Shown here piece by piece: positions 1 through 56,258 of a stretch of 56,258 nucleotides of DNA. Numbering within the stretch: position 1 is the first letter of the stretch; every line of letters begins with the position of its first letter. Position numbers and translations under genes: made by a program. The notes beneath the pieces are model-generated. The model was given only the letters and a program-made list of their open reading frames with translations. It was not told the DNA's origin and ran no database searches. This stretch comes from an uncultured Bacilli bacterium (GTDB lineage Bacteria; Bacillota_I; Bacilli_A; RFN20; CAG-826), in the NCBI GenBank assembly GCA_944372115.1, contig CALVYH010000007.1:1-56258 (forward strand), given 5' to 3'.

Positions 1-2
1 TT

Positions 3-62
3 ATTGCATCAGTATTATTTGCACCAAGTCATATTGTGATTTCATATAAAAATGTAAAATGA
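3..62 (+). CDS. C-terminal tail of an unidentified (membrane?) protein, cut by window edge
   Basis: An open frame enters from the left edge and ends at TGA (60-62). The roughly 19 visible residues are hydrophobic, then turn basic (ending SYKNVK), like the end of a last membrane helix. A strong hairpin terminator follows at 108-141, which supports a real gene end. TGA as the stop is unusual for this window. Too short to identify, and it could be chance. Confidence 0.3.
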   Translation: MASVLFAPSHIVISYKNVK

Positions 63-107
63 TATTTACAACTTCCAGTTTATCAGTATCAAAAATAGAA
101 TATGAAC

Positions 108-141
108 AACAAAAAACATCGTAGCAATACGGTTTTTTGTT
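108..141. terminator. Hairpin terminator, probably bidirectional
   Basis: AACAAAAAAC (108-117) pairs with GTTTTTTGTT (132-141). Inside, CGTA and TACG close a GCAA tetraloop (GNRA type), with a two-base AT bulge on the left arm. The A-rich and T-rich arms would serve as U-tracts in either direction. It ends the gene entering from the left. Confidence 0.7.
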
Positions 142-319
142 ACCCAAAACCCACAATTCAATACATAACCACAGGTTAGTACAAATACCTTGTGTGATTT
201 TTTTAAAGCCTTAGAAAGTGATAATTACCCTGTTTTTCGCCCCGGGAAATGACACAAACAAGGCTGAATGCACTTCCCTGTGGTTTTTATGTTTTGGCAG
301 GAAAGGAGGATTGATTGCT

Positions 320-466
320 ATGCCGAGAATGAGCAAGAAACGGAAACAAGAGTGGGCGTTGTTTCTGAATGAAAGAAATCGCATTACCTACAACGAACTT
401 TGCAGAAAATGCAGCAATAACTGCAAGCAGAGTTTCCGCTGTATTGTGGTGCTTTGCGCGAAATGA
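320..466 (+). CDS. Small cysteine-rich protein of conjugative-element type
   Basis: 48 residues starting MPRMSKKRKQEWALFL and containing CRKC...C, followed by CKQSF. The start is set by a strong GGAGG (304-308) about 11 nt upstream. From memory, near-identical small proteins occur in Tn1549/Tn916-like integrative conjugative elements of gut Firmicutes; their function is unknown. Those I recall continue for about 10 residues past this TGA stop, so this copy may be truncated. GC content and codon use (CGG, CGC, TGC, GCG) differ sharply from the flanks, and no integrase or transfer gene is nearby. It looks like a foreign scrap left by an element. The open frame extends upstream to 218, but no ribosome site supports an earlier start. 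Confidence 0.55.
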   Translation: MPRMSKKRKQEWALFLNERNRITYNELCRKCSNNCKQSFRCIVVLCAK

Positions 467-479
467 ACACCTTATGTAT

Positions 480-528
480 GGGTCGCAAAGTTGGTAAGGG
501 GGTTGCAAAAATAAACAAGGGGTCGCAA
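480..528 (+). repeat. Three GGGTYGCAA iterons at exact 20-bp spacing
   Basis: GGGTCGCAA at 480-488, GGGTTGCAA at 500-508 and GGGTCGCAA at 520-528. Starts are exactly 20 bp apart (two helical turns), so all copies face the same side of the helix. They lie just after the conjugative-element-like gene and before a terminator. This is the usual geometry of a protein-binding array. The binding protein is unknown. Confidence 0.6.
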
Positions 529-573
529 GTGCATCACAATTGGTATTTATTGCCATCAAGTGTGAATAATATC

Positions 574-606
574 TAAACACCTTTATTAGGTGTTTAAGTT
601 TTTTGC
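574..606 (+). terminator. Rho-independent terminator
   Basis: Perfect 9-bp stem TAAACACCT (574-582) and AGGTGTTTA (588-596), 5-nt loop, then a T-rich tail. It closes the foreign small gene. From here to about 824 I see no gene, only very AT-rich DNA. Confidence 0.75.
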
Positions 607-824
607 AAAAACAATTATATAAAAGTTCACAATTATATCGAAAAGTAAACATCTTAAATCTCTATTGAACTAAACAATGATTAACCGTTTTTTTATTCTT
701 TATCTAATTTCAATGTTATCTTTGTATAGATTAAACATATTAAAATCAGTATGTAGCTATTAAAAATTTTGTTTAGCAATAAAAATCAAATTAAAAAAAT
801 GGATATTAAAATTTTAAAAAATAA

Positions 825-1304
825 AAACATAGAATATTAATAAATAGATCGTTAAATCACACAATTAAATATATTTTATTTAATGAAAATAAAGAAGATG
901 CATTTGAAACATCAATTTTAGGTTCTTTTAAAATAAACGAATTTAAAAATTGTAAACATTTATTTAATACATTAGCGATATTAAAAAATGAAGAAATATT
1001 TTTTTCATACAATGAATTTTTAAAAATTCTTAGCTTATCTAACTATGATTTTTTATATCTCGAAAAAGATTTAAAAATATTTAATAAGATTAAAGAAAAT
1101 ATTAACAAAGAATTTATAGATGAAGAAATATTTGTATTTTTTAAAAATTTAGTCAATAAAACATTTAAATACTTTTTAAAAAATAAACACCAAATAAATT
1201 TAATCAAAACTCAGCAAAATAAAGATTTTAATAACTTGATTAATTTTTATTACCTAAATGATGAAACAAAAATATTAAATATAAATTTATTTAATGATTT
1301 TTAA
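825..1304 (+). pseudogene. Start-less open frame, probable gene remnant
   Basis: A 159-codon open frame ending in TAA (1302-1304) has normal, K/N/F/I/E-rich composition for this genome. It contains no ATG, GTG or TTG start. An ATG at 799 opens a different frame that stops within about 13 codons, so a frameshift or lost start near 825-850 is likely. No domain is recognised. It converges on the orphan gene at 1365-1934, and a short sequence at its end (AAAGGGACTAA) recurs inverted just upstream of that gene. Confidence 0.4.
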
Positions 1305-1364
1305 TATAAAGGGACTAACTTCTTCTTTATTAATTGATCAAATTATCACTTTTAATCCATTAGA

Positions 1365-1934
1365 TTAAGCAGAAAATAATTTTGTTCTATTTTTTAAATA
1401 TGAATTATTAATTTTTATTTCATATAGAAGATTTTTATTATCGCTTTTGATCTTTTTCCAGCTTGAAATAGTATTTAAAGCTAATAAACTTACTTCTATT
1501 TCATAACTTCTTAAACACGCAATTACAAAGGCTTCTTCATCTAAATTAATTTCTTTATATTCTTTATTTCCTAAAAATAGTAAAAACAACATTCTAGTTG
1601 CTTGATCTTCTTTATCATTGCTTAACAGTTTTAATATTCCGCCATAAAAGAAACTTTTTTCAATTCTTTCTAATAAATCATATGGCAAAATTGTTTTTTC
1701 TAATGTTGGAAGCTTGTTATTTAAATATGAATGAACATTCCTTTTTAAAATTTCATATAAGGTTAATAATGAATTTTCACTTTTTTCATATCTAGCATCG
1801 TTATTAAAATCAATAAATTCTTTATAGATATCCTCAAATTTCTTATATTGTTCTTCGTCTTTTTTAATATTTAATTCTAAAGATGAAAATGATGGGAAAT
1901 TATACGATGGTGTATAAACTTTTAAACTATTCAA
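1365..1934 (-). CDS. Orphan hypothetical protein, TTG start
   Basis: 189 residues, soluble, no signal peptide or membrane segment, rich in short amphipathic helices. Residues 85-165 look like an all-helical repeat type, but I recognise no family. The start codon is TTG, supported by a full AAAGGAGGT Shine-Dalgarno 6 nt before it (around 1941-1949). No ATG start fits. The gene stands alone between a decayed frame and the phosphate operon. A 22-bp sequence just upstream recurs before the AbiEi gene at 42 kb. Confidence 0.65.
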   Translation of the reverse strand: MNSLKVYTPSYNFPSFSSLELNIKKDEEQYKKFEDIYKEFIDFNNDARYEKSENSLLTLYEILKRNVHSYLNNKLPTLEKTILPYDLLERIEKSFFYGGILKLLSNDKEDQATRMLFLLFLGNKEYKEINLDEEAFVIACLRSYEIEVSLLALNTISSWKKIKSDNKNLLYEIKINNSYLKNRTKLFSA

Positions 1935-1978
1935 TTTTTTGACCTCCTTTCAAACTTTTATAATAAAAATTAGTCCCT

Positions 1979-2000
1979 TATATATACAAGAAGGCTAAAA
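1979..2000 (-). repeat. 22-bp dispersed sequence, copy 1
   Basis: Identical over 22 bp to 42576-42597. Core on the minus strand: AGCCTTCTTGTATATATA. It lies 45 bp upstream of the TTG-start orphan gene. The second copy forms the loop and one arm of a terminator upstream of abiEi. Here the pairing arm is imperfect. Confidence 0.55.
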
Positions 2001-2113
2001 AAATAAATTCTATGTCGAAAAAATTAGATTTTTTAAATAATTTTAGAAATATTAAATAAATAGTAAATAATTAGTATTTTTTTAATAAATCCTTTATATA
2101 AAACCTATGAAAC

Positions 2114-2140
2114 TTTACAATTTCTTAACAATTCTTTACA
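2114..2140 (+). promoter_or_regulatory. Pho box: three TT(T/A)ACA repeats
   Basis: TTTACA (2114-2119), TTAACA (2125-2130) and TTTACA (2135-2140), starts 11 and 10 bp apart. This matches the known Bacillus PhoP site, TT(A/C/T)ACA direct repeats with about 5-bp spacers. It precedes the pst genes, and the operon itself encodes a PhoP/PhoR-type pair. It should activate the operon in phosphate starvation. Confidence 0.75.
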
Positions 2141-2153
2141 TTCCTATGATTTA

Positions 2154-2181
2154 TTGAACAAATTTTCATACATATTATATA
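2154..2181 (+). promoter_or_regulatory. Likely pst promoter
   Basis: A -35-like TTGAAC (2154-2159) and a -10-like TATATA (2176-2181), 16-bp spacer, lie between the Pho box and the leader palindrome. Transcription would start near 2188, inside the palindrome. The assignment is by eye. Confidence 0.45.
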
Positions 2182-2183
2182 GG

Positions 2184-2199
2184 CGTGTTAAATAACACG
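2184..2199. promoter_or_regulatory. Perfect palindrome in the pstS leader
   Basis: CGTGTTAAATAACACG, two 7-bp arms around AA, overlaps the expected transcription start. It could be a second operator. The G-run directly after it (2199-2203) is the only ribosome-site candidate but sits 16 nt before the ATG, farther than normal. Confidence 0.5.
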
Positions 2200-2219
2200 G
2201 GGGAAAAATTTAAAAATAT

Positions 2220-3275
2220 ATGAAAAAAGTTTTATTAGCATGTGCATTATTAGCAAGTTGTTCATTATTAGCTACTTCTTGTGGCAATACTCCAAATCAA
2301 CCTGATAATCCAGACATTCCAGATCAAGGTGAAAAACCAGGCGATGATGATAATCCAAATGAAGATGATAAACCAGGTGATGATACATTTGATACATCAA
2401 GAAATGTAAATCTTTATTCAAGAGAAGCTGGTTCAGGAACAAGAGAATGTTTCTTTGAAGGAATTGGTTATGGTGATGTAGCTAAAGAAGATAACTGGGA
2501 AGAGGGAGTCACCGTTTCTTCTCCAACATCAAATGGTGATATGATGAGCCAAGTTGGTTCAGATCCTTATGGAATCGGTTATTGTTCATTAGATGGAATT
2601 GGTGAAAATAAATCAATTAAAGCTCTTTCTTATGATGGAATTACTCCTACAGAAGAAACTGTTATTGATGGATCATATGCATTACAAAGAAATTTTAATT
2701 ATGTAATTAGAGATTATAAATCAACTACTGTTGAAAATGGTGAAGCAAGAAGCCAAGTCGCTCATGCATTTATCGAATTCTTCTCAACTGTTGAAGGCCA
2801 AGTTCAAATTCAATCAGCTGGTGGAATTGTTACAGAAGCACCAACAAAAACATTTGAAGATTTAATCGAAGAATATCCTATTTTAAGTGGAAGTGAAACT
2901 GTTCAACTTTATACATGTGGTTCAACTTCAGTTGAAAAAGTATTAAATGCTTCTATCACATATTTTACAAACAATATTCCAAATAAAAATATTACAATCA
3001 GTGCTAGCCAAACTGGTTCAGGTGCTGCAGTTACAGGAATTACTGAAGGAAATAGTGGAACATTAGCTGATATTGGTTTCTTATCAAGAGAAATTAATGA
3101 TGGAGAATTAGCAAAATTAACTGATGAAAATATTCACGGTGCAATGTGTGTTGATGCTGTTGTAGCAATTGTTAATAGCAAAAATACTTCTGTTAGTGAC
3201 ATTAATGGCGAAACATTAACTTCAATTTATAAGGGCGAATTAAAAACTTGGGCTGATATTGTTAAAGCTCTTTAA
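2220..3275 (+). CDS. pstS: Phosphate-binding lipoprotein PstS, halves in swapped order
   Basis: Extracytoplasmic phosphate receptor of the Pst importer. Residues 1-21 are a lipoprotein signal (LATSC, lipidated Cys21); 25-60 form an acidic D/E/P linker. Residues 62-204 match what is normally the SECOND half of PstS: the SREAGSGTR phosphate loop (67-75), GIGYCSLDGI, VQIQSAGGIV. Residues 228-350 match what is normally the FIRST half: CGSTSV (233-238), TGSG (265-268), ADIGFLSRE (283-291), VDAVVAIVN (311-319), LTSIYKGELKTWADI (333-347). Both phosphate-contact segments are present once, so the protein looks complete but circularly permuted, not truncated. It is first in the pst operon, behind a Pho box. 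Family assignment is firm; the permutation is read directly from motif order. Confidence 0.9.
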   Translation: MKKVLLACALLASCSLLATSCGNTPNQPDNPDIPDQGEKPGDDDNPNEDDKPGDDTFDTSRNVNLYSREAGSGTRECFFEGIGYGDVAKEDNWEEGVTVSSPTSNGDMMSQVGSDPYGIGYCSLDGIGENKSIKALSYDGITPTEETVIDGSYALQRNFNYVIRDYKSTTVENGEARSQVAHAFIEFFSTVEGQVQIQSAGGIVTEAPTKTFEDLIEEYPILSGSETVQLYTCGSTSVEKVLNASITYFTNNIPNKNITISASQTGSGAAVTGITEGNSGTLADIGFLSREINDGELAKLTDENIHGAMCVDAVVAIVNSKNTSVSDINGETLTSIYKGELKTWADIVKAL

Positions 3276-3296
3276 TAAGTAGTTTTGATTATTTTT

Positions 3297-4316
3297 ATGG
3301 AGAATTTTGTTAAAGTAAAAACCAAAAATAGTCGAAGCAAAAGAAAAATAATAGTAGATAAAATAGTACATCTACTATTATTTTTTCTTGTTGCAATATG
3401 CGCAAGTATCATAATTATTTCAATAATTTTCATACTTATTAAAGGTATTCAACCATTTGTTGATAATTATGGTAGTGATGGAAAATTTATTAATCAAAAT
3501 TTAGGTTCTTTTTTTACAAATTCCACTTGGACATATGATGGAAATGGTGGAGCAATGTTTTTAGTTTTAACAACTATTTATGTTGTTTTATTATCTTTAA
3601 TAATTAGTGTTCCTACATCAATTTTTACTGCATTATTTATTGCAAAAATTTCACCTAGAGGAATAAAAGATGTTATAAGAACCGCAATTGATTTATTAGC
3701 AGCAATTCCATCAGTTATTTTTGGTCTTTTTGGTAAAGGAATTATTAATCCTTTTGTTTATTCTATTGCTGAAGCTTTAAAAATTCAAACCTTTGCAGGT
3801 TCATCTATTTTAAGTGGGGCATTAATTATTGCAGTTATGTCAATTCCTACAATGACTACATTATCAATAAGTGCTATCAATGCAGTTGATCAATCGTTAA
3901 TTAATGGTTCTCTTGCATTAGGCGCTTCAAATGCTCAAACCAATATGAAAATTATAATACGTAGCGCAAAATCAGGTATTTTTGCTGGAATTATTCTTGG
4001 AATTGGTAGAGCTTTAGGAGAAGCTACCGCTATTCAAATGGTTATTGGAAATAGTACTAATGGTTTAACTTTCTATAATATTTTCCAACCAGGTTCTACT
4101 ATTGCTTCTGCTATGTTATCTGGTATTAATGAAGCTAGCGGATTTGGTTATGATATTCGTTTTTCACTCGGTATCGTTTTAATGGCGGTTATTGTTATTA
4201 CAAATTTAATTTTAACTGCAATTAAAAATTATAATCGTGATAAAGATGGACCAATTAGAAAATTTATTAAAAAAATTGGAGGATTATTAAAAAATGAAAG
4301 AAAAGAATCCAATTAA
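3297..4316 (+). CDS. pstC: Phosphate ABC transporter permease PstC
   Basis: Inner-membrane permease partner of PstA. Six predicted membrane segments begin after a basic N-terminus (KTKNSRSKRK). The EAA-type coupling loop reads [17 protein letters not shown], followed by GIILGIGRALGEA, typical of PstC. I start at ATG 3297 (MENFVKV); a TTG at 3285 in the same frame is the alternative, and neither has a clear ribosome site. It follows pstS by about 20 nt and overlaps pstA by 23 nt, so translation is probably coupled. Confidence 0.9.
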   Translation: MENFVKVKTKNSRSKRKIIVDKIVHLLLFFLVAICASIIIISIIFILIKGIQPFVDNYGSDGKFINQNLGSFFTNSTWTYDGNGGAMFLVLTTIYVVLLSLIISVPTSIFTALFIAKISPRGIKDVIRTAIDLLAAIPSVIFGLFGKGIINPFVYSIAEALKIQTFAGSSILSGALIIAVMSIPTMTTLSISAINAVDQSLINGSLALGASNAQTNMKIIIRSAKSGIFAGIILGIGRALGEATAIQMVIGNSTNGLTFYNIFQPGSTIASAMLSGINEASGFGYDIRFSLGIVLMAVIVITNLILTAIKNYNRDKDGPIRKFIKKIGGLLKNERKESN

Positions 4317-5559
4317 TTTTACTAAACTTATCGAAAGAAATATTAAAAATAGAAAATATAAAGATGGCTTGACCAATGGTTCAACTTTCTTATTTTCGTT
4401 ACTTTGTGTTGTTGTTTTATGTTTAGTTATCGGCTACGTTATTTTTACTGGTGCTAATTATTTAACTCCAGGATTTATTACAAGTAATTATTCGCAATCC
4501 TCAGTAGCTTTAAGAACAAGTAAAGACTTTGTTTTTGATGAAAATGGTTATGATTATAGCGATTTAGAAAGATTTGAAGATGTTTCTTATAGTGAAAAAT
4601 GGGGTATTGGGCTTCAATATGGTAAAGATAATAATCAAAATAATGTAATTTATGTTGTTCAAATTAGCGAAAATTCACCATTTAATGAACTTGTTAGAAG
4701 AGATGATGGAACAAATTTTAAAATTCCAACAGATATGTATTTATCTTATATTACCGTTCAAACTGAGTTAGGAACATATAAAACTGCATTTAGTGATGAT
4801 GGAATTGATAATATGATTTCAACATTAGATAGCGCAGTTAGTATTTATGATTCAAATTTTTTAAGTTTAGGTGGAGGAATTTCAACCTCATTAATTACAA
4901 CATGTTGGTTAATTTTATTTACGTTAATCTTCTCTCTTCCTTTAGGAATAGGAGGAGCAATATATTTAGGATATTATGCTAAAGATAATAAAGTTACTAG
5001 AATAATTAGATCTTTGGTTGATATGTCGAGTGGAATTCCTTCAATTATTTTTGGTCTTGTCGGTGCTGCAATTTTTATTCCTTTTGTTGGAAGTATGACA
5101 GGAACAACTGGTGGAAATATTTTTACTGGTGCATTAACAATGACTCTAATTTTACTTCCAACTATAGTAAAAACAGTTGAAGAATCAATTAAAACAATTC
5201 CTAAAAGTATGATTTCAGCATCTTTAGCTTTAGGTGCATCAAATACTGAAACAATATTTAAAATTGTTTTGCCTAATTCAATTGATGGTATATTAAACGC
5301 AGCTATTTTAGGAATTGGTAGAACAATTGGTGAATCTGCTGCTTTAGTATTTGCTTTAGGAACATTTATAACAGCTGCTCCAAGTTTTACATCAGGAAAT
5401 ACTACACTAGCTGTTCATATTTGGTATATTCTCGCAGGAGAATATCCAGCTTATGAACAAGCATGTGCTATCTCAATAATGATTTTCTGCGTTGTTGTAA
5501 TATTGTCGCTTTTAACAAAGTTGATTAATTATTTATTTAAAAGAAAAAGGGAGAAATAG
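4294..5559 (+). CDS. pstA: Phosphate ABC transporter permease PstA with inserted outer domain
   Basis: 421 residues against roughly 280-300 for usual PstA. The first membrane segment is about 31-52. The conserved core resumes at SLGGGIST (about 191) and carries the coupling loop [17 protein letters not shown] and [12 protein letters not shown]. Between them, residues about 62-188 are an extra extracytoplasmic segment. Within it WGIGLQYG...[15 protein letters not shown] (about 103-133) resembles the core of a PDZ domain (glycine loop, then a strand ending NSPF); this is a by-eye resemblance. The start is set by GGAGG at 4279-4283, inside pstC. The insertion would face PstS. Confidence 0.9.
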
Positions 5560-5564
5560 ACTTT

Positions 5565-6413
5565 ATGAAAAACCCATTTAAATTTAAAAAAGAAATTGTA
5601 AACGAAAAATTATTTAACAATGATACCTCACTTCCTCATAGCCAAGAATATCCTGATGAAGAAGTAATATTTAGTGTTAAAAATTTTCAATTTTATTATG
5701 ATAATGGTGCAAAGCATGCATTGAAAGATATTAATTTAGAAATTTTTAAAAGAAAAGTCACTGCCTTTATCGGACCTTCTGGATGTGGTAAATCTACTCT
5801 TTTAAGATGCTTTAATAGAATGAATGATTTAATTGATGGGAATAAAAAAGAAGGTGAAATTCTTTATAAAGGTACTCCAATTGATACATTAAATACAATT
5901 CAGCTTAGAAGTAAGGTCGGGATGGTCTTCCAACAACCAAATCCATTTCCAATGAGCATTTATAACAACATCACTTATGGTCCAAAATGCCAAGGATTAA
6001 GAAATAAAAAAGAATTAGATAAGATAGTTTATGAATCTTTAAATGATGTCGGACTTTATGAAGAGGTAAAAGAACAAATTTCTCATTCTGGAACTTCTCT
6101 TTCCGGAGGCCAACAACAAAGATTATGTATTGCAAGATGTATTGCAATGTCTCCTGATATAATTTTAATGGATGAACCTACTAGCGCTCTTGATCCTATA
6201 GCAACATTAAAAATAGAAGAATTAATTAGAAAATTAAAAGAAAAATATACTATCGTAATTGTTACTCATAACATGCAACAAGCCGCAAGAATTTCGGATT
6301 ACACTGCATTCTTCATGCTTGGAGAATTAATTGAATTTAATAAAACAGAAGATTTCTTTGCTCATCCTAAAAATAAAAAGAGCGAAGATTACATTACTGG
6401 AAAATTTAGTTAA
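5565..6413 (+). CDS. pstB: Phosphate ABC transporter ATPase PstB
   Basis: Cytoplasmic ATPase that powers the PstC-PstA channel. Walker [11 protein letters not shown]-loop [15 protein letters not shown] (the FPMSI stretch is characteristic of PstB), signature LSGGQQQR, Walker B IILMDEP, switch histidine in VTHN. There is a roughly 35-residue N-terminal extension before the nucleotide-binding domain. Starts 5 nt after pstA with GGGAG upstream. Confidence 0.95.
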
Positions 6414-6457
6414 TACTTATATATTTTATAAATTATAATTATTTAAGAGGAAAATTT

Positions 6458-7090
6458 ATGGACTTAACAAATTTAGAAATTGATGTTGTAGAAATGTCAA
6501 AAAGAGTCAAAGAATCATTAAACTATGCTTTCTCATTCTATTTTGACCCTAATAATAGCCAAAAAGATATCATTAATGATGAAGTCATTAATGAATATGA
6601 AAGAAAAATTGAAGGCATTTGTTTATTGAATATTTTAAAAGAAAGACCTTTTGCTACTGAACTTAGAAAATTAACTGGTTATTTTAAAGTTTGTGAAGAT
6701 TTAGAAAGGCTTGGAGATCATGCTGAAGATGTTTGCTGGGTAAATTCAAATTTAGCTAAATATAAAGATACAATGAGACTTCCAAAACTTGATGAAATGA
6801 TTAATAAAACTTTAATAATGGTTAATAAAGCTATCGATTCATTAATAAATTTTGATGAAGACGAAGCAAAAAAAATCATTAAAAGTGATGATGAAATTGA
6901 TAAACTTTATTTAGAGATTCTTTCTTTATTACCATCTTTAAAAAAAGATAATAGATTTGATGATGAGTTTACAATTTTTACAACACTTTTAGTAAAATAT
7001 GTAGAAAGAATAGCTGACCACGCATCAAATGTCGCTGAATGGGCTATTTATATTAAAAGCGGATTTTATAAGGACAGATATATTATTTAA
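6458..7090 (+). CDS. phoU: Phosphate signalling protein PhoU
   Basis: 210 residues, all-helical, two PhoU repeats. Each repeat keeps the metal-cluster pattern E(R)xxDxxxN/D: DLERLGDHAEDV and YVERIADHASNV. PhoU links Pst occupancy to the sensor kinase and restrains uptake. It lies 44 nt after pstB with an AGAGGAAAA ribosome site and is followed almost at once (3 nt) by the response regulator, as in many Gram-positive pho operons. Confidence 0.9.
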   Translation: MDLTNLEIDVVEMSKRVKESLNYAFSFYFDPNNSQKDIINDEVINEYERKIEGICLLNILKERPFATELRKLTGYFKVCEDLERLGDHAEDVCWVNSNLAKYKDTMRLPKLDEMINKTLIMVNKAIDSLINFDEDEAKKIIKSDDEIDKLYLEILSLLPSLKKDNRFDDEFTIFTTLLVKYVERIADHASNVAEWAIYIKSGFYKDRYII

Positions 7091-7093
7091 ACT

Positions 7094-7777
7094 ATGAGCT
7101 ATATTATTTATTCATTAGAAGATGATAAAGAGATTTCCAGAGTTATTAATTTAATTCTTTCAAAAAACGGTAACGAAGTTATCTCTTTTTATGATGCTAC
7201 TTCTTTTTTTAAAGCTTTTGATTCTTTAAAACCAAATATGGTTTTGCTCGATTTAATGCTTCCTGATATGAAAGGCGAAGATGTTTTGAAAAGAATTAGA
7301 GAAGATAAAGCTAATAAAGACATCGAAATTATTGTTTTAAGTGCTAAAAACTCAATTATTAGTAAAGTAGATATGCTTGATTTAGGTGCTGATGATTATA
7401 TTGCTAAGCCATTTGAAGTTTTAGAACTTATTTCTAGAGTAAATGCTAAAAAAAGAAGACACAATGAAGAAATTATAAAATATCAAGATTTATCTATTTA
7501 TCCACTTAAATATGAAGTTTATAGAAATAATGAAAAAATTGATTTAACAACTAATGAATTTAAAATTCTTACATACTTAATTAAAAATAAAGAAAGAATA
7601 ATTTCAAGAGATGAACTTTTTAAAGCATATTGGGGTGAAAATATGGCTAATTTTGAATCGAGAGTTATCGATGTTCATATAAAAGGAATTAGAGATAAAC
7701 TTGATCCAAATAATAAAGATCATTATATTGTTACAATTTATGGTGAAGGTTATAAATTGAAAAACGAAAATCAATAA
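7094..7777 (+). CDS. phoP: PhoP/PhoB-type response regulator
   Basis: 227 residues, OmpR family. Receiver domain 1-120: acidic pair EDD (9-11), phospho-acceptor Asp in VLLDLMLPD (about 53), switch SAK, and conserved Lys in DDYIAKPFE. The winged-helix DNA-binding domain (about 130-225) has LTTNEFKILTYL and a recognition helix around SRVIDVHIKGIRDKL. The likely target is the Pho box at 2114-2140. It starts 3 nt after phoU without its own clear ribosome site, so it is probably translationally coupled. A terminator follows at 7786. Confidence 0.9.
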   Translation: MSYIIYSLEDDKEISRVINLILSKNGNEVISFYDATSFFKAFDSLKPNMVLLDLMLPDMKGEDVLKRIREDKANKDIEIIVLSAKNSIISKVDMLDLGADDYIAKPFEVLELISRVNAKKRRHNEEIIKYQDLSIYPLKYEVYRNNEKIDLTTNEFKILTYLIKNKERIISRDELFKAYWGENMANFESRVIDVHIKGIRDKLDPNNKDHYIVTIYGEGYKLKNENQ

Positions 7778-7785
7778 ATAGTATT

Positions 7786-7811
7786 AGAGGATTTAAAAAA
7801 TCCTCTTTTTT
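7786..7811 (+). terminator. Terminator between response regulator and kinase
   Basis: AGAGGATTT (7786-7794) and AAATCCTCT (7798-7806), 9-bp stem, 3-nt loop, then a T-run to 7811. It separates phoP from phoR, so the kinase must rely on read-through or its own promoter in 7812-7890. Confidence 0.85.
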
Positions 7812-7902
7812 AATTTTAAAGATTGTTAATTTTATAACGGATATATTAATTTTATAAAAATAAATTGATAAAATTATAAAGTATTTAAGGAAACTAAAGT
7901 AA

Positions 7903-9609
7903 ATGAATAAAAAACAAATTATTATTCAAGCATTTATCTCTTTATTTATTTCATTAGTTGTATTGCTAACATGCTTTACTTCTACTTATTTAATAAGTGA
8001 AAATGAAGCTAAAAATTCTTTGAAAGAATATGCTTTAACAATTTCTTCTCTTTATAAAGATGAAACAAATAACGACGATTTATTATTACGTTTTGATAAT
8101 GTAAATAATTTAAGAATTACAATTTTAAAAAATGATTCAAATACAGTTATTTTAGATATAAATAACATTGATAATTCGATCACTAGCGAAGAAAATAGAT
8201 TAGGTGAATTTTTAAATAATATTGATAAATTTTATATTAAATCTTCACTTACTTTAAATAGCGATGTTTTATATTATGTCGCCGAAAATAACAACGGATA
8301 TTTAATTAGAGTTGGTCAACTTAGAAGCCAAATAATAAATTCTTCAATTTATGTTTTAATTATTGGGGGAATTTTATTAATAATAATTAATGTTATTTAT
8401 TATATTTATCTATATTTTTTATATAAAAAGAATTTTAAACTACTTAAAAACGAAGTTAATAAATTATCTGATTTAGTAACTACAGATCCATTTTTATATC
8501 GAGAAGATGGCTTTTTAGCTCTTTCTTCTTTAATTGATGATACAAGAAAATTAATCATTAAAAATATTGATGATTTAACATTAGAAAAAGAAAAAATTGA
8601 ATATATTATTAATGTAATTGAAGAAGGAATCATCGTTTTAAACAATAAAAAAGATGTTATTTTAATAAATAATTTTTCTCTTAAAATCTTAGAAACAAAA
8701 AAGGAAAATATCATAAATAAATCATATAAATTTATGCTTTTTCCTCTTTCTTTTGAAGAAAAAATTAAAGAACTAGATAAAAATGAAGAAAATCATATTG
8801 ATTTGGTAATCAAAATTAATGGAAAAGACTACGATTTTGTATTTTCTAAAATTTTCGTAGATGATAAATTTAATAAGCAAAATGAAAATGATAAAAATTT
8901 TATTTATACGATTTTAATTAACGATATTACTTATATAAATCAAACAATAGAAATGAAAAAAGAGTTTTTCCAAAATTCATCACACGAATTAAAATCGCCT
9001 TTAACTTCAATTATTGCTTATAGCGAAATGATTAAAGATGGTTTATTAAACGATGATAAAGAAATTAAAGATGCAAATCTTCATATTTATAATTCTTCTA
9101 AAAGAATGAAAGATTTAATTCAAAATATGCTTTATCTTTCTTCATTAGAAAATAATGTTATTAAACATGAAAAAATAAATATTAATGTTAATGATCTTAT
9201 AAATAAAATCATCGATGATAACGAAATTAAAATTAAAGAAAAAAATATTATTGTTAATATTAATAAATATGATGATTTAACTTTAAATATGGAAGAAAAT
9301 GATGCTGATATTTTATTTAGAAACCTTATTTTAAATGCTATTAATTATGTATTAAAAGATAATGGAAAAATTGAAATATCGATTTATAAAGATAAAATTT
9401 CAATTAAAGATAATGGTATAGGAATTAAAAAAGAAGATATTCCTAATATATTTACACGTTTTAAAAGAAGCAACGAAGCTATTAAAGTTAATAGTGAAGG
9501 CAATGGATTAGGTCTTGCAATAGTTAAGCATGTTTTAATTAAATATAATTATAAAATTGAAGTGTATTCAGAATTAAACAAAGGAAGTGAATTTATTATT
9601 ACTTTTTAA
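7903..9609 (+). CDS. phoR: PhoR-type sensor histidine kinase
   Basis: 568 residues. Membrane helix about 7-30, extracytoplasmic segment about 31-147, second helix about 148-172, a linker, then a PAS domain (about 230-345, EEGIIVLNNKKDVILINN). HisKA: SSHELKSPLTSI with the phosphorylated His. ATPase boxes: N LFRNLILNAINYV, G1 IKDNGIGI, F FTRFKRS, G2 GNGLGLAIV. Architecture is as in Gram-positive PhoR. Ribosome site AAGGAAA. It follows a terminator, so its level may be set apart from the pst genes. Confidence 0.9.
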   Translation: MNKKQIIIQAFISLFISLVVLLTCFTSTYLISENEAKNSLKEYALTISSLYKDETNNDDLLLRFDNVNNLRITILKNDSNTVILDINNIDNSITSEENRLGEFLNNIDKFYIKSSLTLNSDVLYYVAENNNGYLIRVGQLRSQIINSSIYVLIIGGILLIIINVIYYIYLYFLYKKNFKLLKNEVNKLSDLVTTDPFLYREDGFLALSSLIDDTRKLIIKNIDDLTLEKEKIEYIINVIEEGIIVLNNKKDVILINNFSLKILETKKENIINKSYKFMLFPLSFEEKIKELDKNEENHIDLVIKINGKDYDFVFSKIFVDDKFNKQNENDKNFIYTILINDITYINQTIEMKKEFFQNSSHELKSPLTSIIAYSEMIKDGLLNDDKEIKDANLHIYNSSKRMKDLIQNMLYLSSLENNVIKHEKININVNDLINKIIDDNEIKIKEKNIIVNINKYDDLTLNMEENDADILFRNLILNAINYVLKDNGKIEISIYKDKISIKDNGIGIKKEDIPNIFTRFKRSNEAIKVNSEGNGLGLAIVKHVLIKYNYKIEVYSELNKGSEFIITF

Positions 9610-9654
9610 CTTTGCTATATAGTAAAAATCTTAAAAATATAAGAAAATGAATAT

Positions 9655-10296
9655 ATGAAATACTTTTCTATAATTCTTACTATAATACTTTTTATCTTTA
9701 TATTTTTAGAAATTTTATTTTTATCGCTTTGTAAAGAAAAAGAAAGAAAAATATTTAAATGTTTTCCTCTTTTAACAATTTCAATTTTGTTTTTAATTAT
9801 CGATTATGAAAAGTTTTATATATTATCTATCATTGCCTTTTTATATTTTTTAGGCGATTTTTTATTATTGTCATTTAAAAAGAAATTATTTTTCTTTGGA
9901 GCGATATCTTTTGCAATAGGCCATGCTTTATTGATATTTTATTTGTTTTATAAAAAAATCTTCATTCTTAATTTTACAAATTTAATTATCAGCTTACTTT
10001 TTATTATATTTTTTATTGTAATATTTTATTTAAAAATGAAAGAAAAAATGAAAAGTTTTGTTTATGGCGGTTCGATTTATCTTTCACTTCTTCTTTTTAT
10101 TTTCATTTATTCATTATTAGAAGTAACTTCTTATAAATTTATTTTCTTATCATTTGGATCTTTAATTTATTATGTTTCTGATTTACTCGTCATAAAAGAA
10201 AGATTTATTGAAAATAGCAAATACTTAAATTTACTAATTATGAGTTTATATTATTTAGCAAATATTTTGATTTTTTCTTTTCTTTATATATATTAA
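9655..10296 (+). CDS. YhhN/TMEM86-family membrane protein
   Basis: 213 residues, about seven to eight membrane helices. Landmarks of the YhhN (lysoplasmalogenase-like) family: GDFLLL, FFFGAISFAIGHALLIFY and FGSLIYYVSDLLVI, where Asp, His and Asp are the conserved polar residues within helices. Animal TMEM86 cleaves lysoplasmalogens; the bacterial role is not settled. It starts 45 nt after phoR with a weak ribosome site. Its last 59 nt overlap, tail to tail, the gene on the other strand. Confidence 0.75.
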   Translation: MKYFSIILTIILFIFIFLEILFLSLCKEKERKIFKCFPLLTISILFLIIDYEKFYILSIIAFLYFLGDFLLLSFKKKLFFFGAISFAIGHALLIFYLFYKKIFILNFTNLIISLLFIIFFIVIFYLKMKEKMKSFVYGGSIYLSLLLFIFIYSLLEVTSYKFIFLSFGSLIYYVSDLLVIKERFIENSKYLNLLIMSLYYLANILIFSFLYIY

Positions 10297-10954
10297 TCGA
10301 TTCAAAAATAAGAGGAATTAAAGCAAAAATAATAAAGAAAATGACAATAAATAAAGCGCAATTTATAAAAAATGCTTCAGGAAATATTAATATGATCGGA
10401 TCATCTTCTACATAAAAAATCCAATTTTCTTTTCCAGGGAAAAATATTGAATGAAAAACAGTAAATGCGTTTTCAAAATCGATTGCCGCAAATATAGCGA
10501 TAACAATAAAAAGGAAAGTTAAAACTAATGGAGCGATACTAATTGCTGAATAGCCTTTAACTTTTAAATTGGTAAATACTTTTTTCTTATTTATAATAAG
10601 AAGTACAAAAAATAATAAAAAAGAAACTACAAAAACAATAATGCATAACAAAAATAAAGGTATACAATCTAAAAAGTGATTCATACCACTTTCACTATAA
10701 AAAAACTTACCTTCACTAAAAGGAAAATTAAACAATAATGAATCCATTAAAGCATCATAAGAATTTTTTACATCTAAATAAGAAAAATTAAACCCAAAAT
10801 TTTCTAAATAGCTTAAAGTATGTAAGTAATTTATTTGAGAATAAAAAAACCAACGATTAAAAAGAATAAAACAAATTGGAAATGTTAAAATCATCAAAGA
10901 ATAAGAAATCCCAAATAAACTTGATAAACTTACATCTAAAACTTTTCTTTTCAT
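10238..10954 (-). CDS. DUF1461 (TIGR01906) integral membrane protein
   Basis: 238 residues, four to five membrane helices. The conserved DUF1461 block is visible: FHSIFFPGKENWIF, then DDPIILIFPEAFF, and the early LxxEN/xLDVKNSYDALMD region. Function unknown in all members. The C-terminal end (KEKKKSKYLLNNINS) lies in the tail-to-tail overlap with the YhhN gene. Confidence 0.75.
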   Translation of the reverse strand: MKRKVLDVSLSSLFGISYSLMILTFPICFILFNRWFFYSQINYLHTLSYLENFGFNFSYLDVKNSYDALMDSLLFNFPFSEGKFFYSESGMNHFLDCIPLFLLCIIVFVVSFLLFFVLLIINKKKVFTNLKVKGYSAISIAPLVLTFLFIVIAIFAAIDFENAFTVFHSIFFPGKENWIFYVEDDPIILIFPEAFFINCALFIVIFFIIFALIPLIFESINIYKEKKKSKYLLNNINS

Positions 10955-11005
10955 AACGAAAATATTTTATATTTATAAATATAAAAATTAAATAATAAAT
11001 TCAAT

Positions 11006-12634
11006 TTAGTGCAATTGTTTTACATCAATTTTTCCAATTAAAGTTTTAGGCAATTTATCAACATATACAATCTCTTTAGGTTTTGCATAAATTGAAGCTT
11101 TATTAACGATTAATTCATTAATTTCTTCACTATATTTTCCAAAATCTTTAGGATAATCTCTATCTAATACTATATATAATTTAATAATTGAACCAAAACG
11201 GTCATCCTGAATTCCTATTGCAGCGTTTTCAAATACGTATGGTAAAGAATTAACAATATTTTCAATTTCACTTGGAAAAATATTTATTCCATTAACTTTA
11301 ATTAATCTTTTAATTCTTTGTTCAAAATGAATAAATCCTTCGTCATCTAAAAAGCCATAATCACCTGTTTTTATATATTTTTCATCGTTTATAAAGATAA
11401 AAATATCATCGTTATCTTTATTTCTTGAAAATCTATAACCATTCATTAATGTAGGCCCAGCGATACAAATTTCACCTTTTTCCCCATTATTTAATACATT
11501 ATTATTTTCATCTATAATAAGAGCTTTTAAGTTATTAAGAGGTTTTCCAACTGTTCCCCTTTTTGTTTCCGAAATTGAATTAACACTACAAACTGTAACT
11601 GTTTCTGTTAATCCATATCCAACACCTAATCTACATTTAATATTTGCCTCTTCCATTCTTTTATTGAATCTATCATAAAGTGAATCACTAACAAAATCTC
11701 CGCCAACAAAACAGTTCCTTAAAGAAGAAATATTTTTTCCTTTAAAATTTTTATTTCTTAATAAACCTTCAAATAAAATTGGAACACCAACTATAAAATT
11801 TAATTTTTTTCTTTTTAAAAATTTTACTGTTTCTTTCGATGAAAATTTAGGCATTAACATATCACATCCACCATATGCAAGCTCAATATGAACACAAATC
11901 GTCAATCCAAAACCATGAAACATTGGCAAAACAGAAAGAACGTAAGTAATTTCACCTTCTTTAAAATCTAAAACGTCATAGCAAGACTGACATAAAGAGT
12001 TTATAGCATATGCTGATAAAGCTATTGTTTTTGGATCCCCTGTTGTACCCCCGCTATGAAGATAAACAGCATCTTTTTTTATATCTTTATCAAATTCACT
12101 GACTCTATCTTTTTCTTTATAAAATTCATCGATTGAATAATAATTATTTTTATCTTTTTTGTAAGTTAAATCTTTTTTTGATATTTGATTATATAAAAAA
12201 TTTAAAATAAAGTTACATTCGTGAGTTGGGCAAACACTAAAAACTTTTATTCCTTCTTTATTTATTTTTTTAAATTCATTGTATCTAGTATCTAAAACAA
12301 AAAGTATTTTTGAATTGCATCTTTTTAAAATTTCTTCAAGTTGTTCTTCTTTCATTAAAGGGTGAATAATGTTTGCGATTGCACCTAATTGGTTAATCGC
12401 ATAAAAAAGATATAATGCTTCTGGGATATTAGGTAAACAAATAGTTACAACGTCATCTTTTTTTACGCCCATTTTCTTAAAATGAGCAGTAAAAATATTT
12501 ATTTTGTTTAATAAATATTCGTAACTATAATATTTTCCTTTATAATAAAAAGCTTTTCTTTTTGGATAAGTTAAGCTTGTATTTAAAACACTTTCATAAA
12601 GTGTTTGCTTGTCTAAATTTAAATATGAAATCAT
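11006..12634 (-). CDS. AMP-forming acyl-CoA synthetase
   Basis: 542 residues, ANL superfamily. A3 loop HSGGTTGDPKT, A5 GYGLTET, A7 KTGDYGFLDDEG, A8 RIKRLIKVNGINIFPSEIE, catalytic Lys in the A10 region KTLIGKID near the C-terminus. The length and FPSEIE hinge fit long- or medium-chain fatty acyl-CoA ligases, but substrate cannot be read from the sequence. Probably cytoplasmic or membrane-associated, activating salvaged fatty acids. Close to the downstream membrane acyltransferase-like gene and on the same strand (10-nt gap), so likely one transcript. Confidence 0.85.
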   Translation of the reverse strand: MISYLNLDKQTLYESVLNTSLTYPKRKAFYYKGKYYSYEYLLNKINIFTAHFKKMGVKKDDVVTICLPNIPEALYLFYAINQLGAIANIIHPLMKEEQLEEILKRCNSKILFVLDTRYNEFKKINKEGIKVFSVCPTHECNFILNFLYNQISKKDLTYKKDKNNYYSIDEFYKEKDRVSEFDKDIKKDAVYLHSGGTTGDPKTIALSAYAINSLCQSCYDVLDFKEGEITYVLSVLPMFHGFGLTICVHIELAYGGCDMLMPKFSSKETVKFLKRKKLNFIVGVPILFEGLLRNKNFKGKNISSLRNCFVGGDFVSDSLYDRFNKRMEEANIKCRLGVGYGLTETVTVCSVNSISETKRGTVGKPLNNLKALIIDENNNVLNNGEKGEICIAGPTLMNGYRFSRNKDNDDIFIFINDEKYIKTGDYGFLDDEGFIHFEQRIKRLIKVNGINIFPSEIENIVNSLPYVFENAAIGIQDDRFGSIIKLYIVLDRDYPKDFGKYSEEINELIVNKASIYAKPKEIVYVDKLPKTLIGKIDVKQLH

Positions 12635-12643
12635 AAAAAACTC

Positions 12644-13621
12644 CTAAAAAAGAATCAAATTAAAACCTGCAGACCAATATAAAATACAGTGAATCAAGGT
12701 AATTAATGGAATATGAGCTATATAAACCCAAATTGTATATCTTCCAACAAAAGTTATTGGTTTTGTTATTTTAGGTTCATTTTTAAAGATAGATTCTTTA
12801 TTTTTATAAACCGTGTTACCAATAAACTCACCAATTAAAAAATAAGTTATATAAGGGAAGAGAGGGAAAAAATCGCCTCCCCAAATTGAAAAACCAAAAA
12901 TCGAACCTAAAATTGCAATAAACATTTGTTTAGGATTTTCAGGATTAAACATATAGTTAATATCGCCGACTTTATAAAAAATTGTTAAAAAAATAGAAGC
13001 TAAACAAATTAAAAAAGATACAAAATACCATATTTTTATATTGTTTTTAGATAATTTTAACGTTAACCATTTAATAAAATATACAAGCAAAATAATAGCA
13101 CCATAACAAGACAAAACACCAAAAGGGATAAAACTCGATTTTAAAGATACAATATCTAAACCAACGGCAATTCCTGTTAAAATAGTTACTCCGATTCCAC
13201 ATCCAAGTAAAATTAAACCTCTTTTAATATTATTTTTAGAAAAATTAAAAGAAATCCCACAAATTATAAAAAAGAGAATCAAAATAACTTGTCTAAAAGC
13301 AACTCTAACATCCCAATTATAATACCATCCACCTACTTGCATATAAAAATATAAAAAACTAGGTAAACTTATTCCGTTTTCATTAGGAAGATTTAAAGTA
13401 AAACTACCATTTAAAAAAGAAACATTTACATCAAAAAATTTATATGTAAAATCATAAATGTTCCACATTAAATGATCTAAAACCATTAAAATAATCGCTA
13501 AACCTCTAGCAAAATCAATTTCCCAAACACGTTTTCTTTTTTTGTTCTCTTTTGTTAAATTTTCTACTTCTTCTTCATTTAAAGAAGTAAGAATAACTCC
13601 TTCATTAATTTCATTTTGCAT
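12644..13621 (-). CDS. HGSNAT-like membrane acyltransferase (DUF1624)
   Basis: 325 residues, about eight membrane helices. N-terminal block RVWEIDFARGLAIILMVLDHLMW is the signature of the heparan-alpha-glucosaminide N-acetyltransferase/DUF1624 family, with Asp and His in the first helix. The last helix block reads GRYTIWVYIAHIPLI. It likely transfers acetyl or another acyl group to an extracytoplasmic sugar or lipid. Start ATG is followed by an acidic 35-residue cytoplasmic tail. First gene of a short unit with the acyl-CoA ligase. Confidence 0.75.
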   Translation of the reverse strand: MQNEINEGVILTSLNEEEVENLTKENKKRKRVWEIDFARGLAIILMVLDHLMWNIYDFTYKFFDVNVSFLNGSFTLNLPNENGISLPSFLYFYMQVGGWYYNWDVRVAFRQVILILFFIICGISFNFSKNNIKRGLILLGCGIGVTILTGIAVGLDIVSLKSSFIPFGVLSCYGAIILLVYFIKWLTLKLSKNNIKIWYFVSFLICLASIFLTIFYKVGDINYMFNPENPKQMFIAILGSIFGFSIWGGDFFPLFPYITYFLIGEFIGNTVYKNKESIFKNEPKITKPITFVGRYTIWVYIAHIPLITLIHCILYWSAGFNLILF

Positions 13622-13773
13622 ACCTTAAAATTATATCAAATGAATAACTAAATTTAATAATAATTAAATCTATTTTAAGTAGATTTATCTATATTTTTTA
13701 TATTTTTATTTTTAATAATATTAATAATTAAATTTATTAAAGCAAATAAAGGGATAAAAGAGAGAATAATAGA

Positions 13774-13804
13774 AGAAATAATAGCTCTTTTAGCTATTAT
13801 TTCT
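13774..13804. terminator. 13-bp perfect hairpin
   Basis: AGAAATAATAGCT (13774-13786) and AGCTATTATTTCT (13792-13804), loop CTTTT. It sits just past the end of the decayed paralogue on the minus strand. There is no clean T-run on either side, so termination is probable but not certain. Confidence 0.5.
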
Positions 13805-13808
13805 CAAT

Positions 13809-14256
13809 TTAATAAGAATTAACTATTAAATAAGTAATCGCTTCACTTAAAAATTCCTTATTTAAAACTTTAAAATTATATCTTTCTAAACCAATTAATA
13901 TATCACCGATTAAAAAAATATAATTCCTATAAAAAGATAATATTTTTTATTCCATAAAATAAAAAAAGTATAAATCCAATAAAAGTTAAAAATATACCAA
14001 TTAAGGTAATATAATCAAAATTTATACTTTCATCTTCAATGAATGTTTCAATTAAAAATATTGAAAATGGATTTTCATTAATATTATTTAAATCTAAATT
14101 TCCACCTAAATTAGCACTTAATGGAGGAACTTTTATTTTTAAATCAATATTAGTTTTTATTAATAAAATAAGTGAAACAAAAAATATTAAAACTATACCA
14201 ATAATAAAAATAATTAAGCTTATTAAAAGTATATATCTTATTTTAAAATAGCTAAT
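13809..14256 (-). pseudogene. Frameshifted paralogue of the 14348-14944 membrane protein
   Basis: The minus strand reads YILLISLIIFIIGIV near the start, then INFDYITLIGIFLTFIGFIL, then in another frame FIGIIFFLIGDILIGL and VLNKEFLSEAITYL. These align in order with LNFDYATFIGLMIGLIGTLL and LIGSTLSLVGTILVAL, VNESI of the intact neighbour. The frame breaks near 13940 at a T-rich run on the minus strand (a TAG ends the first part), and no ATG, GTG or TTG start is present where one is expected (ATT at 14254-14256 behind an AGGAAA). It is a tandem duplicate that has decayed, and fills most of the 13622-14347 gap. Confidence 0.65.
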
Positions 14257-14289
14257 ATTTTCCTAACCTTTTATAATTATAAATATATA

Positions 14290-14322
14290 AAAAATTAGAG
14301 AAACAAATTCTCTAATTTTTTT
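14290..14322. terminator. Bidirectional terminator
   Basis: AAAAATTAGAGAA (14290-14302) and TTCTCTAATTTTT (14308-14320), loop ACAAA. It ends the minus-strand gene at 14348. Confidence 0.8.
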
Positions 14323-14347
14323 AAATTAACTTTAATTATTATAACAA

Positions 14348-14944
14348 TTATTTCTTTTGACCTTTTTCAATAATGCCATGGAATAAACCAACAACAAAAA
14401 TTAAAGCAAAACAAATAGCACAGATAATTCCACCAATAGGTACAACGCTATTTGAAACTGAAGCAGAGAATAATCCACCTTGATTAATTGATTCATTAAC
14501 AAAAGCATCATTGAGTTTTAAAAAGAAAACTCCTTGTAAAGCAACTAAAATAGTTCCAACTAAAGATAAAGTTGAGCCAATTAAACAAAGATTCTTTTTT
14601 CTCCAACAAATAATAATTAATAATGTTCCGATTAAACCAATCATTAATCCAATAAATGTTGCATAATCAAAGTTTAATGTTCCTTTAAGTGGGACTTCAC
14701 CAAAATCTTGTCCATTAAGAGTTCCACTCATTGTAAAATCTTCACTTGTTCCACCGAATAATCCAATAAATGGTGGTGTAAAAGTTTCAACTATTGATGT
14801 AGTTTCTAAAATTCCCCCAATTCCGAGTGTTGCTGTAGTTACTAATGTTGGTGAAATAGTTAAAATACATAAAACACCAATAAGTAATAAAACTACGATT
14901 AGAACAGTCCAAAATACTCTGCTTAAACCTTTTAAAAATTTCAT
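14348..14944 (-). CDS. Hypothetical membrane protein with small outer loop
   Basis: 198 residues, four membrane helices (about 9-31, 93-115, 118-140, 166-190). Between the first and second lies a G/T-rich extracytoplasmic stretch (FGGTSEDFTMSGTLNGQDFG). No family recognised. Strong AAAGGAGG ribosome site. A decayed copy lies directly downstream, so the locus once held a tandem pair. Confidence 0.65.
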   Translation of the reverse strand: MKFLKGLSRVFWTVLIVVLLLIGVLCILTISPTLVTTATLGIGGILETTSIVETFTPPFIGLFGGTSEDFTMSGTLNGQDFGEVPLKGTLNFDYATFIGLMIGLIGTLLIIICWRKKNLCLIGSTLSLVGTILVALQGVFFLKLNDAFVNESINQGGLFSASVSNSVVPIGGIICAICFALIFVVGLFHGIIEKGQKK

Positions 14945-15078
14945 TATTATTAACCTCCTTTCAATTTAAAAACTGCTATTTATATTATACTTAAAATTTA
15001 TAAATAAAAGGTGATATTTTTTTGTATTTCATAATAATTAAATTTATTTCTATATATAGGAGATAAATTAAAATAAAA

Positions 15079-15117
15079 AAACACTTTTTAATATCATTGA
15101 AGTTTTAAAAAGTGTTT
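15079..15117 (-). terminator. Terminator of the COG0523 gene
   Basis: AAACACTTTTTAA (15079-15091) and TTAAAAAGTGTTT (15105-15117), 13-bp stem, 13-nt loop. On the minus strand it is followed by a T-run (complement of 15072-15080). It begins 2 nt past the stop codon. Confidence 0.85.
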
Positions 15118-15118
15118 A

Positions 15119-16066
15119 TCATTCATCGCTTTTATTAAGAATAAGTCGATTACGTAAATTAGTTTTATCAATTGAATAGCCTATAAATACAGCTTCATTT
15201 TCTATTTTTTCATTTTGTATATATTCTTCAATAGAATAAAGAGTATTAACAAGTTCAAAATGATAAGTATGATTTTTAATATTAATAAATCCTTTTGCAC
15301 GATTTATAAAGCCATAAAATCCTCGAGAAATATCTTCAAGTAAAGAAATAAGCTCATAAATAGAGGAAAGATTTATTTCGTTTTTTAACGCAAAATTAAT
15401 TAAAGGAATAGTTCCAATATTCGTCTTTAAATTCTTCTTTTTTAAATCTTCTTCACTATAAAATAAATTTTTAAAGAAAGATTCATCATATGAAGAATAA
15501 TGATTATCGTTAACAATAATAGCTTTTTCATTAATTTCTTTTATTTTTTTATTAATTAATGCTTTTTCTTCGTCATTTAAAGATTCATTTTTACTAACAA
15601 TTATTATCGAAGCATATTCAATTTGATCTTTTAAACAAGGATCTAATTTTAAATTTTTATTATTTAATAAAGAATAAAAATATAATCCATCAACAATTGT
15701 AATTGCATTTAAAATACGAATTCTTTCATAAGTTACTTTCTTTAAATTAGCTAAAATTGAAGATAAATAGCCGACTCCAGTTGGTTCAACTATTAAATAA
15801 TCTGGATCTAATGAATTAGCAATAGTTAATACACTTGAAGCAAATTCACCCTTAGAAGAACAACAAATACATCCTTCAGTAAATTCATATATTTTTAAAT
15901 CAGAAGTTTTATTATTCTTCTCTTCTTTTAAAGTGGAGCTATCAATATTGATAGATCCATACTCATTTTCTAATATACAATAATCTCTTTTAGTCTTTTT
16001 AATTATTTCTTTAATAAAAGTTGTTTTACCAGCTCCTAAAAAGCCAGAAATAACTAAAATATCCAT
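15119..16066 (-). CDS. COG0523 (CobW/ZNG1-type) metallochaperone GTPase
   Basis: 315 residues. Walker A GFLGAGKTT at the N-terminus, NEYGSINID switch region, GCICC metal-binding CxCC motif, Walker B-like YLIVEPTGVG, and a short CobW C-terminal domain. This family delivers metal, often zinc, to client enzymes using GTP. It starts 39 nt after the zinc-dependent alcohol dehydrogenase gene on the same strand, so that enzyme is a possible client. No ribosome site is seen before the ATG, which suggests translation on a shared transcript. The stop is TGA followed at once by TAA. Confidence 0.85.
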   Translation of the reverse strand: MDILVISGFLGAGKTTFIKEIIKKTKRDYCILENEYGSINIDSSTLKEEKNNKTSDLKIYEFTEGCICCSSKGEFASSVLTIANSLDPDYLIVEPTGVGYLSSILANLKKVTYERIRILNAITIVDGLYFYSLLNNKNLKLDPCLKDQIEYASIIIVSKNESLNDEEKALINKKIKEINEKAIIVNDNHYSSYDESFFKNLFYSEEDLKKKNLKTNIGTIPLINFALKNEINLSSIYELISLLEDISRGFYGFINRAKGFINIKNHTYHFELVNTLYSIEEYIQNEKIENEAVFIGYSIDKTNLRNRLILNKSDE

Positions 16067-16105
16067 AATTATTAGAAATTATTTATTTTTTATATTGCTA
16101 GAAAA

Positions 16106-17173
16106 CTATTTATCTTGAGTAATTCTAACAACTGGTTTAATTAAATCTCTTGGTTTATCTCTCATTAAGAAGAGTGCTTCTTCTAAATGTTCCCAACCAT
16201 CAAAAACATGTGTAACGAGTGGATGGACATCGAGTTTACCAGCAGCAACTAATGAACCAAGTTTTTCCATTCTTAATCTTCCACCTGGCATTAATCCGCC
16301 ATTGATTTGTTTATGACCCATACCAACACCCCATTCAACACGAGGAATATTGATATATTGTCCGCTTCCTAAATAGTTAACGTTACCAATTTTTCCACCT
16401 GGTTTTAAGCAATCAATCGCTTGTTCAAATGTTTCACATTCTCCACCGGCAATAATAACTTTATCAACGCCTTTACCGTTAGTTAATTTCATTACTTGTT
16501 CAGCAATTGGTCCATCTTTATATGAAACAAAATCAGTTGCTCCATATCCTTTAGCTGCTTCAACACAAACTGGACGTGTTCCAACAGCGATAATTCTACT
16601 AGCCCCTCTTAAAGCAGCACCAGCAACACTCATTAATCCAACAGGTCCAATTCCGATAACTAAAACACTATCACCATATTGAACATCAGCAAGTTCAGCA
16701 CCATGGAAACCTGTAGGAACCATGTCTGAAAGCATACATGCATCAACTGGGTCAATATTTTCTGGTAATAATGCTAAGTTTCCATCAGCATCATTAACAT
16801 GGAAGAATTCTGAGAAAACACCATCTTTAAAGTTTGAGAATTTCCATCCAGCAAGCATTCCGCCTGAATGCATTGAATAACCAGCTTGAGCTTCAAGTGA
16901 GTTCCAATCTGGAGTAATAGCAGGAACTAAAACTTTATCTCCTGGTTTAAAATCTTTAACTAAAGAACCGACTTTAACGACTTCAGCACAGCATTCGTGC
17001 CCTAAAATCATATTATGTCTTTCACCAATAGCACCTTCCCAAAGTGTATGGACATCTGAAGTACAAATAGCTACAGCAAGTGGTTTACAGATAGCATCCA
17101 TTGGTCCACATTCTGGGATTGGTTTTTCGATCCAGCCTGATTCGCCGATCTTTAACATTGCATAACCTTTCAT
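16106..17173 (-). CDS. adh: Zinc-dependent secondary alcohol dehydrogenase, NADP-type family
   Basis: 355 residues, closely like the Clostridium beijerinckii/Thermoanaerobacter brockii isopropanol dehydrogenases. Zinc ligands in CTSDVHT (Cys), GHEC (His-Glu) and the DMVPTGFHG Asp. Landmarks GWKFSNFKDGVFSEFFHVNDAD and VIGIGPVGLM (Rossmann). VGTRP is where the relatives have GSRP, which binds the NADP phosphate. It reduces ketones or aldehydes to alcohols with NADPH. The start is the ATG at 17171-17173 behind CGGAGGAAATTTA, not the upstream ATG that opens the same frame. A perfect cre palindrome lies upstream. Confidence 0.9.
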   Translation of the reverse strand: MKGYAMLKIGESGWIEKPIPECGPMDAICKPLAVAICTSDVHTLWEGAIGERHNMILGHECCAEVVKVGSLVKDFKPGDKVLVPAITPDWNSLEAQAGYSMHSGGMLAGWKFSNFKDGVFSEFFHVNDADGNLALLPENIDPVDACMLSDMVPTGFHGAELADVQYGDSVLVIGIGPVGLMSVAGAALRGASRIIAVGTRPVCVEAAKGYGATDFVSYKDGPIAEQVMKLTNGKGVDKVIIAGGECETFEQAIDCLKPGGKIGNVNYLGSGQYINIPRVEWGVGMGHKQINGGLMPGGRLRMEKLGSLVAAGKLDVHPLVTHVFDGWEHLEEALFLMRDKPRDLIKPVVRITQDK

Positions 17174-17209
17174 TAAATTTCCTCCGTTATGTATCAATGA
17201 TTTATTTTA

Positions 17210-17229
17210 ACATGAAAGCGCTTTCATGT
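17210..17229. promoter_or_regulatory. cre site (catabolite-response palindrome)
   Basis: ACATGAAAGCGCTTTCATGT is a perfect 20-bp palindrome and fits the CcpA consensus TGNNANCGNTNNCA exactly. It lies 37 bp before the adh start. A -10-like TAATAT lies just upstream on the minus strand, so binding here would block elongation or initiation. Another LacI-family repressor is possible. Confidence 0.75.
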
Positions 17230-17353
17230 ATATTAAAATGCGAAAGTTTTTAAAATAAAAATAATAAGAAAACAATAAAAAATTTTCGAATGAAAGCATT
17301 AAGTAATTAAAAACAAAAGATTGTTAATAATTTAAAGAAAAGGTAATAATTTA

Positions 17354-18277
17354 TTAAATTTTCTTGTCTTTGATTAATTTCATTAAATTATTTTTTGCAT
17401 TTTCTAATTTTTCTTTTTCATTTTTATCGCTTAATAAGTCATTTTCTTTTGAAATCTCAATTCCGTTTTTATTTATATTTACTAAATAAGAATAAGCAAA
17501 GTCTTTCGAAGGAGAAAGAATTGATAAAGGCAAAATTTTATTCGTATTAAAATTAATGTTTTTAATAATATATATCACGCATTCACTCACTCCATAAAAT
17601 GTAGACCCTTTACCTTTAACAATATCAAAGCCTCTTTTTTTCATTTCTTCTTCTACTTTATCTTTATTAATAGTTAAATTATTTATTAGAAGATATTTAT
17701 CTAAAGAAATATTATTTACTAAAGTTGAAGAAAATAATGTTACAGCACCACTACCATGTTCTCCAACAACATATCCATTAATAGCTTTTGGAGAAATATT
17801 TAAAACATTACTTAAAATATTTTTGTAGCGATTTGTATCAAGTAAAGTTCCACTACCAATAACTTTATGATAATCATAATTTAACTTTTTAATAGTATAA
17901 AAGGTCAATATATCAACAGGATTTGAACAAATAATAATAAATTTATCATAATTAACTCTCTTTAAATTATCTAAAATTGAATCAAAAATTTTTAAAGCGT
18001 CATCCGTTTGTTCTAATCTTGATTTAACTGATGATTGGGCTATACCAGCTGCGATAATTATAAATTCACAAGAAGATAAATCGTTATAGTTTCCTTTTTT
18101 TATTTTACTTAAGGTAGATAAAATTGCTCCATCAGATAAATCATTGCTTTCAGCTTCAATTAAATTTTCATTTATATCAAGAAGAAAAATTGTATCAAAA
18201 AGTTCTTCTTTCATTAAAGAATAACAAATTGTTTTTCCAACCAATCCTAAACCAATAACCGCACAATTGTTTTTCAT
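17354..18277 (-). CDS. ldh: L-lactate dehydrogenase
   Basis: 307 residues. Rossmann start CAVIGLGLVGKTI; the substrate-loop residue equivalent to Gln102 is present (AGIAQSS), with Arg at the 109 position (SRLEQ). Also SNPVDILTF, Arg171 in GTLLDTNRYK and catalytic His in GEHGSGAV. Gln102 argues for lactate rather than malate specificity. GEHGSGAV departs from the usual GEHGDSE/Q, so a related 2-hydroxyacid is possible. It would regenerate NAD from pyruvate. Ribosome site AAGGA. Confidence 0.8.
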   Translation of the reverse strand: MKNNCAVIGLGLVGKTICYSLMKEELFDTIFLLDINENLIEAESNDLSDGAILSTLSKIKKGNYNDLSSCEFIIIAAGIAQSSVKSRLEQTDDALKIFDSILDNLKRVNYDKFIIICSNPVDILTFYTIKKLNYDYHKVIGSGTLLDTNRYKNILSNVLNISPKAINGYVVGEHGSGAVTLFSSTLVNNISLDKYLLINNLTINKDKVEEEMKKRGFDIVKGKGSTFYGVSECVIYIIKNINFNTNKILPLSILSPSKDFAYSYLVNINKNGIEISKENDLLSDKNEKEKLENAKNNLMKLIKDKKI

Positions 18278-18339
18278 AAAAAAATCCTTATTAAAATAAA
18301 CTAAATAAATTATAACTATTGAAATTATTTTATAAAAGA

Positions 18340-18365
18340 AAAGTTCCTTTTAAAAAAGGAACTTT
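18340..18365 (-). terminator. Terminator after nrdB
   Basis: AAAGTTCCTTT (18340-18350) and AAAGGAACTTT (18355-18365), 11-bp stem with TAAA loop, then a T-rich stretch on the minus strand. It closes the nrdA-nrdB unit. Confidence 0.8.
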
Positions 18366-18391
18366 AAACATTAAAATAATAATTTAAGGTA

Positions 18392-19447
18392 TTATAAATC
18401 ATCTTTAAGAGCACTAGATTTTGCATAAGCTGTACTTCTAGCTTCAAAGAAATCAGTTTTAATCATATTAGCATCGCTATAAGTAGAAACCCAGCTCATC
18501 GATTCAGGCTCTTTATCATGTCCTTCATAAATTGGAGCAAAACCTAAATTAGCACATCTTAAATTTCCTAAATATTTAATATAATCATCAACCATTGTTT
18601 CATTTAATCCAGGAATATCATTTCCAATAATATATTTTCCCCAAGCCATTTCTTGTTCACAGCCTTCTTTAATCATCATTCTTAATTCATCAATAGCTTC
18701 AGAAGTAAAAAGCCATGGTTCTTCTTTTTGAAGTTCATGAATAATATTTCTAAATAACCAAAGATGAGTATTTTCATCTCTATTAATATAGCGAATTTCT
18801 TGAACACTTCCAGGCATTTTTCCATTTCTTCCTAAATTATAGAAAAACATAAATCCACTATAAAAATAAACACCTTCTAAAATATAATTAGCACACATTA
18901 CTCTTAAAAGGGTGTGGTAATCTTTATGTTCAACAAGTTCATTATAACAATTTCCAATAAAAGTATTTCTTCTTAATAAATGTTCATCGTTTTTCCATTG
19001 ATATAAAATATCTTCTCTTTCAGTTGGTGAACAAATTGTATCAAGCATATAAGAATAAGCTTGAGAGTGGATAGATTCTTGATAATTTTGAATATTAAGG
19101 CATAAATTTACTTCATTTGCAGTGATATATTCTCCTACATTAGGTAAATTTGCTGTTTGAATTGAATCTAAAAAAACTAAAAAAGACAAAACTTTATCAT
19201 AAGCTCTTTTTTCAGCACTTGTTAAAAGTGAACGATAATCTTTTACGTCTTGAGAAAGATTAACTTCTTCAGGAATCCAAAAATTATTCATTGCTTGACG
19301 ATACCAATCACTAACCCAAGAATATTTCATGTTGTTAAAATCATTTAAATTGGTGGTATTTCCTCCAATCATCCTTCTTTTATTAACTTCAATATCTCCG
19401 TTTGGATTAAATAAAGCTTTTCTAACTAATTTTTTATTTTCTTCCAT
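18392..19447 (-). CDS. nrdB: Class I ribonucleotide reductase, beta (radical) subunit
   Basis: 351 residues. Metal ligands: Asp in FLVFLDSIQ, Glu and His in NYQESIHSQAY, Glu in YILEGVYFYSG, Glu and His in RDENTHLW. The Tyr four residues after the first His (HSQAY) matches the radical tyrosine, so this is a tyrosyl-type beta subunit, not the Phe type of Chlamydia. It supplies the radical to NrdA for dNTP synthesis. Ribosome site TTGGAGGG; it follows nrdA by 49 nt. Confidence 0.9.
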   Translation of the reverse strand: MEENKKLVRKALFNPNGDIEVNKRRMIGGNTTNLNDFNNMKYSWVSDWYRQAMNNFWIPEEVNLSQDVKDYRSLLTSAEKRAYDKVLSFLVFLDSIQTANLPNVGEYITANEVNLCLNIQNYQESIHSQAYSYMLDTICSPTEREDILYQWKNDEHLLRRNTFIGNCYNELVEHKDYHTLLRVMCANYILEGVYFYSGFMFFYNLGRNGKMPGSVQEIRYINRDENTHLWLFRNIIHELQKEEPWLFTSEAIDELRMMIKEGCEQEMAWGKYIIGNDIPGLNETMVDDYIKYLGNLRCANLGFAPIYEGHDKEPESMSWVSTYSDANMIKTDFFEARSTAYAKSSALKDDL

Positions 19448-19496
19448 TTGTATTTTCCCTCCAAAAAATATTTATAAAAATATAAAGATTATTAAA

Positions 19497-22052
19497 TTAA
19501 GCTGAACATGACTCACATTCTTCAACTTCTAATGCTTTACTTCTTACATAATAAATCGATTTAATTTCGTTTTCCCAAGCATGAATATATAAATTTAAAA
19601 CTTGTTTCATACTAAAATCATTAGTTATATATAAATTCATACTTGTAGCTTGATCAATATGTCTACTTCTTCTTCCTCCAGCTTTGACACTCCATTCTTG
19701 ATTGATTAAATGGGCATCTTTATAAATAAAAAAGTTAGTTGAATCTAAAGAAGGTGCAACGCGAGGAATAATTTCTCCTTTCTTTTCTTCATAGAAGAAT
19801 TTTTTCATAATCGGATCAACTCCTGCACTAGTTCCAGAAATTATTGAAGTTGAAGCCGTTGGAGCAATAGCGATTAAATAACCATTTCTAAGCCCGTATT
19901 TATGGACATTTTCTTTAAGTTCATTCCATCTTTCACTATTATAATTTCTTAAAGTAAAATAGTTTCCATTATCCCAATCACTTCCTTCAAAAAGTGAATA
20001 TTTTCCTTTTTCTTTAGCAAGGTTATTACTAGCCTTAATAGCAAAATAGTTTATATTTTCAAAAACTCTATCAACAAAATTTAAATGTTCATCGCTTTCC
20101 CATCTAATTCGGTTATTAGTTAACATATGATGATATCCACTTACCCCAAGTCCAATTGCACGATATTTTTCATTTGTAACTTTAGCATATGGAAGTGGAT
20201 ATAAATTTAAATCAATTACATTATCTAAAGCTCTAACAGTGATATTAATAATATGTTCAAGTTCATCTAAATTATTTACATCAATATTTCCTAAAGTTAA
20301 AGAAGCTAAATTACAAACAACAAAATTTCCTGGTTCAGTAACCGTTTCAACATAAACTTTTCCATCTTTTGTAACAATTTCTTCTCTTTTTAAATCGATT
20401 GAACTCATATTTTGAGCAATTTCGGTACAAAGATTTGAACAATAAATAATTCCAGCATGTTTATTTGGATTGTATTTATTAACAATATCACGATTAAAAG
20501 CAAATGGGGTGCCTGTTTCAACAGCGCTTTTGATAATTAATCTAACTAAATCTTTTAAAACAAATTCTCTTCTAGAAATTCGATTATCAGCAATACATTC
20601 AAAATATTTATCTTCCCATTCTTTTCCATAATAGTCTTCAAGATAATATCCTTTAATTGCATGAACTTCATATGGGTCAAATAAATACCAAGTTGAATTT
20701 AAATTTTCTCGGCACATTTTCCAAAAAAGATCTGGATAACAAATAGCAGGAAAAATATCATGCGCTTTCATTCTTTCATCGCCATTATTAGTTCTTATTT
20801 GTAAAAACTCAGGTAAATCTTTATGCCAAGCATCTAAATAACATGCGCAAGCTCCGTTTCTAACTCCAAGTTGATCAACTGCTACAGCAACATCATTAAT
20901 TATTCTAACCCAACGAATAATTCCTCCAGCTGCACCTTTAAAACCACGAATTGGAGCACCATTAGCTCTAACTTTACCTAAATACAAGCCCATTCCTCCG
21001 CCAAATTTGGAAACTTTTGCAAAATTATCAATTGATCTAAAAATACCATCTAAAGAATCTGGGACAGTATCTATAAAACATGAAGAAAGTTGATGATATG
21101 GTCTTCTACTATTTAAAATAGTTGGAGTTGCCATCGTTATTTTTAAAGTAGATAAAATATTATAAAAATCTTTAATCTTTTCTAATCTATTTTCTTTTTC
21201 ATTCATCATTAAATGAGCGGCAATCATTAAAAACATTTCTTGAGGTGTTTCTAAAACCGTTAAATCATGATCTTTAACTAAATATCTTTTTACTAAAAGC
21301 TCAACCGATGAATAGGTTAATAACTTATCATTATTTTTATTAATAAATGTAGATATTTCGTTTATTTCATCTTCATTATATTTTTCTTTTAAATCTTTTA
21401 AATATAAACATTGATTAACTAAATAATAAAATTTATCTTTAAAAGAAAAGATATTTCTTTCTTTTAAAGTAATTTTTAAATTATGATAAAAAGAAAGAAG
21501 ATAAATTCTTCCAGCGATAAATTCCCATTTTGGAGATGAAGTTGAAGTAAGTTCGACGCTTGCTCTAATTAAAGCTTTAATTTTATCTTCTTCTTTTATA
21601 TTTTCATATAAAAATGAGTTAAATTTACTAACTAGATTAATTAAAGAATAAGATTCATCATTATAATCTTTTTGAATTTCTTTTAAAGTTTTATCTACTT
21701 CATCTTTATAAATATTAAAATAAGAAACTATTTCATTTCGATAAGTTCTTTCTTTACTCTTTTTTTCTCGATAAAGAATATAAGCTTTACTTTCTTCATA
21801 ATAATTTTCTTTCATTAAAACTTGTTCAACTTTATCTTGAATTGATTCAACATTTAATTCATTTTTACTTTCTAAATTATCTTTTTTAAGTTCATCTTCG
21901 ACTTTTTTAGCTAAAGAATAAATTAAAGAAGATAATTCTTTTTCATTCATTTCTTTATATTTAGAAAAAGATAAAAAACATTTTTTAATCGCTATAAATA
22001 TTTTATCTAAATTATAGTTTTCACTATTTCCATTTCTTTTTTTAATTTCCAT
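19497..22052 (-). CDS. nrdA: Class I ribonucleotide reductase, alpha (catalytic) subunit
   Basis: 851 residues. N-terminal ATP cone (MEIKKRNGNSENYNLDKI) for allosteric control. Active site: Cys in SSCFIDTVPDSLDGI, and the Asn-Cys-Glu trio in SNLCTEI. GGMGLYLGKVRANGAPI and the C-terminal redox pair in CESCSA complete the set. It reduces ribonucleotides with NrdB. The leader contains a 13-bp perfect hairpin at 22091-22122. Confidence 0.95.
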   Translation of the reverse strand: MEIKKRNGNSENYNLDKIFIAIKKCFLSFSKYKEMNEKELSSLIYSLAKKVEDELKKDNLESKNELNVESIQDKVEQVLMKENYYEESKAYILYREKKSKERTYRNEIVSYFNIYKDEVDKTLKEIQKDYNDESYSLINLVSKFNSFLYENIKEEDKIKALIRASVELTSTSSPKWEFIAGRIYLLSFYHNLKITLKERNIFSFKDKFYYLVNQCLYLKDLKEKYNEDEINEISTFINKNNDKLLTYSSVELLVKRYLVKDHDLTVLETPQEMFLMIAAHLMMNEKENRLEKIKDFYNILSTLKITMATPTILNSRRPYHQLSSCFIDTVPDSLDGIFRSIDNFAKVSKFGGGMGLYLGKVRANGAPIRGFKGAAGGIIRWVRIINDVAVAVDQLGVRNGACACYLDAWHKDLPEFLQIRTNNGDERMKAHDIFPAICYPDLFWKMCRENLNSTWYLFDPYEVHAIKGYYLEDYYGKEWEDKYFECIADNRISRREFVLKDLVRLIIKSAVETGTPFAFNRDIVNKYNPNKHAGIIYCSNLCTEIAQNMSSIDLKREEIVTKDGKVYVETVTEPGNFVVCNLASLTLGNIDVNNLDELEHIINITVRALDNVIDLNLYPLPYAKVTNEKYRAIGLGVSGYHHMLTNNRIRWESDEHLNFVDRVFENINYFAIKASNNLAKEKGKYSLFEGSDWDNGNYFTLRNYNSERWNELKENVHKYGLRNGYLIAIAPTASTSIISGTSAGVDPIMKKFFYEEKKGEIIPRVAPSLDSTNFFIYKDAHLINQEWSVKAGGRRSRHIDQATSMNLYITNDFSMKQVLNLYIHAWENEIKSIYYVRSKALEVEECESCSA

Positions 22053-22090
22053 AATCTATTTAATTATTACCCTCTTTTATAAAGTAAAAA

Positions 22091-22122
22091 GTTTATTTTA
22101 TTTATGTAAAAATAAAATAAAC
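22091..22122 (-). promoter_or_regulatory. Perfect inverted repeat in nrdA leader
   Basis: GTTTATTTTATTT (22091-22103) and AAATAAAATAAAC (22110-22122) around ATGTAA, about 40 nt before the nrdA ATG. It is very AT-rich, so it may act as an operator or an mRNA structure. I do not see a convincing NrdR box pair. Confidence 0.4.
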
Positions 22123-22177
22123 ATCTTTAATAAGTATACACTAAATTAAGAGAGTAAAAAAATTAAATAGTATATAA

Positions 22178-22217
22178 TTTCTTACTATTTTTTATAGGCC
22201 TTAAAAATAGTAAGAAA
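22178..22217 (-). terminator. 15-bp hairpin after the DUF4143 ATPase
   Basis: TTTCTTACTATTTTT (22178-22192) pairs perfectly with AAAAATAGTAAGAAA (22203-22217), 10-nt loop. It begins 13 nt past the stop of the upstream minus-strand gene. No T-run follows, so it could also protect the mRNA 3' end. Confidence 0.6.
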
Positions 22218-22230
22218 ATAGTATTTTAGA

Positions 22231-23517
22231 TTAATAAGTTAATGTTCCTAAAGGAGCTATATATACTCCATCTTCTCTTTGATATGCTAAATCTTTAGCG
22301 GTAATAATTAATAAAAAAGACGCTTCTTTATTATTATCAAAAATATTTTCTTTTAATTTTAATAATTTTTTTGCTGAATTATCAATTTCTTCTTCAGTTC
22401 CAAGCTTAATTTCGATTAAGCCATAATTTCCATCATCAAAAACTATAACTGCATCAATTTCATTATCATATCTATCTCTATAATGATATATTTTAGCATC
22501 AAGAATATCAGCATAAACTCTTAAATCTCTTATAACTAAGTCTTCAAAAAGAAGGCCAAAAGTGTTCATATCTTTAAAAAGTGAAAGAGGCGTTAAACCT
22601 AAAGCAGAGGCTCCAATTGATGGATCAAAAAAATGTCTTGTATTTTTACTTCGGATAGCAATTTTACTTCTTAAATTTGGATTCCAAGCTTCAAGTTCAT
22701 CAATAATATAAAGTCTTTTTGCTATTTCCATATATTTTAAAAATGTTTCATTAGCCATTGAATTTTGTTCGTTTAAAAAATCATCGATAATAACATTATC
22801 AGCACATTGAGAGGAAATATTTCTAGCATAAGATCTAAAAAAATTTCTAACTCTTTGTTCATTTTTATCAATTTTTAAATCTTTAATTGAAAACATATCT
22901 TCACTAACTAAAGACGTAAAAAAAGCTTTAGCTTGATATAAAGAAGCTTTTTCATCGTTAAAAGATAAAGATAATGGCCATCCACCTCTACAAATATAAT
23001 AGGCATAATCATTTAAAGTTTTATCACACCTTCCAAAATTAAATTTATTATCTTTTAAATTAGACAAAGAAACTAAACCATTACTATCTTTACTTTCAAA
23101 TAAAGACATAGTTCTCATAACTTTTTTTACTATTCTCATACTGCCAGTATGTCTACTTAAAGGATCATTTTTTGCATTTATATCATTAACACTACCAGTT
23201 AAAATAAAGTTTCCAAAACTATTAGATTTATCGCATTCAAGTTTTATATTATTCCAAATAAAAGAAATTATCTGCCATTCATCAATTAATAAAGGTTTTT
23301 TTCTATTTTTAAGAAATTCACTTGGGGATAAGGTTGCTAATTTAATCATATTCGCCGAAGCTATTTCATCGGTAAAATCAATTATTTCTTTTGCGAATCG
23401 TGAACACGTTGTTGATTTTCCACAACCTTTAGGACCTGAAACTAAAACAGCGCCCATACAGGTTAATAAAAAAGATAGAGTTTTATCAAATAATCTTGGT
23501 ACGTAAACGTTTTTCAT
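22231..23517 (-). CDS. AAA_14/DUF4143 ATPase
   Basis: 428 residues. N-terminal AAA-type domain: Walker A VSGPKGCGKST, Walker B PLLIDEWQ, sensor FILTGSVN. C-terminal DUF4143 domain ends with a nuclease-like pattern (EIDAVIVFDDG, LIEIKLG). These proteins are common in gut bacteria and archaea, and their role is not settled. No ribosome site is visible. The region before its start holds 23-bp tandem repeats. Confidence 0.8.
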   Translation of the reverse strand: MKNVYVPRLFDKTLSFLLTCMGAVLVSGPKGCGKSTTCSRFAKEIIDFTDEIASANMIKLATLSPSEFLKNRKKPLLIDEWQIISFIWNNIKLECDKSNSFGNFILTGSVNDINAKNDPLSRHTGSMRIVKKVMRTMSLFESKDSNGLVSLSNLKDNKFNFGRCDKTLNDYAYYICRGGWPLSLSFNDEKASLYQAKAFFTSLVSEDMFSIKDLKIDKNEQRVRNFFRSYARNISSQCADNVIIDDFLNEQNSMANETFLKYMEIAKRLYIIDELEAWNPNLRSKIAIRSKNTRHFFDPSIGASALGLTPLSLFKDMNTFGLLFEDLVIRDLRVYADILDAKIYHYRDRYDNEIDAVIVFDDGNYGLIEIKLGTEEEIDNSAKKLLKLKENIFDNNKEASFLLIITAKDLAYQREDGVYIAPLGTLTY

Positions 23518-23558
23518 AATAAAATTATAACGATAAAACTCATATTTTTCAAATATAA

Positions 23559-23638
23559 TCTTAAAAAAAACGTAATTTAAGTCTTAAAAAAAACGTAATT
23601 TAAGTCTTAAAAAAAACGATATTTAAGTCTTAAAAAAA
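23559..23638. repeat. 23-bp tandem repeat, about 3.5 copies
   Basis: Units at 23559-23581, 23582-23604 and 23605-23627, with a partial fourth from 23628 that merges into the mgsA terminator. Each holds TCTTAAAAAAAACG then TAATTTAAG (third unit: ATATTTAAG). Units 1 and 2 are identical. On the minus strand each reads as a copy of the terminator tail (CG, T-run, AAGACTTAAAT). It lies between mgsA and the start of the DUF4143 ATPase. Confidence 0.85.
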
Positions 23639-23660
23639 CCGTTACTTTATCGTAGCGGTT
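23631..23660 (-). terminator. Terminator of mgsA
   Basis: On the minus strand AACCGCTAC pairs with GTAACGGTT (one G-T pair), loop GATAAA, followed by seven Ts. It lies 47 nt past the mgsA stop. Confidence 0.8.
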
Positions 23661-23707
23661 GAAGTGGTTGATGACATGTTAGATTATTTTTTTATTTCTT
23701 TAAAAAA

Positions 23708-24100
23708 TTAATCAATCTTTTTACAAGGTATTCTATTTTCATTTAACGCATCTAGCATAATAATTGCACTAGCTTCATTAGTTGCTAAAGGAGTATTAGT
23801 AACATCACAAAGTCTTAAAAGAGCACTTATATCTGGTTCATGAGGTTGAGCAGTTAATGGGTCTCTTAAAAAGATAACTAAATCTAAAGATGAATCAGCT
23901 ATCATACTACCGATTTGTTGATCTCCTCCTAATGGACCGCTCTTTAAACAAATTATATCTAGTCCAGTAGCTCCTTTAACTAATGTTCCGGTTGTTCCAG
24001 TAGCATATACTTTATGAAGTGATAAAACATCCTTATATTTTTTAGCGAGTTCAATCATGTTATTTTTCTTTTTATCATGAGCGATTAATGCAATTTTCAT
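23708..24100 (-). CDS. mgsA: Methylglyoxal synthase
   Basis: 130 residues, normal length. Conserved blocks: [30 protein letters not shown] (catalytic Asp), [22 protein letters not shown] (His and Asp of the active site). It turns dihydroxyacetone phosphate into methylglyoxal and free phosphate, relieving sugar-phosphate build-up. Ribosome site AAGGAG. Confidence 0.95.
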
Positions 24101-24146
24101 ATTTTTATATAACTCCTTTTTCTTTTTAATATTACTAATAAAAAAA

Positions 24147-24172
24147 TTTATACATAAAACCTTATGTATAAA
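24147..24172. promoter_or_regulatory. 11-bp perfect inverted repeat upstream of mgsA
   Basis: TTTATACATAA (24147-24157) and TTATGTATAAA (24162-24172) with loop AACC. It lies 47 nt before the mgsA start, in the region shared with the insertion element. It may be an operator or leader hairpin. Confidence 0.4.
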
Positions 24173-24352
24173 TTATAAATAAAAATATAAATATTTTGAA
24201 TACAATAAAAGCCTTAATTATTTTATTAAAATCCGTTTTATACGATTTTTAAAAATTTAAATCCGTTATATAAAAGAGTTTATAGAAAATAAGCAACGAA
24301 CTTTGTTTATAATATCATTACCTACGATAAATGAGCAAAGAAAGGAGGTAAA

Positions 24353-25636
24353 ATGTCAACTCATCTAACAGAAAGTGATTTAAATGTAATTTCTAATTTT
24401 CTGAACACTGGTGCAACTCTTAAAGAAATCTCGGATGCCGTTTCAAAAGATCCGAGAGGAATTAAGAGAATCATCTTAAAATATAGAACCTTATTTGTAG
24501 ATGGAAGACAAAGAAATAAATGCGGAAATAAAAATAATTGTACAATAACGAATCTTTGTCATAGTTGTTTAACTGGTTGATGTAATTTCTGCTCATATAA
24601 GAATTGCAATGAAATATGTGAGAAATTTCAAAAGGAACCCAATTGTCCATTGTTAAAGAAATCGACACCTGTTTGTAATGGATGTGAAGATTTCAAAAAT
24701 TGTAAACTTCCGAAATTTATATTTAATCCAGGTAAAACTTTTAAAGATATGCAAGAAACACTAGTTTCTTCAAGAAAGCATATTCATTTTAATCAAGCAG
24801 AACTTGATAAAATAAATGCAATAATCGAACCTTTGATTAAAAAAGGGATAAGTTTAGAAGTAATTAAAGGTAAACATTATGATGAACTCCCTTCAATTCC
24901 TACTCTTTATAAATTAATTAATGAAGGGTATTTAAATGTTATAAATCTTGATTTAAAACGAAAAGTTTCTTATAGAAAAAGGGTAAAAAGAATTGAGCCA
25001 AAACCTGAATATAATTTTCTAGAAAATAGATATTATGAAGATTTTCTTAATTATTTAGCTACTCATTCTAATGCAAATATTTGGGAAATTGATACAGTTG
25101 AAGGTAAAAAAGACGGAAAAGCTTTTATGACCCTTTTACACAGAAAAACTAATTTTATGTTGATATTTTTAATTAATTCAATTTGTACATCAGAATTAAT
25201 TAATGTCTTTGAATTAATAAAAAATCACCTAGACTATCAAAAATATAAAACGATTTTTGAAGCGATATTAGGTGATTTAGGTAAAGAATTTAGAAATCCT
25301 TTATCTATCGAAACAAATCTTGAAACCGGAGAAAAATTAATAAACTTCTTTTATTGTGATTCACGTCAAAGCCAACAAAAGGGAAAAATTGAAAAGAATC
25401 ACGAACATATGAGAGAAATAGTTCCAAAAGGTACGAGTTTTGAAACATTTTCACAAAAAGAAGGGGATATTATTTCGTTAAATGTAAATAATTATCCAAG
25501 AGCACAATTTCAAAATCATTCTCCACTTGAAATTGCCGGTTTTTTCTTCCCTAAAGAATTATTTCAACTAAATTCACTTAAAATTATATCAGTTGAAGAA
25601 ATAATTCTTAAGCCTTATGTACTAACAAAAAAGTAA
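24353..25636 (+). pseudogene. IS30-family transposase with in-frame TGA
   Basis: One frame runs from ATG 24353 to TAA 25636 except for a single TGA at 24578-24580 (codon 76). Before it is a helix-turn-helix-like region; across it a cysteine-rich segment (LCHSCLTG, stop, CNFCSYKNC). Then the DDE core: Asp in WEIDTVEGKKDG, Asp in LGDLGKEF (family usually TDNGxEF), Glu in KGKIEKNHEHMRE, then PKGTSFE. The catalytic triad is intact and no other stop occurs, so the break is recent or suppressed. Ribosome site AAAGGAGG. A TGG-to-TGA change at a Trp is the simplest reading. Confidence 0.8.
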
Positions 25637-25700
25637 AAAATTAATCAACAATTTTTAAATTTTGCTCAAAAATCGTAGCGGACTTTACATATTAAATAAA

Positions 25701-25727
25701 AGCGAAATTGTGTGTTTCGCTCTTTTT
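25701..25727 (+). terminator. Terminator after the transposase
   Basis: AGCGAAA (25701-25707) and TTTCGCT (25715-25721), loop TTGTGTG, followed by a T-run to 25727. Confidence 0.8.
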
Positions 25728-25889
25728 GGCATACTTTAAGTTTTAAATTTAAGCTATTTCTAGGTTAAAGAAAATAAAAAAATATTACGACAAAAATAAA
25801 AATAAGTCCGCCGTATTTTTTATAGACACGAAAGCGGACTTAATCTATTATAAACGAACTTTAAATTTTAATTTGAGCAATACAATAAA

Positions 25890-25917
25890 AGGATATGAAT
25901 CTAATGATTCATATCCT
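25890..25917 (-). terminator. Terminator of the opp operon
   Basis: AGGATATGAATC (25890-25901) and GATTCATATCCT (25906-25917), loop TAAT, then TTTTATTG on the minus strand. It starts 10 nt past the oppF stop. Confidence 0.85.
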
Positions 25918-25927
25918 CATAAAGATA

Positions 25928-27319
25928 TTAATATTCAAATTTAGCATTAGAATCTAACTCTTTAATCTCTTCTTTATATTTTTCAATTTCAGGAGTATTA
26001 GCTAAAATCCAATGTCCTGGTAAAATTTCAACAAGTTTAGGTTTTTCTTTACTATAATCATGAACTGCTTGAGGATTATAAGTAATTCTAACTCTATTTT
26101 TCTCAGTTAATGGATTTGGTTTAGGAATTGCTGATAAAAGAGATTTTGTATATGGGTGAAGTGGATGTTTAAAGAGTTCATCACTTGTTGCAAGTTCAAC
26201 AATTTCACCAAAATACATGACAGCAATTCTATCACAAAAATATTTAACAACCGATAAATCGTGAGCAATAAAGAGTAATGATAATCCCATCTCTTCTTTT
26301 AAATCATTTAAAAGATTAATAATTTGAGCACGAATTGAAACATCTAAAGCAGAAATTGGTTCATCACAAATTAAGAATTTTGGATTCATAACTAACGCTC
26401 TAGCAATACCAATTCTTTGTCTTTGACCACCAGAGAATTCATGAGGATAACGAGAAGCATAATCTTCAATTAATCCAACTCTTTCTAAAGCTTCAACAAC
26501 TTTTTTATGATTTTCAGCTTTATTTCTAAAACCTTGAATTTGCAATCCTTCAGAAATAATAGTTTCGACAGTCATTCGTGGATCAAGCGAATCAATAGGA
26601 TCTTGGAAAATCATTTGAATTTCTCTTAATAATTTAGGATCGACATGTGAATCATCATATTTAGCTTGCTTGATTTTAGCTTTTTGGACTTTAATGATAT
26701 TTTCAGCCTTTTCTGTTTCTTCTTTTAAAATTTTATCATGTTCCTCTTTACTAATTTCGTTATTTTTTAATTGTTCAGATAATTCTTTAATTTTTTTTCT
26801 TAAACGAATTTTAGTATATTTAATTTCTTTTTCATTCCATCTTGTTCCAGCACCAATTCTATGGCCTTTATAATAAATAGAACCAGATGTTATGTTATAA
26901 AGTCTAATAATTGATCGACCTGTTGTCGTTTTGCCACAACCTGATTCTCCTACAAGTCCAAAACATTCTCCTTCTTTGATTTGAAAAGATACATCATGAA
27001 CTGCTTTTAATTTATATTTACTTATACCACTTCCAAAAAAGAAATATTGTTTTAAATGATTTACACTTAAAATAATTTTATTATCAACATACTCTTGTTT
27101 AAATTTGCACTTAGATTTAATTAGATTTATCGTTTCAGAATGATTTTTGGAATTTGCTAATTCGTCTTTCGAAGGAGGCATGTGTTCTTCATGATCGTCA
27201 TCATGTTTACTAATGCTTTGTTCTGCTTCTTGAGCATCTTGATAAAGAGAGACATCTTTTGTTAACAAGTCTTGCATAGATGATTGCATTTTTTTTCTTT
27301 CTTTATTTTTACTTGACAT
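25928..27319 (-). CDS. oppF: Oligopeptide ABC transporter ATPase OppF
   Basis: About 463 residues against roughly 310-330 usual. An N-terminal polar extension (about 90) precedes the ATPase. Walker A GESGCGKTT, Q-loop MIFQDPIDSLDPRM, signature FSGGQRQR, Walker B FLICDEP, switch His FIAHD, C-terminal oligopeptide domain HPYTKSLLSAIPKPNP. Between Walker A and Q-loop is a roughly 65-residue charged coiled coil (KIRLRKKIKELSEQLKNNE). I start at the ATG at 27317-27319, behind AGAGGG and 1 nt past the oppD stop; an earlier ATG (27340) overlaps oppD. Confidence 0.9.
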   Translation of the reverse strand: MSSKNKERKKMQSSMQDLLTKDVSLYQDAQEAEQSISKHDDDHEEHMPPSKDELANSKNHSETINLIKSKCKFKQEYVDNKIILSVNHLKQYFFFGSGISKYKLKAVHDVSFQIKEGECFGLVGESGCGKTTTGRSIIRLYNITSGSIYYKGHRIGAGTRWNEKEIKYTKIRLRKKIKELSEQLKNNEISKEEHDKILKEETEKAENIIKVQKAKIKQAKYDDSHVDPKLLREIQMIFQDPIDSLDPRMTVETIISEGLQIQGFRNKAENHKKVVEALERVGLIEDYASRYPHEFSGGQRQRIGIARALVMNPKFLICDEPISALDVSIRAQIINLLNDLKEEMGLSLLFIAHDLSVVKYFCDRIAVMYFGEIVELATSDELFKHPLHPYTKSLLSAIPKPNPLTEKNRVRITYNPQAVHDYSKEKPKLVEILPGHWILANTPEIEKYKEEIKELDSNAKFEY

Positions 27320-27320
27320 A

Positions 27321-29354
27321 TTAATTACCCTCTCTTTCATTTTGATTACCTTTTAAAGCATTTGCAATACGTGTTTGAACAATTTTAGGCATTTCAACCT
27401 TTGGAGCACCAGGGTAAAGTAGCCAAGTAGCTGCGTAGTGTGTATCACTAACTTTAAAGTAAGGTGGTTCGTATTTAAAATCAATAGCCATTGCATATTT
27501 ACTTCTTAAAGCAAAAGCATCTCCTTTTGGCGGATAAATCATATCAGGCGGAGTTCCAGGAATAGCCTCTAATTTTTCTTTACTATCAACATCAGGAATT
27601 GAAGATAACAAAGCCCATGTATATGGATGCTTAGGTTCAAAGAAAATTTCATTAACTAAACCATACTCAACAATTTTTCCCGCATACATAACAGCAACAC
27701 GATCAGCCATATTTGCAACAACACCTAAATCATGGGTAATAAATATACAAGAAAGATTTCTTTCTTTTTTTAGCCTGTTAATTAACTCTAGAATTTGAGC
27801 TTGAATAGTAACATCGAGAGCCGTAGTTGGTTCATCACAAATTAAAATTTCTGGATTTGCAGTTAAGGCAATAGCAATAACAATTCTTTGTCTCATTCCG
27901 CCAGAAAATTCAAAAGGATATTGTTTAAATCTTCTTTCTGGCATTGGAATGCCAACTTCTTTCATGATTTTTAAAGCAATTTTTTTCGCTTCAGTTTTAG
28001 TAATTTTTGTCTTGTTAATATAATTTTCTTTTTCTTTTGAAATTTCTGAATTGATTAGTTCTACCTCATTAAGTAAATTAGAATAAGTTTCATTTTTTAT
28101 TTCTTTATATTCAATGTTTTTCTTAGTAGATTTAGAAACGTTAATTTCATGGTATTTTTTACTTTCTTTAATTTCCTTTGCTTTTAACTTTTTATTAAAT
28201 AAAATAACTTCGTCAATTGAATTTAATTCTTCTTCGGATAACTTATTTCTTAAATCCTCAATTTTCAAATTAATGTCACTTAATCTATTTTCCAGTGATT
28301 GAATTTTTTCATTATGTTCTTTTTTTAATTCTTCGTGATAGACTTTAACTTCCAGCTTAGCCTCTTTTTTTCTAATATTTAATGCTTTTTTTAACGGATT
28401 TTTAGAAATTTTTTCTTCGAATTTATAACATTTAATCAATTGATTAATCTTCTTCTTTCTATCCTTTAAAAAATCTTCTAAAGTCTCAAAATCAACTTTA
28501 ATAAACTCTGGATTATTAATGATTTCTAAATGTTTTTTGTACTTTATTAAATTAGCTTTATTAATATTAAATTTTAATTCATCATCTTTTGTTTCTTCGC
28601 ATTTTTTATTATAACGTTCAACTCTTTCCTTGTATTTATTTATAGCGTCGTTATTAGCTTTAGATATTGAAACTTTATATTCGTCAAAAAATTTAACACT
28701 TTCTTGATAAATTTCATTATTGTTATTTAATTCCAATTCAAGATACTTAATATCTTCCGCTTTCTTCACATTATCTTTATTTTTTTCAATTTTTTTAGTA
28801 ATTGAAGAAATTTTTTTCTTAGATTCAAGTAATTTTTGATAATTTACTTCAGTACTATTAATTTCACTTTTTAAACGATTTATATTGTACAATGTGTTAG
28901 CTTCGCTATTACGAAAAGCAGTTAATTCTTTTGAAATTAAATCTTCATATTTTCTTTTTAAAATATTTCGATTAATTAAAGTAGCCTCAGTAATTTGCTT
29001 TCCAATTTTCATAACAGGATTTAAAGCGCTTAATGGATCTTGGAAAATCATACCTATTTTATGGCCTCTAATTCGATGAAATTCTTCTTCCGATACTCTT
29101 ACTAAATCTTCGCCTTCATAAAGAATTTGACCGTTTTCTATAATAGCATTAGCACTTGAAATACCCATAATTGCTTTATTTGTAACGGATTTTCCACTTC
29201 CAGATTCACCAACAATAGCTAAAGTTTCACCTTTATATAAATCAAAAGAAACACCTCTAACAGCATGAACGATTCCACGGTCAGTTTTAAAGGAGACAAC
29301 CAAATCTTTAACACTTAAAACTTTTTCTTTATTATTTAAATTTGTTTCAGACAT
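27321..29354 (-). CDS. oppD: Oligopeptide ABC transporter ATPase OppD with giant coiled-coil insertion
   Basis: 677 residues, about twice the usual size. Walker A GESGSGKS (49-56), Q-loop MIFQDPLSALNP (102-113), signature FSGGMRQR (483-490), Walker B ILICDEP (503-509), FITHD, and the C-terminal HPYTWALLSSIP with a PGTPP motif. Residues about 132-455, between the Q-loop region and the helical subdomain before the signature, are an almost purely K/E/N-rich coiled coil. Reading frame is continuous, so this is a real insertion. Mycoplasma Opp ATPases are known to carry insertions too. Ribosome site AAAGGAG within the oppC end. Confidence 0.9.
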   Translation of the reverse strand: MSETNLNNKEKVLSVKDLVVSFKTDRGIVHAVRGVSFDLYKGETLAIVGESGSGKSVTNKAIMGISSANAIIENGQILYEGEDLVRVSEEEFHRIRGHKIGMIFQDPLSALNPVMKIGKQITEATLINRNILKRKYEDLISKELTAFRNSEANTLYNINRLKSEINSTEVNYQKLLESKKKISSITKKIEKNKDNVKKAEDIKYLELELNNNNEIYQESVKFFDEYKVSISKANNDAINKYKERVERYNKKCEETKDDELKFNINKANLIKYKKHLEIINNPEFIKVDFETLEDFLKDRKKKINQLIKCYKFEEKISKNPLKKALNIRKKEAKLEVKVYHEELKKEHNEKIQSLENRLSDINLKIEDLRNKLSEEELNSIDEVILFNKKLKAKEIKESKKYHEINVSKSTKKNIEYKEIKNETYSNLLNEVELINSEISKEKENYINKTKITKTEAKKIALKIMKEVGIPMPERRFKQYPFEFSGGMRQRIVIAIALTANPEILICDEPTTALDVTIQAQILELINRLKKERNLSCIFITHDLGVVANMADRVAVMYAGKIVEYGLVNEIFFEPKHPYTWALLSSIPDVDSKEKLEAIPGTPPDMIYPPKGDAFALRSKYAMAIDFKYEPPYFKVSDTHYAATWLLYPGAPKVEMPKIVQTRIANALKGNQNEREGN

Positions 29355-29355
29355 A

Positions 29356-31449
29356 CTATTCTTCTCCTTTCAATGATGGGTTAAATGCATCTCTTAATCC
29401 ATTACCAAACAAGTTAAAGGAAATTAACAATAAAGCGAAAATAACTGTTGGAATAATGAGCAAATAAATCGTATCGCCAACAAATTGATTTCTATTTTCA
29501 CTTAAAATTACACCGAATAAAATTTGATTTTGTAAACCTAATCCCAAATAAGCAATACTTGCTTCACTAGAAATAACGCTTGGAACTAATAAAATAGAGG
29601 AAGTAATAATAGTTCCTAAAGAGTTAGGTAAAATATGTCTAAAAATTAATCTTCCATCTTTTGCGCCTAACGTTCTAGAAGCTAAGACATATTCTCTACC
29701 TTTAAAACGATAAAATTGAGTTCTAGTCCTTGCGCTTACGCCCATCCAGCCAGTCATAAATAAAGCTATCATAAACGCAATTACATCGCTATCCATATAA
29801 ATTAAAGCAAGAGTAATAACTGCAATGGATGGCATTCCGCCAATAATATCGCACAAACGTTCCATAACAATATCAGTCCATCCACCAAAATAACCTGATA
29901 TTGAACCCCAAACAAGCCCAATAATAATATTAACGGCAGATACACCGATTCCAAGTGCTAGCGATAATATTAAACCTGTAAATATTAATTTAAAAAAGTC
30001 TCTACCATTTGAATCTGTTCCAAAAATAAAAATAGGCGTATTATCATAACCTCTCAATTTATATTGAGAGACTACACATTTCAAAGAATACCCTGAAACA
30101 GTACCGGTTGTTGGATTGTAAGTAGCATCTCCAACTTGTTCAATGATTTCAACAATTGGACATTTATCAGAAAAAACAGTTAATCTTGAAGCTAATTCTG
30201 CTTTATCTGTACTAGCTTTTCCAGCATTATATTCTAACCAACCATTATTTTGATACGTATTTATATTGAAGTAATTTAAAGTAATTTCTTTTTCGCCATA
30301 TAAATCTTCATATTGATCAAATCTAAAATCACAATAGGTAATTTTAATATCACGACCAGCTACCTGAGTGTTTGCAGTAACTGCCCAATATGCCGGATTA
30401 TCAACTCTAGAAATTCCATTAGGAGAAATTTTTTGAGGTTGTATTAAGCAATTATTACCATCAACAATATTTCTTTTACTAATTTCAGCATTAACTTCTT
30501 CATTAGTAGAAGAAATGTGCAAGTTTTTAATGAGAATGGCATTAATATTATCTTCATCACTACTTCTTTTTAAATCTATTAAAATAGATGCGCTGTCAAG
30601 TTTTTCAATTCCATATTGTTTAATTTTTTCATTTATATTTATTGTTTTTACTTCTTCATCTTCTAATTTTACAAATCCATCAGCTGTACCTTGTTCAATA
30701 GATTCAGAACCATTATAATCTCCAGTTAAAGGATATAAAAGCATTTCATTATTTTCACCTCTATACATTAATGAAATACGATATTCCGGATTTTGTAAAT
30801 AATTCATTTCATTATCGGTAGGAAGAATAAAAGAATAATCTAATGTAAAATCATTAGAGAAATCGAAATCATATTTATAACTATAATAAGTGTATGGATT
30901 TTCGTAAAGATTTCCAGTTTCACTACTGTTTCTACCAGTTAACAAAATATAGCCACCGGTTCCATATTGTGAAGTCACATCAGAATAAGTGTCTCTAGTT
31001 ACTAAATCGAAAATTGTATTTGGATTTGAATATCCAACTGGCAAACCTGTTTCTTGATTAAAAATAATATTAGATTTGCTAACAGTTCCATCCCAAAAAC
31101 CAGTTCCCCTAGGAAATAATTTTGGCACAATAAGACTTTCTCCACTGATTCCTTCAAAGTTTGATGAAGTATGATATTGATAAACATCGTAAGCACCTGT
31201 GCTAGGAATTGCCCATGGAACAATACATGAAATCAAAACCAACACACCCAAAATAATTCCGCCCGCAAGACTTGATTTATTTTTAACGAATCTTTTCATT
31301 GAATCTTTAAAGAAAGTCGTTGGTTTCCCTTTTAGTTTTACGTCGTGAATTTTTGAATCTTTTTGAACAAATTCAAATTCCTGTTCGCTTATCTCAATTT
31401 CATGAGAGTTATCTAAAGAATCATTATATTTAAAAATCTTCTTTTCCAT
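29356..31449 (-). CDS. oppC: Oligopeptide ABC transporter permease OppC with large ectodomain
   Basis: 697 residues against roughly 300 usual. The first membrane helix (about 58-78) follows a soluble N-terminus. Residues about 80-460 form a large extracytoplasmic, beta-rich, Asn/Tyr/Thr-rich domain. The normal permease resumes at IFGTDSNGRDFF, then has five helices and the coupling loop ASRTLGAKDGRLIFRHILPNSLG. FGTDxxGRD is the usual outer-face motif before the second helix, so the insertion faces OppA. 3-nt gap to oppB. Confidence 0.9.
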   Translation of the reverse strand: MEKKIFKYNDSLDNSHEIEISEQEFEFVQKDSKIHDVKLKGKPTTFFKDSMKRFVKNKSSLAGGIILGVLVLISCIVPWAIPSTGAYDVYQYHTSSNFEGISGESLIVPKLFPRGTGFWDGTVSKSNIIFNQETGLPVGYSNPNTIFDLVTRDTYSDVTSQYGTGGYILLTGRNSSETGNLYENPYTYYSYKYDFDFSNDFTLDYSFILPTDNEMNYLQNPEYRISLMYRGENNEMLLYPLTGDYNGSESIEQGTADGFVKLEDEEVKTININEKIKQYGIEKLDSASILIDLKRSSDEDNINAILIKNLHISSTNEEVNAEISKRNIVDGNNCLIQPQKISPNGISRVDNPAYWAVTANTQVAGRDIKITYCDFRFDQYEDLYGEKEITLNYFNINTYQNNGWLEYNAGKASTDKAELASRLTVFSDKCPIVEIIEQVGDATYNPTTGTVSGYSLKCVVSQYKLRGYDNTPIFIFGTDSNGRDFFKLIFTGLILSLALGIGVSAVNIIIGLVWGSISGYFGGWTDIVMERLCDIIGGMPSIAVITLALIYMDSDVIAFMIALFMTGWMGVSARTRTQFYRFKGREYVLASRTLGAKDGRLIFRHILPNSLGTIITSSILLVPSVISSEASIAYLGLGLQNQILFGVILSENRNQFVGDTIYLLIIPTVIFALLLISFNLFGNGLRDAFNPSLKGEE

Positions 31450-31451
31450 AA

Positions 31452-32498
31452 TTATTTCTTAGCCCCCATTCTTATTCTTGGATCAATAAATCCATATGAT
31501 AAGTCAACCAAAATACTAGCTGTTAAACCTATAATAGTATAAAAAGCAGTATTGGCTAATAATAAATTCCAATCTCTTGAATTATAAGCTTGCATATAAA
31601 GACCACCTACACCACGAATATTATAGAGATTTTCAAGAATCATTGAACCACTTAGAATAGATAAAAATTCAGCAATAATCATTGGTACTACTGGAACCAT
31701 CGAATTACGCAAAGCATGTCTAATTATTGATTGTCTTTTTGTTAAACCTTTTGTTCGAGCTAATAATAAATAATCGCTACTCATAACTTCGCACAATTCG
31801 GCTCTAACAAAACGAGTAAAACCTGCAATAGTGCCTAAAGCAAGTGAAAAAACAGGAATTATATATCTTAAATAGGCATTCGCTCCTACAATTTCTCCTC
31901 CGGTATCAAATCTATCTGGTAACCAGCCTAATTGATAAGAAAAAATTAAAATAGCATAAAGAATCGTAATAAATGAAGGGACAGCTAAAACAATCATTAC
32001 TAAAACATTTAAAACGTTATCTATGACCTTACCTTTATTTAATGCAGCAATAATGCCAAATAAAATACCAAGTGGTAAAGAAATTATAAGTGAATAAATG
32101 TTGATTTCCACAGTTACAGGTAAACGATTTAAAATAATTCCCATTGCACTTTGATTTGGATATAATTGAGAAGAAACGCCCCAATCAAAAGCAGTAAAAA
32201 TATTCTTAATCCAACTTGCCCATTGTTCCATAATAGGCCTTAAATAATAGTAAACAGTTATACTACCTGCTTGAAATCCTTTTCCAGTCAAAGGATCTCC
32301 AAAGCCCTCTAATCTTTCTGTTGATCTAATTACATATCCTAATCTTACTTGAGTATCTAAATAAGACATAATTCCTTCATTACCTGCAGCAAGAGGAATG
32401 TCTAAAGGTAATGATTTATATAAAAGGAATGTAATAGATAAAACAATGAAAGCTGTAAAAAATACTAGAATTAATCTTTTAACGACATACTTCCACAT
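31452..32498 (-). CDS. oppB: Oligopeptide ABC transporter permease OppB
   Basis: 348 residues from the ATG at 32496-32498, behind AAAAGGAGATTTACAAA; an earlier in-frame ATG at 32543 lies in a hairpin and lacks a ribosome site. Six membrane helices. Usual N-terminal block WKYVVKRLILVFFTAF, coupling loop LARTKGLTKRQSIIRHALRNSMVP, and NLYNIRGVGGLYMQA. The first outer loop (about 35-135) is longer than in typical OppB. Second gene of the opp operon, after a pair of hairpins. Confidence 0.9.
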   Translation of the reverse strand: MWKYVVKRLILVFFTAFIVLSITFLLYKSLPLDIPLAAGNEGIMSYLDTQVRLGYVIRSTERLEGFGDPLTGKGFQAGSITVYYYLRPIMEQWASWIKNIFTAFDWGVSSQLYPNQSAMGIILNRLPVTVEINIYSLIISLPLGILFGIIAALNKGKVIDNVLNVLVMIVLAVPSFITILYAILIFSYQLGWLPDRFDTGGEIVGANAYLRYIIPVFSLALGTIAGFTRFVRAELCEVMSSDYLLLARTKGLTKRQSIIRHALRNSMVPVVPMIIAEFLSILSGSMILENLYNIRGVGGLYMQAYNSRDWNLLLANTAFYTIIGLTASILVDLSYGFIDPRIRMGAKK

Positions 32499-32540
32499 TT
32501 TGTAAATCTCCTTTTTATTCGTAAATACTATCTTATATAG

Positions 32541-32582
32541 CATTCAAAACTCTCTAATAATTACATTAGAGAGTTTTGAGTG
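32541..32582. terminator. Intercistronic hairpin 1 between oppA and oppB
   Basis: Arms 32541-32558 and 32565-32582 pair over 18 positions with one G-T pair; the inner 15 are perfect (core ACTCTCTAAT/ATTAGAGAGT), loop AATTAC. On the minus strand no long T-run follows. Likely an RNA processing or stabilising structure that lets oppA be made in excess. Confidence 0.65.
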
Positions 32583-32583
32583 C

Positions 32584-32616
32584 TCTCTCACTTTCAAAAA
32601 CATTGAAAGTGAGAGA
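32584..32616. terminator. Intercistronic hairpin 2 between oppA and oppB
   Basis: TCTCTCACTTTCAA (32584-32597) and TTGAAAGTGAGAGA (32603-32616), perfect 14-bp stem, loop AAACA. It is the first structure met after the oppA stop and abuts hairpin 1. Confidence 0.7.
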
Positions 32617-32653
32617 ATATTGACTTAATTAATATAAATGAAATTAATTAATA

Positions 32654-35338
32654 TTATTCGTATAAGGATGGATCAAGGAAATCTGTATCTGTTAATCCAA
32701 AGAAAGCAGTATCAAAACTTCCATCATCTCTTAAAACAAATCCTTCAGAATATTGTGAAGCTGCCCAAATAGCATCTAATGACCAATATTTATCTTTAAA
32801 GTATAAACCAACATTTGGAATATCTGTAATTTGGCCATATTTAACAGTTAAACCACTACCGGCATTATAGCAATTCCAGTTATTAATTTGGTCTAAACAG
32901 TTTTGAGCTCCTCCAGAAATTGAAGTTTGAGCAAAATCATACATTCCCATTTGATAATTAATATAAGTATTGTAATAATCGGAAGGCCCGTTACCTTGAT
33001 AAGATTGTTTAAATTCAAGAACAATTCTTGGTTTGCCATTATCAAGCCATGCTTGATTTGTAGAAACAGCAGAAGCAAATGTATCTGAAATCATCGTAAA
33101 GATTGGTTCATATCTATCAACCCATGAAACTGATTGCCAGTTTGCTTCAAGAGTAATTTTTGTTGGATTATCAGCTGTTCCTAAAACAATGTGACCAGCA
33201 GCTAATTCTTCAGCAATTGCTTGAGCGAAATATTCAACACCTTTAGCATTAGATGTAAGGGAAATTTGTTCTCCAAAAACTCTTTCTATTGCTTCGACAT
33301 GTTGTTCGGTTTCATTATAAGCTGACTCAGCAACAGGTGAAAGTCTCCAAATATCATCAAATGAATCAGCAGTTGGAGTATAACCATATGTTTCAGCAAA
33401 ACTTGTTCTATTAAAGGATGTTTGTAAACCTAATAAGAAATTTCTATTGGATAAAATATCCTTAATATCCCATTGATCAGCTAATGCATGAGCACCAGCT
33501 CCAATATCGTAATTACTTGTTAATGCGGAACCTAAAGCAACACCATCTTCACCAAATAAATATTGATAATCTAACCAACTTAAGCCTTTAATGGCTGTTC
33601 CATAGCCACTACCAGTATTAGTAATATGAATTGTATCTGGTTTTTCTTTTTCGTCGTTTAATCTCGTGGAAGGAATACTTGCGCTATCAACAAATCCTTG
33701 TTCATATTGAGTCCAAGCAAGTTCACCAGTAGTATCATTTACTAATTGTGTATTAACAGTTTTTACTCTACCAGCAAGTGTATAAACTTCTCTTCCAGCC
33801 TTGTCTTCTTTAACTGGATAATCAATGTTTTTAGTATAAACATAACCGCTATCTTGGTTATATGAAGTAATTGTGTAAGGGCCAGTTGTTAATGTATTAT
33901 CTAAAATAGTTGAACCATCAGATTCTTTAGCTCTTCCGTATGATTTTAAACCTTCAGCAGCGTCACCACCACCTAAGTCTTGAATCATCTCAAGTGGGAT
34001 TGGACCATAGTTATTTAAGAAATAACCGGCAAAGTTAGTGTTAGTAGGTAATTCAAAATGGAAAATTAAAGCATTTTCTTCATGATCCATATCAACGCCT
34101 TCAAATGCCTCATCAAATTCTTCCATGCTCATTACGCCACCTTCTGGTTTAGTAGCACTAGTTTCATAATAATATGTATCAGCACCTTTAAGCATTGAAG
34201 CACCTTGCATTAATTGCGCAACGTTAGCAGCGCCCATCCATTGATTATATTGAATATAATAAGGAGTTAAGAAATCCTCTAATTTTGCAGTTGTACCATC
34301 ATATTCAGAACCATTCTTTGTTCCATTATTATGATAAACAACATCATCTCTAAAAGTAATTTTCCAATCTTTATAAAGTTTATTTGGTGATGGATTTTCA
34401 ACTTCGTTTCCATTCTCATCTAAAGGAACAGGTTGAGCAACAGTAGCTAATGCTGGGACATAATATGGTTCGTTATTTTCATCTAACAATTGGTCAAAAT
34501 AAGAACCTGTAAAATATGAATATTCATCTGATACTGATGAACCGCTTGCTAAATAATAGTTTAAATCAGGTAAGTTTTGAGATTGCTCATGCCAATAATA
34601 TTGATATGCAGGATTTGTTTCTGTCGTATTTGGTGAAGCTAAATAAGAATATGCATCATGCATAAACCCATAACCAACAATATAGTCTTCACTTCTAAAA
34701 GAACCATCTGGAGATCTTCTTGTTTTAACACGAGAATTAATCTTTGTATATCCAGACCCTTTATAGAAATTTAATCCAGCCATACCATTACGATAAATAT
34801 AAGATTCGACTAAACTTAATAAATCGCTTTGTTCTTCTTCAGAAAGAGAAACTAACTCTTGAGCTCCTCTAGCAAATGAGCCCGAAGGAACGACGTGTAA
34901 ATCACCGGAAACTCTTAAAGTATTTGTTCCATTAGTCGCTACACAAGTAACGATAAAATCTCTTCTTTCTGTTACACTTGGTAATTTAACGCTGCCATCT
35001 TGCGAAATAACAACAATGTCAGTGCAATCAGCACCAGTCGAAGCATCAACAACTTCATAAGAGACTGTAAATCCTGAAGGTACGTTATAAGAAGTAACTT
35101 TAACATTTTCTGCATCACATTCTAAAAGTGTATCATGACCAGTAGTCATAGTTCTTTCTCTAACACCGAATGGCATTGAGAATCCGAAGTCAAAGTGTTT
35201 AGCTTCAACTTGAGTAACTACAGGATCATCAGGACCAGGTCCTGGTTTATCTCCTTCTTTTTGGTTACAAGCAGTTGTAAATCCTAAAACTAAAGCTGCT
35301 GTAGCACTAAGAGTGAAAATTAATTTATTCTTTTTCAT
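32654..35338 (-). CDS. oppA: Oligopeptide-binding lipoprotein OppA
   Basis: 894 residues from the ATG at 35336-35338 behind TAGGAGGAATT; an upstream in-frame ATG (35368) is less likely. Lipoprotein signal ending GFTTAC (Cys24), Gly/Pro/Asp linker, then a beta-rich segment (about 45-140) that looks like an added Ig-like domain. After it comes the solute-binding family 5 domain, visible in WKITFRDDVVYHNNGT, LTTGPYTITSYNQDSGYVYTKN and SRNFLLGLQTSFNR. It captures peptides for OppBC. A -10-like TATAAT lies at 35393-35398 on the minus strand. Larger than usual OppA (about 550-600). Confidence 0.9.
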   Translation of the reverse strand: MKKNKLIFTLSATAALVLGFTTACNQKEGDKPGPGPDDPVVTQVEAKHFDFGFSMPFGVRERTMTTGHDTLLECDAENVKVTSYNVPSGFTVSYEVVDASTGADCTDIVVISQDGSVKLPSVTERRDFIVTCVATNGTNTLRVSGDLHVVPSGSFARGAQELVSLSEEEQSDLLSLVESYIYRNGMAGLNFYKGSGYTKINSRVKTRRSPDGSFRSEDYIVGYGFMHDAYSYLASPNTTETNPAYQYYWHEQSQNLPDLNYYLASGSSVSDEYSYFTGSYFDQLLDENNEPYYVPALATVAQPVPLDENGNEVENPSPNKLYKDWKITFRDDVVYHNNGTKNGSEYDGTTAKLEDFLTPYYIQYNQWMGAANVAQLMQGASMLKGADTYYYETSATKPEGGVMSMEEFDEAFEGVDMDHEENALIFHFELPTNTNFAGYFLNNYGPIPLEMIQDLGGGDAAEGLKSYGRAKESDGSTILDNTLTTGPYTITSYNQDSGYVYTKNIDYPVKEDKAGREVYTLAGRVKTVNTQLVNDTTGELAWTQYEQGFVDSASIPSTRLNDEKEKPDTIHITNTGSGYGTAIKGLSWLDYQYLFGEDGVALGSALTSNYDIGAGAHALADQWDIKDILSNRNFLLGLQTSFNRTSFAETYGYTPTADSFDDIWRLSPVAESAYNETEQHVEAIERVFGEQISLTSNAKGVEYFAQAIAEELAAGHIVLGTADNPTKITLEANWQSVSWVDRYEPIFTMISDTFASAVSTNQAWLDNGKPRIVLEFKQSYQGNGPSDYYNTYINYQMGMYDFAQTSISGGAQNCLDQINNWNCYNAGSGLTVKYGQITDIPNVGLYFKDKYWSLDAIWAASQYSEGFVLRDDGSFDTAFFGLTDTDFLDPSLYE

Positions 35339-35482
35339 AATTCCTCCTAAATTTAATTTCTTACTCATACGAGCTAAGAAAACAATATCAACATTATATT
35401 CTCAAATATTTATATTAATCTTTATATTAATCAATCTTAATATTATCTTAATATCATTATTTACTTTCTAAAAAATAAAATG

Positions 35483-35923
35483 TTAAATACAAAAAAATAT
35501 AATAATTGAAACAACTAAAGAAATAATACCAATTAACAAATAAGGAATAAAAATGAAACGATTAGCGTTTCTACGAGTTTCTTTTATTTGCTTATAGGTA
35601 TAAACATCAGAATATTTTTTTTCTTTTGTTGGACCTAAGTAGGAGAACATATTCGCAAATCCAAAAGAAACAACATCGAAAATTCCTGAATGTCCAATGA
35701 CAATTAATCCTGCAATTCCGGATAATGCAAACCCACTAGTGAAAAAACAATCACATATTCTAATTAGACCAACGCTTTGAAAAGCGTAAAAATATAAAAT
35801 TAAAAATAATCCAACATAAAGAACACTTCCAATAATTAAGTGAATTAATTGTTTTATAAAAAAATCTTTAGAAAAATTAATTTTATATTTGTTCATATTA
35901 GTTGAATATTTTACTTTCTCCAT
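35483..35923 (-). CDS. DUF3899 membrane protein
   Basis: 146 residues, three to four membrane helices. The block FFTSGFALSGIAGLIVIGHSGIFDVVSFGF followed by SDVYTYKQIKETRR matches DUF3899, a small membrane family of Bacilli with unknown function. It lies between the surface protease and oppA on the same strand. No clear ribosome site; a later Met (residue 10) is an alternative start. Confidence 0.65.
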   Translation of the reverse strand: MEKVKYSTNMNKYKINFSKDFFIKQLIHLIIGSVLYVGLFLILYFYAFQSVGLIRICDCFFTSGFALSGIAGLIVIGHSGIFDVVSFGFANMFSYLGPTKEKKYSDVYTYKQIKETRRNANRFIFIPYLLIGIISLVVSIIIFFCI

Positions 35924-35987
35924 ATTCGTTCATAAAGAACAGGCAAATTATATCATTTATAATCAAAAGAGCAATATAATAGTTCTA

Positions 35988-36015
35988 TTAAAATTATGAC
36001 CGTTAAAATTATGAC
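35988..36015. repeat. 13-bp direct repeat
   Basis: TTAAAATTATGAC at 35988-36000 and again at 36003-36015, start-to-start 15 bp. It lies between the protease stop and the DUF3899 gene. It could be a binding site or chance slippage. Confidence 0.5.
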
Positions 36016-36119
36016 TTTTCATAAATAAAAAAACAAGCCAATTATTTTATATTAAATTTCAGATCTTTGTTTTATCTTTTATGAAATATGTAAATTGTAT
36101 TTAAAAATAAAGAATAAAT

Positions 36120-39100
36120 TTACCTTTTTTTAGCATTTTTCCTAATCATCATAATAAATAAAATGACAATCATTATTAAAACAACACATATAGCTATTAT
36201 TAAAGAAATTACACTTATAGAAAAACTAAAATTTCTTTCTCCTTTATCTAATATAAATGAAGACGGAGCATTTTTAATTGCGATACTGCTCCCATTTTTA
36301 ATCAATGTTAATTCTTCATTATCATATTCTCTATAAGCCTTAGCAGTAGAATTCTCATATCCTTCTCCTAAATTAATTACGAGATATCCATCTTCTTTAT
36401 ATGTCGCAGGCATACCAATAGTATTTTTTAAAGAAATTTTAATGCTAAACATATTTTTTTTGCCACTTATAGTTGTTTCACCAATTTCTAAAATTTTATT
36501 AGAACCGATTGTTGAAGAAAATAACACAGCCGATAAATCTTTAGTAAAACTGCCAATAGTATGTGAATATCTAACTGAAGAAATATAGACATAAGCTTTT
36601 GTTAAAAATTCTTCATAACTTAAATTAGTTAAATCGAGAGTATATTTATAAGTTCCGTTTTCTAAGATTTCTTCACTTGCTATTCTTGAAGCAAATGTAA
36701 CTTGACTCATTTTTTCATCAAAATATAGAATTAAACTATCATCAGTTAATATTGCATTATCAATTGATAATGGATCAACTTTCTCATTAATCTCTAAAAC
36801 GTATTCTTTTACTTGAGTATAACCACTAGAAAGATGATATTCGAATTTTAAAGTATAAATTCCATCTTCATAATAACCATTTTCTTCATCTTTTAATGGA
36901 ATAATTGTATAGGCTCTATCAGCGATAAGTCCTTCGCTAAATAAAGTTGTTGTAGTTTTTGTTTTATATAAATAAGTATCATTACTATCACCTGTTGAAT
37001 GAAGAGCACTAAACATATGGTCTGTTAAAACAACTTCACCTTCGCTATTTGTTAAAGTAATTGTATTAGATTCAACACTTCTATTAACAAATTGTTGAAT
37101 ATATAAGGTTGAAGCGCTTTCTTTAGCTCCAGCATAAAGATGATATTTTTCATCATTTTCGTTGTATTCACTAATTATAGGAGTATAAATTTTAGCTGGA
37201 TCAACATTATTATATAAAACATCAGTAACATCAAAATTTTCAAAATCAGTTCCGCTTACTCCTATTAAAGAATTAAAGTTTGCTTCTGGTTTATTGATTC
37301 CAGTAACTTCAGCGAGATTATTTAATACATCTGATTGATATATTTTCTCGTTATCTCTTTCAAAAGTAAAATCTTCAACAGCATCACCTTTTGAATAATC
37401 GCCAAAGAAACCTAAATAAGGAATTGAAAGATCATTCAAAGAAGCACTTTCGCTTTCAAATAAAACATAACCTTCAATATATGTTCCGTTTTCAAAAGTA
37501 GAATTTAATTCATTTTTAATAGAATCTTCAAGTTCATAATTGATATTTACAACTTGTTCTTCTTCCCCATTTAAAGAAACATCAAAAGTATATTCATCAA
37601 CTAAAACATCATTTATTGTTTGAAATTTTATATCTTTAAATTCTGGAGACATTTCTCCATCAATATATTTTGTTTCAGGAACTTGCACTAATAATGTGGC
37701 ATTATAATTTCCTTTTAGTTTTTCTTCATTATGAATAGTTACATTAAAATCGATTATTCCTGAAGAAATATCTTCATTATTTTTAAGTTCTACTTTAGCG
37801 CTTTCTTCATTACTTCCTGTTAAATAAACAGGAGAAGATATTGCATTAGAAACATCAATTAAACCAGCTCCTTGTCTTCTTGGAGAAACCATTGCTCCAT
37901 TTGATTGTTTTAATACTTGAGCTGTTGACATTTCTCTTGCTCTTAACGTTTTTTGATATTCTTTTCTTTCTTCATCAGTAGAAAAATCTTTTTCACTTAA
38001 AATTAATGCGCTTGCCCCAGAATAATTTGGCGCAGCCATTGATGTTCCACTTAAATATTGATAAGTATTATTACTTTTTTGATTTCTAGAATTTAAAGAA
38101 ACCGCACCAGCAATATTTTGTCCAGGAGCACTAATTTCAATAGCCATACTTAAATCAGCTAAAGTACCATTACTTGAAAAACTAGAAATTTGATTTCTAC
38201 TAATTGTTAAAACTTTTTTTGTTGCATTTTCTAAAATGTCATAATCTTCACTACTTATTGAATAAGCAGGGATTAATTCATCTTTAGAAGAACCGGTTAA
38301 ATCAAAATAGCCTAAAGAACCTAATCCATCTTGATTAGCAATAATTACAGCAATAGCACCTTCTTCTTTTGCGTGCTTAATTTTTTCAGAAAAAGTATTG
38401 CTTCCTCTTTTTATAACAGCAATTTTACCTTTTACATCAACATTTTCATAATCATTTCCTAATTTTTCACCGGTTTCATTATCTATATCATTTTTAGCTC
38501 CTACTCCTGGTACTAAAACATATTCATAAGCAGCACTTTCTTCATCTTCATCAATTAAAGTAGTAAAAGGTAAAATTGCAGCTGGATCATCACTTATTCC
38601 ATCATTATCTATATCTCCTCTTGCACTTAATTGATCTCTACCGCTAATAGTATTTCCTTCAACACTAATTTCAGGAGTTACTTCATCGTCATTTATTAAA
38701 TTAGCGCTAGCTACTCCTACCCCACCATTATTTCCTAAATATGAGCCTAAAGTACCTTCTTCAATTGTATCTAAGGTATCATACATATAAGCTCCGCTAT
38801 TTTGCCAAGTAGTTTTTCCTTCATTTCCAGCGGCTAAAGAAACAATTACTCCTTCATCAGCTAATTTTTGAATTGCTTTATAAGAGGCACTTTCATTTTC
38901 AAATTCATTTAAATCTGCTCCTAAAGAAAGATTAACTACATCCGCTCCTATTTTATAAGCATCGTTTAATGCTTTTAAAACCATTGAATCAAAACAATAT
39001 TGAGTATTTCCACTATCTCCAAAAACTTTCATAAAAGCTAGTTGAGAAGAAGGAGCAACTCCTTTAAACTCTCCATTAGCACTAGCTATAGAAGAAACAT

Positions 39101-39797
39101 GCATTCCATGAGTGCTATTAAGTGAAAAAACATCATCATCTTCTTTAGTTGTTTCATTATCTAAATTAGTTATTGTTCCTCCATAATCATGATAAAAAGG
39201 AATCTTACGATTATAATAAAAATCTTCTTGATTAGTCGCATCTAAACTCGACACTAAAGAATTAACTTTTTCTTCACTTAATTTAATATCTATAGAAGGA
39301 TCTAAATCTTTAAAAGATTCATGTTCTAAATTAAAAGTTGAATCTAATACTGCTATTAATGTTCCTTCTCCTTCATTAGAAGTAGAAGGAACATTCATTC
39401 TTTCTAAAGAATTATTTTCTAATGGAGTAGTAAATATTTTTAAAGGATCATAATATTCATATTCTTTATTAATATTATTAATAAAATAAGCTTTATTTTC
39501 ATGAATACTATCAACGCTTTTTAATGATGGTAAAATATTTAAAAATTCATAATTAGCTTCAATTAATGCACCATTAACTAAACCAGAATATGTATCTTTT
39601 AAATTATATTCATCACTATAAAAATTTAATTCGTTTTTAAAATCATTTAAAGAATATCCATCTTTAAATAAAACAACCATCTCTTTATCTTTAATACTTA
39701 AATCATTAAAACTACTATATTTATTAGATATTGAAGTTGAAGTGAGTAAAGCTAAAAAAGAAAAAGATAATATAAAGGAAATCTTTTTATATTTCAT
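36120..39797 (-). CDS. Cell-surface subtilisin-like protease (S8, lactocepin type)
   Basis: 1225 residues. Signal peptide about 1-25, inhibitor-like propeptide about 38-105. Catalytic Asp152 (IAVLDSTF), His230 (STHGMHVSS), oxyanion Asn325 (AAGNEG), Ser586 (SGTSMAAPN). A PA domain is inserted between His and Ser (about 430-535, GKIAVIKRGSNTFSEK). After it come Fn3-like beta domains to about 1190, then a C-terminal membrane helix with basic end (RKNAKKR) instead of an LPxTG anchor. It would degrade proteins outside the cell for the Opp importer encoded next to it. Ribosome site AGGAG. Confidence 0.9.
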   Translation of the reverse strand: MKYKKISFILSFSFLALLTSTSISNKYSSFNDLSIKDKEMVVLFKDGYSLNDFKNELNFYSDEYNLKDTYSGLVNGALIEANYEFLNILPSLKSVDSIHENKAYFINNINKEYEYYDPLKIFTTPLENNSLERMNVPSTSNEGEGTLIAVLDSTFNLEHESFKDLDPSIDIKLSEEKVNSLVSSLDATNQEDFYYNRKIPFYHDYGGTITNLDNETTKEDDDVFSLNSTHGMHVSSIASANGEFKGVAPSSQLAFMKVFGDSGNTQYCFDSMVLKALNDAYKIGADVVNLSLGADLNEFENESASYKAIQKLADEGVIVSLAAGNEGKTTWQNSGAYMYDTLDTIEEGTLGSYLGNNGGVGVASANLINDDEVTPEISVEGNTISGRDQLSARGDIDNDGISDDPAAILPFTTLIDEDEESAAYEYVLVPGVGAKNDIDNETGEKLGNDYENVDVKGKIAVIKRGSNTFSEKIKHAKEEGAIAVIIANQDGLGSLGYFDLTGSSKDELIPAYSISSEDYDILENATKKVLTISRNQISSFSSNGTLADLSMAIEISAPGQNIAGAVSLNSRNQKSNNTYQYLSGTSMAAPNYSGASALILSEKDFSTDEERKEYQKTLRAREMSTAQVLKQSNGAMVSPRRQGAGLIDVSNAISSPVYLTGSNEESAKVELKNNEDISSGIIDFNVTIHNEEKLKGNYNATLLVQVPETKYIDGEMSPEFKDIKFQTINDVLVDEYTFDVSLNGEEEQVVNINYELEDSIKNELNSTFENGTYIEGYVLFESESASLNDLSIPYLGFFGDYSKGDAVEDFTFERDNEKIYQSDVLNNLAEVTGINKPEANFNSLIGVSGTDFENFDVTDVLYNNVDPAKIYTPIISEYNENDEKYHLYAGAKESASTLYIQQFVNRSVESNTITLTNSEGEVVLTDHMFSALHSTGDSNDTYLYKTKTTTTLFSEGLIADRAYTIIPLKDEENGYYEDGIYTLKFEYHLSSGYTQVKEYVLEINEKVDPLSIDNAILTDDSLILYFDEKMSQVTFASRIASEEILENGTYKYTLDLTNLSYEEFLTKAYVYISSVRYSHTIGSFTKDLSAVLFSSTIGSNKILEIGETTISGKKNMFSIKISLKNTIGMPATYKEDGYLVINLGEGYENSTAKAYREYDNEELTLIKNGSSIAIKNAPSSFILDKGERNFSFSISVISLIIAICVVLIMIVILFIMMIRKNAKKR

Positions 39798-39892
39798 ATA
39801 ATTTACTCCTGCTAAATTAATAACATAATGATAATTTTATCCTATAGTTATTTTTTGTAAATTGTTTTGTTTTAATTATTCTTAAAAGAAAA

Positions 39893-39919
39893 AGAAATGT
39901 GCATTTTTTGCACATTTCT
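39893..39919 (-). terminator. Terminator of prs
   Basis: AGAAATGTGCA (39893-39903) and TGCACATTTCT (39909-39919), 5-nt loop, then TTTTTCTTTT on the minus strand. It starts 19 nt past the prs stop. Confidence 0.85.
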
Positions 39920-39938
39920 ATTATATTTAAAGTTAATA

Positions 39939-40913
39939 TTATCTAAATTTAGCGTATTCAATTCTTATATCTTCGTGTGATTCATGAGAACGAATAATAT
40001 CTGCAATCATTTTAGCAATTGAAATAACTTTTATACGGTTAGAATTTTTAAATTCTTCATGTTCGATAGTATCTGTACAAATACATTCAGTAACATAATC
40101 AGCCGCTTCCATCTTTTCTTTAGCATCACCATTAAATAAAGCATGTGAACAACATAAGAATACTTCTCTAGCACCTTTTTCTTTTAAAACTTTAGCTCCA
40201 GCTAAAATTGTTCCTCCAGTATCGATAATATCATCAATCATAATACAAACTTTACCATTGATATCACCAACTACATTAGTAATTTCTGCAACATTTGGTT
40301 TTGGTCTTCTTTTATCGATAACAACAATATTAGTATTAGGAATAAAAGATGCTAAATCTCTAGCTCTATGCATAGCCCCATGATCAGGAGCAACAATAGC
40401 TATATTTTTACCTGTAAAAGATGGATCATCTTTAAGTCTATTTTTTAAATAATCAGCAAAAAGGAGTGAAGGGGTTGTATTATCAACAGGGATTCCAAAA
40501 AAACCTTGAATTTGAGGTGTGTGTAAATCAACAGTAATTACTCTTTTAATCCCACTATTTGTAAAAAGGTCAGCGACCATTCTAGCGGTAATTGGTTCAT
40601 TTTTAGCAGCAATTCTATCTTGTCTAGCATATCCATAATAAGGCATTATGAGTGTAACTTCTCGACAATTAGCTCTTCTAACTGCATCTATAAAAATTAA
40701 TGATTCCATAATACGATCATTAACAGGTTTACAAGTTGATTGAATAATATATACTTTTTTTCCTCTAACATCGCTTTTAGGGAAAGCAATACATTCTCCA
40801 TCAGCAAAATGTTTAACTTCACTAATACCTGGTTTAATGTTTAAAAGTTCACAGACCTGATTAGTAAGTGCAATATTAGAAGATAATGAGAAGACAATAA
40901 TATCTTTAATCAT
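39939..40913 (-). CDS. prs: Ribose-phosphate pyrophosphokinase
   Basis: 324 residues from the ATG at 40911-40913 behind GAGGGGGAAA; the frame is open for 18 more codons upstream, but without a ribosome site. Conserved blocks: FADGE, VYIIQSTCKPVNDRIME, MPYYGYARQDR, VDLHTPQIQGFF, APDHGAMHRAR and the PRPP loop MIDDIIDTGGTI. It makes PRPP from ribose 5-phosphate and ATP for nucleotide synthesis. Confidence 0.95.
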   Translation of the reverse strand: MIKDIIVFSLSSNIALTNQVCELLNIKPGISEVKHFADGECIAFPKSDVRGKKVYIIQSTCKPVNDRIMESLIFIDAVRRANCREVTLIMPYYGYARQDRIAAKNEPITARMVADLFTNSGIKRVITVDLHTPQIQGFFGIPVDNTTPSLLFADYLKNRLKDDPSFTGKNIAIVAPDHGAMHRARDLASFIPNTNIVVIDKRRPKPNVAEITNVVGDINGKVCIMIDDIIDTGGTILAGAKVLKEKGAREVFLCCSHALFNGDAKEKMEAADYVTECICTDTIEHEEFKNSNRIKVISIAKMIADIIRSHESHEDIRIEYAKFR

Positions 40914-41025
40914 AAAACAAAATTTCCCCCTCTTCTTATTGCTAAAATTTTTATAAATAGCAATCAAGCAAAAACATTATATAAAAATAAAATTAATAAA
41001 TGAATATTAAAAATATTTATATCTT

Positions 41026-41888
41026 TTAAAAGAAATTATATTCTCTTGTAATTTTATTAAAAAAATCAAAACTAAAACTTTCAATTGATTTCTTATTTCT
41101 TACAAATGGATAAACATCTTCTATTACTAATTTAAAATTTGTAATAAGAAATTTATCAATTAGTAATTTTTTTAACAATTCATTATCTAAAACAACAGAT
41201 TCACCAATCAAATTATTAAAAATTAAAAGACTTTTTAAATAGTTAAAATTTGGTTTTATATTATTATTAATATAAAAAATATAATCATAGTAATCTCTTC
41301 CTTTAGGTCTCTTTTTCCGTCTTCTTGTCAAAATTGCACCGATTTTTCCTGCAAATAAGGAAGATTCATCATATACACTAACTTTAAATTTTTCCGGAAA
41401 ATTATATTCTTTTTCAACAATTTCTCCTTCAGCAAAAGGAGTCATATCTATTTCAAATTTAATTTTTGTTAACTTATCTGGATTCAAGTTAAAATCCTTT
41501 TCAAAAAAATTAAAAAGTATTGTCTTAGTATTAGTCTTTAAAAAAGCAGAATCAACAAGAGTAGCAAAGCTTTTTTCTTTCCATTGAATTACGCATTCAA
41601 TACCAAAAATTCAGCCATGATTTCCTTAATTGAAGCAAAATAATTTTCTAATTTAAATTCTTTATTAGGATTATAAAGCGAAAAATCTAAATCTTCGCTA
41701 TAACGATCAAGATTATAAAAAATTCTTAATGCAGTTCCACCATAAAAAGTAGCATAAGAAAAGTAATCGGTTTTAGAAAGCGCATATAGAATTATCTCTT
41801 GAAGTACTTCTTTGACTGCATTTTCTTTTTTACCAATATCATTTAAATCAGTAAATTTTAAAAGTCTTTGAGTTATTTTTGAATTCAT
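41026..41888 (-). pseudogene. abiEii: AbiEii-type nucleotidyltransferase toxin, frameshifted
   Basis: The first part (41589-41888) has the nucleotidyltransferase motif TFYGGTALRI...YSEDLDFSL. It leaves frame at a T-run on the minus strand (complement of 41605-41609, five bases) and stops at 41589. In the second frame the protein continues from ECVIQWKEKSF through LVDSAFLKTNTK and IKFEIDMTPFAEGE to RDYYDYIFYINN and the stop at 41026. One extra T restores one 280-300-residue protein. AbiEii toxins nucleotidylate tRNA or related targets and are held by AbiEi. The toxin is probably dead here. The start overlaps the antitoxin gene by 41 nt, as is usual. Confidence 0.8.
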
Positions 41889-42495
41889 CTATAATCCTCC
41901 TTTTATTCAAAAATTTTATAAATAACTTTAAATTCGTTGAAGAAGGAAAATCTTTTGCATATAAAATTAATTTATCTCGATTTAAATCATAAAAATCAAA
42001 CGTATCAATTCTTAAATCTTCGAATAATAAAAATTCTAATTCAGCAATATTTGAAACAATTGGACAAATATAAAGTTTATCTACAATAGCTTTTTCTTTT
42101 GAAGCAATAAATAAATCGTATTCTTCATCTTTAAATATTATTTTCACTTTATTTATACCTTGCAAAAAAGCTGAAGCAGGTAAAAATCTATAAATATAAT
42201 AACCAAATTGGTTATGAATAACTTTCTTCTTATTTAATTTTAAAGCTGCAGACGTATAAGTATTTATTATAAATTCTGGAATTAAATCATAATAATATAA
42301 AGCAAAATCAAAGGTTAAATAAGAATTTGGATAAATATAATTCGCCAATAAATAAGAACTAACATCTTTGTTTGTTAAATATAAACCCTTCTTTAAAGAA
42401 AAAAGTTTATTCTCTTTTAATAAGCGGGATATCTTTGCGTTAATGTTAGAGTAATTAGATAATTCCTTCTTTAATTCTTTATTAGTTAAAATCAT
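41848..42495 (-). CDS. abiEi: AbiEi-type antitoxin/transcriptional repressor
   Basis: 215 residues from the ATG at 42493-42495, behind CTGGAGGAAATCTA. N-terminal winged helix (LTNKELKKELSNYSNINAKISRLLKENKL) for autoregulation, then the AbiEi antitoxin domain (YLTFDFALYYYDLIPEF, ASKEKAIVDKLY). It partners the AbiEii-type gene, whose start it overlaps. The operator inverted repeat is at 42504-42538. The stop is TGA, one of few here. The antitoxin is intact while the toxin is broken. Confidence 0.85.
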   Translation of the reverse strand: MILTNKELKKELSNYSNINAKISRLLKENKLFSLKKGLYLTNKDVSSYLLANYIYPNSYLTFDFALYYYDLIPEFIINTYTSAALKLNKKKVIHNQFGYYIYRFLPASAFLQGINKVKIIFKDEEYDLFIASKEKAIVDKLYICPIVSNIAELEFLLFEDLRIDTFDFYDLNRDKLILYAKDFPSSTNLKLFIKFLNKRRIIDEFKNNSKTFKIY

Positions 42496-42503
42496 TAGAT
42501 TTC

Positions 42504-42538
42504 CTCCAGATAATCTCATAATATTGTATTATCTGGAG
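42504..42538. promoter_or_regulatory. Inverted-repeat operator of the AbiE locus
   Basis: CTCCAGATAAT (42504-42514) and ATTATCTGGAG (42528-42538), perfect 11-bp arms with a 13-bp spacer. One arm overlaps the abiEi ribosome site, and a -10-like TATTAT lies between the arms. Streptococcal AbiEi is known to repress its own promoter through inverted repeats, so this is the likely AbiEi site. Confidence 0.7.
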
Positions 42539-42560
42539 AAAATCAATATATTTTTAAGTT

Positions 42561-42593
42561 TTTAAAAAGCCTCCATATATATACAAGAAGGCT
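42561..42593 (-). terminator. Terminator of the alpha/beta hydrolase gene
   Basis: On the minus strand AGCCTTC (42593-42587) pairs with GGAGGCT (42574-42568, one G-T pair) and a T-run follows. The loop contains the 22-bp sequence also found at 1979-2000. Confidence 0.6.
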
Positions 42594-42597
42594 AAAA
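42576..42597 (-). repeat. 22-bp dispersed sequence, copy 2
   Basis: Identical to 1979-2000 over 22 bp and in the same orientation relative to the downstream minus-strand gene (abiEi, 81 bp away). Confidence 0.55.
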
Positions 42598-42625
42598 TTC
42601 AAAAAAAATATTCAAACTTTTTTAT

Positions 42626-43537
42626 TTATTTTAAAATGAAATCTTTTATGTCATTATAAACGAGCATATGTTCATCTTCATTTAAAATTTCATGTCGCAT
42701 ATGATCATATAATTTTAATGTTACATTTAAATTGTGATTTTTATAAATTTTAGTTAATGAAACTAATCCTTTACCATTATTTCCAACCGGATCTTCTTTT
42801 CCTCCTAAAATTAAAATAGGAAGAGTTTTCGAAATATTATCAATACTTTTTTCTTGTTGAATAGTAGATAATCCTTTTAAGAAATTTTTATAAAATTTAT
42901 TAGTTGGTCTAACTCCACTTAAAGGATCTTCATCATATTTTTTAACGTTTTCTAAATTATAAGAAAGCCATTCATTAACTGAACTTATTTTTTTATTTTT
43001 TACGCTTTTTTCATATGGGCCAATTGATAAATTATGAAATAGTTTTGCTTTTTTATTTTCGTTTCCTTTATTAATTAAAATTTTAGAAAGAAAATAACCT
43101 ACCTTAACTAAAGGATTTCTTCCATTACTCCCTATTAATATACATTTATCAATTGTTTCACTATATTTTTCAATATATCCTTGCATTATAAAAGAACCCA
43201 TTGAATGAGCGATATTAATTAAAGGTTTATCATTATTTAAAGATTTCAACATTTTGTTGAAATCTTTAATAGTTTCAATCATTTTAAAGAAATAATCATC
43301 ACAAGGATTCATTAATTCACCATTTTTTTCACCTTGTCCATAATGATTTAATGAGTAAACGTTATAACCTAATGAATTTAAAAAGCTAGCAAAATCATCA
43401 TATCTTAAAGAATGTTCAGCCATACCAGTAACAATTAAGATATTTCCTTTTAAAGATGTAGCATTATCTTCAATAATCCGTTTATGACCATATAAAATAT
43501 CATTATATTTATTTTTAAAAGATAATTCTTGAACCAT
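42626..43537 (-). CDS. Alpha/beta hydrolase, lysophospholipase/monoglyceride-lipase type
   Basis: 303 residues from the ATG at 43535-43537 behind GGGGGATATTT. Family marks: GMAEHSLRYDDFA, LNHYGQGEKNG, nucleophile Ser in AHSMGSF, acid Asp in LGGKEDPVG, His in YDHMRHEILNE. No signal peptide, so cytoplasmic or membrane-peripheral. It probably cleaves monoacylglycerols or lysophospholipids. Separated from tex by a terminator. Confidence 0.85.
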   Translation of the reverse strand: MVQELSFKNKYNDILYGHKRIIEDNATSLKGNILIVTGMAEHSLRYDDFASFLNSLGYNVYSLNHYGQGEKNGELMNPCDDYFFKMIETIKDFNKMLKSLNNDKPLINIAHSMGSFIMQGYIEKYSETIDKCILIGSNGRNPLVKVGYFLSKILINKGNENKKAKLFHNLSIGPYEKSVKNKKISSVNEWLSYNLENVKKYDEDPLSGVRPTNKFYKNFLKGLSTIQQEKSIDNISKTLPILILGGKEDPVGNNGKGLVSLTKIYKNHNLNVTLKLYDHMRHEILNEDEHMLVYNDIKDFILK

Positions 43538-43607
43538 AAATATCCCCCACATACACTGTATAAAAATATTTTATAAAAAAACGAAAATAAAATATAGATA
43601 AATAAAA

Positions 43608-43644
43608 TTGGACAAATCTGGATTTCAACTCCAAATTTGTCCAA
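43608..43644 (-). terminator. Terminator of tex
   Basis: TTGGACAAAT (43608-43617) and ATTTGTCCAA (43635-43644). The stem continues after one mismatch with TGGA/TCCA around a 7-nt loop. A T-run follows on the minus strand. Confidence 0.85.
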
Positions 43645-43661
43645 AAATCAAATTTGCACGA

Positions 43662-45809
43662 TTATTTTGCTTGTTTTATCGATAGACCTATTCTTTTTTT
43701 AGCAACATCAACGCTAATAACTTTAACTTTTACTAATTGGTTAACGCTATAAAGTGAAGAAATATCTTTTATAAAAGAATCAGAAATCTCGCTAATATGA
43801 ACAAGTCCGTCTTGATGAACATTTATATCAACAAACATTCCAAAATCCATAATATTTCTAATTGTACCATTTAAAATCATGCCTACTTTTAAGTCTTCAA
43901 TAGTTTTAGCTTCGTTATTAAGTTCAACAATTTCTAAAGACTCACGAATGTCTCTTCCAGGATTTTTAATTTCATCAATTATATCTTTTAAAGTTTCTTT
44001 ACCAATATCAGGGTGATCCTTTAAAAAATTATTTTCATTAAATTTAGCTAATTTTAATTCTTTTTCATCCAAAGAATCTTTTAAAACATCGATTTTAGTT
44101 TCTTTTAAAATTTCTTTTGCTTCTAAATAATTATCAGGATGGATTGAAGTGTTATCTAATATTTCATCACTATCTTCAATTCTTAAAAATCCAGCACATT
44201 GTTTAAATGTTTTTTCTTTTAAGCCTTTAACTTTTAATAATTCATTTCTATTTTTAAAATTTCCATTACTTTTACGATATTCATAAATATTATTAGCTAT
44301 TGAAGAAGTAATTCCAGAAACATAAGAAAGTAAAGAAACACTCGCTGTGTTAAGTTTTACGCCAACCTTATTAACACAATCTTCAACTACTTTTTTAAGA
44401 GCTTCATTTAACTTTGTTTGATTCATATCGTGTTGATATTGTCCAACGCCAATTGCCTTTGGTTCAATTTTTACTAATTCTGCAAGTGGATCAATAATTC
44501 TTCTTGCTAAAGAAATAGCACTTCTTTTTTCAACAGTTAATTCAGGAAATTCTTTTTCTGCTAATTTTGATGCACTGTAAACACTAGCTCCACTTTCATT
44601 TACTATAAAAATCTTACAATTCTTTAAATCATATTCTTTAATCATATCATTTAAAATTGTTTCACTTTCTCTTGAAGCCGTTCCATTACCTAAAGCAATG
44701 TAATCAATGTTATATTTTTTTATTAAGGCAGCAATTTCCTTTTTACCTTCTTCTATTTTTTCTTTGCTTCCACTTGTTATATAAACAACTCCTATATCAT
44801 GAGGAATAGATAATTCATCAACATAAGCATATTTGCATCCACTTTTAAAACCAGGATCAAATCCAAGAATTTTTTTATTTTTTAATGGTGGATATAAAAG
44901 TAAAGCTTCAAGATTTTTCTTAAAAACTTCTATAGATTTATCTTCGCATTTTTCTTTAACTTCACTATTAATTTCATTTTCGACGCTTGGAAGAATAATT
45001 CTTTTTAAACTATCATTAATTGCTTCTTTAAAAATATCTAAATAATTTGATGATAAAAAATCTTTTGTTATTCTTTCTTTTATAACATCTTTATCATAAG
45101 AAAAAGACATTTTTAAACATTCTTCTTTTTCCCCTCTAGCAATTGCTAAATATTGATAAGGTTTAATTCTTTTTATTTCGACAGTAAAAGAAGCATATGT
45201 CCCATATGTATCTTTTTCATCTTTCTTTTTCTCTTTTGATTCAATTAGTCCATGATTAAAAATAAAATTTTTAATATATTTACGATATTTTGCTTCATCT
45301 CCAATGTCTTCACTTAAAATATCGATGACTCCACTTTTTACATCATCAATTGTATTCAATTTTTTGGTTTCATCGATAAAAGAAGATAAAAATTTATCAA
45401 AATCATCAATTTTTTTATTTAAATAAATAAGATTCGTAATCTGATCAAGACCTTTTTCTTTAGCAATAACCCCTCTTGTTTTTCTTTTTTCTTTATAAGG
45501 TCGATATAAATCTTCAACTTCAGCTAAAGTTTTGGCATTTAAAATTTCTTCTTTTAATTCTGGAGTTAACTTATTTTTCTCATCAATTAATTTAATAACG
45601 CTTTCTTTTCTATCGTTTAAATTTCTTAAATAAGATAATCTATCTTCAATATCACGTAGATTTTTATCAGTTAAGTTTCCAGTTACATCTTTTTTATAAC
45701 GAGCAATATAAGGAACTGTGTTCCCTTCATCTAAAAGCGAAATTGCTGCTTCTACTTGTTTATTTTTGAGTGATAATTCTTCACTTATTTGATTAATTAT
45801 ATCTAACAT
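43662..45809 (-). CDS. tex: Tex-family RNA-binding protein
   Basis: 715 residues, normal Tex length. N-terminal helical region NTVPYIARYKKDVTG, YqgF/RNase H-like core (ILGFDPGFKSGCKYA), helix-hairpin-helix pair (YVSGITSSIANNI, NRNELLKVKGLKEKTF), C-terminal S1 domain from about 645 (GMILNGTIRNIMDFGMFVDI, DGLVHISEIS). Acts with nucleic acids in transcription; exact role varies by organism. Confidence 0.95.
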   Translation of the reverse strand: MLDIINQISEELSLKNKQVEAAISLLDEGNTVPYIARYKKDVTGNLTDKNLRDIEDRLSYLRNLNDRKESVIKLIDEKNKLTPELKEEILNAKTLAEVEDLYRPYKEKRKTRGVIAKEKGLDQITNLIYLNKKIDDFDKFLSSFIDETKKLNTIDDVKSGVIDILSEDIGDEAKYRKYIKNFIFNHGLIESKEKKKDEKDTYGTYASFTVEIKRIKPYQYLAIARGEKEECLKMSFSYDKDVIKERITKDFLSSNYLDIFKEAINDSLKRIILPSVENEINSEVKEKCEDKSIEVFKKNLEALLLYPPLKNKKILGFDPGFKSGCKYAYVDELSIPHDIGVVYITSGSKEKIEEGKKEIAALIKKYNIDYIALGNGTASRESETILNDMIKEYDLKNCKIFIVNESGASVYSASKLAEKEFPELTVEKRSAISLARRIIDPLAELVKIEPKAIGVGQYQHDMNQTKLNEALKKVVEDCVNKVGVKLNTASVSLLSYVSGITSSIANNIYEYRKSNGNFKNRNELLKVKGLKEKTFKQCAGFLRIEDSDEILDNTSIHPDNYLEAKEILKETKIDVLKDSLDEKELKLAKFNENNFLKDHPDIGKETLKDIIDEIKNPGRDIRESLEIVELNNEAKTIEDLKVGMILNGTIRNIMDFGMFVDINVHQDGLVHISEISDSFIKDISSLYSVNQLVKVKVISVDVAKKRIGLSIKQAK

Positions 45810-45860
45810 ATTTTAAATTTCCTTTGCTTAGAAATTATATCAAAATTAATCTTTCTATCA

Positions 45861-47222
45861 TTAAGTATTTTTATTATCTTTATTTTCAATAAATAATGTT
45901 TTCTTTTTCCATTTGATAAATACAATTAGTAAAGAAACAATCGCAGTTAATAAACTAGAAATAGGAAAATTTAGCCAAATCCCTAAATCTGAAAGTGAAT
46001 AAAAACATAAAATTAATATAAAAGGGAAAATGCAAGAAATCGAAAGAGAAATTAATGTTGCTTCAATTGGTTTAGAAATTGCAGCAAAAAAAGATTGAAG
46101 AGAAAAAGAAATCCGTCTTGTTAAATAAGTAAAAGCATAAATAAATATTGCAAAACTTGTAATTGCTACAGTTTCTTCTAAATTTGATTCAGTAAAAATA
46201 AGAGCAAAATTTGTTGGAAAAGAAATCATTAAAATAAAAGAAATTAAACAAACTAAAAATGAGGAAATTAAACATAAAATTTCAATCTTTTTGACTCTAT
46301 CCATCTTGTTAGCCCCATAATTATATCCAATCGCTGGTTGTAAAGAATCACACATACCATAAAGTATAGGTATAATAAAACATTCAATATACATTAAAGT
46401 TCCATAAGCACTTACGCCAGCTTCACCAACCATTTTTAAAAGTAATATATTAAAAACTATACCCGGTAATTTTCCAGCAATATTATTTAAAAATATAGGT
46501 AAACCATTTTTAAAGATTAAAAATACATCTTTTTTAGTAACTTTTGGATAAATAAATTGAATATCTAACTTTTTTAATAAAAAAGGAAGATAAGAAATAA
46601 TTGAAAATATCAAAAAAGAAATACACGAAGCAAGTGCACTTCCAAATATACCAAATTTAAAAACACCTAAAAATAAATATTCTAAGATAATAATTAGTAA
46701 TGACATTGATATGTTAATAGTCATACTTGTTTTAATTTTTCCACAAACTCTTAAAAAGTTATCAACTGCAAAGATTATCGCAGAAAAAGGTAAAAATATT
46801 ACATAAGTTTGTAAATATTCTATTCCTAAAGTTTTAAGTTCCCCTTCAGCACCCATTAAATCAAGTATCAAAGGGGCTAAAAAATAACTTAACACAGCTA
46901 AAATAAATTCAAAAATTAATATAAAAAGTGTCGCAAAAGTAAATATTCTATTTGCTTCCTCATTTCTTTTTTCTCCTAATCTTATCGCCATTAATACGCT
47001 TGAACCTATTCCAACCATATCAGCAACTGAAAACATAATATATATAAAAGGCCAAACTAGATTAACTGCGCTAAATGCGGTTTGACCTAAATAAAGTGAA
47101 ACAAAAAATCCATCAATAACTACATAAATAGCACTAAAAAGCATTCCGATTGCACCAGGAATTGCTATCTTAAAAAATAATTTTCTAATCGGAGCTTTTT
47201 CAAAAAAAGTTGTTTTTAACAT
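45861..47222 (-). CDS. MATE-family efflux transporter
   Basis: About 453 residues from the ATG at 47220-47222 (MLKTTFFEKAPI) behind GAAAGGA; a longer in-frame start at 47246 is less likely. Twelve membrane helices in two matching halves. Typical MATE segments: PGAIGMLFSAIYVVIDGFFV, GQTAFSAVNLVWPF, GSSVLMAIRLGE, QPAIGYNYGA. Exports drugs or metabolites with Na+ or H+; substrate not readable. Confidence 0.9.
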   Translation of the reverse strand: MLKTTFFEKAPIRKLFFKIAIPGAIGMLFSAIYVVIDGFFVSLYLGQTAFSAVNLVWPFIYIMFSVADMVGIGSSVLMAIRLGEKRNEEANRIFTFATLFILIFEFILAVLSYFLAPLILDLMGAEGELKTLGIEYLQTYVIFLPFSAIIFAVDNFLRVCGKIKTSMTINISMSLLIIILEYLFLGVFKFGIFGSALASCISFLIFSIISYLPFLLKKLDIQFIYPKVTKKDVFLIFKNGLPIFLNNIAGKLPGIVFNILLLKMVGEAGVSAYGTLMYIECFIIPILYGMCDSLQPAIGYNYGANKMDRVKKIEILCLISSFLVCLISFILMISFPTNFALIFTESNLEETVAITSFAIFIYAFTYLTRRISFSLQSFFAAISKPIEATLISLSISCIFPFILILCFYSLSDLGIWLNFPISSLLTAIVSLLIVFIKWKKKTLFIENKDNKNT

Positions 47223-47338
47223 ATAAATAAATCCTTTCAAATACACTCTTCTTACTTAAGATATAAATTTCATGCAACCTTAAAATTATAATATATAAAA
47301 ATATTCAAAAACAATTTTAACGATAATTTGGCTTGTTT

Positions 47339-47375
47339 AAAAAAATAAGAACCCAATACGAGTTCTTATTTTTTT
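47339..47375. terminator. Terminator of groES-groEL
   Basis: Perfect 14-bp stem, 47339-47352 and 47362-47375 (core ATAAGAAC/GTTCTTAT), 9-nt loop, with A- and T-runs as outer arms, so it works on either strand. 18 nt past the groEL stop. Confidence 0.85.
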
Positions 47376-47392
47376 AAAAAATTAGTCAAAAA

Positions 47393-49030
<1,638 letters not shown>

Positions 49031-49294
49031 TTATTCAACGATTGCTAAAATATCTTCTTCTTTAACTAAAAGATATTCGTTATCATTTTCATCTTTATAA
49101 GATGTAGTTGAATATTCTTTGTAAATGACTTTTTTTCCGTTATTAATTTCTTTATTTTTAACGTCTTCACCCTTGTCATAAACAGTGGCAACATTTCCAC
49201 TATCTTTTTTAGAAGATAAAATAATATCTCCAAATTTCTTTTCTTGAGAGTCTTCCTTTTTTAATAAAACATAATTGTGTAAAGGTTTAATCAT
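49031..49294 (-). CDS. groES: Co-chaperonin GroES
   Basis: 87 residues (usual about 95). MIKPLHNYVLLKKEDSQEKK matches the family start, and VKEEDILAIVE the end. The mobile loop (about 17-33, FGDIILSSKKDSGN) has the expected hydrophobic IIL. It caps GroEL. First gene of the operon, with a CIRCE-like operator upstream. Confidence 0.9.
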   Translation of the reverse strand: MIKPLHNYVLLKKEDSQEKKFGDIILSSKKDSGNVATVYDKGEDVKNKEINNGKKVIYKEYSTTSYKDENDNEYLLVKEEDILAIVE

Positions 49295-49346
49295 AAATTA
49301 AATTTCCTCCTTATTTTTGAAAACTAATAATATTATAATCCACTTT

Positions 49347-49373
49347 TTAGCAGTCGCAAGTAGAAAGTGCTAA
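49347..49373. promoter_or_regulatory. CIRCE-like HrcA operator
   Basis: TTAGCAGTC-N9-AAGTGCTAA against the consensus TTAGCACTC-N9-GAGTGCTAA: one mismatch per arm and exact 9-nt spacer. Directly upstream of groES, so HrcA control of the heat-shock operon is expected. Confidence 0.85.
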
Positions 49374-49393
49374 AAAATTAATTTTTTGTTAAA

Positions 49394-49420
49394 TTTACAT
49401 TTTCTTAATATTTCTTTACT
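49394..49420 (+). promoter_or_regulatory. Candidate second Pho box, upstream of the UMF1 transporter
   Basis: TTTACA (49394-49399), TTAATA (49405-49410), TTTACT (49415-49420). Starts are 11 and 10 bp apart, the same as at pstS, and the spacers are also alike (TTTTC, TTTC against ATTTC, ATTC). TATAAT at 49442-49447 is a plausible -10. Two of the three hexamers depart by one base from TTWACA. Confidence 0.5.
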
Positions 49421-49483
49421 TCTTTTTATAATCTTAATCTTTATAATATATAAGGACTTAGTTGTTTAAATAAGGGGTTAGTT

Positions 49484-50926
49484 ATGAGAGAATCAAATAA
49501 AACATCTACAAAACAAAAAGGTGGATTTTTTTCTTTTTTTAAGAACAAAAAAGAAAATAAAGCCGCTATTCGTTGGGTTTTATATGATGTAGGAAATAGT
49601 GCATTTACTATGGTTGCATGTTCACTTTTTGCAATTTTCTTTCAAAATTTAGTAAATGTTGATTTTGGTGGAGCAAGCGATGCTGCGACTGATTATGGAA
49701 ATAGTGCATACGCTCTTGTAACTTCTTTAATTACAATTTTAGGAGTTATTTTAGAACCATTATTTGGAACAATTTCAGATTTTAAAGGCTATAGGAAAAA
49801 CTTATTTTTATTTTTTTCATTAATTGGTGTTGTAACCTGTATTGCTTTAGGGTTGGAAATGAATCATATAATCTGGTTAGTCCTTTTAATTATTAGCAAA
49901 ATTGTATATAACGGCGCACTTATGATATATGATTCGATGCTCGTAGATGTAACAAGTCAAGATAAGGTAGATGAAGTATCTTCATATGGATATGCTTTAG
50001 GATATATTGGTAGTTGTATTCCTTTTTTAGTAGGTGTTGCAATTGTTGCTTTTTGTTTTACAAATTTTAATTTAGGTCCTGGAGAAGAAGCTGGAATGGC
50101 TCACTCTTTAACTGTTCCATGGGGTTATTTAATTTGCTTTGCAATTAATGGTTTATGGTGGCTTTCTTTTACTATCCCTCTTTATAAATCATATGAACAA
50201 AAGTATGGATTAGAAAGTAGACATAATGTTGCCCATAGTATATTAGAATCATATAAAAGACTCGGAAGAACATTTAAAAAAGTTAAAACTCATAAAGGCA
50301 TTTTTCTATTTTTACTTTCATTCTTCTTTTATATTGATGGAGTTTATTCAATAATTGACTTAGCAATGAAAATTTCAACTTCTTTAGGTGTAGATCAAGT
50401 TCAAGCTTTAATCGCTTTAGTTATGGTTCAATTTATTGCTTTCCCAGCTTGTATAGTTATTGCTAAATTATCAAAAAAATATCGAACAGATCATTTAATT
50501 TTAGCTTGTATTGGTGGATATTTATTTATTACGATTTTTGGAGTATTTATCTCTCAAACTTGGATGTTTTATGTTCTTGCTATATTTGTTGGTCTTTTCC
50601 AAGGTGGGATCCAATCAATGTCTAGAAGTTATTTAACTAAAATTATTGATAAACAAGATAGCGGCGAATTCTTTTCTCTTTATGACGCATTTGGAAAAGG
50701 AGCTTCTTTTTTAGGAACATTACTTTATGGTGTTATTAATGCAGTTTGTGCTACTTCTTCTAATGAATTTGTTTCTAAATATTCATCCAATTTTGGAATC
50801 ATTCCTTTATCGATATTAGTAATTATTGGTGGAATTATTTTTATTAAAGCAATGAAAATAAATAAAGAAAAATTATTAAATAAATCAAATTTAGAAAATA
50901 ATGAAAAAATTATAGAAAATGAATAG
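49484..50926 (+). CDS. UMF1/Atg22-like MFS transporter
   Basis: 480 residues, about twelve membrane helices after a basic N-terminus. The block RWVLYDVGNSAFTMVACSLFAIFFQ with the DxxNSAF motif marks the UMF1 family of the major facilitator superfamily. Also GVILEPLFGTISDFKGYRK and QGGIQSMSRSYLTKII. The substrate of bacterial UMF1 is not established. Ribosome site AAGGGG. The Pho-box-like array upstream suggests control by phosphate. Confidence 0.85.
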   Translation: MRESNKTSTKQKGGFFSFFKNKKENKAAIRWVLYDVGNSAFTMVACSLFAIFFQNLVNVDFGGASDAATDYGNSAYALVTSLITILGVILEPLFGTISDFKGYRKNLFLFFSLIGVVTCIALGLEMNHIIWLVLLIISKIVYNGALMIYDSMLVDVTSQDKVDEVSSYGYALGYIGSCIPFLVGVAIVAFCFTNFNLGPGEEAGMAHSLTVPWGYLICFAINGLWWLSFTIPLYKSYEQKYGLESRHNVAHSILESYKRLGRTFKKVKTHKGIFLFLLSFFFYIDGVYSIIDLAMKISTSLGVDQVQALIALVMVQFIAFPACIVIAKLSKKYRTDHLILACIGGYLFITIFGVFISQTWMFYVLAIFVGLFQGGIQSMSRSYLTKIIDKQDSGEFFSLYDAFGKGASFLGTLLYGVINAVCATSSNEFVSKYSSNFGIIPLSILVIIGGIIFIKAMKINKEKLLNKSNLENNEKIIENE

Positions 50927-50931
50927 AAGTA

Positions 50932-50954
50932 AAAAACCGCTAAGTGCGGTTTTT
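50932..50954. terminator. Shared convergent terminator
   Basis: AAAAACCGC (50932-50940) and GCGGTTTTT (50946-50954), loop TAAGT. Serves the UMF1 gene on the plus strand. It overlaps the stop codon of mscS on the minus strand. Confidence 0.85.
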
Positions 50955-51899
50955 ATTTTTCTTTTGTTTATTTTTCTTTTCAGTTTTTAATTCTATTTTT
51001 TTAATAAAATCTGTCTCATCTTCTTTTTTCCTTTCTTTTTCAATTCTTATTGGTAAAGGTTTATTATCAATAGGTAATTTAATTTCGTCATTTAATAATC
51101 TAACTTCAAGTTGATCAAAAGGAATAGAAATATCATTTTTCTTAAACTCATTAAATATTTGTTCATTAAATAAATATTTTAAATCCCAATAATCCTCGCT
51201 ATCACACCAACATTTTGAAATAAAAGTAATTGAAGAATCATTAAATTTATCAATATTTATAGAAATTTTTTTATCTAAATATACTCTTCCATCTGATTTT
51301 ATTACATTTAAAATTACTTCTTTGACTTTTTTAATATCTGATGAATAAGCCACATCAAATCTTAAATCTAAACGTCTTATTCCAGTTCGATCGTAATTTA
51401 TAATTTCTTCTTTGGCAACTGTAGAATTAGGAATGATTATTTCTTTATTATCGGTAGTTAATAAAGTTGTTGTCATTGTATTTATAGATAAAACAGTTCC
51501 TTCTTCATCACCTATTTGAACATATTCACCAGTTTTAAAAGGCTTGGTTGAAACTAAAATTAAACCATTAAAAAGGTTTGATAAAGTATCTTGAATGGCT
51601 AAAGAAATAGCTAAACCAACTATTGATAAAAGAGATACAAATCCAGCAATTGGTATTCCTATCATTTGAGAAACTATTAATAAAAGTAAAATATATAAAA
51701 CAATTTTAATTACAGAGCAGAAAAAAGAAATTGTTATTTTTTCCATTTTTTTATTTTTATTAAAAGCTTTTTTTATTATATACATTAAAATTTTTATTAT
51801 AAAAATTCCTAAAACTAGTGTAATTATCGCAACAATAATCGCAATAGCGTTTTCATTTAACCAATCTTTACATAATTGCCAAAACTCATTCCAAGTCAT
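50940..51899 (-). CDS. mscS: Small-conductance mechanosensitive channel, MscS family
   Basis: 319 residues. Three membrane helices (about 18-42, 58-80, 82-105), the last lining the pore (GLAISLAIQDTLSNLFNG). Then the MscS beta domain (PFKTGEYVQIGDEEGTVLSI, IIIPNSTVAKEEIINYDRTGIRRLDL). It ends in a lysine-rich cytoplasmic tail. Opens on osmotic down-shock to release solutes. Confidence 0.9.
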   Translation of the reverse strand: MTWNEFWQLCKDWLNENAIAIIVAIITLVLGIFIIKILMYIIKKAFNKNKKMEKITISFFCSVIKIVLYILLLLIVSQMIGIPIAGFVSLLSIVGLAISLAIQDTLSNLFNGLILVSTKPFKTGEYVQIGDEEGTVLSINTMTTTLLTTDNKEIIIPNSTVAKEEIINYDRTGIRRLDLRFDVAYSSDIKKVKEVILNVIKSDGRVYLDKKISINIDKFNDSSITFISKCWCDSEDYWDLKYLFNEQIFNEFKKNDISIPFDQLEVRLLNDEIKLPIDNKPLPIRIEKERKKEDETDFIKKIELKTEKKNKQKKNKNRT

Positions 51900-51987
51900 G
51901 ATTTAAAAACTCCTTCGTGCTAATATTTTATTAATTTTATCATTTTTATGAATATTTTCTTAACTTAAAAACATTCTTGCACTACGT

Positions 51988-52023
51988 ACGGGGTTTGGTG
52001 AACCTTTTATATAAGAACCCCGT
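51988..52023. other. GC-rich hairpin in divergent promoter region
   Basis: ACGGGGTT (51988-51995) and AACCCCGT (52016-52023), perfect 8-bp stem, 20-nt loop containing GGTGAACC. Much more GC-rich than anything around it. It lies between mscS and the phospholipase-like gene, upstream of a TATAAT (52053-52058). No T-run, so not an obvious terminator. Confidence 0.5.
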
Positions 52024-52081
52024 TCTTATATTATATATATGTACAAATAAGATATAATATAAATAACGAAGGAGAAAAAAT

Positions 52082-52891
52082 ATGCCCGCAAATTACGCTC
52101 ATTATTTCTATGGTGAATTAATTAAAGAAAAATTAAAAGATAGTAAAGAGATATATCCTCTTATTCATAATAATCTTAACGAATTTGAAATTGGACTTCA
52201 TGGACCAGATGTTTTGTTTTATTGTAATCCATTTAAAAAGAATGCTATTAACACTTATGGAAATGATTTACATGATAAAAAAGCATTAGATTTTTTTATT
52301 AATGCAAAAGAAACGTATTTAAATTCAACACATACAGACGCTGAACTTGCTTTTCTTTTTGGATTTTTATGTCATTATGTATTAGATATGAATTGTCATC
52401 CTTTAGTTGAAAAATATATTGATATAGAAAAAGCTAGCCATTATGAAATTGAATCTTCTTTAGATAGACATATTTTGAAATTAAATAACAAAAATCCTTT
52501 AAAGGAAAATTTAACTAAGCATTTTATCTATAAAGAACAAACAGCAAAAATATCAGCAAAATATTTTAATATTTCTTTTAAAGACGCAAAAAAGAGTATA
52601 AAAGAAATGAAACTTATCGGTAAGGTTATTGTTTTGCCACATAAATTTCAAAGAAAAATAGTAAATTCTTTATTAAAACTATTAAAAGCAGAATCTTTTA
52701 ATAATATTCTTGTTCCTTTTACTGACAATTTAAAATGTAAAGAAAGCGACGAAATAATTACTAAAAAAATATATGAGTCGGTTGATGAAGGAAAAGATTT
52801 AATAATTAATTATTATCATTATATAAAAGATAATTCTTCCTTAAATATGGAAGAATTATCTAAAAATTACTTAGGTATAAAAATAGAATAA
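52082..52891 (+). CDS. Zinc-dependent phospholipase C-like protein
   Basis: 269 residues, PF00882-type. Starts PANYAHYFYGELI; LGLHGPDVLFY is here EIGLHGPDVLFY; the metal-binding helix reads FLFGFLCHYVLDMNCHP (HxxxDxxxH). ESSLDRHIL supplies further ligands. No signal peptide, so unlike secreted clostridial alpha-toxin it stays in the cell. Function of this intracellular group is not established. Ribosome site AAGGAG. Confidence 0.8.
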   Translation: MPANYAHYFYGELIKEKLKDSKEIYPLIHNNLNEFEIGLHGPDVLFYCNPFKKNAINTYGNDLHDKKALDFFINAKETYLNSTHTDAELAFLFGFLCHYVLDMNCHPLVEKYIDIEKASHYEIESSLDRHILKLNNKNPLKENLTKHFIYKEQTAKISAKYFNISFKDAKKSIKEMKLIGKVIVLPHKFQRKIVNSLLKLLKAESFNNILVPFTDNLKCKESDEIITKKIYESVDEGKDLIINYYHYIKDNSSLNMEELSKNYLGIKIE

Positions 52892-52989
52892 ATAATTAAA
52901 TTTAGATACATTTATCAACAAAATAACAAATATATACAATCTCTAACGTTTTAAACTTTATTTGATACAACTCTGTTTTAAAAAATGCT

Positions 52990-53481
52990 TTACAAGTAGT
53001 TATCTAAATATTCGTTTATTTTTCTATTACCAATTATTGCATTCTCTAAACATTTCTTTTCATTTAGATTAGTATTTATTTTATATAAAATAGGTGTTCC
53101 GATTAAATAAATTTCGTTTATACAATTGCTATTTATCATTTCTTCTCTCATTTCTTCATTGCTTTTAGATTTATCGACCTTTTTAAATACATTAAATTCT
53201 TCATCACTAATATTTTCTAAACTTAAAGTGTATACAAAGATATTATTTTTGTTCTCAATAAATTTACTAATTCGTCCTTTTAAAGAATCACATTGAGGAC
53301 AAACACTAGAATAATAATAAATATAATATTCTTTTTTATTAATACTGAAAAAATCTTTTGCGTTTATATTATATTTACCATCAAAAAAAGAATTATCAAT
53401 AAAATTATTAACTCTATCGCAACCAATAATAAAAAAATTAAAGATGAAAAATAAGAATATCTTTTTAATTTTATTTTTCAT
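52990..53481 (-). CDS. Thioredoxin-fold lipoprotein
   Basis: 163 residues. Basic start, hydrophobic stretch and lipobox FFIIGC (Cys21). Then a thioredoxin-like domain: YIYYYSSVCPQCDSLK with active CxxC, and the cis-Pro loop IGTPILYKI. It probably reduces or isomerises disulfides outside the membrane. The frame is intact and the key residues are present. Confidence 0.8.
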   Translation of the reverse strand: MKNKIKKIFLFFIFNFFIIGCDRVNNFIDNSFFDGKYNINAKDFFSINKKEYYIYYYSSVCPQCDSLKGRISKFIENKNNIFVYTLSLENISDEEFNVFKKVDKSKSNEEMREEMINSNCINEIYLIGTPILYKINTNLNEKKCLENAIIGNRKINEYLDNYL

Positions 53482-53512
53482 CTTTTTTTATCCCTCATAG
53501 TCACTATAAATA

Positions 53513-53576
53513 ATGCCTACATACTACGCTTTTGATACATTGCACACCCTTACAATGGCAACAACGGCAACTTTTA
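53513..53576 (+). repeat. 64-bp direct repeat, copy 1
   Basis: 62 of 64 positions match 55765-55828. It contains ATGCCTACATACTACGC near its start and GCAACAACGG near its end. It lies between the thioredoxin-like gene and the SdpI remnant. Slightly GC-richer than the flanks. Confidence 0.9.
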
Positions 53577-53601
53577 AATGCACTAATTTACAATTGTGAA
53601 T

Positions 53602-54078
53602 TTATTTCCAATAATCAACGATATCTTGTTTTTTGGATTGCTCATTTTCTGTTAGAGGTTCAATAGGCTTATCTACATCATTTTTAAATTTTATACGGCC
53701 ATATATCTCAATATATAAAACGATAGGAATAAAATAGATAAGTCCTATAACCATAGTAAGTATTGTCCATAAAAAGAACCAAGAAAAAACCGCTGATAAA
53801 GTAAATATAACAATATGAATTATCAAAAATATTGGCTTTCCAATTATTAGGCATTTCATAAAAATATTATTTGCCCATTTCCATTTTTTTACTGATTAAA
53901 GAGCAAATGGTGTTCTATAACCAAATACATAATTTAAATCGACGTCTTTTTTTAAAACGATAGCTAAAATAATCAAAAGTAAATAAATAACTATTCCAGC
54001 TATTCCAAAACAATAAATATATATTGGGTTTAAAACATCTAAATCTATTGGATCAACTAAAAACACCATTATCTCCAT
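53602..54078 (-). pseudogene. SdpI-family membrane protein, in-frame TAA
   Basis: A single frame from 54078 to 53602 is cut by one TAA at 53896-53898. Upstream part: one helix then YVFGYRTPFAL. Downstream: SVKKWKWANNIF, then helices IIGKPIFLIIHIVIF and a third. Joined, GYRTPFAL-x-SVKKWKWAN matches the SdpI pattern GYRTxxSMKNxxxWxxAN, with the stop in place of one residue. SdpI proteins give immunity to the SdpC toxin in Bacillus. Most likely inactive. Confidence 0.75.
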
Positions 54079-54085
54079 ATCAAAA

Positions 54086-55441
54086 TTATGACTCGGATTG
54101 TTTGTTTTCGTCTACTATTTCCCAATGACCTTTTTTATCTGAACCAACTCTATTAATTAAGCCTTTATTCTTAAGGGAAGCAAGAGTTCTTGCGACTGTG
54201 CGAAGAGAAAGATTTGTTTTCTCACACATCTCTTTTCTAGTAAGATTGTCATTCAAAGAAATGGCGTCCATTAGTAGTTTTTCGGATTTAGACAACACAT
54301 CATCATTTACAGTGCCATTTACAGTGCCATTTACAGTGCCATCTTGATTAAATCCTGTCTTATCAAATGGAATTGTTACAGTAATTGTATTAGTAGAAAA
54401 TCTATAAGCGCTCTTTCCATAAACTTTTACCACTTCAGGAACACCATGTCCAGAGCGTTCAACAATGCCACATGACTTAAATATATCCATCAAATCAGGA
54501 TTAACAGGTTTAGAAATGCCTGCTAAAAACTCTTCTTCAGTAAGGCCATAAGGAAGTCCGCCTTGCGATTCTATTTCCATCCTGTCTTCAAAAATATAGA
54601 TTTGTGGTGAAATATGTGTGTCCCATAGGTTGTGAACACAAGCGTTAATCCAAGCCTCCTCAAATGCTTTGTTATCAAACATTCTTTTTTCTTTTCGAGG
54701 TCTACTGCTAACATCAACATAAGTAGGGTTAATTGCCTCACAGTAATTTATCGCATCCTTGTATGCTTGTATTAGCGATTTGTTACCATATTCATTACGC
54801 ATTAAATATTCGGTTTTGTCTTTGCCTTTAAAAACACAAACCGCTATAGATATTCTATTTTCGTCTGATAATAAATCTGCCAATAAATTAAACTTTCCTT
54901 CGCGTGTTACGAGGTTAAAATTATTAAAGAAAGTATCATCGTTAATATGAATATCGTTCGAACGAAGTTTATCCCTAAAAGTTTCAAATTTTAAATCCGT
55001 TCTATTAACAGGCATTTCGCTTAACATGGTGCGCTTATAATTTAAAGAAGCAACGAATCTTCTATCGATCTCTTCTTCACTCATAGGTGTTGAAGACGTT
55101 CCATCTCTATAAAAACAACCAGTCGCACTTCTTCCTTCTTTCTTAATGTAATAGAGTTTAGTTCCTTTACTTACTTTAACAATAATGATTGTTTTATCAT
55201 CTTCAAGTAATGAACCTATTTCACATAATCCTTCAGTAGATGGAAGAATCTAATCACGAATGATGTCTCTTATTTCTCTCATCGTCTTATCAATATTGGA
55301 AACACCTACAACATTACCGTTATCATCAACACCAATATAAATAATTCCATTTCTAGTATTTAAAAAAGCGACAACCTCTTTTACAAAGTCTTTAGCCAAT
55401 GTTCTTTTAAGTTCTATACTTTCAGATTCTTGAAATTTCAT
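54086..55441 (-). pseudogene. AlbA_2-type (Schlafen-like) regulator, in-frame TAG
   Basis: A single frame from ATG 55441 (MKFQESESIELKRTLAKDF) to TAA 54086. It is cut by one TAG at 55250-55252 between REIRDIIRD and ILPSTEGLC. N-terminal AlbA_2 domain GIIYIGVDDNGNVVG, then the C-terminal ATPase-like block (NKAFEEAWINACVHNLW, GGLPYGLTEEEF, SGHGVPEVVKVYG). A (NGTV)3 linker precedes a winged helix (EMCEKTNLSLRTVARTLASLKNKGLI). Replacing the stop by one residue (Gln would need one base change) restores the normal protein. Ends 7 nt before the SdpI gene, on the same strand. Confidence 0.8.
54307..54342 (-). repeat. 12-bp x3 in-frame tandem repeat (NGTV linker)
   Basis: TTACAGTGCCAT three times with no mismatch. 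It encodes repeated Asn-Gly-Thr-Val between the two domains of the AlbA_2 gene. The 12-bp unit keeps the frame whatever the copy number. Confidence 0.9.
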
Positions 55442-55764
55442 TACAAAAACACCTGTTTTCTTAGCTAAGTTAATTATAAATAAAAATAGGCCATTTTTCC
55501 ATATCTTAGACAAATTTAAAATGATGAAAAGACCAAGGATTTTACTACTCTCATCACTATTTTCATCATTAAAGACAATAGATAGATAACATTGAAGCCA
55601 AAGCATACTCTTATTAGGCGCGAAGGTTTTCGAATGAGTTTGTGGTTTCATTGTCTCTTACTTCCGCACTTTCATCCTTTTGAGCATTCACAAATTTGGC
55701 TTTCTTTTTTCTTGTTTCAACCCCTAGTTATCGACTAAGAATGTATCAGACATGTCGTTCTAAT

Positions 55765-55828
55765 ATGCCTACATACTACGCTTTTGATACATTGCACACC
55801 CTTACAACGGCAACAACGGTAACTTTTA
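55765..55828 (+). repeat. 64-bp direct repeat, copy 2
   Basis: Same orientation as 53513-53576 with two differences (ACAAC for ACAAT; GGTAAC for GGCAAC). It lies 22 bp past the stop of the partial AlbA_2 gene at the right edge. The two copies bracket the SdpI and AlbA_2 pseudogenes. Confidence 0.9.
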
Positions 55829-55850
55829 GGTTAAACTATTAATCAATATT

Positions 55851-56258
55851 TTAATCTATGATTTCCCAATGACCACCTTTATCAGGGCCAACACGTTTAA
55901 TTTTATTTGATTTTTTAATAATTCTAGAAATTGTGATACGCGACTTATTACATAACTTAGCTAAAGCTTCTTGTGATACGTATGGATTTGATTTAATTGC
56001 TGAAATAATCGTTTTTTCTGTATCATTTTCTGTATCATTTTCTGTATCATGTTCTACACCAACATCAGTAACATGCATAGAGGCCATCACTTCTGCATCA
56101 TATGGTATAGAAACATTTATATAATTTTCTTCAATATCAAATACATTCTTATCATAGTGTTTTAAAACTTCAGGCACTCCATAACCCGTTTGTTCGACAT
56201 ATTTTAAGTCAGATAAAACTCTCATCAGTTCTTTATTTCGAGGAGTACTTATTCCTTT
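55851..56258 (-). CDS. C-terminal part of a second AlbA_2-type regulator
   Basis: Enters from the right edge in frame (KGISTPRNKELMRVL is the first readable stretch), so the start is outside the window. The visible part has the GYGVPEVLKHY block, a repeated NDTE linker and a winged helix (SQEALAKLCNKSRITISRIIKKSNKI). It ends RVGPDKGGHWEIID, nearly the same as RVGSDKKGHWEIVD in the 54086 gene, so the two are paralogues. No stop is seen in this part. Confidence 0.8.
   Translation of the reverse strand, partial: KGISTPRNKELMRVLSDLKYVEQTGYGVPEVLKHYDKNVFDIEENYINVSIPYDAEVMASMHVTDVGVEHDTENDTENDTEKTIISAIKSNPYVSQEALAKLCNKSRITISRIIKKSNKIKRVGPDKGGHWEIID
56017..56052 (-). repeat. 12-bp x3 in-frame tandem repeat (NDTE linker)
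   Basis: TCTGTATCATTT twice, then once with one change. It encodes Asn-Asp-Thr-Glu repeats at the same inter-domain place as the NGTV repeats of the paralogue. Confidence 0.85.

What the first reader, a model, noticed from the sequence alone, without database searches (positions are those of the whole stretch)
2220..3275. Naturally circularly permuted PstS phosphate receptor
Seen: the SREAGSGTR phosphate loop and VQIQSAGGIV block, normally in the second half of PstS, are at residues 67-204. GSTSV, TGSG, ADIGFLSRE and YKGELKTWADI, normally the first half, are at 233-347. Each occurs once, and the protein ends where the canonical first half ends. The new N-terminus hangs from the lipid anchor by an acidic linker. 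I know of no described permuted PstS. The swap keeps the fold possible because the type II binding-protein lobes cross twice at the hinge.
Basis: partly seen in the sequence, partly recalled or inferred. Interest (0 to 1): 0.88.

Follow-up and report, generated by a model that had tools for sequence, protein, structure and literature searches.

The report
Phosphate receptor with swapped halves
The gene really does encode a phosphate-binding receptor whose two halves are joined in reversed order; this reversed form turns out to be common across the Bacilli and to have a solved structure already, and its relatives include double and triple fused copies and proteins that seem to have switched back to the usual order.

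Summary
Confirmed: window 2220-3275 encodes one intact lipoprotein whose C-terminal PstS half (residues 59-206) precedes its N-terminal half (226-348). Against a canonical PstS profile it matches as two swapped pieces; rotated at residue 223 it matches as one. It is the only PstS found in the genome and heads a pstSCAB-phoU operon. The confident model (core pLDDT above 90) overlays collinearly on PDB 4H1X, S. pneumoniae PstS2 (Z 28.9, 252 residues), so a permuted PstS has sat in the PDB since 2012, and pneumococcal Pst2 is implicated in phosphate uptake. I found no paper in the searched library calling it permuted. The form is common: 113 of 395 sampled Bacilli genomes, plus Monoglobus and Treponema. 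The newer result lies in the relatives: in-frame double and triple fusions, a second cut point (two genes), and two clades that appear to have reverted to canonical order. The reverted proteins keep the old linker as a C-terminal tail, two keep the old N-terminal FDTSK segment inside, and their PstC belongs to the permuted lineage. That is the series expected if permutation proceeds by tandem duplication and trimming. Phosphate binding by this protein is inferred, not measured.

The parts
2220..3275 (+). Permuted pstS gene, 351 aa lipoprotein
2220..2282 (+). Signal peptide and lipobox (LATSC, Cys21)
   Evidence: Read directly from the sequence; C21 nearly invariant in 56 relatives
2283..2387 (+). 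Disordered acidic linker from lipid anchor to core (residues 22-56)
   Evidence: Low pLDDT; length varies among relatives
2394..2717 (+). Segment C1 (residues 59-166): canonical third quarter with phosphate loop SREAGSGTR
   Evidence: HMM segment analysis; conservation
2742..2837 (+). Segment C2 (residues 175-206): canonical C-terminal helix and GGIV strand
2838..2894 (+). Linker joining old C-terminus to old N-terminus (residues 207-225)
   Evidence: Sequence; its homologue survives as a C-terminal tail in re-permuted relatives
2895..3263 (+). Segment N (residues 226-348): canonical N-terminal half, GSTSV to TWADI
2114..2140 (+). Pho-box-like direct repeats TTTACA-TTAACA-TTTACA upstream of pstS
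   Evidence: the two-repeat pattern occurs once in the window, 0.26 expected; a weak signal. Third repeat read
3285..4316 (+). pstC permease (annotated start uncertain; ATG at about 3297)
   Evidence: TIGR02138 above cut-off
4294..5559 (+). pstA permease with an extracytoplasmic PDZ-like insertion at 4447-4869
   Evidence: TIGR00974 186.7 bits, just under the 193.45 cut-off; insertion
5565..6413 (+). pstB ATPase
   Evidence: TIGR00972 above cut-off
6458..7090 (+). phoU
   Evidence: TIGR02135 130.3 bits, at the cut-off
7094..7777 (+). PhoB-like response regulator
   Evidence: TIGR02154 E 1e-50, below the curated cut-off
7903..9609 (+). Probable PhoR-like sensor kinase
   Evidence: H-box SSHELKSPLTSI and ATP-binding motifs read in the translation; no profile run

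Best explanation
A membrane-anchored PstS, the extracytoplasmic phosphate receptor of a Pst ABC importer, whose chain is circularly permuted. The original termini are joined by a linker of about 20-25 residues, and the chain is opened just before the strand that leads to the SRE-x-GSGTR phosphate loop. The three-dimensional receptor and its phosphate ligands are retained, so it should close on phosphate and deliver it to PstCAB like any PstS. Shown here: the order, the intact motifs, the fold, the operon, and the same order in many genomes and one crystal structure. Inferred: phosphate binding and transport by this protein. Most likely origin (inferred): in-frame tandem duplication of pstS followed by trimming of the outer halves. 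Relatives show the expected products: in-frame double and triple arrays, another cut point, and reversion to canonical order.
For: Both halves match PstS profiles, and rotation fuses two hits into one. AF2 core pLDDT above 90; collinear with 4h1x at Z 28.9, rmsd 2.0, 252 residues, while canonical PstS aligns sequentially only to the C-half. Phosphate-loop Arg, SGT, GS-x-S and SR are 95-100% conserved whatever the order. Heads pstCAB-phoU plus a PhoB-like regulator. 113 of 395 sampled Bacilli genomes have a full-length collinear match (counted); 61 of 63 permuted single-copy loci scored (L162 upward) have PstC next. Permuted PstS2 belongs to pneumococcal Pst2, which is implicated in Pi uptake, and deleting any Pst2 component suppresses the phoU2 defect (PMC4913102). 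Tandem fusions, second cut, re-permuted forms and their fossils.
Against: No ligand was modelled or measured. The Asp of the ADIG motif is replaced (often by His) in part of the family, so specificity could vary. NCBIfam TIGR02136 does not reach its curated cut-off (122.6 against 206.6 bits), as expected for a split match. The number of origins of the permuted form is unresolved.
Confidence: 0.93

Rival explanations
1. Assembly or annotation artefact: a canonical pstS rearranged in a draft metagenome bin.
For: The genome is a 24-contig draft.
Against: Same order in 113 of 395 sampled genomes, including single-contig ones, in named plasmids of Monoglobus and Treponema, and in 4H1X.
Confidence: 0.01
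2. A chimera: the first half comes from a different binding-protein family and was fused to a PstS N-terminal half.
For: Gene fusion is a recognised route to permuted proteins.
Against: Both halves hit the same PstS models at complementary positions, and where resolved the separate trees of the two halves agree on the same sister groups (P2 L037 is unresolved in the C-half tree).
Confidence: 0.03
3. The chain does not fold as a permuted monomer but pairs halves between two molecules (domain-swapped dimer).
For: Half-domain proteins can swap; the sequence alone cannot exclude it.
Against: A single-chain AF2 model is confident and matches 4h1x collinearly over 252 residues.
Confidence: 0.03
4. 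The canonical-order proteins nested in the permuted clade never reverted; they kept the ancestral order while many neighbours were permuted independently.
For: Permutation clearly can recur. The linker-like tail could also be an ancestral C-terminal tail, so on its own it does not fix direction.
Against: Needs many independent permutations at the same cut instead of two reversions. Nesting is strongly supported (100/96 to 100/100) and one clade for all canonical rows is rejected (p-AU 0.0003). L225 and L226 carry the permuted-type N-terminal FDTSK segment internally. Their PstC is 43-53% identical to the window's, against 28-37% for classical canonical operons.
Confidence: 0.15

Closest known systems
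Streptococcus pneumoniae PstS2 (SP_2084), PDB 4H1X
   Same: Same C-half then N-half order, same cut, collinear over 252 residues at Z 28.9; lies in a second Pst transporter implicated in Pi uptake (PMC4913102).
   Different: About 33% identical in the structural alignment. The rotated-sequence tree puts it outside the window's 100%-supported clade, with the Treponema sequence and several Bacilli.
Canonical PstS (C. perfringens 4Q8R, 4GD5, V. cholerae 1TWY, pneumococcal PstS1 4LAT)
   Same: Both halves homologous; same phosphate-loop motifs; same operon partners.
   Different: Order of halves reversed; sequential structure alignment recovers only the C-half.
Treponema pallidum TpMglB-2 (Tp0684)
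   Same: Naturally circularly permuted, tethered ABC substrate-binding lipoprotein that works like its canonical kin; authors link the topology to membrane tethering (PMC4990184).
   Different: Type I sugar-binding fold, different cut, unrelated family; it works like this but is not a relative in the strict sense.
Glycine betaine- and molybdate-binding proteins (CPSARST study)
   Same: Circular-permutation relationships among type II binding proteins were detected structurally (PMC2395249); OpuAC is the best non-PstS collinear hit here.
   Different: Different substrates, low identity; membership not claimed.

Membership tests
Permuted PstS of the 4H1X (PstS2) type | C-half precedes N-half with the cut just before the SRE strand | tested here: met
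   collinear with 4h1x 61-348 to 35-291
Permuted PstS of the 4H1X (PstS2) type | Phosphate-loop residues (R-x-x-x-SGT, GS-x-S, SR) conserved | tested here: met
   95-100% in permuted sequences
Permuted PstS of the 4H1X (PstS2) type | Sits with pstC, pstA, pstB and phoU | tested here: met
   PstC next in 61 of 63 permuted loci scored
Permuted PstS of the 4H1X (PstS2) type | Binds phosphate | not testable with these tools
   Needs purified protein
Permuted PstS of the 4H1X (PstS2) type | Shares one origin with 4H1X | tested here: inconclusive
   AU test does not reject one side for classical canonical rows (p 0.57), but the free trees place 4H1X among canonical rows
Canonical PstS (TIGR02136 / PF12849) | Homology to both halves of the family | tested here: met
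Canonical PstS (TIGR02136 / PF12849) | Halves in N then C order, one full-length match above curated cut-off | tested here: not met
   Two swapped stretches, TIGR02136 122.6 of 206.6 bits
TpMglB-2 type permuted binding proteins (Cluster Bc) | Type I (Cluster B) fold and sugar-binding homology | tested here: not met
   Sequence and fold belong to PstS, a type II protein

The most novel reading that the evidence does not exclude
PstS in the Bacilli is a topologically fluid receptor family: in-frame tandem arrays, still present as double and triple fusions, act as a reservoir from which single-copy genes with different start points are repeatedly trimmed, including at least two returns to the canonical order that still carry fossils of the permuted state. 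This would be an unusually complete natural series of duplication-deletion circular permutation, with its reversal.
Probability: 0.75. Interest if true: 0.75.

Novelty: new variant of a known kind. Interest (0 to 1): 0.6.

Why it matters
Permutation by tandem duplication and trimming is a textbook model whose intermediates are seldom caught. This family shows starting order, fused arrays, two cut points and apparent reversions within one operon, with an independent marker (PstC) to follow descent. It gives a testable system for asking why and how often a protein's termini move. It also corrects annotation: the permuted receptors fall below the curated PstS cut-off, and the two annotated ones seen here are named only 'substrate-binding domain-containing protein', so phosphate importers are likely under-counted in gut Bacilli.

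Tried and rejected
Searched for a second, canonical PstS in the genome: none; the other weak PF12849 hit is a LysR-type regulator. Could not survey Clostridia or Spirochaetota systematically because 'of' accepts genome handles only, and the phylum sample turned up no match outside the window's own class; presence outside Bacilli rests on two plasmid records. My first extraction of 4H1X segments picked a wrong domain and was redone, so the first FastTree position of 4H1X is void. Single origin of all permuted PstS could be neither shown nor rejected. The PDZ insertion in PstA was considered as a partner of the permuted order and dropped, because re-permuted operons keep it.

Full report
WHAT IS THERE. 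Window 2220-3275 (+) is one intact 351-residue ORF beginning with a lipoprotein signal (LATSC, Cys21), a disordered acidic linker, and then PstS in swapped order: C1 (59-166, with SREAGSGTR), C2 (175-206, last helix and GGIV), a linker (207-225), then N (226-348, GSTSV to TWADI). TIGR02136 matches in two stretches, its N-terminal part at residues 220-348. phmmer finds canonical PstS structures as two swapped stretches, but 4h1x, S. pneumoniae PstS2, as one collinear stretch. Against an HMM of 19 canonical sequences the native chain gives two domains of 79.2 and 65.3 bits; rotated at 223 it gives one of 147 bits; shuffles reach 11.7 at most.

FOLD. AlphaFold2 with 56 relatives gives mean pLDDT 88.9 and over 90 for most of the core. 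Foldseek ranks 4h1x first (E 3.9e-23). VIA-align gives Z 28.9, rmsd 2.0, 252 residues, model 61-348 on chain 35-291. Canonical PstS chains (4gd5, 4q8r, 1twy, 4lat) align essentially only through the C-half, as expected for sequential aligners facing a permutation.

SETTING. The gene is followed by pstC, pstA, pstB, phoU, a PhoB-like response regulator and a probable sensor kinase. Pho-box-like repeats lie at 2114-2140; the two-repeat pattern is weak evidence, one match against 0.26 expected. No other PstS was found in the 1.25 Mb, 96% complete genome.

HOW IT WORKS. The phosphate-loop Arg, SGT, GS-x-S and SR are 95-100% conserved in every topological class, so the ligand set is kept and only chain connectivity differs. 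The best reading is an ordinary Pst phosphate receptor in a permuted chain. Functional support by analogy: permuted PstS2 belongs to pneumococcal Pst2, which is implicated in Pi uptake, and deletion of any Pst2 component rescues a phoU2 mutant (PMC4913102). Binding by the window protein is inferred.

HOW COMMON. In 395 sampled Bacilli genomes 174 have a match and 113 have a full-length collinear permuted match in many families (my count). Sixty-one of 63 permuted single-copy loci scored (L162 upward) have PstC next. Permuted genes also head pst operons on plasmids of Monoglobus (Clostridia) and Treponema saccharophilum, annotated only as substrate-binding proteins. The permuted receptor is therefore widespread, and 4H1X has shown its structure since 2012. 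I found no paper in the open library that remarks on the permutation; paywalled work was not searchable. Natural permutation is described for another binding protein, TpMglB-2 (PMC4990184), and among betaine- and molybdate-binding proteins (PMC2395249).

THE RELATIVES. Segment analysis shows four more arrangements. (i) In-frame double arrays in six genomes or records (L083, L084, L085, L086, L087, L191) and a triple array of 910 aa (L082/L173). Copies are 79-96% identical, each with intact R-x-x-x-SGTR and GS-x-S motifs, and all have PstC next. L085 lies on a 1.88 Mb contig, so it is unlikely to be misassembled. (ii) A second cut, C2-N-C1, in L037 and L088. (iii) Canonical order in L034, L224-L226 and (iv) canonical order in L035, L036, L038, L039, both groups inside the permuted clade.

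TREE. Each copy was rotated to N-C1-C2. In a 58-row tree (LG+C20 PMSF, 1000 ultrafast bootstraps) the permuted clade stands at 100/100. Group iii nests with permuted L032, L049, L051 at 100/96, and group iv with permuted L044 at 100/100. Holding all canonical rows together is rejected (p-AU 0.0003). Separate N- and C-half trees give the same sister groups for iii and iv and for L088; L037 is unresolved in the C-half tree. L088 groups with permuted L106 (99/97) and L037 with the window's own clade (91/95). Whether all permuted PstS share one origin is open (p-AU 0.57).

FOSSILS. All eight nested canonical proteins keep a 21-25 residue tail resembling the C2-to-N linker of their permuted sisters (for example SWDSILEANPKFKEICR against KWSDILKKAENTDVKEIC); classical canonical proteins end within 2-8 residues of C2 where C2 is detected. 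L225 and L226 carry FDTSKKI or FDTSKQI, the mature N-terminus typical of permuted proteins, inside the N-C1 junction, as do the triple-array junctions. The nested operons' PstC is 43-53% identical to the window's; classical canonical PstC is 28-37%. So reversion happened within the permuted lineage rather than by import of a classical pstS. phmmer confirms L224 as a canonical full-length match and L088 as N-C1 with C2 moved to the front. The tail alone does not prove direction; nesting, PstC and the internal FDTSK together do so well, though not beyond doubt.

VERDICT. Observation confirmed and interpretation supported; the claim that no permuted PstS is known is corrected by 4H1X. The novelty lies in the topological turnover of the family. 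That part rests on unnamed, often draft genomes and on trees of about 250 columns.

Noticed in passing
window 4447-4869 (inside pstA, 4294-5559): PstA carries a roughly 140-residue extracytoplasmic insertion that AF2 folds confidently (pLDDT 87) and whose top structural neighbours are all PDZ domains (best 1ihj, Z 9.2, 90 residues), with no Pfam match. It is present in the 39 aligned relatives of this lineage, including re-permuted ones, and absent in the classical canonical L234.
   Followed up: partly
L037 and L088: A second natural cut point in PstS: the chain starts at the C-terminal helix and ends after the RPF strand (C2-N-C1).
   Followed up: yes
L082/L173, 910 aa ORF: Three complete permuted PstS units fused in one reading frame behind a single lipoprotein signal, followed by pstC.
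   Followed up: partly
L090 (G246): Two different permuted pstS genes lie side by side as separate ORFs (302 and 335 aa).
   Followed up: no
window 2114-2140: Pho-box-like direct repeats about 80 bases upstream of pstS; weak statistics.
   Followed up: partly
L086, L087 and 23% of permuted sequences: The GSTSV motif reads GSDSV, putting an Asp next to the phosphate site; possible change of specificity.
   Followed up: no
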